Shown in pieces: positions 1-54,399 of a stretch of 54,399 nucleotides of DNA. Both the position numbers and the translations under genes were made by a program. Source of the DNA: Planctomycetaceae bacterium (GTDB taxonomy: Bacteria > Planctomycetota > Planctomycetia > Pirellulales > UBA1268); the NCBI GenBank assembly GCA_005791575.1, contig SXWA01000023.1, positions 1-54,399 on the forward strand, written 5' to 3'. Each line of letters begins with the position of its first letter. Position 1 is the stretch's first letter. The notes under the pieces were generated by a model, which worked only from the letters and a program-made list of their open reading frames with translations, had not been told where the DNA came from and made no database searches.

Positions 1-140
1 CGTGGCCAAAGTCCATCCCTGGCCTTTGGCCACTCGACACGGTGCGCTTTTCACGGGAGCTGCGCTCCCGGCACCTCATCCGTGAGGTGCCGCCGGCTGT
101 GTGGCCACAGCCGGCTAGCTGTGTGGCCACAGCCGGCTAG
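1..140 (-). repeat. Five-hairpin interspersed repeat, copy A (reverse)
   Basis: gtggccaaagtccatccctggcctttggccac / cgggagctgcgctcccg / gcacctcatccgtgaggtgc / ccggctgtgtggccacagccgg; last hairpin duplicated. Confidence 0.92.
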
Positions 141-237
141 AAGACCATGCTCGCCCCCTCGTGCCAGTCTTCCGTGGGCATCGTGCCCTGGGTGGCGACC
201 CGCGTGGCCTTGATGGACTCCAGGTCGTCTCCCTCCC

Positions 238-773
238 GTGACCGGGCCCGAAGCCTATACTCCCCCGGAAAGAACACCCTTTGGAGTTGATATCGTGGCA
301 GACAAGCAGACGAACACGTGGCCGGATCTCTTGATCGGACTGTACGACAACCTCACCGGTCGCCGGGCGGAGATCACGTACGAGTTCGACGATATGCACA
401 TCAAGATTCCCAGTGGCACCGGGCCGTCGGCTGAGCACGCCGAGTGGGTGCTGCACGGCACCATGAGAATTCGGACGAGGGACACGGGTACGTCCCCAAA
501 CTGATTCTGGCCGGGCGACTCACGGGAACGCTGGATGGTCGCCCGGTCGTCATCGAGGCAGATGAGTCTGGCTTGACGGTGAGTTTTCCCTCTTTCCGTT
601 CGGCATGGGCTGCACGACGAACGACAGTCGCTTCGCTGCCGGCCCTCCGGTGGCTTCGTCACGCGCGGGTGCCGCTCAGAGTGCGCGTGGCAGGGCTGTT
701 GACCGTTGAACTGCTACCCACACCGAGTGCCGTGGCGAAACTCATCGTCCCGGCACTCGTTCGGATCGGGTAA
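238..773 (+). pseudogene. Hypothetical protein apparently split by a frameshift (ORFs 238-504 and 444-773)
   Basis: Two overlapping + frame ORFs. The first (IGLYDNLTGRRAEITYEFDDMHIKIPSGTG...) ends where the second becomes protein-like (YVPKLILAGRLTGTLDGRPVVIEADESGLTV...). Confidence 0.35.
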
Positions 774-1127
774 TCAACGGGGCTCTGCCGAGATGTCGGC
801 GGGTCATTCATGGAGCGAAGCCACCACCCGGGCTCGACAGAGGGCCCGGCGGAGGGCTGCGCGGGTCCATGGAAGGGGATGCCAATGGTGGCCTTCGGGC
901 ATCTCCACGGCGGGGCAGACACCGATGATCGGCCCGTGTCCGCTTGTCGAAGGAGTCTTCGACGGCTACGATGCGGCGCGGGTCAGGGGTGCCTCGAAAA
1001 GCCTCTCGGGCTGGAACACCCGTTGTCAATGGCCGGCTGGATATGGCTGGCCGATTGAACTGGGGCTCGTTGTCGAGATTGGGAAGCGGCGGCATTTTTA
1101 CAGACCACATTGAAAACAGGTGAAGCG

Positions 1128-1982
1128 ATGATCGAAGGCTTCTGTTTGTTCGGGTCGGCGATGCCCGACCTGTCGGTGTTTCAATACAACGCGGTGGACA
1201 ACATCTTTTCGATGACAGTCGCGACGATGGGGGCGGCCGCCCTGTTCTTGTTGATGTCCCGATCGCACGTCGATCCGGAATACCGGCCGGCTCTGCTGGT
1301 GTCGGGCCTCGTGGTTTCGATCGCCTGCTACCACTACTTCATGATTCGCCACAGTTGGCACGACGCCTACTCGCTGGTGGGCGGTGGGTACAAAGGCACC
1401 GGCGCTGCTTTCAACGACTTCTATCGGTACGCCGACTGGATCCTGACGGTGCCGCTGCTGATGGTCGAACTCGTGTCCGTCCTCCGCCTGCCCGCGGCAA
1501 AGGCGACGAATCTGCTGACCCGCCTTGTGATCGCGGCGGCCTTGATGATCGCGCTCGGGTATCCGGGCGAGGTGATCGCCGACCCGACGAGGTGGACCGA
1601 GAGGATCGTTTGGGGCGGGCTCTCATCGATTCCGTTCTTTTACATCCTGTACGTGCTCTGGACGGAACTGACACAGTCGCTCGACAGCCAGCCACCCGCG
1701 GCCCGCAAACTCCTCGAGATCGCCCGCCTGGTGATTCTGATCACATGGGCGGTCTACCCGATCGCCTATGCGATCGGTGGCACGCCCGACGCCCTGGCGG
1801 CGAAGGCTGGGACTGCCAATGCCGCCAATGGCGTGGTTGGTGCCAATGGTGTCGTCGGCCTGCAGATCGGATATGCGATCGCCGATATGACCGCCAAGGC
1901 TGGCTTCGGGGTGCTGATCTACCTGATCGCCCGGTCGAAGAGCACGAAGACCGCCTCGCACGAGGCGTATGCCTCCGCCTGA
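1128..1982 (+). CDS. Xanthorhodopsin/proteorhodopsin-like light-driven proton pump
   Basis: Seven-TM opsin. Helix C RYADWILTVPLLMVEL gives the D-T-E pump motif (D109/T113/E120 in ORF numbering from 1110), Leu at the spectral-tuning position, H75, and helix G YAIADMTAKAG with Schiff-base K263. ATG at 1128 is preceded by AGGTGA; the ORF track starts at a TTG at 1110. Confidence 0.96.
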   Translation: MIEGFCLFGSAMPDLSVFQYNAVDNIFSMTVATMGAAALFLLMSRSHVDPEYRPALLVSGLVVSIACYHYFMIRHSWHDAYSLVGGGYKGTGAAFNDFYRYADWILTVPLLMVELVSVLRLPAAKATNLLTRLVIAAALMIALGYPGEVIADPTRWTERIVWGGLSSIPFFYILYVLWTELTQSLDSQPPAARKLLEIARLVILITWAVYPIAYAIGGTPDALAAKAGTANAANGVVGANGVVGLQIGYAIADMTAKAGFGVLIYLIARSKSTKTASHEAYASA

Positions 1983-2016
1983 GTCGCGGATCCCTCTGCG
2001 GAAGAACAGTGATGAC

Positions 2017-2994
2017 ATGCACGCGGCCTCGGTAATCTTGCTCTGTTGGGCGATGATCGGGGCCGCGTGTTTTTTTTCTCAGGCCGCGGCCGGCGTTACA
2101 GCCGGCGTGCTGGCGATGCTCGTCGCGGTCGTCGGCCTGCCGCACGGCGCGGCCGACCATCGCTACGCCCGGCCGCGGCTCGAACCGGTTTTGGGCATGG
2201 CGTGGCTGCCGGTGTTTTTGGTCGGGTATCTGGCGGTTGCGGCGCTGGTCGTGTGCGGCTGGTTCGTGGCGCCGGCCGCCACGATCGTGGCATTTTTTCT
2301 CGCTTCCGCCTGGCACTTCGGCCAGGAAGATCCGCGGCTCTCGGTCGGTCCGCGGGGCCTGCGGCCGGTGTTCCGATTCGCTCGCGGAGGACTCGTGATC
2401 TGGACGCCGCTGGTGTTTCACCCCCGGGAAGTCGCCGCGATCCTCGGTCTGGCCGCGCCGGTGGGCTTGGGCCCCGCGATCCAGCATGCCACTGGCCTGC
2501 TGACGGCTTGCTCGTGGATCATGCTCCCGGTCGCGGCTGCCGCCTGGATTCTCCAGGGACTGGCGGCGTGCGCCCGCACCGGGCACAGAAGGCGGGTCTT
2601 GCTCACCGACAACGCGCTGGTCGCGTCGTTGGTGGTGCTCTTCGCCGTCGCGAACCCGCTCGTGAGCTTCCTGGTCTATTTCTGCGGCTGGCATTCGGTG
2701 CGGGGCCTCGAGCGACTCCGCCGGGAGCTTGGCGAGAGCTGGCCGGAACTGGCCAGGAGCCTCGCGCCCATGTCGTTGGGGGCAATCGTCATGGTCGGGC
2801 TGGCGGCATGGCTCGTGCTTGGCGGGGCGGGCTGGGATGGCACGCTCATCCGGGCGACGTTCGTCGGCCTGAGCGCCGTGGCCGTGCCGCATCTGCTCCT
2901 GCACGGCGTCGCCCCGTTGTGCGCGGCATCCCGCCGGCGGCGGCCGCAGTCGCTGCCCGGAAAGCCCCACATGACCTTGGGGAGCCCCGCATGA
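2017..2994 (+). CDS. blh: Brp/Blh-family beta-carotene 15,15'-dioxygenase (retinal synthesis)
   Basis: Multi-TM protein with GLPHGAADH, WHFGQED, YFCGWHSVRG and AVPHLLLHG His motifs; directly downstream of rhodopsin. ORF opens at 1969; ATG 2017 is the likelier start. Confidence 0.92.
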   Translation: MHAASVILLCWAMIGAACFFSQAAAGVTAGVLAMLVAVVGLPHGAADHRYARPRLEPVLGMAWLPVFLVGYLAVAALVVCGWFVAPAATIVAFFLASAWHFGQEDPRLSVGPRGLRPVFRFARGGLVIWTPLVFHPREVAAILGLAAPVGLGPAIQHATGLLTACSWIMLPVAAAAWILQGLAACARTGHRRRVLLTDNALVASLVVLFAVANPLVSFLVYFCGWHSVRGLERLRRELGESWPELARSLAPMSLGAIVMVGLAAWLVLGGAGWDGTLIRATFVGLSAVAVPHLLLHGVAPLCAASRRRRPQSLPGKPHMTLGSPA

Positions 2995-4181
2995 CATCCG
3001 TCCCGGAGTTCGACTACGGAATCGTGGGCGGCGGTCTTCAAGGCTGTCTCGTGGCCCATGCTTTGGCCTGGCACAGGCCGGAGGCGACCGTCCTGCTCCT
3101 CGAACAGGCCGATGAACTGTGCGGCAATCACACCTGGTCATTCCACGAGACCGACGTCGCCGAGTCGGCGAAAAGCTGGTTTGACCCGCTGGTCGCCCAC
3201 CGTTGGCCAGGCTATCGCGTCAGATTTCCGACGCTGTCGCGGCGGGTGAAGATCCCCTATGCGACGATCACGTCGGACCGCCTCCGCGAGGGAACACGGT
3301 CGCTGGCAGGTGGAGCGGGGGGCCTGGCGCGCCCCGGTCGGCTCGTCGTTCGCACGGGCGAGTCGTGCGACATCCTCGCGCCGAACGCGGTGAGACTCGG
3401 CGGGACCGCTGACGTGTCGTGCCGCGTGGTCCTCGACTGTCGCGGCCGGGCAGAGGGAGGGTCACCGGGCGGAGCGGGCTATCAGACCTTCATCGGACAT
3501 GAGTATGAGACCGCGCGCTGCTGGCCGGCAGCGGAACCGACGGTCATGGATGTCCCGGCTGACCAGGCCGCGGGCTTCGAGTTCCTCTACGAACTCCCCC
3601 TCGGACCTGATCGCGTGCTGCTCGAGTACACCCGGTTCCACGAGGAGCCGGTCTGTCCCGAATCGCGGGCTGCCGCGCTGATCTCGGCTCGGCTGGCCGA
3701 GGCCGGCGCGGGATCGGCGAAACTGATCCGAACCGAGCACGGGTGCCTCCCGATGCCCTATGCAGCCCCAGCCAGCCGTGATGGGCCGTCGCCGGCCGGC
3801 GGCTATGCCGGAGGCTGGTACCACGCCGCCACGGGATACTCGATGCCGCTGGCCGTTCGCTTCGCGGAGCTCGTCGCCCGGGCGCGCCCGGACCGGGTCG
3901 CCGCGGAGATCGCCTCCGCGGCCGCGGAGGACAGGCTGCGGCGCGGATTCGCCCGCTTTCTGAACCGGCTGCTGTTTTGCCTGGTCAAGCCGGAAGACCG
4001 CTGGAAGATCTTCCGACGGTTCTACCGCGTCCTGCCGGAAGAGCGAATCGCCCGGTTTTACGCCCATCGCTTCACGGTCAACGATGCGGCTCGGATCATG
4101 ATTGGCTGGCCACCCATCGGCCTGGCGCCGATTCGTTTCGCCAGGTCGTTTGTCTCGCTTCCGGGGCCACTGCCAACATGA
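2991..4181 (+). CDS. crtY: Lycopene beta-cyclase
   Basis: FDYGIVGGGLQGCLVAHAL FAD-binding N-terminus and CGNHTWSFHETD motif; ATGA overlap with blh. Confidence 0.92.
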   Translation: MTSVPEFDYGIVGGGLQGCLVAHALAWHRPEATVLLLEQADELCGNHTWSFHETDVAESAKSWFDPLVAHRWPGYRVRFPTLSRRVKIPYATITSDRLREGTRSLAGGAGGLARPGRLVVRTGESCDILAPNAVRLGGTADVSCRVVLDCRGRAEGGSPGGAGYQTFIGHEYETARCWPAAEPTVMDVPADQAAGFEFLYELPLGPDRVLLEYTRFHEEPVCPESRAAALISARLAEAGAGSAKLIRTEHGCLPMPYAAPASRDGPSPAGGYAGGWYHAATGYSMPLAVRFAELVARARPDRVAAEIASAAAEDRLRRGFARFLNRLLFCLVKPEDRWKIFRRFYRVLPEERIARFYAHRFTVNDAARIMIGWPPIGLAPIRFARSFVSLPGPLPT

Positions 4182-5176
4182 CTCACAATCTCCTCGGCTT
4201 CGCCGGCGCGACACACCAGACCACCCGCACGCGGCACGGCTGGTCCAGGGCCCTGCAACTCGCCCCCGACCTCTATCCTGGCGTGGGCGGCAAGCGGTTT
4301 CGGGCCACCCTGCTCGAGCGGGCCTACGAGTTCGCCGGCGGCCGTCGCACCGCTCCAGCGCCGATCGTCGACGCGGTCGAGCTCCTGCACGCCGGCTCAC
4401 TCGTGATCGACGACTTCGAAGACGACTCGCTCACCCGCCGCGGCCAGCCGGCGCTCCACCAGGTGATCGGTCCGGCCCGGGCCGTCAACGCGGGCAACTG
4501 GATGTATTTCCGCGCTCTGGAACTGGCGGCAGCCGCCTTGGACGATCCCGCCCGGTCGGTGGCCCTGGTGGGCAGGTTCATCGCGGTGGCGCGGCAGTGT
4601 CACGAGGGTCAGGCGATCGACCTCGCCATCCGGATCGACGAGGTCACTCCGCGGCAGGCCCAAGTCGCGGCGCTGACGATCTCACGGTGGAAGACCGGCC
4701 GCCTCGCGTCACTGGCCGCGTGGTGTGGGGCCAAAGCCGCCGCGGGAGACCCGCAGACGTTGCAAGCCGTTGCCGCCTTCGGCTGCCGGCTGGGCATCTG
4801 CCTGCAGATGAAAAACGATCTCGACGAGCTCAGCGAGCTGCTCGCTGGATCGGATCGGTGCGACGACCTCCGTAATCGCCGTGTCACCTGGCCCTGGGCC
4901 TGGGCCGCGAGCGAGCTGTCGGCCCGGCAGTTCGCAGCCTGGCAAGGCCGGCTGCGGCAATCGGAAGAACAGCGGGCAACGTTCCGCCCTCTCGCCAAGG
5001 ATCTGCTCGACGCGACCCACCGCCGGGCGGCGTCTGCGATCAACACCCGGCTCGACCAGGCGATCGAAAGGCTTACCGCCGCGACAGGCGGTGCCCGTGA
5101 AGCCGGCCCGCTGGCCGCGATCTGCGACGCCCTGCGGATCGCCATCGAGCCGACGAAGGCGGAGGCTCTCGCTTGA
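4178..5176 (+). CDS. crtE: Polyprenyl (geranylgeranyl) diphosphate synthase
   Basis: Isoprenoid-synthase features (GGKRFRATLLERAYE, HAGSLVIDDFEDDSLTRRGQPALH); position in crt operon; ATGA overlap with crtY. Confidence 0.85.
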   Translation: MTHNLLGFAGATHQTTRTRHGWSRALQLAPDLYPGVGGKRFRATLLERAYEFAGGRRTAPAPIVDAVELLHAGSLVIDDFEDDSLTRRGQPALHQVIGPARAVNAGNWMYFRALELAAAALDDPARSVALVGRFIAVARQCHEGQAIDLAIRIDEVTPRQAQVAALTISRWKTGRLASLAAWCGAKAAAGDPQTLQAVAAFGCRLGICLQMKNDLDELSELLAGSDRCDDLRNRRVTWPWAWAASELSARQFAAWQGRLRQSEEQRATFRPLAKDLLDATHRRAASAINTRLDQAIERLTAATGGAREAGPLAAICDALRIAIEPTKAEALA

Positions 5177-6723
5177 ACACGGCGCGCGTCGCAGTCTGGC
5201 GTCCGCCGCGGTCAGGTCTCGGCCCGCACCGGCGGGCGGCCGTGATCGGCAGCGGTTTTGGCGGTCTCGCGGCCGCCATCCGTCTGCAGTCGATGGGCTT
5301 CGACACGGTCTGCTACGAGGCCCACGATCAGCCGGGTGGCCGGGCTGCCGTCTACGAGGATGGCGGTTATGTCTTCGATGCGGGGCCGACCGTGATCACG
5401 GCCCCGCACTGCCTGGAGGAGCTCTTCGAGCTTTCCGGGAGACGGATCGCCGACTATGTCCGGCTGTTGCCGGTGACCCCGCTCTATCGACTCCAGTGGA
5501 GCGACGGCGTGGCATTCGATTACGTCGCCGACGAGGCGGGGTTGATCGAGCAGGTCCGGCGTGTGAACCCCGCCGACGTGGAAGGCTACCGACGCTTCGC
5601 CGAGTATGCCCGCCAGGTGTTCGCCAAGGGATACCAGGAGCTCGGCGCCGTCCCCTTCCTCCACTTCACCGACATGCTCCGAGCCGCCCCGCAGTTGGCA
5701 CGCCTGCGGGCCGACCGGAGCGTCTACGCGACCGTTTCACGATTTGTCAAGGACGAGCACCTTCGTGAGGCGTTCAGCTTTCACCCGTTGCTCGTCGGCG
5801 GGAATCCACTGGAGACGAGCTCGATCTACACGCTGATCCACTGGATCGAGCGCTCGTGGGGCGTGTTCTTTCCCGAGGGGGGCACCGGGGCGCTGGTCCG
5901 CGGTCTCGTGCGGCTCTTCCAGGACATCGGCGGTACGCTCAGACTCGAGGCTCCGGTCGATCGAGTCACGCTCGTGGCTGAAGGCGACCTGACCAAGCAC
6001 GTCATCCACGCCCCCGGCGGGCCGCCGGAGGCGTTCGATGCAGTCGTCTCAAACGCCGACGTCCACCACACCTACGCCAGGCTCTACCGCGGGGTCGCCG
6101 CAGCCGGCCGCCGGCAGCGGCGGCTGGAGCGAATGACCTGGTCGATGTCGTTGTTCGTGCTGTACTTCGGTACGAACCGCCGGTACCCGCATCTGGCCCA
6201 CCACACGATCCTGTTCGGGCCGCGGTTTCACGGGCTCTTGCGGGACATCTTTCATGGCCATCACCTGCCTGCCGACTTCAGCCTCTATCTCCACGCGCCC
6301 ACCGTCACCGACCCGGGCATGGCCCCGCCGGGCGGCGAGTCCTTCTACGTGCTCAGCCCCGTGCCGCACCTGGGCAACGCGGCGATCGACTGGGAGGCGG
6401 TGGCCACGGGCTATGGCGACGCCATCCTCGCGTCGCTCGAGACGCACCTCCCGGGGTTGCGCGATCGAATCGTGACCCGTCGGCACTGCACGCCCGCCGA
6501 CTTCGCGGGGAGGTTCAACGCCCATCACGGGTCCGCCTTCTCGGTAGCACCGACGCTCACCCAGAGTGCCTACTTCCGCCCCCACAACCGCGACCCGGAC
6601 ATCCCCGGACTCTACCTCGTCGGGGCGGGCACCCATCCGGGGGCCGGCGTGCCCGGTGTCGTCAACTCCGCCAAGGCCACCTGCGACACGATCGCGGCCG
6701 ACTTCCATGTCATCAGTCGGTAA
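5173..6723 (+). CDS. crtI: Phytoene desaturase
   Basis: AAVIGSGFGGLAAAIRLQSMG FAD motif, PGGRAAVYEDGGYVFDAGPTVIT, C-terminal GLYLVGAGTHPGAGVPGVVNSAKAT; TTG start overlaps the crtE stop. Confidence 0.95.
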   Translation: MNTARVAVWRPPRSGLGPHRRAAVIGSGFGGLAAAIRLQSMGFDTVCYEAHDQPGGRAAVYEDGGYVFDAGPTVITAPHCLEELFELSGRRIADYVRLLPVTPLYRLQWSDGVAFDYVADEAGLIEQVRRVNPADVEGYRRFAEYARQVFAKGYQELGAVPFLHFTDMLRAAPQLARLRADRSVYATVSRFVKDEHLREAFSFHPLLVGGNPLETSSIYTLIHWIERSWGVFFPEGGTGALVRGLVRLFQDIGGTLRLEAPVDRVTLVAEGDLTKHVIHAPGGPPEAFDAVVSNADVHHTYARLYRGVAAAGRRQRRLERMTWSMSLFVLYFGTNRRYPHLAHHTILFGPRFHGLLRDIFHGHHLPADFSLYLHAPTVTDPGMAPPGGESFYVLSPVPHLGNAAIDWEAVATGYGDAILASLETHLPGLRDRIVTRRHCTPADFAGRFNAHHGSAFSVAPTLTQSAYFRPHNRDPDIPGLYLVGAGTHPGAGVPGVVNSAKATCDTIAADFHVISR

Positions 6724-7639
6724 CAGCCCGACAGCGGGGGAGTCGATCCGGCGGCACAGCCGCTCGTTCTCTTTTGCCAGCCGGCTGCTGCCCGCCGGTA
6801 AACGGGCCGACGTCGAGCGTCTCTACGCCTGGTGTCGCTGGTGCGACGACGGCGTCGATACCGCCGCCTCGCCGCTGCAGGCGGTGGAGTTCGTCGAACG
6901 GGCCACGGAGGACGTCCGCCGGATCGCCGGCGGAAAAAGCCCGGTCGCCGCCGAGAGCCGCTGGCTGGCGGAGCTCGTCGGCCGGCACGACCTGCCACTC
7001 GAGGCGGCCCTGGCCCTACTCGATGGGATGCGGTCGGACCTCACGGCGGTGGCCGGCTTTCTCGAGGCCGACCTCCTGCGGTACTGCTTTCGGGTCGCCG
7101 GGGCTGTCGGGGTGCTGTTGTGTCCGGTCCTCGGCCTCGCGGATCGCCGCCTTCTCCCCCACGCCGCAGCACTCGGCATGGGAATGCAAATGACCAATAT
7201 CGCCCGTGACGTCGCGGAAGACTGGCATCGGTCTCGCTGCTACTTGCCGCTCGAATGGACCGACGGGCTGCGGCCCGGCGGCGGGCCGCCCGACCCACGG
7301 CAGGTACGGCGGGGCGTGCAGACGATCCTCGAAGTCGCCGACGGCTACTACACTGCCGGGGAGGCGGGCATCAGCGGGCTCGATACCGATGCCCGGTTGG
7401 CTGTCCGGGCGGCGGCGAGAATCTATGGCGCGATCGGGACTAAGATCAGGCGGCGAGGCTTCGAGGTGCTCGACGAACGGGCCCGGGTATCGACGCTGGA
7501 GAAGCTCAGGATCTTCGCCCGCGCGATGCTCACCGCAACCGGCGGCAGCCGTCCGATGCAGCTTGACGACTCGGCCCGGCGAGCCCTCGCCGCGGCCGAA
7601 CGACTGCTCGCGGAGTGTGGAACATCACTTCCGGGTTAA
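6707..7639 (+). CDS. crtB: Phytoene synthase
   Basis: HSRSFSFASRLLP, YAWCRWCDDGVD, MQMTNIARDVAEDW squalene/phytoene synthase motifs; start overlaps the crtI end by 17 bp. Confidence 0.93.
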   Translation: MSSVGNSPTAGESIRRHSRSFSFASRLLPAGKRADVERLYAWCRWCDDGVDTAASPLQAVEFVERATEDVRRIAGGKSPVAAESRWLAELVGRHDLPLEAALALLDGMRSDLTAVAGFLEADLLRYCFRVAGAVGVLLCPVLGLADRRLLPHAAALGMGMQMTNIARDVAEDWHRSRCYLPLEWTDGLRPGGGPPDPRQVRRGVQTILEVADGYYTAGEAGISGLDTDARLAVRAAARIYGAIGTKIRRRGFEVLDERARVSTLEKLRIFARAMLTATGGSRPMQLDDSARRALAAAERLLAECGTSLPG

Positions 7640-7758
7640 CAGGCTGTGGACAAACAGCCTGCTGCACCTCATGGATGAGGTGCCGGGAGCACAGCTCCCG
7701 TGAAAACCGCAGGTTTTCGAGTGGCCAAAGGCCAGGGATGGACTTTGGCCAAGGGCTG
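7640..7758 (+). repeat. Five-hairpin repeat, copy B
   Basis: caggctgtggacaaacagcctg-ct-gcacctcatggatgaggtgc-cgggagcacagctcccg-t-gaaaaccgcaggttttc-ga-gtggccaaaggccagggatggactttggcca; starts 1 nt after the crtB stop. Confidence 0.96.
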
Positions 7759-7801
7759 GTAAGGTTTCCAAACGTTCGATCCACCACCACGGAGTCTTGT
7801 C

Positions 7802-8014
7802 ATGAAGTGGGAAGCCTGGAGCGTCGTGTTCACCGGTTTGTCGCTGACGAGCGTGACGGCGGTCGTCCTGTTTCTGCTGGTCGCGATCAATCCGAAAGAC
7901 GCCGTGTACGGCTCGAAGCCGTTGGCCTACGCCGCCGGCTCGGCTGCCTTGGCGTTGGCCTTCAATCGGGCCTCGGCATGGGCGGCCCGCCGGGCTGAGC
8001 GCCTCGTCCCGTGA
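7802..8014 (+). CDS. Small membrane protein (70 aa)
   Basis: Two hydrophobic segments (WSVVFTGLSLTSVTAVVLFLLVAI; PLAYAAGSAALALAF). Confidence 0.55.
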   Translation: MKWEAWSVVFTGLSLTSVTAVVLFLLVAINPKDAVYGSKPLAYAAGSAALALAFNRASAWAARRAERLVP

Positions 8015-8920
8015 ATCGCCAGTGCTCGATCGCGGTGAAGCAGGCAAACACCCCGAGCACGGCCAGTCCGTAGAGCATCGCGATCAGTGCCAGCGCCACG
8101 TCGTAGGGTTTGGGCGTTGAGAGGGAGACACGGAGGAGGACCGTCGAGATCACGAAGCCGGCATTGCGAAATACGTGTTCGTAGCGGTCGTAGTAGGCCA
8201 GAGAGACGATCAGCAGGAAGACGTCGGTGAAGATCATGAACTCGAAGAATCGGGGAAAGAAAAAGAGATCGACATCGATCGGCGGCGGTGCCAACACCAC
8301 CGGCAACCCCTCGACCAGTCTGGCCCAACTGGCGAGATTGACCAGCGCCAGGGTGACCAGCACGACCAGCAGCAACACCGCCACGGCCTTCTTGAGCTGG
8401 ATGAAGCCCCTCAGGTCACGATGCGTGGGCATCTTCGGCGTCACGTGCCGCAGCAGGTTGAAGCCGGTCACGATCAGGAACATCAAGACGGCCCCGGCCA
8501 TGTCGAACAGGACGACCTTGACCGCGGCGGGCTCCGCCAGCCAGTTTTCCAGGTTGTGGAAACCGCCGATGTCCTTGAATACTCCGCGGACGACGATCAG
8601 CGAAATGATCTGGTACTGCGTGGCGACCTCTCCGGTGTGCGAAGTGGCCAAGGCGAAGACCAGGAGAATCACCTCGTAGAAGAGGATCACGCTGAATGGC
8701 GTGTAGACGGCATGCAGCGGGCTCTCGTTGATCCCCTCGAACAGCGTCTGGGGCACGTCAGGAAACAGCCGGGCGATCCCAATCACGATCAGGTGCACGA
8801 GAAAGCCGACAGCCGCCCCTGTCACGACCATCCTCTCCAGCCAGGCCCGCACGGCCGGGCCATCGAGGATGTCGAAGATGTCGGCCAGCCGGCGGCAGAT
8901 CGAACTGAGCACGGCAATCT
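7962..8920 (-). CDS. Multi-pass membrane protein of unknown function
   Basis: Many hydrophobic helices (LVHLIVIGIARLF, VILFYEVILLVFALA, AVAVLLLVVLVTLALV, FMIFTDVFLLIVSLAYYD). ORF extends to 9092 but the N-terminal 55-60 residues look non-coding; start approximate. Confidence 0.7.
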
Positions 8921-9248
8921 CTCCGTAGTGAGCGATTCGCCGGGGCCGTCGACGCCGGTACCGATCTGATTGTAGACAGACAGCCCCCGCCGGGGGCCGG
9001 CATGCTCCAGAAACCACGGGCGGCCCGCGGAAGCGTGCGGCGGTTGTCGAGCTTCGAGCGAAGTTCGGCAGTTCCGAGCGAAGGGCCTGCAAGACGCTCG
9101 ACCAGCTGGTGCGGTGTGAAACCTCCTCGCAGACCGGAAGGAGTGGGCCACCGCAAGCCGCCGCTGGCCGTCAACCAATCAACGACCGCATGCTGCCCGG
9201 GGGCCACTTCCAGCCGCAAGAAGCCGGCCGCACTTTTCTCCCCGGCAC

Positions 9249-12200
9249 TCACAGCCCCCCGCGCAGGAACGCGAGCAGGTCGCGCATCTGGTCGACCGAG
9301 ACCGTCTCCTCCACACCGTCCGGCATGAAGGAGCGGTTGGAGGTGGCGAGCTCGTCGATCTCGGCGCGGGCAATGTTCCGTGTCGTGCCGTCGGCGAGCT
9401 TCATCGTCACGCTCCCGCCCGCTTCGGCCGCCACGATCCCGGCGATCACCTCGCCGGTGGTGAGGACGCAGGTCGAGCCCTGGTAGCCAGGCTGGATGTC
9501 GGCACTGGGGTCGAGGATGTTGGCGAGCAACCGCGACGGGGGGTGCTCGATCACCGTGGCCAGGTTCGGGCCGACGTCGTGGCCGTAAGGACCGCGGCGG
9601 TGACAGGCGGCACAAACGCGCAGATACACCTCGCGGCCACGTGTCCCATCCCCATCCCCATCGAGCGCCGCGGCATAGGCCGCCACGACATCGCGCCGCG
9701 CGGCCGTCGCGCCGCCGGCAAGGAGATCGCGGGCTCTCGTCACGATCGCGGCGTCGGGATTGCCGAGCAGCCGGTCGCGCTGTGGAAGCGTGAGGCTCCC
9801 CGGCGCGAGGAGCCCCGCCTCGATCCGGTCGAGGAGATCAGCCGTCCATGCCGGGCGCGAGAGCCAGACGTCGATCGCCCGGGCCCGCGACGCCGGCCCG
9901 AGCCCCACCCAGGCGGTCGCAATCGCCCCCGGCACCCCCGCCGCCCCGGAGCGGGCGAGGGCATCGAGCGCGAGAGCCTGAGTCTCCGGCTCCACCTGTG
10001 GCACGAGCCACGCCGCGAGCAGGCCGACGGCGCGGTCGCGCGTCGGCGTGGTGCGCGCGAGGAGCCGGGCGGCGATCAGACGGCGCTCGGGGCTGGCGCT
10101 GGCATCGGACGCAAGACCCTCGGCCCGCGCGAGCTCACGGTCGAGCGCCCGAAGCGTGGCCGGCGCCACCTGCATCCGCCACGGATCGGCCCCCGACCGC
10201 TGCATGTCGGCAAGCAGCGGATCGAGCCAGCCGGTGCGGATCCCCTCGGGCACGGCGAGCGCCCCCTCCAGGAGCGCCGTCACGGTGGCCGCGTCGCCGC
10301 GAGCCACCGCCATCGGCAGGATCGACTCCCGGTAGGCATCGGCCACCGCAGGGTCGGCCGCGGCGATGGCCCGCGAGAGTGCCTCCGCATGCGGCACCGC
10401 GGAGGTCATCACCGCCGTGCGGAAGAGCGGATCGGCGGCGTCGGCGACCGCGATCCTCGCCAGCGCCTCCCCCGCGCGTTCGTCGGGCCAGTCGCCGCAG
10501 GCGAGTGCCACCTGGAGGCGGACCTTCGCGTCGGAATCGGTGGCCAGCGCCGCGACGTCGTCGAGCACGGCCGCATCGCCGCGGCCGGCAGCCAACCGCA
10601 CCGCCTGCTCACGGACGCGCGGATGGGAATCGGCCAGTGCCCCGAGCAGGACGTCTCCGCTGAGTGACCCGAGGCGGGCGAGAAGGGCGAGCATCTGGAG
10701 ACGCGACTCGGGGCGCGCCGCGGTCTGCACGCCCCGCTCGAGATGCGTCACTGCCGCGGTACGGAAAGCGGCCTCGCCATGCTCGATGAGGCGCCGCGCC
10801 GCATGGTCACGCTCCCAGGCATTGCCACTCTCCATGAGGGCCGCGAGGTCACCGGGCGTCTGCGCCGCCGCCACCGCCGCCGGGAAGCGGGCGGAGGGCG
10901 CGCCGCCGCGGACGACGCGCCAGATCCGGCCGCGGTCGTCGCCGAGCCGGTATTTCGGCAGCAATTCCGCGCGCCCCTCCGGGGGCAGCCAGTCGGGATG
11001 CTCGATCATGGCGCGATACATGTCGGCCACCCAGAGGGCGCCGTCGGGGCCGATCCGCGTCATCACCGGCCGGCACCAGCGGTCGTCGGAGGCGAAGAAA
11101 TCGGTCGGCCCCTCCTCCTCGGGCCAGCGCGACGTGAAGCTCGCGCCGTCGTCGGTCAGCACGGCATGCTGGACGAGATTGTGGAACGGCTCGCAGACGA
11201 AGGCATGGAGCGTGCCCCGCCCGGCTTCGGTGGGAAACAGCGCCGGCGCGGTATCGATCGAGCTTCCGCAGGCCGACGTGAACCGCCCCGCCTGCTCGAA
11301 CGAATGGAATCGCTTCTCCGGCAGGCTCGCCGGCCGCACCGGCGGGCTCGACGCCCCGAGGACATGCCGGATCGTCCGCTCCGGGGCCACGGCAGGATTC
11401 CGGGCGACAGCGGCCTCGGGGATCACCCACTGCCACAGCGGGTTGGCGTTCTGCGTGCCGAACCAGTGGCCGAACGGATCGCGGTTGCGGCCGAACTGCG
11501 ACGGCCCCGACTCGATCCACACCTGCCCGGAGTCGGGATCGAAACGGAAGTCGTGGCTGCCGAGGGTGTGCTGCGTGCCGCTGCGACGAGACGTGATCAC
11601 CGTCTGCGTGCCGTGGCCCGGGTGATGGCCACCGCTGGCGCACCAGAGCATTCCGTCGAGCCCCATCCGCAGGCCGTTGACGCGGAGCTGCTGGTTCCCC
11701 TCCATGAAGCCGTCGAGCAGCACCTCGCGCGCGTCGCAGACTCCGTCGCCGTCGGTATCGCGGAGGAAGAGGATCTGCGGCGCGGCGGTGACGATCACCC
11801 CGTCGCGCCACACCGCGATCCCGTTGGGGAAGGAGAGCCCCTCGGCGAAGAGGCGGCTCGATTCGTAGCGCCCGTCGCCGTCGATATCCTCGAGCAGGCG
11901 CACGCGGCCGCCGCCGGCGCCGTCCATTCCCGACGGATAGTCGGCCATCTCGACCACCCACAACCGGCCGCGCGCGTCCCAGTCGAAGGCCACCGGATCG
12001 AGCACCTCCGGCTCCGCGGCGACCAGTTCCACGCGGTAGCCGGGAGGCACGCGGATCCCGAGACGGGTCTCCTCCGGGCTCCGCGGCCCCTCGTCGGCAT
12101 CCGGCACCGGCACCGGACTCCCCGGTGTCTGCCCCGACGCCGCGAAGAGGGCCGCGGCTTCGGCGGCGCCGAGCGGCCGGTCGAAGATCGCCACCTCCGC

Positions 12201-14978
12201 GAGGCCGCCGGAAAGCGGGGCGAAGTCGTCGTTCCGAGCCCCGAGGCGAAACTCCCGCGCGGCGGCAGCCGTGACATCCAGCGCGCCGTCGATCTCCGGC
12301 TCCTCCACGCCGTTGAGCCACACCGTGGCCTTCGCGCCGCGGCGCGCGACGACGACATGGTTCCACGTGCCGGGGGGGATGACGGTGCGCCCCACGAGCA
12401 GGCCATCGCGCTCGTTGCCGTCGAAGAGAATCAGCTTGCCGGCGCCGTCGGGCACGGCGCTGCCGGCGATCCCCAGATGGTCCCCCGGGGCGCCGGCGGC
12501 ACCGGCCGGGCCGCGCGAGAAGAGGTAGGCCGCCACCGGGCGGGACCCGGGGGGCAGGTCGTTTCGAAACCACAAGGCGACGCTCCAGTCGGCGTCGAGG
12601 ATCTCGTCGCGGCCGGCGAGGTGCCCGCCGCGGAACGTGCCGCGGGCCCGCGGATGGAAGGTGACGGCACCGCTCGCGGCCAGGTCGCCAGGCTGCGCGG
12701 CGAGCGCCCAGGTGCGCGTGGGCGCGAGTGCGGCCACCCGCGCCGCATGATCGGCGGGGAAGTCGGGGACGCCGGCGCGCCGTGCCTCGCGCTCCTCCTC
12801 GGCCCTGCGCCGCGCCTCGCGCGTCGCCCGCTCCGCCCCCACGCCCGATGCCTCCCAGAGCGCGCGGATCGCGGCGGCGTCGAGCGCCCGGTCAAAGAGC
12901 GCGATCTCGTCGATCTTCCCCTGCAGCCCCGCGCCGAGCACGATCGGGCCGGCGCCGCTGGCCGCCTTGCCTGCCAGCCCCGCGGCCACCAGGCCGTCGA
13001 TCGACACCTCGACACGCTCCCCACGGCGCACCAGCGCGATCTGATGCCAGTCGTCGGCCCGGAGCGGCAGGCCAGAGCGCTGCTCGCCGAGGGAGAGGAC
13101 GAGCGCGTGCGATGCGTCCTGGCTGGCGACGAGCGGGTCGGCCGCGATACCGGTGCAGACCGTGCCGCGGCGCTCGGAGGCCCCGGAGGGCTCGCCGAGC
13201 CAGATCCACCAGACACGCGTGGCGTCTGCCGGCGGGGCGGCGGGAAGTTCGACCGATCCGCCGGCGAGATGAACGGCACGGTTGATCGATCCCGGAGCGG
13301 CGAAGCCCCCTGGCCGCAGCGGGCTCTCCGCGCCGATGCCGCTGCCCGCTCCGACGCCGGGGAGATACCAGGCGAAGCCGGGGGTGAGCCGCGCGGCCGT
13401 CCCCCCGGCCCGTGCGTCTTCAAGCACCGTGCCCTCGTCGTCGTTGCAGCGCCAATACCCGGCCGGGTTCTCGGCGAGGACCGCTTCGGCTGCCGGTCCG
13501 GCCGGGTGGGACGGCGTGCGACGGCGGCTGCCGGTCACCTCCTCGAGCGCCCGGGCGAGCGCGTCGACGATCTTCGTCTCGGCCTCCACCTCGAGGCCGG
13601 CGGTGCGGGCGGGCCAGGTGGTGTATCCGCCGAGGGCATGCTGCTCCGGCGGCGGGATGTAGCCCTCGGCGCCGTTGGCGAGTTCGACATTGAAGTGGAG
13701 CCGCGCCGGGGAGCGGGAGCGGAGCTTCAGTCCCGTGAGCGCGTAGACCTCATTGGGGAGGGCCGCGATCGTGGCGTCGCCGATACGGATCGCCTGGACG
13801 AGGAGCTTCGTGCGCTGCCGCTCGTGGAGGATGAGTGCCTCGCGCGCGTAGACCTCGGAGATGTTGCGGGGAAGATCGTCGGGGATGCCGGCGGCAATGG
13901 CATTCGCCCAGGCGAGCCGCGCCGCGTCGGGGGTCCGGTAGGCGAGGTCGAGCTCGCGCTGGGCGCTGGCCAGCGTGGCGTCGTCGCGGTACTCGATCTG
14001 CCCGAGCGCCTCCGCTGCGCGCCTCGCCACCGCGGCGGCGTATTCGTGGATCGGGGGCGCGGCCCGCGCGGCGCCGTAGTCCATCCACATCAGGTCCCCG
14101 CTCGTGCCCTGGGAGAGCGCGCAGACGAAGGGACCGTTCCCATCCCCCGGCTCGCCGACCATGCCGGCGAGGAAGCGACAGAAGTGACCGAAGTAGTCGG
14201 CGGAGACGGCGGGCGCGCCGAAGTAGTGCTGCGAGTAGTTGGCGAGGACGGCGAGCGGCTTGCCGGAGGCGGCACGCACGGACACGACCGAGAGTTGGGG
14301 ATCGACCGGCCCTGACGGACCGATCACCTCCTTCGAGAGATGGCCCGGGTGCATGTGGGCGAGGCCGGTTGGATTGCCGAAGGGATCGACGACACGCGTC
14401 TCCGGCCGGCGGATCCAGCGGCGGTTGTGGGTGTGGATCCAGTCGTCCACCGCCGCGACGCCGATCGCCGCCGGCTCGAGGCGGTCGTTTGCCGCCACGA
14501 TCGCCCCGGCGATCGCCGCCGGGAGCCGCGCCGCGTACCCGGCATCGACGCGCGTCCCCAGGCACCCGAGAGCCGCCGGTGCCGAATGGGTGTGGGTCGC
14601 GGAGATCATCATCCGGTCCGGGAGAATTCCGGTGCCCTCCGCCGCGAGGCGCTTCGCCTCGTCGAGGAGCGCGCGCGGCATCATGCACGAGTCGACGACC
14701 ACGAGCGCCAGCCGCACCGGCTCCGCCCCCTCCGGGCCGCCACCGTCGTCGAGAACGATCGCCCGCACCAGGAGTGCATCGTGCACGCGTTCGGCCCGCC
14801 CCTCGAGGAACCCGCCGGCGACGATCGCCGGCCGCTCGGGGGAGCAATCACGCGGCGTGACGTCGACCGTCGCGGCCCCGGCACGGAAAGGTCCGGCGAC
14901 GGCACGCGGCTCGGCCACGGGGAGCCCGAGCAGGGCCACCAGCACCGGCACGACGGGAAAGCGACAACGGGCGGACAT
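9249..14978 (-). CDS. Multidomain fusion: ceramidase-like domain, two LamG domains, PVC-type membrane-bound dehydrogenase, HEAT-like repeats, cytochrome c (1909 aa)
   Basis: Signal peptide; ceramidase-like SATHTHSAP and [18 protein letters not shown]; two LamG segments with FDRxLxxAxxxAL; dehydrogenase segment [38 protein letters not shown]; Ala-rich HEAT region; C-terminal [19 protein letters not shown] heme motif. Confidence 0.88.
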
Positions 14979-15020
14979 CGGGCGTCTCCAGACTGCGACG
15001 GCGGGAGCGGTTGTCGGGCG

Positions 15021-15168
15021 AACAGTCCGTGGTCACAGTCCATCCCTGGCTTCGGCCACTCGAAAAGCCCTGGCCTTTGGCCACTCGAAAAGCAGAGCTT
15101 TTCACGGGAGCCGCGCTCCCGGCACCTCATCGTTGACGTGCCGCAGGCTGTTTGTCCACAGCCCGTCA
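15021..15168 (-). repeat. Five-hairpin repeat, copy C, with internal ~24-bp duplication
   Basis: ccctggcttcggccactcgaaaag / ccctggcctttggccactcgaaaag duplicated; cgggagccgcgctcccg; gaaaagcagagcttttc. Confidence 0.92.
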
Positions 15169-15246
15169 GGGCACTGTGGGGAACTTGCCACCCCATTCGA
15201 GGTGCCTACACTTCTCCAAACTGATCATTCCCCCAGGACCACCGCC

Positions 15247-15993
15247 ATGTCGAAGCATGTTCTCGTCGCCTGTGTCACGTTGGGCCTCGCGATCGGCTCT
15301 GCTGCCTCGCCTGCCGGCCAGTGCAACCGGGGGGGCGGTCACCGGCGGGCCTACTCCTCCCAGCCGGCGACGCGGTCCCATGCCGGTCACAATCCAACCG
15401 GTCACAATCCAGTCGTCCACAACGATGGCTCCGTCGTCACCCATCCCGGGATCACGGGCCGAGTCGTGCACGCCCCTCGGCATGAGAGCATCTCCGGGGA
15501 GCGGATCATCAGCGAGCGGGTGATCTCGACCTCCCCTGCTACCGGTGCCAGCGTCGCCTCTCCGGTAGCCTCCCCGGCGAAGGACATCGTCGACACCGCC
15601 GTCGGTGCCGGAACCTTCAAGACGCTTGCCGCGGCCCTTGGTGCCGCCGATCTCGTCTCCACGCTCAAGGGAGAGGGTCCGTTCACCGTCTTCGCCCCGA
15701 CCGACGAAGCCTTCGCCAAGCTGCCTGCGGGCACGGTGGAATCGCTGCTCGAGCCGCAGAACCGCGACAAGCTCAAGGAGATCCTGCTGCTCCACGTCGT
15801 TCCCGGGAAAGTGTTGGCGAAGGACGTCGTCGGCCTCACCGAGGCGACCACCGCCGGCGGCGGCACACTTTCGATCTCCACCGACGGCGGAGTGAAGGTG
15901 GGCACCGCGTCGGGGAAGGCGAATGTCGTGAAGACCGACATCAACGCGAAGAACGGTGTGATCCACGTGATCGACTCCGTGATTCTCCCCTGA
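15247..15993 (+). CDS. Secreted fasciclin-domain protein
   Basis: Signal peptide, then [47 protein letters not shown]...[12 protein letters not shown]. Confidence 0.92.
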
Positions 15994-16177
15994 GTGCCAC
16001 CAAACGAACCCCGCCACGGATAACCGGTGCCCTGCGGAGATTGCTCCGCAGGGCATCTGTGTTTTCAGCCCGGCTGGGAAGTGCCGATGCCCGATCAGGC
16101 GTTGGGGGAGGCGCCGGAACCGGTCGTCGCTGGAAGAGCCGACCGGCGACATGCAGGTGTTCGAGGCGACCCTGGCC

Positions 16178-16296
16178 GCCCGTGGCCAAAGTCCATCCCT
16201 GGCCTTTGTCCACTCGAAAACCTGCGGTTTTCACGGGAGCTTCGCTCCCGGCACCTCCATCCGTGAGGTGCAGCAGGCTGTGATCACAGCCTGCTG
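16178..16296 (-). repeat. Five-hairpin repeat, copy D
   Basis: gtggccaaagtccatccctggcctttgtccac, gaaaacctgcggttttc, cgggagcttcgctcccg, cagcaggctgtgatcacagcctgctg. Confidence 0.95.
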
Positions 16297-16421
16297 GGGT
16301 TCGAGTCCTACGCCCCCGCTCATCGAAGCAGTGCCGCTCTGGCTGGGATCGCCGAACGGCTTCCATGGCATCTTTGACGACACCCACCGCACCGGCAGCG
16401 GCGGCCGAGATGGCCCGCAGG

Positions 16422-16607
16422 CTACATGTCGGCGAGGAGCTTTCGGATCTGATCCTGGGTCTGCCCCAGTTTCTTCTGCAGGCAGCCGAGGAGTTCGTTC
16501 TCCTTGCCCTTCGCGTACATCAAATCGTCGTCGGTCAATTGGGCGTATTTCTGCTTCAGCTTGCCCTTCAACTCGTTTCACTCTCCCTTGAAAGTCAGTT
16601 CGTTCAT
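16422..16607 (-). pseudogene. CsbD-family stress protein with in-frame TGA
   Basis: Minus-strand translation MNELTFKGE*NELKGKLKQKYAQLTDDDLMYAKGKENELLGCLQKKLGQTQDQIRKLLADM*. The TGA (16578-16580 on +) sits where CsbD proteins normally have Trp. Confidence 0.7.
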
Positions 16608-16647
16608 GGTCGGTTTCCCTGTGCTTGTTTCTGGATCCACGAAATGA

Positions 16648-16833
16648 TCACGAGTCGATATTGATTGGCGGGGACATGCCCCGCCGTCCGAAGACCAAGG
16701 CGATGACGAACAGGGCCAGAAACACCACGAACAGCAGCCGGGCGATGTCGGTCGCCGCGGCCGCGATGCCGCCGAATCCGAACACGCCGGCGATGATCGC
16801 CACGATCAGAAACAGGATCGCCCATCGAAGCAT
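16648..16833 (-). CDS. DUF1328-family small membrane protein
   Basis: [49 protein letters not shown]. Confidence 0.85.
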
Positions 16834-17198
16834 GAGAACACCTCCTCCCACGACATGACTCGTCGATCACGTGCCGTTGAAGGGGGGCACGAATCCCGTC
16901 GCGATTCCGCCCGCGGTCGACCCGCTTCGCGCTGACGCGGAGCATCCGGCCGCACGGGGGCTGCACGGCAACGTTACGCAGAAGCTCCACCGCAGCGAGA
17001 AGCCGGTGGTCGATGGCCACTTTCGGTGGGGCTGCAGGGTGCCAACGTGGCGCGACACTTCCCGCGGTCCGGGTCACTCGGGGGTGTCGTGAGGGTGTGC
17101 TGGCCCCCGCTGTGGCACGCGGCGTCGAGGCGATACGGCGCCGCCGATGCGGCCGCACAGGGCTGCCAGGCTTCGGGAGCCAGGGAGCGGTATGCCAG

Positions 17199-17310
17199 CA
17201 GCCCGTGCATCCCTGGCCTTTGGCCAATTGAAAAGCTGTGCGCTTTTCACGGAAGCTGTGCTCCCGGCACCTCATCCGTGAGGTGCAGCAGGCTGTTTGT
17301 CCACAGCCTG
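17199..17310 (-). repeat. Five-hairpin repeat, copy E (first hairpin arm partly deleted)
   Basis: cccgtgcatccctggcctttggccaattgaaaagctgtgcgcttttcacggaagctgtgctcccggcacctcatccgtgaggtgcagcaggctgtttgtccacagcctg. Confidence 0.93.
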
Positions 17311-17454
17311 CCAGGGCAAGACGGGAGGGGGAGAATCAATTCCGGATCGATCTGGCCTTCGTCCTGCGCGAAGATCTCCAACTCTGCGAGGAGGCGCTGA
17401 CCGCACCGTCACCGGACTGCGGCGATCCGCGCTCCGCCCGGGGCCGAAGGAACT

Positions 17455-19200
17455 TCAGCCCGCCGTCGCCAGCTCGTAGCAGACGATCTCTTCGGCATTA
17501 CGGACATACAGCCGGTCCCCGACCACCACCGGATGATTCCAGGTCTTGTCGCCGAGCGCCTCGATCTTCCCGAGCTCATCATGCTTCTCGGGAGTCGCGC
17601 GCAGCAGGACCAGCTCCCCTTTCTCGCTCACGACGACGATGAGCCCGGAATCGGCAAGCAGCAACGCCTGCCCCTTGGCGTAGCGCCCACCCTTCCACTT
17701 CCGCTTGCCATCCTCGAGGCCGATGCAGGCGAAAATCGCATTGTCGAATCCATAGACGTGGCCATCGTGGACGAGGATGTCGTTGAAGTCGGGCTTCATG
17801 TCGGTGGATGTCCAGAGCTCCTTCACCTGCAGCCCATCCCCGTCCGCGGAGAGCTCCACCAGTCGGGTGCCCGTGCCCATGCCCGCGGGGATGAGCAGCT
17901 TGTTGCCGTCGATCACCTGGGCCTGGCAGGCCCGGTACCCTTGGTGCACGAACCGGTAGTCATGGACACTCTTTCCGGTCGCCGGCTCCAGGAGATGCGC
18001 ACCGGAATTCGAGAGCAGGCAGAGATATCCCCGATCCAGGAGCGTGATCCTCTGCACCGAGCTGTATGACATCTCGCCAGCCGGGGCGGTCCAGGCGACC
18101 TGCCCGTCCTCGACGTTGAAGGCGATGATTCCCTTGTCCCCCTTGCCTCCTGCGTGGACGACGACAAAGCCGCTGTCGACGCACGGCGAGCAGGAAAAGC
18201 CCCACATCGGCGGCTCCGTCCTTCCCGATGCCGCCTTGAGATCGGCTCTCCACACGAGCGTGCCGTCGACCGCGTTCAATCGAACCAGGATTCCTTCGGC
18301 CCCGAGTGCGTAGATCGAGCCATCGGCAAGCGTCGGGGTGCCCCGCGGTCCGAGACCCCCGAGCGATTCGAAGAATCGTGACGGGGTCTCGAACGACCAG
18401 ATCGGTTGACCGGCCTTCGCGTCGTAGCAGGACACCGCCTCGTTCACGAGGCGTTGCTCCTGGGTGAAGAGCCGATCGGCGCCGACGGCCAACGAACTCC
18501 AAGCCGGCCCGATTCGCCTGCGCCAGATCTCTCGTGGGGGAGTGGCGCTCCAGTCGTCGCTGAAGCGCAGCCCGGTCTGTGCGCTGTTTCCCTGGGGTCC
18601 GCGGAAATGCGGCCACGGCGCCGAACCGAGGGCTGCAAGCAGTGCCTCGGTATCGACCTGCTCATCGACGGCGACTTTCCCGGCTTGGCGGATTTCCTCG
18701 TCCGCCAACTGCTCCGCGGTTTGCTTCCAGCGCCAGTCGAATCCGAACGAGAAATCGCCCCACACGCCGTCGGTGCGCACGAGCGCCGAATACCCGGTGG
18801 CCAGAAGGGCCAAGCCGAGGGCCAGCCACGTGCGCCGAATGGAAAGAGTACCACCGAAAAGAATCGTGCCGATCGCGAACGCCGCGATCGCCATCGGGAT
18901 CGTCAACACGATCGGCAGGGGGCCGCGCATCGACGGATGGCAGATCACCTGCTCGAACCCGACCACGACGGCGAGGCCTGCCACCCCGAGGACACGTTCG
19001 AACCATCGGGCACGGCTGGCCAGCACCCACCACGGCACGACCAACAAGCCGATCAGAAACGGACCGAAGGCGCTCGTCATCCAGATCATCGATGGCCCGT
19101 TGGGGACCAGCGACGGGATGAAGCGCATGAAGGCCATCAGGGGCACAAGAAGGATCGGGATCCAGATGCGGAGCGGGTGCCAGGTGCCTGCGCTTGCCAT
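17455..19200 (-). CDS. PQQ-like beta-propeller repeat protein with N-terminal membrane region
   Basis: TM segments, then WPHFRGPQGNSAQTGL and repeated PQQ-like blades (SCYDAKAGQPIWSFETPS, ...NAVDGTLVWRADLKA). Start M at 19200; the ORF extends open to 19404 through repeats. Confidence 0.85.
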   Translation of the reverse strand: MASAGTWHPLRIWIPILLVPLMAFMRFIPSLVPNGPSMIWMTSAFGPFLIGLLVVPWWVLASRARWFERVLGVAGLAVVVGFEQVICHPSMRGPLPIVLTIPMAIAAFAIGTILFGGTLSIRRTWLALGLALLATGYSALVRTDGVWGDFSFGFDWRWKQTAEQLADEEIRQAGKVAVDEQVDTEALLAALGSAPWPHFRGPQGNSAQTGLRFSDDWSATPPREIWRRRIGPAWSSLAVGADRLFTQEQRLVNEAVSCYDAKAGQPIWSFETPSRFFESLGGLGPRGTPTLADGSIYALGAEGILVRLNAVDGTLVWRADLKAASGRTEPPMWGFSCSPCVDSGFVVVHAGGKGDKGIIAFNVEDGQVAWTAPAGEMSYSSVQRITLLDRGYLCLLSNSGAHLLEPATGKSVHDYRFVHQGYRACQAQVIDGNKLLIPAGMGTGTRLVELSADGDGLQVKELWTSTDMKPDFNDILVHDGHVYGFDNAIFACIGLEDGKRKWKGGRYAKGQALLLADSGLIVVVSEKGELVLLRATPEKHDELGKIEALGDKTWNHPVVVGDRLYVRNAEEIVCYELATAG

Positions 19201-19239
19201 GATCGGATGCCATTCTTTCCGGGGTTGGTTCAGCCGACA

Positions 19240-19325
19240 CGCCCGTGGGACGGTTTTCACGGGAGCCGCGCTCGCGGCACCTCGGCCGTGGGGGGCCGCA
19301 GACTGCCGGCTCACGGACCGGCGGC
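19240..19325 (-). repeat. Five-hairpin repeat, degenerate copy F1
   Basis: cccgtgggacggttttcacgggagccgcgctcgcggcacctcggccgtgggggg; large hairpin deleted. Confidence 0.7.
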
Positions 19326-19348
19326 TCCACCGCGGCCCCGGCGCTCGA

Positions 19349-19465
19349 CAGCCCGTGGCCGAAGTCCATCCCTGGCCTCTGGCCACTCGAAACGCTTTTT
19401 TCACGGGAGCTGCGCTCTCGGCACCTCATCCTTGACGTGCAGCCGGCTGTTTGGACTCAGCCTGG
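19349..19465 (-). repeat. Five-hairpin repeat, copy F2
   Basis: cagcccgtggccgaagtccatccctggcctctggccactcgaaacgcttttttcacgggagctgcgctctcggcacctcatccttgacgtgcagccggctg. Confidence 0.9.
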
Positions 19466-19550
19466 GAGTCGCGCCTGATAGATTACCAGACCATCAGATG
19501 CCCACTCAATCCTCACCCAGACCATTTCAGCACCGGGGAGCACGCTCGCC

Positions 19551-20507
19551 ATGCCGACGGTCGCCATCACTGATCACTCGTTCCCCGATCTTGAAATCGA
19601 ACAGACGATCCTGTCCGCCGCCGGATGCGAAGTGCAATGTGGAAACGACCGGCAGACTTCTGCCCTGAAATCGATCGTCGCTGACGCCGATGCGGTCATC
19701 ACGCAGTTCGCCCCGATCAACGCGGAAGTCATCGGAGCGATGCAGCGGGCGAAGGTCATCGTTCGCTACGGCATCGGGTACGACAACGTCGATGTGAAGG
19801 CGGCACGCGAGCGGGGCATTCCTGTCTGCAACATCCCGGACTACTGCATCGACGAGGTCGCCGATCACACGCTCGCGTTCATACTGGGCACCACACGACA
19901 AGTGGTTCCGAACACGCTGCACGTGCGCGACGGAAAATGGGGGCTGGCGACGCCGCTCGATCAATTGCGGACGCTGCGCGATCACACCGTGGGGATCGTC
20001 GGCTTCGGTCGCATTGGGAGTGAAGTCGCTGCGCGGCTGGCTCCGTTCAAGAGCCGCCGGCTGGTGTTCGACGCCTTCGTTTCTGCCGAAGTGGTGCGAA
20101 GTGCCGGCTGCGAGCCGGTGACGCTCGACGAGCTGCTCGCCGATTCCACCATCGTGACGCTGCACTGCCCTTCGACTCCCCAGACGAAAAAGCTGCTCAA
20201 CGCGGCTTCCATCGCGCGAATGAAGCCCGGCTCACTGGTTGTCAACCTGGCTCGCGGTGATCTCATCGACACGGCGGCCCTCGTCGCCGCGCTGCAATCC
20301 GGACATCTGGCCGGGGCGGCAATTGATGTCTGCGACCCAGAGCCAATACCGACCGACTGTCCGCTCCGCTCGCTTCCCAATGTGATCGTCGCTTCGCACA
20401 TCGCGTCGGCGAGTCCAAAGGCCGTGCGGACGTTGCGCGAATCAGCGGCCCAGATCGCCTCCTTGGCAGTGCGCGGCGAGCCGCTGCCGAACGTGGTGAA
20501 CACGTAA
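19551..20507 (+). CDS. D-isomer-specific 2-hydroxyacid dehydrogenase (CtBP/SerA-like)
   Basis: VGIVGFGRIGSEVAARL NAD motif; VKAARERGIPVCNIPDYCIDEVADHTLAFIL; LVVNLARGDLIDTAALVAAL. Confidence 0.9.
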   Translation: MPTVAITDHSFPDLEIEQTILSAAGCEVQCGNDRQTSALKSIVADADAVITQFAPINAEVIGAMQRAKVIVRYGIGYDNVDVKAARERGIPVCNIPDYCIDEVADHTLAFILGTTRQVVPNTLHVRDGKWGLATPLDQLRTLRDHTVGIVGFGRIGSEVAARLAPFKSRRLVFDAFVSAEVVRSAGCEPVTLDELLADSTIVTLHCPSTPQTKKLLNAASIARMKPGSLVVNLARGDLIDTAALVAALQSGHLAGAAIDVCDPEPIPTDCPLRSLPNVIVASHIASASPKAVRTLRESAAQIASLAVRGEPLPNVVNT

Positions 20508-20786
20508 GGTGGTGAACGAGGAGACCGGGCCGCCCGAGGCCGTCCAGGCGCGAATCGGCCAAGGGGAATGGCCTCCCTCCAAGCAATCCATCGCTGCTGA
20601 CTCGGGGTCTTCCGTGCCCAAGCCTTTGTTTCGCGGAGTCCCCATGCCGCGACAGGCAGTTCATTTCGCAGGTCTCTCCAAGTGGGTGAAGGGTTTCGCG
20701 CTTTCCGCAACCAAGGGACGGCGTGACGCCGAACTCGACGGCAGCGGCTCATTGACGACAGTGGTCATCAAAGGAGGAGACTCAGC

Positions 20787-22505
20787 ATGAGCGCAACGTT
20801 CCCTCGGCTGTCGGCATCTCGGCGGAATTGGGCCGTGCTGGTCGCCGTCGTCCTCGGGTCGAGTCACGCTGTCAGCGCGTGGAGTGAAGAGCCGCGTTTC
20901 ATCGACCATTCGCTGCTGATCGCCCCGGAGTATCCCTGTACATGGCCGAGTCACCCCTTCCCGCGCTTTGCCCTGATCCATCAGCGAACGATCGGGCCCG
21001 AGTCTGCCTATAACATCGACGCGCTGCTCATCGACGGCAACACGGGGACACAGCTCGATGTACCACCGCACTCGGTCGCCCGCCCGGAGCTGAAGCGGGA
21101 GAAGTCGGGGCCGCTCGGGCTGGCCTATACGGACACGATCGAACCGTGGCAATTCGGTGGCGAGGCCTGTGTGGTCGACGTCCGCGATCTCCTCGATCAG
21201 GCGCCCAAGGGTGTCAGCCCGTTGGTCAAGGCAGCGCATGTCGAACGGTTCGAGAAACAGCATCGACAGGTTCGCTTCGGTGACGTCGTCTTGTTTCGCA
21301 GCGGCTACTCGGACACATACTACCGACCGCTGCCCGAGGGGCGCCGCTTCATCGCGGACATTCTCGATCGCAAGGCACCCGGCTATCCCGATCCCGATCC
21401 GGAGTGCATGGAGCTGCTTGGGAAGCGTGGTGTGCTCACGCTCGGTACCGACAGCGCCAGCATGGGACCGCTGCCGGATCTTGCTGAACCCACCCACTAC
21501 GCGGGGCTGCGGTACGGCATGATCTGGACGGAGGGGGCGACGAATCTGGGGGCGTTGCCCCCGACCGGCTCGTTCTATTGCCTCCTCGGTCCGAAGCACA
21601 AAGATGGCCCTTACAGTGAAGGCCGCGCCTTTTCGATTGCCGGAGGCGACCTGCCGGTGCGGCTCATCAACGCCTGTCGCAACAAGCGCGCCGTCGATCT
21701 GTCGCCGACACTCGCGCCCCAACGGCCACTCACCCATCCGGGAAGCGACACCGGCGATCATCGCCAGGTCTACGTGAAGATCGACTTCCTGTACTCCGAG
21801 TATCTCGACATGTGGCATCACGGCCATCTCATGGATGCGATGGCCGGAACCCATCTGGTTCCTCCCAGTTTCGCCCTCCCGGCTGGTGAATCGCCCCGTC
21901 CCTACGCCCCTGAGATTCGTGGTTGGCTACAGGAGTACGAGGAGAAATATGGCCGACGCGGGACCAGTTCGCTGACAACCGAGCAGGTGCCTCTCGGCTG
22001 GACCTGCGGTGAGGCACGAGTCATCGATGTCCGGTCGCTCGTGGGATCGACCGAGTCGAGGAGCTGGCCTGCATCGCCCGAGATCACCGTGGCACACGTC
22101 GAGGCGTACGAACGCACGACAAACCCCTTGCGGCCCGGTGACGTCGTCATCTTCCGTACGGGACACAATGACCGACATCTTCTGCCGTCGATGAGCGATT
22201 CCGGAATGTGGATCGATCCGCTCCGCGGGAAGACCGAGGGCTGGCCGGCACCCGGTCCCGACGTGATCGTCTACCTCAAGGAAAAAGGGATTCGCTGCGT
22301 GGCGAGCGATGCGCCCGACCTCGGTGGCGTCGACCCACGGCGGGCGCTGATGACGTATTGGGCGCTCGGCAGCCGTGAGATGGTGGGCGTCGAGTTCCTG
22401 GTGAATGTCGACAAGATTCCGACGACGGGCGGCTACTTTCTCTTTGCCGCAGTCAAGGTCCGCGATTGTCATGGCGGCCCGGGCCGGGCCATCGTTTTGT
22501 ATTGA
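20787..22505 (+). CDS. Secreted tandem cyclase-family (kynurenine formamidase-like) protein
   Basis: Signal peptide. Two halves each with cyclase-like segments (GNTGTQLDVPPHSV / MAGTHLVPPSF; RFGDVVLFRSGYSD / RPGDVVIFRTGHND; LGTDSASMGP / VASDAPDLGG). Confidence 0.75.
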   Translation: MSATFPRLSASRRNWAVLVAVVLGSSHAVSAWSEEPRFIDHSLLIAPEYPCTWPSHPFPRFALIHQRTIGPESAYNIDALLIDGNTGTQLDVPPHSVARPELKREKSGPLGLAYTDTIEPWQFGGEACVVDVRDLLDQAPKGVSPLVKAAHVERFEKQHRQVRFGDVVLFRSGYSDTYYRPLPEGRRFIADILDRKAPGYPDPDPECMELLGKRGVLTLGTDSASMGPLPDLAEPTHYAGLRYGMIWTEGATNLGALPPTGSFYCLLGPKHKDGPYSEGRAFSIAGGDLPVRLINACRNKRAVDLSPTLAPQRPLTHPGSDTGDHRQVYVKIDFLYSEYLDMWHHGHLMDAMAGTHLVPPSFALPAGESPRPYAPEIRGWLQEYEEKYGRRGTSSLTTEQVPLGWTCGEARVIDVRSLVGSTESRSWPASPEITVAHVEAYERTTNPLRPGDVVIFRTGHNDRHLLPSMSDSGMWIDPLRGKTEGWPAPGPDVIVYLKEKGIRCVASDAPDLGGVDPRRALMTYWALGSREMVGVEFLVNVDKIPTTGGYFLFAAVKVRDCHGGPGRAIVLY

Positions 22506-22574
22506 GCCTGTCTGTGGCCGGGTCGCCGATCGATTCGACCAGACGGTTGGTGACGCCCGAGATCAGAGATCCCC

Positions 22575-23867
22575 ATGAGCCAAGACCTCGAACAGTCGAC
22601 CTTGCGGAGCGTGGCCTGGAGGATCGTGCCCTTCATCTGCCTGTTGTATGTGCTGAACATTCTCGATCGCGCGAACGTCGGCTTCGCGCGGCTGGCCATG
22701 CAGGATGATCTGGGACTGACGAAGGCGATGTTCGATCTTGGCTACGGGATGTTCTATCTGGGCTACATCCTCTTCGAAGTGCCCAGCAATCTGCTGATGC
22801 GTCGCTACGGTGCGCGCACATGGATTGCCCGGATCATGATCACCTGGGGCCTGGCTTCGGCGGCCACCATGTTTGCCCGGGATGTCTGGACGTTCTATGG
22901 GTTGCGGATTCTGCTGGGTGTCGCCGAAGCGGGATTCTTTCCGGGAATCATCCTGTACCTCAGCGACTGGTTTCCGGATCGTCAGCGGGCTCGGATGACC
23001 GCCTTCTTCATGGTGGCGATTGGTCTGTCCAACGTGCTCGGTAATCCGCTGTCGGGCTGGATCATGGACCACTTCGACGGCGTCAACGGATTGCATGGCT
23101 GGCAATGGTTGTTCCTTCTCGAAGGACTGCCGACGGCCGTCGTGGGCATTGCCGTGCTGTTCTACCTGGACGACTCGCCACGCAGCGCTCGTTGGCTCTC
23201 CGACACGCAGCGCGATTGGCTGGTGGAGCACATGGCCGAGGAGGACCGAGTCCGCCGACGGCAGCATGGCCCGGACAAATGGCATGCGATGGTGCAGCCG
23301 CGCGTCTGGCTCCTGATCGCCATTTATTTCACCGTCGCGGTCGGTTCCAATGCCGGCGGCGCGTATTTCCCGACGCTGGTGAAGGAGCAGTACACGCAGA
23401 CGTCGAACTTCCAGATCGGATTGCTCACCGCACTGCCGCACCTGTGTGCGATCGTCGCCATGTCACTGGTCGGCATCAGCTCGGACCGGACAGGCGAGCG
23501 CCGATGGCACCTGGCCGGCTCGGCACTGACGGCGGCGATCGGCTGGAGCCTGGTGGCGTGGGGGCCGACGCCGTTGATCGCACTGGCCGGCTTGTGCGTG
23601 GCTCAGGCCGGCATGATGAGCATGCTGCCGGTCTTCTGGACGATTCCCAGCACCTTTCTTTCCGGAGCCGCAGCCGCAGGGGGAATCGCGCTGATCAATT
23701 CCGTTGCCAATATCGGTGGTTTTTTCGGAGCCAGCATCCTGGGGCAGCTGGGGTCATGGTCGATGGCAGGCATTCTGCTGGCTGGCGGCCTGTTGACGGC
23801 AGCGACGATCCGCAATCCCCTGCGTGGACGAGTGCGACTCGAAGAAGGGGCTTTCGATGAACGATGA
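22575..23867 (+). CDS. MFS transporter, anion:cation symporter (ACS) type
   Basis: 12-TM pattern; LYVLNILDRANVGFARLAMQDDLGLTKAMFDLGYGMFYLGYILFEVPSNLLMRRYGARTWIARIMITWG. Confidence 0.92.
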   Translation: MSQDLEQSTLRSVAWRIVPFICLLYVLNILDRANVGFARLAMQDDLGLTKAMFDLGYGMFYLGYILFEVPSNLLMRRYGARTWIARIMITWGLASAATMFARDVWTFYGLRILLGVAEAGFFPGIILYLSDWFPDRQRARMTAFFMVAIGLSNVLGNPLSGWIMDHFDGVNGLHGWQWLFLLEGLPTAVVGIAVLFYLDDSPRSARWLSDTQRDWLVEHMAEEDRVRRRQHGPDKWHAMVQPRVWLLIAIYFTVAVGSNAGGAYFPTLVKEQYTQTSNFQIGLLTALPHLCAIVAMSLVGISSDRTGERRWHLAGSALTAAIGWSLVAWGPTPLIALAGLCVAQAGMMSMLPVFWTIPSTFLSGAAAAGGIALINSVANIGGFFGASILGQLGSWSMAGILLAGGLLTAATIRNPLRGRVRLEEGAFDER

Positions 23868-24690
23868 CCTCTTTTCACTCGCCGGCCGGGTGGCAGTCGT
23901 CTCCGGCGCGGCACAGGGACTGGGACAAGCCACCGCGCTCGCGCTGGCCCGGTATGGCGCCGACCTCGTGCTCGTGGATCTCAATCGTGGCGGGGCGGAG
24001 GCGACGGGGGAGCGAATCCGCGGGATCGGTCGGAGAACGCTCGTCGCGGGCACGGATGTCTCCGACCCACTCGCCATTGCAGAGCTTTTCAGGCACGTCG
24101 ACACGGCATTCGGACGGATCGATTTCCTGGGGAACATCGCCGGCGACGGTCATCTCTCCAAACCCGAGGACCTGACGATCGCCGACTTGCACCGTGTCGT
24201 GCAGAACCTCGTCGTCGGACGGTTCGCGATGTGCCAGGAGGCGGGGAAGAGAATGCTGGCTCAGGGGCGCGGCTCGATCATGAATATCGGCTCACTCGCC
24301 AGCTCGACGGCACTGGGACGCGGGCATGTCGCCTACAGCATGGCGATGGGCGCGGTCCTGCAGATGACCCGCGAGCTGAGCACGGAATGGAGCTACCGAG
24401 GCGTGCGCGTGAACTGCGTCACCCCGGCGCAAGTCGTCAACCCGAGCCTCGAAGCCCGCATGGTCACCGATCCGACTCTGGAAGGCCGGTTCCTCAAGGG
24501 GATCCCGGCCGGGCGACTCGGCCAGCCGAATGACATCATGGGCCTCGCGGTGTTCCTGGCGTCTGACAGTTCGGAATGGATCACTGGCGCCATCATCCCT
24601 ATGGACGGCGGCAACATGGCCATGAACGCGGGTGGGACACCAGGTCATGAACAGCGTGCCGTCCAGTCGTTTCACGCGACGAGCAGGTAG
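23857..24690 (+). CDS. SDR-family oxidoreductase
   Basis: GRVAVVSGAAQGLGQATALALARYGADLVLVDLN; NIAGDG; YSMAMGAVLQMTRELSTEW; VNCVTPAQV. Confidence 0.9.
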   Translation: MNDDLFSLAGRVAVVSGAAQGLGQATALALARYGADLVLVDLNRGGAEATGERIRGIGRRTLVAGTDVSDPLAIAELFRHVDTAFGRIDFLGNIAGDGHLSKPEDLTIADLHRVVQNLVVGRFAMCQEAGKRMLAQGRGSIMNIGSLASSTALGRGHVAYSMAMGAVLQMTRELSTEWSYRGVRVNCVTPAQVVNPSLEARMVTDPTLEGRFLKGIPAGRLGQPNDIMGLAVFLASDSSEWITGAIIPMDGGNMAMNAGGTPGHEQRAVQSFHATSR

Positions 24691-24696
24691 GAAAGC

Positions 24697-26697
24697 ATGA
24701 ACCGGAACCAGCCCCTGTCTGACGAGCAGATCCGCGCCTTCTACCGGACGATGCAGACCATCCGCCAGACGGAGGAGGAACTCGCACGCTGTCACCAGCG
24801 CGGGCTGATCCACGGAGCCTGCCATACCTATGTCGGTCAGGAAGCGATTGCGACGGGCGTGTGTGCACATCTCACCAGCAATGATTGCGTCTTCAGCACG
24901 CATCGCGGTCATGGCCATGCCTTGGCGAAAGGGATGCCGCCCCGCGAGCTCATCGCCGAGTTGTTCGGCCGTGCGACAGGTTGTTCGCGCGGTCGCGGCG
25001 GCAGCATGCATCTCTTCGCACCAGAGATCGGCATGATGGGGACGAGCGGTATCGTCGGCCCCTGCATTCTCCAGGCCTGTGGCGGCGGATACAGCTCGAA
25101 GATCCTCGAGAACGGAACGGTCGGAGTTGCCTTCTTCGGGGATGGCGCCGTCAATAACGGTGCGTTCCACGAGGGGCTCAACATGGCCAGCATCTGGAAA
25201 CTGCCGGTGCTGTTCATCTGCGAGAACAATCAATACGCCACGGAGGTGCCGTTCTCCTATTCCAGCGGGATCCCCGATGTCGGTCGGCGGGGGGCGAACT
25301 ACGGAATCCCCGGTTGCGAGGTGGACGGCAACGATGTCGTCGAAGTGCATCGAGTGCTCGGTGAAGCGATCGACCGCGCTCGCCAGGGCGGCGGTCCGAC
25401 ACTGATCGAATGCAAGACCTATCGCACGCGTCCCCATGCCGAGGGCATGGGCGACTTCACCTATCGCACGCGTGAAGAGGTTGCCGACTGGAAGGAGAAA
25501 TGTCCCATCGCGCGGCTGCGCACCACGTATCCCGATCTGGTCACCGACTTCGATCGGATCGATCACGAGGTGGCGACGCTCGTGAGGGAGTCGCGCGATT
25601 TCGCCGAAGCAAGCCCCGTCCCCGATTCATCCACCGCGACTGCCTCCGTCTACTCCATCCCCCCAGCGTCTCCCCCGCCCCCGCCCCCGCCCCCGACTGC
25701 CGATCGCCCGTTGCCCGTCGGTCGCACCATCTCCTTCGTCGCCGCCACGCGTGAAGCGCTCGACCGGGCAATGGCCGCCGACCCGACGATCTTCGTGATG
25801 GGGCAGGGGATCGGTGTCCGCGGCGGCAATTTCACCACCACGCTCGGCCTGCACGCCAAGTACGGAGCGGAGCGGCTGTGTGACGTGCCGATCTGTGAGC
25901 GCGGGGTCGTCGGTCTTGCGTGCGGGGCGGCCATGTCCGGGACTCGGCCCGTCGTCGACTTCATGTTCATCGACTTCATCAATGATTCGTTCGGCGAGCT
26001 CGTCAACCAGATCGCCAAGATGCAGTTCATGAGCAGCGGACGGCTCAAGATGCCGCTCCTGCTGCGAGGCTGCGGAGGCGTCGGTCATTCGGCTGCCACA
26101 CATCATTCGGGCATGTATCACTCGATCTATTCGCACATTCCGGGATTACGGGTCGTGATTCCGTCGAATCCCTTTGATGCCAAGGGGCTCATGGCCCACG
26201 CATTGCGCAGCGACGATCCGGTCTTGTTTCTCGAACATCGCGAGCTGATGCAGAGCAAGGGTGCCGTCCCCGAAGGCCATTATGAGATTCCGTTTGGCCA
26301 GGCGCGTGTCGTCGTCACCGGTGGCGACGTCACGATTGTCGCACTGTCGTTCATGGTGACACACGCCCTCTCGGCCGCAGAGCAGCTTTCGTCCGAGGGC
26401 ATCTCGGTGGAGATCGTCGATCCCCGCACCGTGTCGCCGTTGGACGTGAACAGCATCTTGCGGTCGGTCGCCAAGACGGGACGTCTGTTGGTCGTGGACG
26501 AGGCGTTCGGCCCCTGTGGTTTCGCTTCGGAGATCGCCGCACAGGTCGCCGACGCAGGCTTCAATGACCTGGACGCGCCAATCAAACGCTTGCACGGGGC
26601 ATTCGCGCCGACTCCCTATGCCCCGGCGCTCGAAGAAGTGGTCGTGCCGAACGTCGCGCGGATCGTCCAGGCTGTCCGTGCCTTGTTGGAGGAATAG
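24697..26697 (+). CDS. 2-oxoacid/acetoin dehydrogenase E1, alpha and beta subunits fused
   Basis: N-terminal TPP-binding E1-alpha (RGRGGSMHLFAPEIGMMGTSGIVG, FFGDGAVNNGAFHEGLNMASIWKLPVLFICENNQYA); poly-Pro linker; C-terminal E1-beta (TFGERGVVGLACGAA-like, GLRVVIPSNPFDAKGL). Confidence 0.92.
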   Translation: MNRNQPLSDEQIRAFYRTMQTIRQTEEELARCHQRGLIHGACHTYVGQEAIATGVCAHLTSNDCVFSTHRGHGHALAKGMPPRELIAELFGRATGCSRGRGGSMHLFAPEIGMMGTSGIVGPCILQACGGGYSSKILENGTVGVAFFGDGAVNNGAFHEGLNMASIWKLPVLFICENNQYATEVPFSYSSGIPDVGRRGANYGIPGCEVDGNDVVEVHRVLGEAIDRARQGGGPTLIECKTYRTRPHAEGMGDFTYRTREEVADWKEKCPIARLRTTYPDLVTDFDRIDHEVATLVRESRDFAEASPVPDSSTATASVYSIPPASPPPPPPPPTADRPLPVGRTISFVAATREALDRAMAADPTIFVMGQGIGVRGGNFTTTLGLHAKYGAERLCDVPICERGVVGLACGAAMSGTRPVVDFMFIDFINDSFGELVNQIAKMQFMSSGRLKMPLLLRGCGGVGHSAATHHSGMYHSIYSHIPGLRVVIPSNPFDAKGLMAHALRSDDPVLFLEHRELMQSKGAVPEGHYEIPFGQARVVVTGGDVTIVALSFMVTHALSAAEQLSSEGISVEIVDPRTVSPLDVNSILRSVAKTGRLLVVDEAFGPCGFASEIAAQVADAGFNDLDAPIKRLHGAFAPTPYAPALEEVVVPNVARIVQAVRALLEE

Positions 26698-26699
26698 AG

Positions 26700-28256
26700 A
26701 TGGCCCAGGAAGTCACCATTCCGCGGCTCGGCTGGTCCATGGAGGAAGGAGTCTTCGTCGAGTGGCTCAAGGCGCCCGGCGAATTCATCCGCTCCGGCGA
26801 GATGGTGTTCGTGCTCGAAGGGGAGAAAGCGGCCCACGAGATCGAGTCTTTGGATTCGGGGTACCTGTGTGTGCCCGATGATGCGCCGCGCGCCGGCGCC
26901 AGCGTCAAGGTCGGACAAGTGATCGGATTTCTCCTCGCCGAAGGTGAAGCCCCGCCAGTCTCCGTGGGGAAACCGCCGGCCGGCACTTCCCCGGCCAGCA
27001 GCACTCCCGCGTTGGCGATCGCCCCTTCCTCCTCGCCGCCGGCAGTGTCGCCACCGGCAGTGTCGCCGCCTTCCGTGACGATGCCGCGCGCGACTGCAGC
27101 GCTCGCTGCCACAGCACCATCACGCGCCGCCGGTCCGGCCGCTCGAAGACTCGCCCGGGAATTGGGGATCGACCTCAACGCAGTCTTCACACCCGACCCG
27201 ACAGGCCGGGTGCTTGGCGAGGATGTCCGACGAGCTGCCGAGGCCCGGCGACACTCCGTTCAGCCAGTGGAGCCGGCACGATTCGCCACGCCGCGTGCCC
27301 GTCGTCGGGCGGGGGAACTCGGCGTGGACTGGACGCAGTTTCCCGGGACAGGACGCAACGGGCGTATTCGCGAGCGCGATGTGATCGCGCGACCGATGGC
27401 GACGGCAGGTAGCCAGCAGGCTGTGGATCAACAGCCTGCTGCACCGGAGGGATCCGGTGCCGGGAGCGCAGCTCCGGTGAAAAGCGGAGCTTTTCGAGTG
27501 GCCAAAGGCCAGGGATGGACTTTGGCCACGGGCAGCCAGGCCCAGGCGCCCGAACCAGCGCCGGTATCCCCTGGTCAACACACTCCGGCTGCGAAACTGC
27601 GTCGCATCCTGGCACAGCGCATGCTCGCCGGAGTGACTCAAGCCGCGCCGGTCACCTTGACCACCAAAGTCGATGCCGCCCCGCTCGTGGCCTACCGTGC
27701 CAACCTCAAGAGCCTCGCCCCGACGGGCCAAGCACCCAGTTTCAACGACATCGTGATACGGCTGGCCGCACTCACCCTGCGCGCCATGCCGGAACTCAAC
27801 GCCTGTTGGTATCGGGACGGAATCCACGCCTACGATGCCATTCACATCGCCACCGCGGTTGACACCCCTGCGGGTTTGTTGGCCCCGGTCATTCGCCACG
27901 CCGACCAATTGAGCATCGCCCACATCGCCGAACAGACCCGTCACCTGATCGCGCAGGCGCGGGCCGGTCGGCTGAATCAAACGCACCTCGAAGGGGGAAC
28001 GTTCACGGTCACCAACCTTGGAATGTTCGGCATCGACGCGTTCACGCCGATCCTCAACCTGCCTCAAGCCGGGATTCTCGGCATCGGTCGGATTCTGGAA
28101 GAGCCGGTCGTGAGAGCCGGCCGCCTCGAGGTCGGACAAACCCTCTCCCTCAGTCTCACATTCGATCATCGCGTCGTCGACGGCGCTCCCGCCGCCCGCT
28201 GGTTGCAGTGCCTCTGCGAGCGGATTCAAGCAGCCGGGGACCGGCAGCCGTCATGA
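26700..28256 (+). CDS. Dihydrolipoamide acyltransferase (E2) with a repeat-derived linker
   Basis: Lipoyl domain (EGEKAAHEIES), two E3-binding-like segments, repeat-encoded peptide [39 protein letters not shown], catalytic domain ending TFDHRVVDGAPAARWL. Confidence 0.9.
   Translation: MAQEVTIPRLGWSMEEGVFVEWLKAPGEFIRSGEMVFVLEGEKAAHEIESLDSGYLCVPDDAPRAGASVKVGQVIGFLLAEGEAPPVSVGKPPAGTSPASSTPALAIAPSSSPPAVSPPAVSPPSVTMPRATAALAATAPSRAAGPAARRLARELGIDLNAVFTPDPTGRVLGEDVRRAAEARRHSVQPVEPARFATPRARRRAGELGVDWTQFPGTGRNGRIRERDVIARPMATAGSQQAVDQQPAAPEGSGAGSAAPVKSGAFRVAKGQGWTLATGSQAQAPEPAPVSPGQHTPAAKLRRILAQRMLAGVTQAAPVTLTTKVDAAPLVAYRANLKSLAPTGQAPSFNDIVIRLAALTLRAMPELNACWYRDGIHAYDAIHIATAVDTPAGLLAPVIRHADQLSIAHIAEQTRHLIAQARAGRLNQTHLEGGTFTVTNLGMFGIDAFTPILNLPQAGILGIGRILEEPVVRAGRLEVGQTLSLSLTFDHRVVDGAPAARWLQCLCERIQAAGDRQPS
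27411..27540 (+). repeat. Five-hairpin repeat, copy G, in frame inside the E2 CDS
   Basis: caggctgtggatcaacagcctg-ct-gcaccggagggatccggtgc-cgggagcgcagctccgg-t-gaaaagcggagcttttc-ga-gtggccaaaggccagggatggactttggccac; flanked by AGCCAG on both sides. Confidence 0.96.
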
Positions 28257-28270
28257 CGAGTATCGATAGC

Positions 28271-28388
28271 ACCCCGTGGACAGAGTCCGTCTCTGGCCCG
28301 TGGCCACGAGAAACGCCGCACCCTTCCCGGCCACGGCTTTTCCGTCACCTGATCCATGAGGTGCAGCAGGCTGTTTGTTCAGAGCGTG
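28271..28388 (-). repeat. Five-hairpin repeat, degenerate copy H
   Basis: ccccgtggacagagtccgtctctggcccgtggccacgagaaacgccgc...gatccatgaggtgcagcaggctgtttgttcagagcgtg. Confidence 0.75.
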
Positions 28389-28492
28389 ATGGTCACCAGC
28401 CTGATGGCCCATGGCATGGCCTCGAGGATGGCGACTCTCAGTGTACTTCCCGGCGCCCGGACGACCGGCTGATCGCTGGAGCAATTCTCCGA

Positions 28493-28800
28493 TGACCACG
28501 CTCCACGTCGTCGATGCGTTCACCGCCGAGCCGTTCGCCGGAAATCCGGCGGCCGTCTGCCTGCTGCCACGCGCGGCGGACGAGCGGTGGATGCGGCTCG
28601 TCGCCCGGGAGATGAATCTTTCCGAGACCGCGTTCCTCCATCCGGTCGCCGACGCCTTCGCACTGCGCTGGCTCACACCGACGACGGAGGCTCGGCTCTG
28701 CGGCCACGCCACACTCGCCGCCGCGTTCGTCCTCTGGGAGACCGGTGTGCTCGCCAGCCGCGTGGAACTGTTCCACGAACCGGGGCACCAGCACCGATGA
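28493..28800 (+). pseudogene. Truncated PhzF-family protein
   Basis: [51 protein letters not shown]...[27 protein letters not shown] matches a PhzF N-terminus, but the ORF stops at 102 aa. Confidence 0.75.
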
Positions 28801-29076
28801 AGTCGCTGCCGACGCGCATCCGGTGCCGCCCCGGGCGTGGGGCCGGCGCGCGGGATCACCGAAGCCGAACGGCTCGTGGTCGCCAGGCCAAAAAGCGGTG
28901 AGCGCCGCTGGCGTGGTCGAACGATGAGTGGGGGAACCGTCGACGGGCGGCGTCGCCAGGTCCTTGGAGCGATGATCCCGTCATGGCCACCGCGGCCCGG
29001 AGACTTCACGGCCCGGAGGCGCAGTGACCCGGAGCCGCAGTGACCCGGAGGCGCAGTGGCCGAATCCTCGTGTCGC

Positions 29077-30490
<1,414 letters not shown>

Positions 30491-30501
<11 letters not shown>

Positions 30502-33500
30502 ACGTGAACTCGGCGGTGTTGAAGAGCACGAGGCAGACGTCGGCGAGGGCCCGGGTGCGTGCGTCGCAGTCGGCCGGCTCCAGGTCGGGGACGAAGTCGG
30601 CACCCGCGTGCAATGTCTCGGTGAACGAGAAGGTCTCTCCCGTGTTCTCCTCGACGGCCTCGCGGCGCACCACCGGCGGCGGTCGCACGCGACCGGGGGT
30701 GATCCCCGCCTGCTCGATCTCGAGTTCCCGCCAGTGGGCAAGGCAGGCGGTGCGCTCGTCGGGGCTGGCCGGCCTGCCGTACACGAGGAAGAAACAGCGA
30801 TCGATCGCGCGTTCGTCGGCGCGATCGGCCAGGCCGGTCTCGCGCAGGACGCGTGCGGCGAGCGCCACTGCCCGGGCGTGGCTCGCCCGGCCGTTGAACA
30901 GGGTGAAGACCTGCGGCGTGACGATCGTCGTATCGCGCCGTTCGCAGGAGAAATCCGGAGTTGGGGTGTTGAAAACCTCCATGGCCGGGTCGCCGAGGCC
31001 GCGGAGCTTGAGGGCGTAGAGAGACCGGCGGTGACGCTCCTCGGGACGGGGGTTCGGCACCCAGGCGGCCGCGAACGTGCCCATCACCTGGCGGGGCTGG
31101 AGGGCGACCTCGGCGTTGATTTCGGGGCGATTGGGGATGCCCCCCACCGCCGGGTTGAGCTCACCGGTCGCCATCAGCATCGCGTCGCGCAGTTCCTCCG
31201 CAGACAGTCGCCGCGGATGGAACACCGCGTAGCCCGTGCCGAGCGGATCGAGCGCGCGCACCGCCCGTGGGTCGGGGTGGAGAGCGGCGCGCCGGTAGGC
31301 GGCGCTCCCGAGGATCTGTCGATGGAGGGCTTTGACCGACCAGCCCTGCTCCACGAAGGAGGCGGCGAGCCAGTCGAGCAGCTCGGGGTGGGTCGGCCGT
31401 TTTCCGGTAACGCCGAAGTTGTTCGGGTTTCCGGCGAGTGGCGTGCCGAAGTGCCACATCCAGACGCGGTTGACGATCGCCCGGCTGGTGAGCGGATTGG
31501 AGGGGCTCGCCACCCACTCGGCGAATGCCCGGCGGCGGCCCTCGATTCCATCGGGGATCGGGTTGGGGGCGACACCGCCGAGCACCGAGAGCACGCCGGG
31601 CTTCACAGCGTGGGCAGGCGCGAAGGGATCGCCCCCGACGAGGATCGCGGTGGCCTCGATCTCCCCCTTCGTCATCCGGTCCTCGGGCACGCGGAGCGGG
31701 GTCAGGATCGTCTTGTACTCGCGCGTGCGGCCCGTGTAGACGGCCAGCGCCCAGGGCTCGTACCGTTCGAGCGCGAAGGCGAGCCGCTCGAGACCCTTGC
31801 GCGCCACCCGTTCGAGGCCGAACTGCTCCGGTGTGAAGCCGACGAGCTTCGGCGGAAAATCCTCCTCCGGCTCCCCCCCATCGAGAAGCTGCCGCCGTGC
31901 CTCGGCGAAGACGTCGGCATAGGGGCGGCGGCGTTTCCCCGCCCGGGATGCCTCCTCCTGCCGCCGGCGCGCCATGGCGACCGCGCCGTGCCACCGCGTC
32001 GGATCCTTGCCGTGCTCGGTGAACCACCGCGCGGCATTGTCGAGCAGCACCGCGTCGAGGCGCGCGAGCGTGGCGATGTGCTCCTCACGGGCCCGTTCAA
32101 GCGCCGCACGCTCGCCGAACCCGGCGGTGTTCTCCGTCGGTAGGAATGGGGCCGCCGGCTCGGCCAGTTGGGTCGTCGCGAACACCGCCTGGATCGCGTA
32201 ATAGTCACGCGTCGGCACCGGATCGAACTTGTGGTCATGGCAGCGGGCGCACTGCAGCGGGTGGGCGAGGAACGTCTCCCCCACGCTGTTGACCACGTCG
32301 TCGAGGAATCGCTGCCGGGCGATCTTCTCGACCTCCATGCCGGTGAGCTCCCATGGACCCATCCGCAGGAACCCGGTCGCGATCAGTTTCTCCGGATCCC
32401 CGGGCCCGAGTTCGTCGCCGGCGATCTGCTCGCGTACGAACCGGTCGTAGGGCTTGTCGTCGTTGAACGAACGCACCACATAGTCGCGATACCGCCAGGC
32501 GTTGCCACGCTCGTAGTCGTTGGCGAATCCGCCGGAGTCGGCGTAGCGGGTCACGTCGAGCCAGTGCTGCGCCATCCGCTCGCCGTGATGGGGGCTGGCA
32601 AGGAGCCGTTCGACGACAGTGGCGAACGCGGCGTCGTCGTCGCGCTCATCGGCGAGGAACGCTTCCATCTCGGCAGGTGTGGGGGGCAGGCCGGTGAGAT
32701 CGAACGTGACCCTGCGCACCAGCGTGCGGCGGTCGGCGGGCGGGGCGGGGATGAGCCCTGCCGGCAGCCGTGCCTCCAGGAATGCATCGATCGGGTGCGT
32801 CGCGGAAACCGCGCGAGGAGATGTCGCGGAAACCGCGCGAGGAGATGTCGCGGAAACCGCGCGAGGAGATGTCGCGGGAACCGCGCGAGGAGATGTCGCG
32901 GGAACCGCGCGAGGAGATGTCGCGGGAACCGCGGGCTTCAACACGGGACGGTATGCCCACAGGCCTGCAGGGTCGTAGCGCCGCGCGTCCCAGGCGGGAG
33001 ACAGGCCGCCGGAGGTGGCGATGGTGACGCCATCCTCCTCCGTCCATTCGTCCGCGTGGCGTGCCCGGATCGCGGCGACGCGGTCGGCATCCGGCCAGAC
33101 CGCGCCGGCGACGATCCATTCCCGCAGCCAGACGATCTCCTCGTCAGAAAGCCGGTCGGCCGCCTTGGGGGGCATCGCCGAGACGCCGGGATCATCCCGA
33201 CGAACCGCCCGCAGGAGCGTGCCGGCAGCGGCGTCCCCCGGGACGATCGCGGCCGTGCCGCTGTCGCCACCGCGCAGGGCCGACTCGCGGTTCGTGAGCG
33301 ACAGCCCCCCCTCGACGGCAGCGGGATCGACGGCAGAAGGATCGGCACCGTGGCAGGCCGCACACTTCGCGGCCAGGAGCGGGGCGATCCGCCGCACGAA
33401 CAGGCGTTCGTGATCCGTGGCCGCTCGAGCGGCGTCGGGCGGGGGAGCGCCGGCCCCGCGCCGTGCCGACATGCCCAGGGCACAGCCGAGAAGAGCCGCG

Positions 33501-33529
33501 ACGACGATCGAACGGCCCGTGGAGCCCAT
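30491..33529 (-). CDS. PSCyt1 + DUF1549 + DUF1553 protein
   Basis: APLLAAKCAACHGADP; DAFLEARLPAGLIPAPPADRRTLVRRVTFDLTGLPPTPAE; HPLQCARCHDHKFDP; NPLTSRAIVNRVWMWHFG; ends overlapping DUF1501. Contains the 24-bp tandem array. Confidence 0.95.
32799..32935 (+). repeat. 24-bp tandem repeat, five full units plus a partial sixth, inside the PSCyt1/DUF1549 CDS
   Basis: Unit gtcgcggaaaccgcgcgaggagat (x3), then gtcgcgggaaccgcgcgaggagat; encodes (AV[S/P]ATSPR)n on the minus strand. Confidence 0.95.
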
Positions 33530-33679
33530 GACCCGTATCTTCCGACACCGCCTCCGAGGTGTCCAGCGCGAATGGGGGCGTGACGTCGGCGGTGGTGGAT
33601 CGACGGGGGCGCCGGGCTGTTTGGCCGTCGCCTGATAGCCTGTGGTGGCACTGCATCCGGGGACCGGCCGGGGAGAGGC

Positions 33680-34201
33680 ATGGAAAACGAGTCGGTCACG
33701 ATCGTCGAAGCGGATCTGGCCGTTCCCGATCACACGCGCGCGATCGTCGCGCTGACGGCCGCCTACGCGTGCGATGCGCTGGGCAACGGCGCAGCGCTTC
33801 CCGAGGACGTGCTCCAGCGGTTGGTCGCCGGCCTCGCCGCGCACCCGACGACCATGGTTTTGCTCGCCTCCGTGGGGCGGCAGTTCGTCGGGATCGCCAC
33901 CTGTTTCGTGGGATTCTCCACGTTCGCGGCACGGCCGATCATCAACGTGCATGACCTGTACGTCGCCGAGTCGGCCCGTGGCCGCGGCGTCGGCAGGGGG
34001 CTGCTCGCGGCCGTGGAGGCGATCGCGCGGCAGCGGGGGTGCGCGAAGCTCACGCTCGAGGTGCAGGAGATGAACCATCGGGCACGCCATCTCTACGAGG
34101 CCGTCGGGTTCGCGCAGGCGGTGTACAGCCCGGAGAATGGCGGGGCCCTCTTCTATGCCAAGAGCCTGGAGCCCGCGAATGCCGATACCGGCGGCGGTTG
34201 A
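33680..34201 (+). CDS. GNAT-family N-acetyltransferase
   Basis: INVHDLYVAESARGRGVGRGLLAAVEAIARQRGCAKLTLEVQEMNHRARHLYEAVGF. Confidence 0.92.
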   Translation: MENESVTIVEADLAVPDHTRAIVALTAAYACDALGNGAALPEDVLQRLVAGLAAHPTTMVLLASVGRQFVGIATCFVGFSTFAARPIINVHDLYVAESARGRGVGRGLLAAVEAIARQRGCAKLTLEVQEMNHRARHLYEAVGFAQAVYSPENGGALFYAKSLEPANADTGGG

Positions 34202-34327
34202 CCGCGACGCGTGAGTGGTCGGGGGATTCCGCGCGGAGGAGGCTCGACGAATCGGGTGCGGAGTCTCGCGCGATGAGTCATCCGGAGCGGAATTGCATGC
34301 CGCGATCCACCGGCTGGCGTCCGCGCC

Positions 34328-34906
34328 CTACCGGTTCGCTCCACGGAGCACCTTCACCCACTCGACCTCGAGCCGGAACGGCCCCGGCTGCTTGTCGGCG
34401 AGCATGAGGCCGAAGCCGTTGATCTGGTCGGGATCGACGGGGCCCATCCCGGCGACCACCCTGCCGAACGAGGTCGGCTCGAATCGGTCGAGCGGCAGAT
34501 GGACCTCGCTCCACTGTTCCTTCTCCGTGGGCAGCGCGACGCGATATGAGAAAGCGGTGCGGCGGCTCTTCGTGTAGAGGTTGACCATGTATTCCCGGCC
34601 GTCGCCCTTGACGCGGATGACGAGCGTGTCGCCCGGACGGATGCCGAGGGGCATCGGCCTTGTCCGCACCGAGGCGAACCCCCCGTTGTTTTCCAGCGAC
34701 AGGTTTCCGGAAAACGCGAGCGTGTGGGCGTCGGTGATCCTGAAGCGACCCTCGGACACGCCCCCCATCACACCGTCGTTCACCGCCTGCCAGTCGCGGG
34801 TCGCTTCCGGGGCGGCAAAGTCGAGCAGGGGGAGCAGGGCGTCCTGGTTCACGACGAACCCTCCAGCCGAGACCAGAGCCGCGAAAAGGATCGCACGCAT
34901 TCCCAT
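34328..34906 (-). CDS. CIA30-family protein
   Basis: DWQAVNDGVMGGVSEGRFRI...FSGNLSLENNGGFASVRTRP...DGREYMVNLYTKSR. Confidence 0.85.
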   Translation of the reverse strand: MGMRAILFAALVSAGGFVVNQDALLPLLDFAAPEATRDWQAVNDGVMGGVSEGRFRITDAHTLAFSGNLSLENNGGFASVRTRPMPLGIRPGDTLVIRVKGDGREYMVNLYTKSRRTAFSYRVALPTEKEQWSEVHLPLDRFEPTSFGRVVAGMGPVDPDQINGFGLMLADKQPGPFRLEVEWVKVLRGANR

Positions 34907-35150
34907 GCCTCCGGTCGATGGACGAAACCCACCCCGAGCATAGCGGATGCGTGCGAACTCCCCGGGAAGGACGATCGAACCTCGACCATGCGCGCCCGGC
35001 GGGGATGATCGGCTGCCGGCCGGACGCGCCGCCGGCATCCAGCCATCGTTGTCGGCGGAGCCGCGGACAGGACGCCAGAACCGCTACGATGGTGGAGTCT
35101 CCGTGCGACCCGTGCGCGGTCGCGAACTGGACCGTTTCTGGGGCCATGCC

Positions 35151-36044
35151 ATGAAACACGTCGGTGTGTTCGTCGCCGCCCTGCTCCTCGCCCCGGTGGG
35201 GCTGCCCGCGGCCGACTATCCCTACGCGCCGTACCGCGACGGCAAGATGGATCCGCAGGTCAGCGGGTGGCCGCTCACGCCGGAGGAGCGGGCCTACGTC
35301 ATCGACAAGCCGGAGCATGACCGGCGCCCGGGGCGCGAGTCGCTGAAGCACCTGCCGCACCTCTGGCCGGTCATCCCGGCCGCCGGTCACTGGGGCGGCA
35401 CGGCGTGGCTCGACACGCACGCGAAACTGGTGGAACACGTGCGGGCCCGTCGGGGGCCGCTCGACATCCTGCTCGTCGGCGACAGCATCACGCAGCAGTG
35501 GGGCAGCCCGCTCGACACCGGGGCGTTCAACGAGGCGTGGCAGAAGCACTTCGCGCGGTACCGTACGGTCAACATCGGCATCGGCGGCGACAAGACGCAA
35601 AACGTGCTCTGGCGCCTCGATCATGGCGGGGTCGAGGGGCTCGAGCCGCGCCTGATCGTGCTGTTGATCGGCAACAACAACATGTTCTTCACCGCGGAGA
35701 CCGGCATCGAGGCGGCAGCGCGGGGTGTGCAGGCGTGCGTCGAGCGGCTGCGGGGAACGTTCCCCGGGGCCCACGTCATCGTCGTCAAGATCCTCCCCTG
35801 CCATGCTCCGGGCAACAGGTTCCACGACGACATCGGGCGGACCAACGCGGCGCTCGACCCCTTGCTGCTCGACAGCGATCCGCAGGTGACCGTCCTCGAC
35901 CTGACGGCCGACTTCGTCGGCGCCGACGGCGTGCTCCGCGAAGCGCTCTACACGCCGGACAGGATCCACCTCTCGCCCGCCGGCTATGCCGTGTACGCGG
36001 CCCGCCTCCAGCCGCTCGTCGACGCGCGGCTCGACAGGAAATGA
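35151..36044 (+). CDS. Secreted GDSL/SGNH hydrolase
   Basis: Signal peptide; LDILLVGDSITQQWG; NIGIGGDKTQNVLWRL; DRIHLSPAGYAVYAARL. Confidence 0.92.
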   Translation: MKHVGVFVAALLLAPVGLPAADYPYAPYRDGKMDPQVSGWPLTPEERAYVIDKPEHDRRPGRESLKHLPHLWPVIPAAGHWGGTAWLDTHAKLVEHVRARRGPLDILLVGDSITQQWGSPLDTGAFNEAWQKHFARYRTVNIGIGGDKTQNVLWRLDHGGVEGLEPRLIVLLIGNNNMFFTAETGIEAAARGVQACVERLRGTFPGAHVIVVKILPCHAPGNRFHDDIGRTNAALDPLLLDSDPQVTVLDLTADFVGADGVLREALYTPDRIHLSPAGYAVYAARLQPLVDARLDRK

Positions 36045-36222
36045 CTCGGCCCGAGTGCAGGTCCAGCGACCGGAGGGGACACTCACGCGGCATTCACCGC
36101 GATGGTCGATCCAGGGCGCGTTGGTGGGATGGCTGGCGTGTGCGTGACCCTGCCGAGCGCGGCGGGCGGCGCTGACCGCGGGGTTGCCACGGGCTTGTCG
36201 CGGGATGGGGCCCGGCGCCCGG

Positions 36223-37683
36223 TCATCCGGCGGTGAGGACGCCGGCAATGGCGGCGTTGATCAGCGTGGCGAGAAACCCGGCGAACAGCGCCCGGCCGCC
36301 GAGCTTCGCCAGATCGTGGCGCCGCGAGGGGGCGATCGCGCCGATCCCGCCGAGCTGGATCCCGACCGAGGCGAAGTTCGCGAACCCGGTCAGCGCGTAG
36401 GCGGCAAGCTCGAACGATCGCGGCTTCATCGCCCCCGCGGCGAGCAGCTTCTTCATCTCCAGATAGGCATAGTGCTCGTTGATCGAGAGCTTCGCGCCGA
36501 GCAGCGCTCCCACCTGCTGCTGATCGGCCGGCTCCACACCCATGAGCATCGCCGCCGGGGCGAACAGCCAGCCGAAGATCATCCGCAGCGACAGCCCGTC
36601 GGGGATCCAGGTCACCGGCAGGCCGAACCAGCCGAGCAGTGGCTTGAGGCAGGAGAGCAGGCCGTCGAACATCGCCACGAAGGCGATGAACACGATCAGC
36701 ATCGCCGCCACGTTGAGCGCCAGGCGGAGGCCGTCGGCCGTGCCGGCGGCGGCGGCATCGACGGCGTTGACATAGGGCGATTTCACGTCGGTCTGCGGCG
36801 TGAGGCCGCTCGTCTCCGGCGTCGACGACTCGGGGAAGACGAGCTTGGCGAGATAGAGGCTGCACGGGCAGGCCATCACGCAGGTGGTGAGCACGGCCAC
36901 GGGGTCGGCCCCGTAGTTGATGTAGACCGCCATCATCCCGCCCGAGATGTGGGCGAAGCCGCTGACCATCAGGGTGGCCAGCTCCGAGCGCGTCATCCGC
37001 GGCACGTAGGGCTTCACGATCAGCGGCGCCTCGGTCTGGCCCATGAAGACGTTGGCGGCGACGGAGAGGGTCTCGGCCCCGCTCGTGCCGAGCAGGAAGA
37101 CCATCACCCGGGCGAAGAGGCGGACGATCCCCTGGAGCACGCCGAAGTGGTAGAGGACGGTGAAGAAGGCCGACACGAAGAGGATCGGCGGCAGCGCCTT
37201 GAAGGCGAACATGAAGAGGAATTCCTTGCCCGGATTGAGCGCGATGTCGCCGGGGTTGGCGAGGTTGCCGAAGACGAACGTCGCCCCCGCGTCGGAGAAG
37301 CCGATGAACGCCTTGACGACCTCGCCGATCCCCTCGAACAGCCCGCGCACCGACCACACCGTACCGCCGAGCGTGACGCTGCCGTGGATCACGAGCACCG
37401 CCAGGGCCAGCTGGAGGAGGATGCCGCCGATCACGGTCCGCCAGTTGACCCCCTGCAGGTTCGTCGAGGCGCTCGCCGCGAGCACGAGGAAGGCGACGCA
37501 GCCGACGAGCGCCGTTCCCTTGGGGCCGATCGTGCCCTGGAGGGCGTAGGCGAGACCGGTCAGCACGAGGAACACCGCCAGCAGGCCGACCCGCCAGGCG
37601 CGTGGCGTGAGATCGGGTGTCGAGGGTGACAGCGGGGCGGCGGGATCGTCCGCCCCCGGGATCGGTGCGTCCGCTGGCTGCAT
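36223..37683 (-). CDS. Concentrative nucleoside transporter (CNT/NupC family)
   Basis: NVFMGQTEAPLIVKPYVPRMTRSELATLMVSGFAHISGGMMAVYI; ELAAYALTGFANFASVGIQLGGIGAIAPSRRHDLAKLG. Confidence 0.93.
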   Translation of the reverse strand: MQPADAPIPGADDPAAPLSPSTPDLTPRAWRVGLLAVFLVLTGLAYALQGTIGPKGTALVGCVAFLVLAASASTNLQGVNWRTVIGGILLQLALAVLVIHGSVTLGGTVWSVRGLFEGIGEVVKAFIGFSDAGATFVFGNLANPGDIALNPGKEFLFMFAFKALPPILFVSAFFTVLYHFGVLQGIVRLFARVMVFLLGTSGAETLSVAANVFMGQTEAPLIVKPYVPRMTRSELATLMVSGFAHISGGMMAVYINYGADPVAVLTTCVMACPCSLYLAKLVFPESSTPETSGLTPQTDVKSPYVNAVDAAAAGTADGLRLALNVAAMLIVFIAFVAMFDGLLSCLKPLLGWFGLPVTWIPDGLSLRMIFGWLFAPAAMLMGVEPADQQQVGALLGAKLSINEHYAYLEMKKLLAAGAMKPRSFELAAYALTGFANFASVGIQLGGIGAIAPSRRHDLAKLGGRALFAGFLATLINAAIAGVLTAG

Positions 37684-37954
37684 GGCAATCGCCTTCCGTG
37701 CCGGGGCCGGTCGGCCCGTGAATCCGCCCACCGCCGGCGAGGATAGCGGCGTGAGGAGGTGCGTGCGAGTGGCCCGTGGTGAAGCCCGCGTGCCTCGCTC
37801 GGTTGACCATCCAAGCGCTGCCCGGTGGTCGGGCTCGGTGGTGGCGCTGGGTGCAGCGCTGAGGGCAGCGCTGGGGGCAGCGCCACCGCCACGTCGGCGG
37901 CTACACTCCTGCCCGGGGATGCGCGCGGTGTGACCGGGGCATGCAGGGGATACC

Positions 37955-39454
37955 ATGACGTCGCCGCCGCCGCTCGCGATGGAGGGGATCTCGAAGAGTT
38001 ACCCCGGCGTGCGGGCGCTTGCCGGGGTCGATCTGACGGTGGCCCGCGGCGAGGTGCTCGCCCTGCTCGGGGAGAACGGCGCCGGCCAGAGCACCCTGAT
38101 GAAGATCCTCGGCGGCGCGGTCCGCCCCGACGCCGGCCGGATCGTGATCGACGGTGTCGAGCGGTCGATCCGCTCGCCGCAGGACGCCCTCCGGGCCGGG
38201 GTGGCGGTGATCCACCAGGAGTTCAACCTCGTCCCCGCCCTCGGCGCCGCCGACAACATCGTCCTCGGGCAGGAGGTGGCGCGGGGCCCCACCGGGCTCG
38301 GCTGGATCGACCGCGACGCCCAGCGCCGCCGCGCCCGGGAGATCCTCGCGCGCCTGGGGGCCGACTTCGACGCCGACGCCCCGTGCCGCACGCTCTCGGT
38401 GGCGCGGCAGCAACTCGTCGAGATCGCGAAGGCACTCGCCGCCGGCGCGCGGATCCTCGTCATGGACGAGCCGAGCGCGGCGCTCACCACCCCCGAGGTG
38501 GCGGCCCTCCACGCGGTGATCCGCGAACTGGAACGCGGCGGCACGGCGATCGTCTACGTCAGTCACCGACTGGAGGAGATCGCCGCCATCTGCCACCGGG
38601 TGGAGGTGCTGCGCGACGGGCGCAACGTCGGCGGCGCCGCCGTGTCGGCGGTCGACCGCCGCGCGCTGATCCGGATGATGGTCGGCCGGGAACTCGTCGA
38701 GGAGTTTCCGCCGCGCTCGGCAACGCCCGGCCAGGTCCGCTTCGTCGTCGAGGGGCTGTTCCGCGGCAGCGCCGTCCGCGGGGTCTCGTTCGCGGCCCGG
38801 GCCGGGGAAATCATCGCGCTCACGGGGCTCGTCGGCTCGGGGCGCACCGAGGTGCTGCGGCTCCTCTTCGGGGCCGACCGGCGCGACGCCGGCACGATCC
38901 GGCTCGACGGCCGGGCGATCGATCCGCACTCGCCCCGGGCGGCGATCGCGGCCGGGATCGGCTTGTTACCGGAGGACCGCAAGCTCCAGGGGCTCGTGCT
39001 CGGCCTTTCCGTCGGCGACAACTTCATCCTCCCGAGCCTCGCGCGCTACTCGCGGGGAGGCATCGTCCGCCGTGCGGAGGCGCGCCGCGCCTGCGCTGCC
39101 GCGATCGCGAGCCTGCGCATCAAGACGCCAGGCCAGGAGGCGCCCGTCCGCGGCCTCTCCGGGGGCAACCCACAGACGGTGGTGCTCGCCAAATGGCTCG
39201 AGCGCCGCTGCGAGGTGCTCCTCTTCGACGAGCCCACGCGCGGGGTGGACGTGGGGGCGAAGGTGGAGATCTACCAGCTGATGAACGAACTGGCCGCCGC
39301 CGGGAAGGTGGTGGTGATGGTCAGTTCCGACCTGCCGGAGGTGCTGGGGATGGCCGACCGGATCCTCGTCATGCACGATGGGCGGATCACCGGCCGGATC
39401 GACGACGCAGCGGTCGCCACCCAGGAGTCGATCATGGAGCTTGCCGTCCGATGA
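37955..39454 (+). CDS. RbsA-like sugar ABC transporter ATPase, Walker-A Lys replaced by Gln
   Basis: Two NBDs. NBD1 GENGAGQSTLMKILGG (CAG at 38087-38089), ILVMDEPSAALT; NBD2 GLVGSGRTEVLRLLFG, LSGGNPQTVVLAKWL, LLFDEPTRGVD. Confidence 0.93.
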   Translation: MTSPPPLAMEGISKSYPGVRALAGVDLTVARGEVLALLGENGAGQSTLMKILGGAVRPDAGRIVIDGVERSIRSPQDALRAGVAVIHQEFNLVPALGAADNIVLGQEVARGPTGLGWIDRDAQRRRAREILARLGADFDADAPCRTLSVARQQLVEIAKALAAGARILVMDEPSAALTTPEVAALHAVIRELERGGTAIVYVSHRLEEIAAICHRVEVLRDGRNVGGAAVSAVDRRALIRMMVGRELVEEFPPRSATPGQVRFVVEGLFRGSAVRGVSFAARAGEIIALTGLVGSGRTEVLRLLFGADRRDAGTIRLDGRAIDPHSPRAAIAAGIGLLPEDRKLQGLVLGLSVGDNFILPSLARYSRGGIVRRAEARRACAAAIASLRIKTPGQEAPVRGLSGGNPQTVVLAKWLERRCEVLLFDEPTRGVDVGAKVEIYQLMNELAAAGKVVVMVSSDLPEVLGMADRILVMHDGRITGRIDDAAVATQESIMELAVR

Positions 39455-40857
39455 GCAGCGGAGTGAAGGACGGGCGGGGGGGCGGTGGCGCCGCAGCCCT
39501 GCTGCCCGGCTGGGTGCGCGGCCGTCTCCACGATCTCGGCATGGCGTGGGTGCTTCTCGGTCTCTGTGTCCTCTTCAGCGCCCTCACCTGGACCGAGCAG
39601 CAGCCGGTCGGTGCCGCGGCCGCCCGCGGCGTGGCCGACGACATCCTCGCCGCCCATGGGCCGGCTCCCCGGGTGCTCGTGGCGGTGCGTGGGCAGCCCG
39701 ACGACGTCGCCTTCGCCGATTCCGTCGCGGCGCTGCTGCGCCAACGTGGAGCGACGGTGGTCGATGTCGTGAAGGGGGAGCCGCGGGACGCGCGGACGGC
39801 GCTCGGCGCGGTGGGTGTCTCCGGGGGACCGCTCGACGTGATCGCGGCGAGCGCCGCGAGCGCCGCCTGGGCGCTGTTCGCCGATCTGCCCGGCACCTTC
39901 CCGGCGCTCGGCACGCCGGCGATCGTCCAGCCGCGGCCCTACTCCTGGCCCAACTTCCTCAAGACCGGGAACCTGCTCAACATCGCCAACCAGATCGCGG
40001 TGATCGCGATCCTCGCCGTGGGGATGACGCTCGTGATCATCACCGGCGGGATCGATCTCTCCGTGGGCAGCCTGATCGCCCTCGCCTCCGTGGTGACGGC
40101 GCTGATCGTCCGCGACCTCGCCGGCGGTGTCGGGGCTGGGGCATGGGGCATGCTGCTGGCCGGGCTCGGCGGTGTGGCCGTCGGCGCGCTCGCCGGCGCG
40201 CTCGCCGGCGCGGTGATCGTGGGGTTCGGCATCCCCCCCTTCATCGCCACTCTCGCGATGATGCTCGTCGCGGGCGGTGGAGCGTCGATGCTCGCCGAGG
40301 GGCAGAGTGTGTATCAGGTGCCCGACTCCTTCATGTGGCTCGGGCGCGGTGCCGACCTCGGCCTGCCCAATGCCGTGGTCCTCGTGCTGCTCCTCTATGC
40401 GGTGGCCCACGTCGTCATGACACGGATGACGTTCGGCCGCTGGCTGTTCGCCGTCGGGGGCAACCGCGAGGCGGCGCGGCTCTCCGGGGTGCCGGTCGCC
40501 GGGACGCTGCTGGCGGCCTACGTGCTCTCGGGGGCGCTCGCCGGACTCGGCGGCGTGGTGATGGCCTCGCAGCTCAAGAGCGGCTCGCCGAATTTCGGAC
40601 AGATGTACGAGCTCTACGTGATCGCCGCGGTGGTGGTGGGGGGAACCAGTCTCGCCGGCGGCGAGGGGAGCATGGTGGGGACGCTCGTCGGCGCGCTGAT
40701 CATCGCGGTCATCCAGAACGGCATGAACCTCGTCGGCGTCGAGAGCTACACGCAGCGCGTCGTCCTCGGCGCGGTGATCCTCGCGGCGGTTCTCCTCGAC
40801 CGCTGGCGGAGGGCCTACCAGGCTGTGGATCAACAGCCTGCTGCACCTCACGGATGA
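39451..40857 (+). CDS. RbsC-like sugar ABC transporter permease; C-terminus and stop from repeat copy I
   Basis: IAILAVGMTLVIITGGIDLSVGSLIALASVVTALIV and other BPD_transp_2 features; ends ...AYQAVDQQPAAPHG*, encoded by the repeat; ATGA overlap with the ATPase. Confidence 0.92.
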   Translation: MSSGVKDGRGGGGAAALLPGWVRGRLHDLGMAWVLLGLCVLFSALTWTEQQPVGAAAARGVADDILAAHGPAPRVLVAVRGQPDDVAFADSVAALLRQRGATVVDVVKGEPRDARTALGAVGVSGGPLDVIAASAASAAWALFADLPGTFPALGTPAIVQPRPYSWPNFLKTGNLLNIANQIAVIAILAVGMTLVIITGGIDLSVGSLIALASVVTALIVRDLAGGVGAGAWGMLLAGLGGVAVGALAGALAGAVIVGFGIPPFIATLAMMLVAGGGASMLAEGQSVYQVPDSFMWLGRGADLGLPNAVVLVLLLYAVAHVVMTRMTFGRWLFAVGGNREAARLSGVPVAGTLLAAYVLSGALAGLGGVVMASQLKSGSPNFGQMYELYVIAAVVVGGTSLAGGEGSMVGTLVGALIIAVIQNGMNLVGVESYTQRVVLGAVILAAVLLDRWRRAYQAVDQQPAAPHG

Positions 40858-40937
40858 GGTGCCGGGAGCGCAGCTCCCGTGACCAGCGCAGCTTTTCACG
40901 TGGCCAAAGGCCAAGGATGGACTTTCGCCACGGGCTG
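40819..40937 (+). repeat. Five-hairpin repeat, copy I; its left end is coding
   Basis: caggctgtggatcaacagcctgctgcacctcacggatgaggtgccgggagcgcagctcccgtgaccagcgcagcttttcacgtggccaaaggccaaggatggactttcgccacgggctg. Confidence 0.96.
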
Positions 40938-41195
40938 CTCCGACACACTCCGCCCGCCCGCGGCACCGGGCTGATCGGCGGCGTGCCGGCCCCGTGCGGC
41001 GGCCGAGCGGCCGCTTTCCGGTGGATCCACACCATCCCGGCCGGGAGAGAGGAGTCTGCCGGTTGCCGGCAGACCGCGAGACGGGCCTGCTATCCTTTCC
41101 CCGGGGCGGTTCCGTCGGGGCCGCCCGATCCCGATCCCACACCAGTCCCCGGCCCCCGGCTTTCCAGCCCACACCATCCAAAAGGACGACCGGCC

Positions 41196-42563
41196 ATGGC
41201 TGCACACCGTGACTCACGGCGACGGTTTCTCGAGCGGACAAGCGCGGTGGTCGGCGGGGCGCTGCTCCCCGCCGCCGGTCACGGGCTGGCGGCCGAGTCG
41301 CCGAACGACCGGCCGGTGTTTGCCACGATCGGCCTGCGCAACCAGGGGTGGACGATCACCCAGAAGTCGTTCCCGTTCGCCGATTTCGCCGCCCTCGCCG
41401 ACGTCGATGCCGGCGTCCTCGGCACCAACGTCGTGAATGTCGAAAAGGCCCAGAGCCGCAAGCCCGACGCCTACGCCGACTACCGGCGGATCCTCGAGCG
41501 CAAGGACATCGACGCAGTGATGATCGCCACCCCCGATCATTGGCACACCAAGATCGCCGTCGAGGCGATGCGGTCCGGCAAGGATGTCTACTGCGAGAAG
41601 CCGCTCACCCTGACGATCGACGAGGGCAAGCTGATCGAGCGGGTCGTCAAGGAGACCGGCCGCGTCTTCCAGGTGGGCACCATGCAGCGCACCGAATCGG
41701 AGGGACGGTTTCTCCAGGCGGTGGCGCTGGTCCGCGACGGCCGCATCGGGACCGTGAAGAAGGTCACCTGCGGCATCAACAGCATGGAGCCCTCGCCGGA
41801 GATCCCCGAGGCTCCGGTGCCCAGTGGGCTCGAGTGGGATGTCTGGCTCGGTCCGGCGCCGGCTGTTCCCTACCGGGCGCTGCCGGAGATCCGCCAGGGC
41901 TACGGCGGTGGTGTGCCGCTCTACAGCAACTGCCACTACTCGTTCCGCAATTGGCACGAATACTCCGGCGGCAAGCTCACCGACTGGGGCGCCCACCATG
42001 TCGACATCGCCTGCTGGGCCCTCGGTGCCACCGACACCGGGCCGAGCCGTGTCACCCCGCTCGACTATTCGCTGCCCGTGCCCTACAAGGCCGGCCATCC
42101 GACGGTCGCCGACCGCTACAACGCCGCGACGGAGTTCACGATCCGTGCCGCCATGCCCGGCGACGTGGAGCTGTTCATCACCAGTGGCGGCGACAATGGC
42201 ATCCTCTTCGAGGGCACGAAGGGGCGGTTTTTCGTCAATCGGGGCAAGATCACCGGCGTTCCGGTGGACGAACTGAAGGAGCGCCCGCTGCCGGAGGGGG
42301 CGATCGAGGCGGTGTATGGCGGCCCGGTGAGCGCCAATCACACGGCCAATTTCATCGCGGCCATGCGCTCGCGGAAGCAGCCGATCTCCGATGTCTGGTC
42401 GCACAATCGCATGCTCGAGATCTGCCATCTGTCCAACATCGCCATGCGCCTCGGCCGCGAGGTCGCCTGGGACCCGGCGACGAGGCAGATCGTCGGCGAT
42501 CCCGAGGCCAATGCGTTCCTCTCCCGGGAGAGTCGGGCAGGCTATCGGATCGAGGGGGCATGA
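41196..42563 (+). CDS. Gfo/Idh/MocA-family oxidoreductase with Tat-like signal
   Basis: RRRFLERTSAVVGGALLPAA; DYRRILERKDIDAVMIATPDHWHTKIAVEAMRSGKDVYCEKPLTLTIDEG; GGKLTDWGAHHVDIACWALG. Confidence 0.94.
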   Translation: MAAHRDSRRRFLERTSAVVGGALLPAAGHGLAAESPNDRPVFATIGLRNQGWTITQKSFPFADFAALADVDAGVLGTNVVNVEKAQSRKPDAYADYRRILERKDIDAVMIATPDHWHTKIAVEAMRSGKDVYCEKPLTLTIDEGKLIERVVKETGRVFQVGTMQRTESEGRFLQAVALVRDGRIGTVKKVTCGINSMEPSPEIPEAPVPSGLEWDVWLGPAPAVPYRALPEIRQGYGGGVPLYSNCHYSFRNWHEYSGGKLTDWGAHHVDIACWALGATDTGPSRVTPLDYSLPVPYKAGHPTVADRYNAATEFTIRAAMPGDVELFITSGGDNGILFEGTKGRFFVNRGKITGVPVDELKERPLPEGAIEAVYGGPVSANHTANFIAAMRSRKQPISDVWSHNRMLEICHLSNIAMRLGREVAWDPATRQIVGDPEANAFLSRESRAGYRIEGA

Positions 42564-42624
42564 CCGGGCCCTACGAGGACCTGATGCTCCTCCATGCGGC
42601 GCACCAACTCGGGTTCCTCGTGCC

Positions 42625-42703
42625 GCACGGTGCCTGGTAGCAGCACGGTGCCTGGTAGCAGCACGGTGGCCAAAGGCCAGGGATCGACTTTGACCACGGG
42701 CTG
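42625..42703 (+). repeat. Partial five-hairpin repeat, copy J, preceded by an 18-bp tandem duplication
   Basis: cacggtgcctggtagcag x2, then gtggccaaaggccagggatcgactttgaccacgggctg. Confidence 0.85.
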
Positions 42704-43972
42704 TCAGGAGAACAGGCTGAGGAACGTCGTGATCACGATGGCGTTGGTGAAGTCGATGAAGAATGCCCCGACGATCGGGGCCACGACGAAAGCCCGCGGC
42801 GCGGGGCCGAACCGCTCGACGAGCGTGTGCATCACCGCCATCGCGTTGGCCGTGGTGCCGAGCATGAAGCCGGTGAACCCGCCGGTCATCACGGCCGCAT
42901 CGTAGTCGCGGCCCATCACCGGAAACACCAGCCAGCGGCAGAACGCCGCCACCGCGACCGCCTGCAGCAGCAGGTTGACGACCAGCGGTGCGGCCAGGGC
43001 GGCGAGTTCCCAGAGCCGGAGGTTCACCAGCGCGATCGTGAGGAACAGTGTCAGACAGACCGACCCGATCCCCGCGGCGAGGTCGTGGGGGATGCGGAAC
43101 CAGCCGGTCGCGTCGTCGAGATTGCGGAGCAGCGCGCCGGCGAGCATCGCGCCGACGTAGCCGGGGAGCGTCAACCCCGCCCTGACGAATCCCGCGCTGA
43201 GGATGCCGCCGGCCGCCATCGCGACGAGCAGCGTCGTGAGCGCCTTGAGGGCATCGCGCACGTCGCCCTCCTCGTCGTGCTCGTCGACCCCGCCCGGGCC
43301 GGCGTCGGGCCCACCCGTGAGGGTTTCGGCTTCGTACACCTGTCGCGGGTGGGGGGCCGGTGGCGGCGTGGGGAGGGCGCTCCGGGGGCCGCGCGACCCG
43401 GTGCCCTGCAGCCGCTGCCGCTCGAGGAGGTGCGTGGCGATCGGCCCACCGAGGAGGCCGCCGAGCACGATGCCCGCCATCGCCGCCGCGATGGCCAGGC
43501 TCTCGGCGGCGGGAACACCCGCGGCCGCGAACTGCGGCGCGAAGGCGAGGGCCGTGGCCGGCCCGCCGGCCAGCGCCGTCGAACTCATCAGCACGCCGAG
43601 GAGCGGCGTCTCGCCGAACGCCACGGCGACGCCGATCCCGATGGCGTTCTGCACCACGGCGAGGACGGTTGCGAGGGAGAGAAAAACGAGCGCCTGGCCG
43701 CTTCCCGCCCGCAGCAGGCTGACACTCGCGCTCAAGCCGATCGAGGTGAAGAACGCCGTCATCAGCGGCGTCTGCAGAGTGGTGTCGAAACCGATCGTGG
43801 CGACCCCGGTGCCCCGGGCGAGCGTGATCAGCGACGCGACCAGCAGCCCCCCGACGACTGCCGCCGGGACGTTGTAGCGCGCCAGTGCCGGCACGGCCCT
43901 GACGACGGCGACCCCGAGGAACAGCGTCAGCCCCCCCGCGGCGAGTGTCTGGACGAGATCGAGTTGGATCAT
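42704..43972 (-). CDS. gltS: Sodium/glutamate symporter family protein
   Basis: LDLVQTLAAGGLTLFLGVAVVRAVPALARYNVPAAVVGGLLVASL; MTAFFTSIGLSASVSLLRAG; MTGGFTGFMLGTTANAMAVMHTLVERFGPAPRAFVVAPIVGAFFIDFTNAIVI. Confidence 0.88.
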   Translation of the reverse strand: MIQLDLVQTLAAGGLTLFLGVAVVRAVPALARYNVPAAVVGGLLVASLITLARGTGVATIGFDTTLQTPLMTAFFTSIGLSASVSLLRAGSGQALVFLSLATVLAVVQNAIGIGVAVAFGETPLLGVLMSSTALAGGPATALAFAPQFAAAGVPAAESLAIAAAMAGIVLGGLLGGPIATHLLERQRLQGTGSRGPRSALPTPPPAPHPRQVYEAETLTGGPDAGPGGVDEHDEEGDVRDALKALTTLLVAMAAGGILSAGFVRAGLTLPGYVGAMLAGALLRNLDDATGWFRIPHDLAAGIGSVCLTLFLTIALVNLRLWELAALAAPLVVNLLLQAVAVAAFCRWLVFPVMGRDYDAAVMTGGFTGFMLGTTANAMAVMHTLVERFGPAPRAFVVAPIVGAFFIDFTNAIVITTFLSLFS

Positions 43973-44132
43973 GGACGTCGCCCTGCATCCCGTGGCCCGG
44001 GCGAAGGATAGGATGCACCGACGCGGTTCCGCAATCGGCGTCGGCGGATCGATCATGGCTGCCACTTGCGGAGGTGAGCAGACGCGGGCCCCGTGAGCGG
44101 GGCCGGAAGATCCATCGGGCACGACCGATCGT

Positions 44133-45263
44133 TCACGCCTGCGCCGACGGTCCGGCCGGCGCATCGAGGAACAGGTCGGCGAACTCGGTGGCGTGGTCCG
44201 CCGTGCCCTCGAGATCGAACTCCTCGGCGAGCGTCGATCCGATCCACGACTGGAGCGGCCGGGCATCCCGCGCCTCCGCGGCGTGGGTGGCGACCTCGCT
44301 GGCGAGGTTGAGCAGGTCGTACACGCGGCACTTCACCGGCAGCAGTCGCTGGCGCCGCGGAGGCAATGTGTCGATGTTGGTGATCCCGTAGAACTCCTGG
44401 ATCCGACCGGTGAGCTGGTCGAACGACTCGATCACCGCCGTCTTGCGTTGCGGATCGATGAGCTTCGTCTTCACGAGGTGGCGATGGAGCAGGTGGGCCT
44501 CGCGCACGGAGGCCCACGACGCCTGCGCCGCCTGGAAACGCTCACGGAGCGCGGCATAGCCGTCGGCATGGTCGAAGCACTCGATCGCCCGGGTCAGCGT
44601 GTGGAGGGGATTGCGGCTGGCGGGCACGTCGCTGGCAAAGGCGCGGTGGTAGCCGACGACGCCGTTGACGCAGATCAGCCGCAGCAGCGCCACGTGGATC
44701 CGCGGGCTGCCGAACCCGTCCACCGGCACGTCGAGCGTGAAACGGTTCGCGAAGTCATCCCCGCCGATCGCCAGGGCCTGCGTGCCGCTCCGCGGCGTGA
44801 ACGTGCAACTGACGACGCCGTCGCGGTAGAAGGGGTTCTCGGCGCCGTGGGAGCGGACGAGGCCGCGCAGGTCGCCGATCGTCAGCAGCGGCTGATCGGG
44901 GTGCGAGACGGCGAGGGCCACCGGCGGCCCCTTCGCGGGGTGCTCCACCATCACGCGGAGGCGGTCGTCCCGCGAGACGTCGCAGATCCGCTGGAAGACC
45001 TCCTCGGGGCGGAAGTAGCGGAACGTGCTCGCGCCGAACCGGTAGCGTGCGAACACCGACTTCCAGAACCGCGGGGAGACGACGCACTGCGCGCCGTCGA
45101 TGTCGACGAGAGCGCGGTCGGGCAGAGTCGTCTCGCCACGCCGGCCCGCCGATCCGCCCGGGGCGGCGCTCACCTTCAGTCGGCCGAGCGTCGTCACGTA
45201 CGGCTCGACACGCACCCGCCCGTCGCCGTTTCCGTCACCGTTTCCGATTCCCTGCCCGACCAT
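44133..45263 (-). CDS. DUF932-like protein
   Basis: LRVMVEHPAKGPPVALAVSHPDQPLLTIGDL...RIHVALLRLICVNGVVGYHRAF... resembles phage/plasmid DUF932 proteins; tentative. Confidence 0.55.
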   Translation of the reverse strand: MVGQGIGNGDGNGDGRVRVEPYVTTLGRLKVSAAPGGSAGRRGETTLPDRALVDIDGAQCVVSPRFWKSVFARYRFGASTFRYFRPEEVFQRICDVSRDDRLRVMVEHPAKGPPVALAVSHPDQPLLTIGDLRGLVRSHGAENPFYRDGVVSCTFTPRSGTQALAIGGDDFANRFTLDVPVDGFGSPRIHVALLRLICVNGVVGYHRAFASDVPASRNPLHTLTRAIECFDHADGYAALRERFQAAQASWASVREAHLLHRHLVKTKLIDPQRKTAVIESFDQLTGRIQEFYGITNIDTLPPRRQRLLPVKCRVYDLLNLASEVATHAAEARDARPLQSWIGSTLAEEFDLEGTADHATEFADLFLDAPAGPSAQA

Positions 45264-45325
45264 GATGCAGCCCTCCCTGTTGCCCGTCGAATCCTCTCAC
45301 CCGATCCACCCGCTCCGTCCCCGTC

Positions 45326-46687
45326 TCACCATGTGCCGTCGTCGATCCACGATGCCTGCTTCTCGCGCCGCGGGCGCTCGAAGCGGTCGCGCGCCTCCTC
45401 GAGGCGGTAGTTCCAGCTCCGGATGGCGCGGAGACCGGGCCGGCGCGGTCGCCGCCCGCGTCGCGCGGAGCCCTTGGTTCCCAGCTCCTCGGCTTTCGAG
45501 ATCCGCACGAGCAATTCGAGCATCCGTGTGGTGGCCCGTTCGACGCGGTCGTTGAGGCCGATCGAGTGCCAGCCGTCGTCGGTCTGCACGTACTGCACGG
45601 CGGGCGTGGCCGTCGCGGTGAACGGATGCTTCGTGGCCCGGCACTGGACGATTTGCTTGAGCGGCACACCCTCCACACGGCGGAGCACGCGACCGGCCAT
45701 CTGCACGGCCGGCCCCTTGCCCGACGGGCGGCAGAAGACGGTCTCCAGGCCGGGGCAGTCGAAGCCCTCGGCGAGCACCGCGACGGAGAGGATGACCGTG
45801 CAGGCGCCCTGCTCGAAGCGCTCGATCTGCGCCTCCCGGTCGCTCGAGCCGGTGACGACCTCGCAGGCCACGCCAGCCGCCGCGAGGAGCGCCGCGCAGG
45901 CCCGGCACTCGGCGATCGTCCGGAAGAAGACGAGCGAGCGGCCCCAGCGCCTCGGTTCGCGGAGCCAGGTGGCGGCGACCGACTCGGGGGAATACGACGC
46001 GATCGTGTGGTGGGCGAACGGGCTCAGGAAGCCGTCGAGGACGAGTTGGCGGATCCCGGCGTCGCGGACCGACCGCTCGAAGCAGAGGCCATGGCGGTCG
46101 GCGCGCCATGGGGTGGCGGAGAGCCCGAGCACCTTCTTGGCACCGACGGCCGCGTGGAGGGTGGCCATGCTCCGCGTGGCGTCGTGCTGGGCCTCGTCGA
46201 CCACGAGCAGATCGGCGGCGGGTGGGTTGCGGTCGAACATCGAGACGGTCGCGAGGTCGACACCGAACCCGCGCTCCTCGTTCTCCCGTTGCACCTGGGC
46301 GAGCAGGGTGCGCCGCATCGCGGTCCAAGCGACGCGCATGCCGAGGCATTCCTGCGCCCACTTGGCGACGAGCAGGCCGATCACGGTCTTGCCGCTGCCG
46401 GTCGGGCTCTCGACGATCACCGACCGTGCTGCGGGCAGGGTGACGTGGCGGTCGGCATGCGGGCCCGAGAGCATCTCGATGACACGGCTGACGACGCGCT
46501 TCTGGTAGTCGCGGGCCTCGATGCGGACGCTGGCGGCGAGGGTGGTGACGAGGCGATCGAGCGCGTCTGCCGGGCCGGCGCCGGCACTGTCGGTCGCCGC
46601 CGCCACCAGTGCCGCGGGCGCGGTTGCGCGGCGCCGCGTGCGCAGCGTGGTGGCCGGCGATCGGGAGCGGCGGCGGGTTGTGGGCAT
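45326..46687 (-). CDS. SF2 DEAD/DEAH-type helicase
   Basis: YQKRVVSRV; ESPTGSGKTVIGLLVAKW (Walker A); LLVVDEAQHD (DEAQ); LGLSATPWR (motif III); GKGPAVQMAGRVLRR (motif VI). Confidence 0.92.
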   Translation of the reverse strand: MPTTRRRSRSPATTLRTRRRATAPAALVAAATDSAGAGPADALDRLVTTLAASVRIEARDYQKRVVSRVIEMLSGPHADRHVTLPAARSVIVESPTGSGKTVIGLLVAKWAQECLGMRVAWTAMRRTLLAQVQRENEERGFGVDLATVSMFDRNPPAADLLVVDEAQHDATRSMATLHAAVGAKKVLGLSATPWRADRHGLCFERSVRDAGIRQLVLDGFLSPFAHHTIASYSPESVAATWLREPRRWGRSLVFFRTIAECRACAALLAAAGVACEVVTGSSDREAQIERFEQGACTVILSVAVLAEGFDCPGLETVFCRPSGKGPAVQMAGRVLRRVEGVPLKQIVQCRATKHPFTATATPAVQYVQTDDGWHSIGLNDRVERATTRMLELLVRISKAEELGTKGSARRGRRPRRPGLRAIRSWNYRLEEARDRFERPRREKQASWIDDGTW

Positions 46688-47005
46688 GATCGGGCTCCGC
46701 TGGCGGGCTGGCCGTGGGGAGGGCCAGCCGTGGCTGCCGGGGGTGTGGCCGCGTCGCGGTCGCTCGAACGGAGCGCGCGGTCGGCGCTTCGTGGGCGATC
46801 GCACGGGATCGACGTCGACGGGAGCTGCGGACGCTCGCGTGGCGACGATGGCGACGATTGTCGGTGGGCTCGTGTCGGTGGGCCTCGCGCCTCACCGGAC
46901 CGTTCTGCCCAGCGTACCGCCACTCTCGCGAAGATTCCCCCCTGGCAAGATGGGTAAGCGCTTTTTCAGGGGGGAGCGGGTGACGAGGGCCCGTGGAGGG
47001 GGTAC

Positions 47006-48415
47006 TCAGCCACCGCCGGGCGGTCGGGTGTCGATCCGCTGGAGCGCGGCGTCGGTGCGGATGTAGAGGGCGCCGTCGACGGCCGCCGGCGTGGCGAAGA
47101 TGCGGCCGTCGAGCGTGTTGGTCGCCTCGAGTGCGAAGGTGCGACCGGGGACGATCACCGACGTCGCCCCCTCCTGGTTGGACACGTAGATGTGCCCCCC
47201 AGCGGCAAGCGGCGACGAGCAGAAGTTGCCCCCCAATCGCTCGCTCCACACGACGTCGCCGGTCCGCGCGTCGAGGCAGGTGGCGATCCCCTTGTCACCC
47301 ACCATGTAGAGTTCGTTTCCGACGACCAGCGGCGAGGGGATCGTCGGCACCCCCTTCTTCACACGCCAGACGACCTCGGGGGTGGTCCCGACCACCTTCA
47401 CCGCGAGCAGCTCCGCCTGCATGTAGCCGGTGATCATGTAGATCAGGCCATGTGCCGTCACGGGGCGCGGCACGGTCGAGAAGCCGAGCACGCCGTAGCC
47501 GAGTTTCCAAAGCTCGCGGCCGGTGGCGGGATCGTAGCCGTAGAGCCAGTCCGCGCCGGGCGACACGAGCACGTCGCGGCCGTCGAGTTCTGCGACCAGC
47601 GGCGTGCCGTAGGCCTTGCGGAGCTGGGGATCGTCACGCAGCGTGCCCGATCGCGGCGTCCGCCAGGCGACGTCGCCGGAACGGGTGTCGAAGGCCACCA
47701 CCTCCTGCCGGTCCTTGCCGTCGCAGTGGACGATGAGCCGGTCATGCCACAGCACCGGCGTGCTGCCCGGGCCGTTTTCGTGGTCGAGGCGGATGGCGCG
47801 CGACGTCCAGACGACGATCGCGGTGGCGGTGTCGATGCACGCGGTGCCGAAATCGCCGAAGTGGCAGTAGAGCCGGCCGGCATCGAGCACCGGCGACGGG
47901 GAGGCATAGGAGTTGAGGGTGTGGATCGGCTGTGGATCCTCGACGGCGAACAGTTCCACGTCGTGGAGCAGACGGCCCGTCGCCCGGTCGACGCACAGGG
48001 CGTGGAGCCGCACCGTCCCCGCCACGTTGACCGGCTCGCCCGCGGTGCGACCCGCCAGCCGGCGAGCGCGGGCTTCAGCCGAGGGCTCCACTTCGATCGC
48101 CGTCGTCAGCCAGATCTGGTCGCCGGCGATGACCGGCGAAGACCACCCGCGCCCGGGGAGGGGGGTCTTCCAGGCGACGTTGTCCTGCTCGCTCCAGGCG
48201 ACGGGGAATGGCCCGGCGGAGCCATGGCCCTGGCCATCGGGGCCGCGCCACTGCGGCCACTCGGCCCCGGCAGCGATGCCGACGGCCATCACGAACCCCG
48301 TGGCGACTGCCCCGAACGAGGCGACCCGCGGGAGAAAACCGGGAACATGGTGATCGGTCACGGGGGCGCCTGCAGGCTCTGTTCGGGGGCGGTCACACGT
48401 CGCTGCACCCCGCAT
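47006..48415 (-). CDS. Secreted PQQ-like beta-propeller protein
   Basis: EWPQWRGPDGQGHGSAGPFPVAWSEQDNVAWKTPLPGRGWSSPVIAGDQIWLTTA; repeated blades. Start uncertain. Confidence 0.88.
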   Translation of the reverse strand: MRGAATCDRPRTEPAGAPVTDHHVPGFLPRVASFGAVATGFVMAVGIAAGAEWPQWRGPDGQGHGSAGPFPVAWSEQDNVAWKTPLPGRGWSSPVIAGDQIWLTTAIEVEPSAEARARRLAGRTAGEPVNVAGTVRLHALCVDRATGRLLHDVELFAVEDPQPIHTLNSYASPSPVLDAGRLYCHFGDFGTACIDTATAIVVWTSRAIRLDHENGPGSTPVLWHDRLIVHCDGKDRQEVVAFDTRSGDVAWRTPRSGTLRDDPQLRKAYGTPLVAELDGRDVLVSPGADWLYGYDPATGRELWKLGYGVLGFSTVPRPVTAHGLIYMITGYMQAELLAVKVVGTTPEVVWRVKKGVPTIPSPLVVGNELYMVGDKGIATCLDARTGDVVWSERLGGNFCSSPLAAGGHIYVSNQEGATSVIVPGRTFALEATNTLDGRIFATPAAVDGALYIRTDAALQRIDTRPPGGG

Positions 48416-48467
48416 TCTGTGCGGGCCCGGAGGAGGGCGTCCACTGCGGCCTGGTCGGCCATGGCGA

Positions 48468-48770
48468 TCAGCGCTTCCGTGGTGACCGCGGCCCGGATCG
48501 CTCGCCCCCGGAGGGCGGATTCACGAGTTCCAGCTTCGTGCGCCGCGGCAATTGCTTGATCGCCGCCTCACGCTTCAGTGCCATCGACCGCGAGGGCTGC
48601 GGCTCGGAGTGGACGAGTCGCACCGGCAGGCGGCTGCGGGTGTAGCGGGAGGCGCGGCCGGCGGCATGGGCGCGGAGTCGGCGCGCCAGGTCAGTGGTGA
48701 TCCCGGTGTAGAGCGATCCATCGCGGCAGCGGAGGATGTAGACGACCCAGGGGCTCGGGGCGGGGTTCAT
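48468..48770 (-). CDS. GIY-YIG nuclease-family protein
   Basis: WVVYILRCRDGSLYTGITTDLARRLRAHAAG. Confidence 0.93.
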   Translation of the reverse strand: MNPAPSPWVVYILRCRDGSLYTGITTDLARRLRAHAAGRASRYTRSRLPVRLVHSEPQPSRSMALKREAAIKQLPRRTKLELVNPPSGGERSGPRSPRKR

Positions 48771-48792
48771 CGGTGGGCCGGCAGACTGGCGA

Positions 48793-50124
48793 TCACGGTC
48801 CACTCGGTGGGGGGGCGGGCGGTGGTGACCGCTTGGCGGCCTTGCTCGCATGGCGTCCGCTCCCGTCGCCGTCGTCGAGCACGCCGCCGGCCGGATCGAG
48901 GGCCGCCAGCGCGGCGGCGAGCCGCTGGCGCGCCTCCCGGCTGGTGTCGGTGTCGTCGGCCGGGGGCACCAGCGGCTCGGTGAAGGGGGCGTCGCGCATG
49001 TCGAACAGGTCCCCCTTCTGGTCGAGCTTCCATCCGGTGTCGCGCACGTACCAACTCCGGGCGAGCTGGACGAAGGCCCACGGCCGTGGCCGGGCCGGCA
49101 AGCCGCGGAGCTGCGCGGCGAAACTGTGGCCGTCGATCATGTGGCCGGCGGGGAGTGTCGCGCCGGCGAGCTCGGCGAACGTGGGCACGAAGTCGGTGGA
49201 GTCGATCACGTCGGCGGACACGTCTCCCGCGCGGGTCGTACCCGGCCAGTTGACGATCAGTGGCACGAGCGCTCCCCCCTCGAGCATCGAGCCCTTCTGG
49301 CCGGCGAGCCGCCGGCCGCCGATGGTGGCCTCGTCGGCGTGCGCCTCGCCGGTGCCGTTGTCACCCATGAAGACGACGAGCGTCTGCTCGCGGAGTCCGA
49401 GCCGCTCGAGCGCCGCGACCAGCCTGCCGACGAGCGTGTCCATGTAGGCGATGTTGTCGGCGAGGAGGTCGTCGGGGGCCGGCCCGCTGTCGGGGGTGCG
49501 CGCGAGGTCCGAGTGGACGTGGGACAATGAGTAGTAAACGAAGAACGGCTCGTCGCGGTGGCGGGTGATGAAATCGACCACGTGGGCGTGCATCAGATCC
49601 GGGAGGTACTGGCCGTCGGCGAGAGGGTGTTCCCGACCGTCGACCCGATAGGTGCGGGCCTTGGCGGTCGTGTTCCAGTAGACGCCGCTCCCGCGGAAGG
49701 TGAGTGAGTCGTCGAAGCCGAATGCGGCAGGCTGCAGCGGAAGCTGGCCCCACTTGCCGACGCAGGCGCTCACGTATCCGGCCCGGGCGAGATGGGCCGG
49801 GATCATCGGCTCGGCCTCCGGACGCATCCTGCCGACGGCGTCCTGATTGGTGGCGCCGGTGCGGAACGGATACCGCCCGGTCATCACGAGGGCCCGTGAG
49901 GGGCCGCAGAGGGGGGCGGTGTAGGCACGCGTGAAGCGGATGCCACCGGCGGCCAGCGCGTCGAGGTGCGGCGTGCGGTAGCGGTCGGCACCGTAACATC
50001 CGACGTTGCCGATGCCGAGGTCGTCGGCGAGGATGAAGATGATGTTGGGCTTCGGGGGGGCAGGGGTCGCGGTGCCCGAGAGGCAGGCGCAGGCAAAGGC
50101 GATCGCGGCGAAGACGCGCGTCAT
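48793..50124 (-). CDS. Sulfatase (arylsulfatase family)
   Basis: KPNIIFILADDLGIGNVGCYGADRYRTPHLDALAAGGIRFTRAYTAPLCGPSRALVMTGRYPFRTG; CxPSR formylglycine motif. Confidence 0.95.
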   Translation of the reverse strand: MTRVFAAIAFACACLSGTATPAPPKPNIIFILADDLGIGNVGCYGADRYRTPHLDALAAGGIRFTRAYTAPLCGPSRALVMTGRYPFRTGATNQDAVGRMRPEAEPMIPAHLARAGYVSACVGKWGQLPLQPAAFGFDDSLTFRGSGVYWNTTAKARTYRVDGREHPLADGQYLPDLMHAHVVDFITRHRDEPFFVYYSLSHVHSDLARTPDSGPAPDDLLADNIAYMDTLVGRLVAALERLGLREQTLVVFMGDNGTGEAHADEATIGGRRLAGQKGSMLEGGALVPLIVNWPGTTRAGDVSADVIDSTDFVPTFAELAGATLPAGHMIDGHSFAAQLRGLPARPRPWAFVQLARSWYVRDTGWKLDQKGDLFDMRDAPFTEPLVPPADDTDTSREARQRLAAALAALDPAGGVLDDGDGSGRHASKAAKRSPPPAPPPSGP

Positions 50125-50244
50125 GGCTGGGCACCGTGGCGGTGGAGGGTTTGGCAGGAGGCCGGAAACGAACGGACCGATGATATCGCGCCGCGCCGCA
50201 CTTCCGGCGGCCGGGGTCGGCTCGGCAGTGGGTATGCTGCCGCC

Positions 50245-51714
50245 ATGACGACTCCCTCACGCCGCCGGGTGCTCCGCCGTGCCGCCGCCGTCGCGGGTGG
50301 CGGATTCTTCGCCGCTGCCGGCGTGGGGCACGCGGTGGCACGGCAAGCGCGGATCGACCCCGACGCCCTTTCCCGCCTGCGCGGCGCGCTCGCCGGCCGA
50401 CTCGTCGTGCCCGATGACGACGGTTATGCCGCCGCCCGCCGGGTCTTCTACTGGAATCCGCGCACCGAGACCCTGCCCACCGCGATCGTGCGGTGTGCGA
50501 GCGAGGACGACGTGGCGCGGGCCGTCGAGTTCGCCCGCCGGCACGATCTGGAAATCGCCGTCCGTGCCGGCGGACATGCCCACCTCGGCTGGGGCGGCTC
50601 GAATGGGCTGGTGATCGATCTGGCGCCGCTCGCGTGGATCACGGTTGATCCGCTGCGCCGGGTCGTCCATGCCGGCGCCGGCGCACTCGGCGGTGCGATC
50701 GCGCGCGCCGCCGCGGCCGCGGGGCTCGTGCCGGTGCTCGGGCAGTGCCCCGGTGTCGGCGCCACCGGGGTGATCCTCGGCGGCGGCCTCGGCTGGCTCG
50801 CGGGATCGTTCGGCGCGTGCTGCGACAGTCTTCTCGGCGCCCGCCTGGTGACCGCCGACTCGCGGACGGTCACCGTCGACGGTGGCCGCGCCCCGGATCT
50901 CCTCTGGGGGCTGCGTGGCGCGGGTGCCAACTTCGGCGTCACCACGTCGTTCACGGCGCGGCTCCATCCGCTCGGCCGGGTTCTCGGCGGCGACATCCAC
51001 TATGCCGTGGCCGATGCCCGGGCCGTCCTCCGCGGCTTCCGCGCTTTGATGGAGTCGGCCCCCGATTCCCTCCAGGCGACGCTCAACCTCACCCCCGGTC
51101 CGCGCGGGCTGTTCGTCAGCCTCTGCCAGTCGGGTGACGAAGCGGCGGCGGAACGCACGCTCCACATGCTCCGCACGATCGCCCGACCGACGCGCGAGGC
51201 GGTGCGTTGGCAGCCGTACGCCGACCTCGCCGAGAAGGCGGCGGCCACCAACCCGGGCGACGCCCCGGCCCCGGCGTGGCGCGCGATCGAGACGGTCTAC
51301 CGCGACAGCATCGACGACGAAATCATCGGGATCATCGTCGACCAACTTGGCCGCGCGACCCCCGACACGATCCTCGGTCTGAGCCACTTCATGCACGGCG
51401 CGGTCTGCAGGGTGGAGCCGACCGCGACCGCCTTCCCGCACCGCCGGGCCCATTCCGTCCACCTGCGCCTGGCGACCACATGGAGCGATCCGCGCCACTC
51501 CGATGAGCGGTTCGCGCAGGGGGAGGAGTGGCGGCGCCTCCTCCGGCCCGCGGCCGACGAACGGATCTATGCCAATTACCAGACCTATGTGGCGCCGGCC
51601 GGCGCGGCGGCCGTGTTCGGCGACAACCACGCCCGACTGGTGGCGTTGAAGACGATCCACGACCCGGACAACACGTTCCGCCGGAATGCCAACGTCGCCC
51701 CGGCACGGGGGTGA
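50245..51714 (+). CDS. FAD-linked oxidase (FAD_binding_4/BBE type) with Tat-like signal
   Basis: RRRVLRRAAAVAGGGFFAAAG; AVRAGGHAHLGWGGSNGLVIDLAPL; GQCPGVGATGVILGGGLGWLAGSFGACCDSLLGARLVTAD; C-terminal IYANYQTYV. Confidence 0.9.
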   Translation: MTTPSRRRVLRRAAAVAGGGFFAAAGVGHAVARQARIDPDALSRLRGALAGRLVVPDDDGYAAARRVFYWNPRTETLPTAIVRCASEDDVARAVEFARRHDLEIAVRAGGHAHLGWGGSNGLVIDLAPLAWITVDPLRRVVHAGAGALGGAIARAAAAAGLVPVLGQCPGVGATGVILGGGLGWLAGSFGACCDSLLGARLVTADSRTVTVDGGRAPDLLWGLRGAGANFGVTTSFTARLHPLGRVLGGDIHYAVADARAVLRGFRALMESAPDSLQATLNLTPGPRGLFVSLCQSGDEAAAERTLHMLRTIARPTREAVRWQPYADLAEKAAATNPGDAPAPAWRAIETVYRDSIDDEIIGIIVDQLGRATPDTILGLSHFMHGAVCRVEPTATAFPHRRAHSVHLRLATTWSDPRHSDERFAQGEEWRRLLRPAADERIYANYQTYVAPAGAAAVFGDNHARLVALKTIHDPDNTFRRNANVAPARG

Positions 51715-51731
51715 GGAACGGTTCCGGTCGG

Positions 51732-51770
51732 CAGCCGGTGGCCCACGTCCATCCATGGCCCTTGGCCACC
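51732..51770 (-). repeat. Partial five-hairpin repeat, copy K (terminal hairpin only)
   Basis: cagccggtggcccacgtccatccatggcccttggccacc. Confidence 0.65.
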
Positions 51771-51800
51771 CCTGCCGACGCGCGCGACAGGCGTGGGGTG

Positions 51801-52289
51801 TCAGAGCCCTTCGGTGGCCTTGGCGATGGCCTGTTCCAGTTCGTCCCAGGCGTGCTCGGCGTCCTGACGCAGGTGGTCCCAGGCGTCGGCCGTCCCCTCC
51901 ATCGCCTTCTCGAACTTCGCCTGGACCAGCTGACGCCGCGCGACGAGCGCGGCGATCTTCTCCCGCCACTCCGCCTGTGCCGCCTCTTCGAGCTTCATCA
52001 CCTTCATCCGGATGACGTCGATCTCGGCGTCGAACCGCTCGAGCTTCCGCGCGAGCAGTTGCTTGAAGCCATCGCGGTCGGCCTCGCCCGCAGGCGCCTC
52101 GGGGGACTCGGGCGCACTCGGCACGGTCTCCGGAACGACCTTCTGGACGGTGTGCTCGACCGGTCGAGGCCCGCAGCCGAGTGTCGTGACGACCAGCGCG
52201 AGGCCACCGAGCGAGGCGGGCTGCCGGGCGGCCTCGCGGAGCCAATGAACGAGCCGCGGGGAGATTGGGCACACCATGGAAGGCTCCAT
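51801..52289 (-). CDS. Lipoprotein-like coiled-coil protein
   Basis: Signal with lipobox-like VVTTLGCGPRP, then a charged helical segment (KLERFDAEIDVIRMKVMKLEEAAQAEWREKIAALVARRQLVQAKFEKAMEG). Confidence 0.65.
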   Translation of the reverse strand: MEPSMVCPISPRLVHWLREAARQPASLGGLALVVTTLGCGPRPVEHTVQKVVPETVPSAPESPEAPAGEADRDGFKQLLARKLERFDAEIDVIRMKVMKLEEAAQAEWREKIAALVARRQLVQAKFEKAMEGTADAWDHLRQDAEHAWDELEQAIAKATEGL

Positions 52290-52434
52290 CGGGGGTGAGG
52301 GGGGGCGGACGTGTCGAACGCTAGCCAACTGGGCCGTGCTCGGGCGCTGCCGCCGATCGCGGCCGCTCCCCAGGCAGGTTTCCGCAGGGACACTTCGCTG
52401 CGGTGTCGGTGGCGCGTCTCCACCCGCCGCCCGT

Positions 52435-52690
52435 CGCCACCGGCCTCGTGCGCCGACCCAGGTGCTGCTGCGGTGGGGCGTGCAGCGGGGAACCGCGCTG
52501 ATTCCCAAGACGTCGCGGCCGCAACGCCGCGCCGAGAACCTGGCCCTGTTTGACTTCTCCCTCGCGGCGGCTCAGTTGGCGGCGCTCGAAGGGTTCGACG
52601 AGGGACGACGACGCAACGACCCTGGCGTGTTCTGTGAGCGGGCATTCGGCACGTTGTTCTCGATCGACGAGTCACCAGCCGACCCGACGA
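52435..52690 (+). pseudogene. Aldo/keto reductase C-terminal remnant
   Basis: TQVLLRWGVQRGTALIPKTSRPQRRAENLALFDFSLAAAQLAALEGFDEGRRRNDPGVFCERAFGTLFSIDE matches an AKR C-terminus; no barrel N-terminus upstream. Confidence 0.65.
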
Positions 52691-52860
52691 CCGGCCATCG
52701 GGCCCGCCGCCGGTCGGCTGGTCAGCGTGCGGATCACCCGCTTCAGGTAGCCGGATTCGGGTAGCCCTCCGGCAGGGTGGCAACCTCGCATTCTCCCGTC
52801 GGCGGCAACCGTGTAGATAGTCGTCGTACAGGCTCGAGAAACGAACATGGAGGTTGCACG

Positions 52861-53481
52861 ATGATCATGCACGGTGGAGATGGAGTCGGGCTCGATGGCA
52901 TCCCCGGCGGCGTCGCTTCCGCGATCGCGGCCCCGCGATCGGGCAGGCTGTTGGGTCGCGTGGTTCAGCGCGCGGCGGTGGCGTCGGCCACGGTGGTGCT
53001 CGCGGTGGCGACCACCCTGGTGCAGGCCGGCCCGCCGTCGCTGAGTTCCAATCCGGCGAACCTGGCGATCTTCCCGACCCGCGGCCAGAGCCCCGAGCAG
53101 CAGAAAGCCGACGAGTCGGCCGCCTACGACTGGGCGTCGCAGCAGACCAAGTGGGATCCCTACCAGGCGAAGGCCGTGCTCGATCAGCAGGGGCACACCT
53201 CCGCGGAGGCGGCGAGTGCCGCACGCGGCGGCGCCGTGAAGGGAGCGGCGGGTGGGGCCCTGCTCGGCGTCACGATCGGGGCGATCGCCGGTGACGCGGG
53301 CAAGGGGGCCGCGATCGGCGCTGCGACGACGGGTCTCACCGGCGGGATGCGTTCGCGGCGCGCGGTCAAGGCGGCGGGCGGTGACTCGGCCGCGGCGGTG
53401 GCCGCGTTCCAGCAGCAGTTCGGGGTCTGGACGAGGAACTACATGGCGGCCATGGAGGCCAAGGGCTACACGGTGCGGTGA
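52861..53481 (+). CDS. Glycine-zipper family protein
   Basis: Signal/TM segment; GGAVKGAAGGALLGVTIGAIAGDAGKGAAIGAATTGLTGGMRSRR. Confidence 0.8.
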   Translation: MIMHGGDGVGLDGIPGGVASAIAAPRSGRLLGRVVQRAAVASATVVLAVATTLVQAGPPSLSSNPANLAIFPTRGQSPEQQKADESAAYDWASQQTKWDPYQAKAVLDQQGHTSAEAASAARGGAVKGAAGGALLGVTIGAIAGDAGKGAAIGAATTGLTGGMRSRRAVKAAGGDSAAAVAAFQQQFGVWTRNYMAAMEAKGYTVR

Positions 53482-53606
53482 TGCCGCACCGGCTCCCCAT
53501 CCGGGGCGCGGGGTTGGCCCCGCCCCGGACGGGCCACGTGCGACCAGTGTCCGGCTGGTGATGCCCCGGACGGTGAACGACATCCGACAATCAAGGGAGT
53601 GGATCG

Positions 53607-54047
53607 ATGGCGACGAGCATGCGGCGGACGGCGATGGCAGCCGTGCTGGTGAATCTGACGGCCAATGTGGTGCTCTGTGGCGGCGCGTGGGGAGGCGAGG
53701 CGTGGATCTGCGCCGTGGCCAGCGCAGTCGCGGTGGACGAGGACGGTACGGTCGGTCCTCCCGAGCTGGGCGACCGCGAGCGGCCGACGTTTTTCCGGGT
53801 CGATCCGGTCAAGAAGGAACTGACACTCCTCGCCCCGAAGTCCCGGCGCGGCGAGGTCACGAAACTCCACAGCGTCACGGAAGCCGACGGTGTGACGGTT
53901 TTTTCCGGGGTGGAAAACGGCCGCGGTGTGAGCCTGATCATCAGCGCCACCGGTCACCTGACGCTGTCGGTGGTGAGTGACGGCGTCGTCTGGTCGGTCT
54001 TCGGCCACGCCCTGCCCGAGGCGGAAGCGACGCTGCCGAAGGAATAG
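53607..54047 (+). CDS. Hypothetical secreted protein
   Basis: Signal peptide-like N-terminus, compact 146-aa ORF. Confidence 0.6.
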   Translation: MATSMRRTAMAAVLVNLTANVVLCGGAWGGEAWICAVASAVAVDEDGTVGPPELGDRERPTFFRVDPVKKELTLLAPKSRRGEVTKLHSVTEADGVTVFSGVENGRGVSLIISATGHLTLSVVSDGVVWSVFGHALPEAEATLPKE

Positions 54048-54129
54048 CGGCCGGTCGCACCGCCGCGCCGTGGGGGGAGTCGGCTTGATATCCTGGGGCA
54101 CCCCTCGGTGCCCCAGGAACCCCACTCCC

Positions 54130-54399
54130 ATGGCCGTCGCACGCAGCCGTCCGATCGGGATCCTGCTGGCGCTGGCCCTCGGTCTCCTGACTGGGGCCGG
54201 CGCGCCGGCCGCCGACCTCCCGCGCTTCACGGTGCCGGGGTACGAAGCCGAGATGCGCGCCCTCGACGAGCTCCACGCGCTCCACCACGACGCCGCCTTC
54301 TCCGACTGCACGCTCTGGGACGTCTGGCTGCCGCAGGCCACGCTCTGGGCGTCGGCGACGAAGCGGGAACAGTATCGGCGGGCCCTCCTCGGCCGGCGC
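54130..54399 (+). CDS. Secreted protein, truncated by window end
   Basis: ATG then signal peptide (GILLALALGLLTGAGAPAADLPRFTVPGYEAEMRAL...); open to the end. Confidence 0.6.
   Translation, partial: MAVARSRPIGILLALALGLLTGAGAPAADLPRFTVPGYEAEMRALDELHALHHDAAFSDCTLWDVWLPQATLWASATKREQYRRALLGRR

Follow-up and report, generated by a model that had tools for sequence, protein, structure and literature searches.

A five-hairpin MITE of planctomycetes that shares its ends with an IS1182-like insertion sequence

What kind of element is the short, hairpin-rich sequence that recurs along this planctomycete contig? The window analysed here, 54,399 nt, is an entire contig of a 3.84-Mb host genome (74.5% complete, 274 contigs), and the contig start falls inside a copy of the element. 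The original prediction offered three readings: a non-autonomous mobile element, a structured RNA or a chromosome-architecture site. The first of these gained support from target duplications, inverted ends and an insertion sequence (IS) with the same ends; the other two did not gain support.

All 12 places listed in that prediction are copies, in both orientations: nine are full-length (one of them cut by the contig start) and three are fragments (Table 1). The layout claimed for the reference copy (7640–7758, + strand, 119 nt), five abutting hairpins, was matched exactly on folding, hairpin by hairpin. The DNA fold of this copy has an energy of −42.7 kcal/mol (z = −9.0 relative to dinucleotide-shuffled sequences), and for the RNA fold of a copy from the host genome the value is −67.2 (z = −6.7). 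The element has a G+C content of about 61%, and it is bounded by imperfect inverted repeats: CAGGCTGTGG on the left and CAGCCCGTGG, the reverse complement of the right end, agree at 8/10 positions; the two ends follow the patterns CAG..CYGTGG..AAAG and CTTT..CCACGG..CTG. Elsewhere in the window, positions 1969–7639 hold a carotenoid-type cluster assigned from Pfam (beta-carotene dioxygenase-like, polyprenyl synthetase, amine oxidase/desaturase-like and squalene/phytoene synthase genes), and a 24-nt tandem repeat, GTCGCGGAAACCGCGCGAGGAGAT, lies at 32775–32957 within a planctomycete cytochrome (PSCyt1/PSCyt2/PSD1) gene.

Table 1. Copies of the element in the window, and the parts of the reference copy
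Feature	Position	Strand	Remarks
Element copy	1–114	−	Full-length except cut by contig start
Element copy	15023–15165	−	Full-length, internal insertion
Element copy	16176–16293	−	Full-length; target duplication CCAG/CCAG
Element copy	17192–17310	−	Full-length; 3' end decayed
Element fragment	19251–19312	−	
Element copy	19349–19464	−	Full-length
Element copy	27417–27535	+	Full-length; inside E2 acyltransferase gene, in frame; target duplication CCAG/CCAG
Element copy	28270–28388	−	Full-length, decayed
Element copy	40819–40937	+	Full-length
Element fragment, right hairpin	42666–42703	+	
Element fragment, right hairpin	51733–51769	−	Weakest, E = 4e-4
Left target-site copy, reference copy	7636–7639	+	TTAA, whose TAA serves as stop codon for the phytoene-synthase-type ORF 6566–7639
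Hairpin 1	7640–7661	+	CAGGCTGT/ACAGCCTG; left terminal inverted repeat is the first ~15 nt
Hairpin 2	7664–7683	+	GCACCTCA/TGAGGTGC
Hairpin 3	7684–7700	+	CGGGAGC/GCTCCCG
Hairpin 4	7701–7719	+	Core GAAAACC/GGTTTTC
Hairpin 5	7721–7752	+	Best-conserved module across superfamily
Right terminal inverted repeat	7741–7758	+	Consensus GACTTTGGCCACGGGCTG; end of reference copy reads CCAAGGGCTG
Right target-site copy, reference copy	7759–7762	+	GTAA, 3/4 match

The element is a genome-wide family rather than a peculiarity of the window. BLAST against the host genome gave at least 55 matches, with 220 candidate places, and exact left ends (YYRR-CAGGCTGTGG) occur 112 times, against 2 for the reversed pattern, while exact right ends (CCACGGGCTG-YYRR) occur 81 times, against 4; these numbers, obtained by pattern and profile searching, are minimum values. 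Strand counts of 50/62 for left ends and 40/41 for right ends show no strong strand bias. Between full-length host copies, sequence identity is about 93%. Single-hairpin mini-elements of ~41 nt with the ends of the element were also seen in the host (L189 ~1255–1300, G000:C89; L014 ~1620–1665, G000:C170), adjoining stop codons or larger copies; they are possibly a minimal mobile unit or remnants.

Turning to how copies reached their places, exact 4-nt duplications flank 17 of 46 distinct full-length host copies, and none has a duplication of 5 nt or more. Shuffled flank pairs give an expectation of 3.0, and 17 was reached in 0 of 20,000 trials; with tandem copies excluded, the figure is 12 of 31, against 2.1 in shuffled pairs. 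The target consensus is YYRR (CTAG, CCAG, TTAG, TCAG, CTGA, CTAA, ATAG and TTAA were seen), and copies in two other genera are flanked by the same 4-nt duplications, mostly CTAG. The orthologous place in a congener (G002) is without the element: 25 nt lie there between matching flanks that enclose 153 nt in the window; this pairwise comparison, made with the element removed, is supportive only, since the species are about 75% identical and the alignment is not base-perfect. Judged from sequence, the repeat is an inserted transposable element and not an RNA family, and presumably spread by transposition.

A candidate source of the transposase was reached through a PF01609 search together with the 3' end of another locus (L082). 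The DDE_Tnp_1 search yielded one truncated copy, in the congener G003, in which the DNA past the stop codon ends in GGGCCACGGGCTG followed by CTAG; this matches the element's right end together with the target and represents the 3' part of the partner-type IS. An intact IS from the same bacterial family as the host (L277 64–1554, 1,491 bp) begins with CTAG and CAGCCTGTGGAAAAAGTC, encodes a 453-aa transposase and closes with CTTTGTCCACGGCCTG and CTAG. Two further copies, one of 1,487 bp (L252) and one of 1,120 bp with an internal deletion (L249), are each flanked by CTAG/CTAG. Over the terminal 18 nt, element and IS agree at up to 17/18 positions at the right end and at 14/18 (subfamily A) to 16/18 (subfamily B) at the left end, while windows from the IS interior never exceed 12/18 against the left end. 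Only these terminal ~18 bases are common to the two; the hairpin interior is not derived from the IS.

The partner transposase contains the domains DUF772 (PF05598), DDE_Tnp_1 (PF01609) and DDE_Tnp_1_6 (PF13751) above cut-off. Its best NCBIfam model is IS1182 (NF033551), at 193.4 bits, below the curated cut-off of 270, and the best of the IS5 models is NF033581 (IS5_4), at 101 bits, below the cut-off of 140; these scores place the partner IS at the edge of the named families. On proteobacterial plasmids, relatives at ~41–44% identity show CAG..CTG ends together with exact duplications of 4 nt (CTAA, TTTG, TGTA, TTAG). A protein search found the G003-type transposase in 19 of 72 genomes of the family, and it tracks the element weakly, being present in 8 of 20 genomes that have the element and 3 of 16 that do not (hand count). 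No copy was detected in the host assembly, which is 74.5% complete and breaks at repeats. No ORF enclosed by paired ends and YYRR duplications turned up in searches of 1.06 Mb and then 1.62 Mb; single odd ends on eight host contigs were truncated or decayed copies or lay among ordinary genes, with no transposase, and ordinary genes likewise surround one isolated right hairpin (L127).

In its genomic context, the element is mostly intergenic: when genes were called from codon usage with a simple finder, 37 of the 43 copies in 427 kb lay between genes, compared with 12.5% of random places. In 12 of the 43, an ORF of 100 codons or more enters the element and takes its stop codon from the flanking target; random non-coding points gave this 8 times, in a test of 5,000 draws from which only the small share falling outside genes was kept. 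Among called genes, six copies abut a stop codon and none abuts a start codon. The targets CTAG, TTAG, TTAA and CTGA contain stop codons, and insertion there therefore leaves the protein intact. The gaps that hold copies are convergent, tandem and divergent in near-background proportions, with copies on either strand relative to genes. A terminator role was considered and rejected, as there is no terminator-like site at the reference copy and no convergent-gene bias among the copies. One copy lies in frame within a gene: the E2 dihydrolipoamide acyltransferase gene (26700–28256) carries an insertion of 41 codons, made up of the element and its 4-nt target duplication (119 + 4 = 123 nt), between the E3-binding (aa 195–228) and catalytic (294–510) domains. 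Hairpin 2 of this copy is the variant CACCGGA/TCCGGTG, without the in-frame TGA of the majority form.

Copies also stand in arrays. All 21 neighbouring pairs no more than 60 nt apart are head to tail, with spacers that are mostly 4-nt YYRR and a period of 123, and array neighbours are 96.6–99.2% identical, compared with 93.2 ± 2.9% for random pairs; many contigs end within arrays. Copies inserted independently would be expected in both orientations; the more likely origin is therefore tandem amplification, by slippage or through a dimer or circle intermediate.

The element is a known kind, a miniature inverted-repeat transposable element (MITE), in a new and unusually regular variant. It is short (119 nt), has no transposase ORF, is present in high copy number, and has terminal inverted repeats and a 4-nt target duplication; its ends and CTAG/CTAG flanks are common to the autonomous IS copies described above. 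From these common ends we infer mobilisation in trans by the partner transposase, and MITE status with an IS1182-like IS as the driver is, in our assessment, very probably the correct account. We propose that the IS1182-like DDE transposase would recognise both ends of the element in trans and cut a short YYRR target with a 4-base stagger, producing the 4-base duplications. Insertions within genes would mostly be lost, so that surviving copies would be intergenic and in many cases placed precisely at a stop codon, which duplication of the YYRR target would preserve; a rare copy, 41 codons with its duplication, could be retained in frame. Some copies may later have been amplified head to tail. 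The interior is a series of perfect hairpins in which stem sequences change but complementarity is preserved.

That last property is the argument for a different reading, in which the copies are a structured RNA family (a regulatory element, sRNA or stabiliser of mRNA ends) kept for RNA function. The stems of 93 distinct host copies are paired at 96.3% of their cells, compared with 34–46% in slid controls. Both-sided changes affect 27 of 44 stem pairs within the host genome, against 4.9 in shuffles, and 25 pairs across genera, against 12.2 (changed cells, 118 against 38), in alignments that were fitted to the model and with shuffles that ignore phylogeny. Against this strong covariation stand the target duplications and IS-like ends, which show insertion, and the near-background gap types on either strand, which leave no consistent gene context. 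Rfam gave no match in the window at gathering score, and a relaxed E-value gave chance-level matches only. Mismatched stem cells are G-T and A-C about equally often (23 against 28). Neither strand therefore shows the wobble preference expected under selection on an RNA, and a role as RNA is not indicated, although late neutral decay could dilute this test. Moreover, template-switch repair is known to bring imperfect palindromes closer to perfection (PMC7202029); paired changes also arise in this way, and the process could maintain paired stems without any selection. We regard the RNA reading as unlikely. Less probable again is a site for chromosome organisation or protein binding that selection has spread: its regular sequence and many intergenic copies would suit such a role, but the stems are lineage-specific, strand bias is not strong and target duplications are present; we found no positive evidence for it, and insertion between genes and at stop codons explains the positions.

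Two other routes of mobilisation were weighed against the IS1182-like partner. High copy number, palindromic sequence and extragenic position would fit a REP/BIME-type element, with a RAYT (HUH) transposase as the driver. The RAYT domain Y1_Tnp (PF01797), however, was found in five control genomes but in none of the four genomes of the genus that were searched, a contradiction of this route that agrees with the initial view of the element as unlike REP/BIME units; together with 4-nt staggered duplications, a 119-nt unit of five hairpins, and arrays that are head to tail rather than alternating, it leaves the route with almost no likelihood. An IS701-type (DDE_5) transposase, also CTAG-targeting, was at first the expected driver, given the 4-nt target, and two loci (L080 and L081) join an IS701 relic to an element copy. 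IS701 copies in the family nevertheless carry other ends, TTCGACTTTTGCAGTTT or TACTAC..ACGTTAGCT, which differ from the CAG..CTG of the element; IS701 was rejected as driver on this ground and is most improbable, and its association with the element is attributed to common CTAG targets. The two fused loci (L080 1380–1780, G000:C190; L081, G002:C25) are orthologous, each an IS701-type relic joined to the 3' part of an element copy; they are ~96% identical where these genomes elsewhere are ~75–83% identical, and CTAG flanks the joined unit in L080. At a further locus (L153), an element copy in CTAG directly adjoins the end of an IS701-type element, with CTAG used by both.

As with the way in which the arrays form, we infer the reason for the hairpins of this MITE: we think that upkeep of the stems reflects DNA-level hairpin formation, through template-switch repair and/or structural need, rather than a conserved RNA. 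Possibly, the hairpin chain is itself a working part, with extruded or single-stranded DNA hairpins needed for transposition or array amplification, stem sequences free, and stems, loops, order and length kept across genera; we hold this only tentatively and consider it doubtful. If true, it would define a class of MITE by a conserved DNA fold instead of by sequence.

The covariance-model search suggested with the original prediction was carried out, and the family was found in 20 of 59 relatives. These include all four genomes of the genus and eight genera of the same family; the model found the element in none of 23 genomes from other families of the order. Across genera, the ends and the 3' hairpin are the same and the internal hairpins differ; the five-hairpin plan is kept over several genera, with stem sequences turning over by paired changes. 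A scan with the 3' hairpin, one genome per species, identified at least 57 stretches, and nearly all titles among the matches listed are planctomycete. The exceptions among them are one Actinomycetota MAG and several of Candidatus Kuenenia, a planctomycete of another class. Related hairpin elements are held by seven contigs titled Candidatus Kuenenia stuttgartiensis or Actinomycetota MAGs, which represent either mislabelled bins or spread beyond the family.

Several consequences follow from this MITE. A five-hairpin plan that outlives its sequence is a natural test of selection against template-switch repair as the process keeping DNA hairpins perfect, and with a same-ended IS partner named, trans-mobilisation is directly testable. 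The element helps explain the fragmented assemblies of planctomycetes, in which contigs end inside arrays. Stop codons emerge as a harmless landing site for insertion, and in the single case of the E2 gene a mobile element has been retained in frame as an enzyme linker.

Compared with known systems, the partner IS resembles IS1182-like and IS5-superfamily insertion sequences in its DUF772 plus DDE_Tnp_1/DDE_Tnp_1_6 transposase, a domain make-up that fits the IS1182 family, and in its 4-bp target duplication, as reported for the captured IS1182-family element ISPse1 (PMC3281130); it departs from the named families in scoring below the NCBIfam cut-offs for both IS1182 and IS5_4. The element itself is like the ERIC, RUP and Correia/NEMIS MITEs in being short, non-coding and abundant, with inverted ends and a target duplication, and in lying mostly between genes and sometimes in frame within them (PMC2229807). 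For RUP, mobilisation in trans by the IS630-Spn1 transposase has been proposed (PMC2229807). These families have mostly TA ends and are A+T-rich (PMC2229807), whereas the present element has a 4-nt YYRR target, a G+C-rich sequence, five separate abutting hairpins and head-to-tail arrays. REPs measure 20–40 nt, are tagged with GTAG or CGTC and are associated with tyrosine (HUH) transposases (PMC2817692, PMC3733652); the element is likewise palindromic, extragenic and of high copy number, but at 119 nt, with ends CAGG..GCTG, it is not a GTAG/CGTC-tagged palindrome of 20–40 nt. Finally, it resembles the Rickettsia palindromic elements (PMC2229807) as a palindromic repeat sometimes found in frame in protein genes, and differs from them in that in-frame insertion is exceptional here, the E2 copy at 27417–27535 standing apart from a mostly intergenic family.
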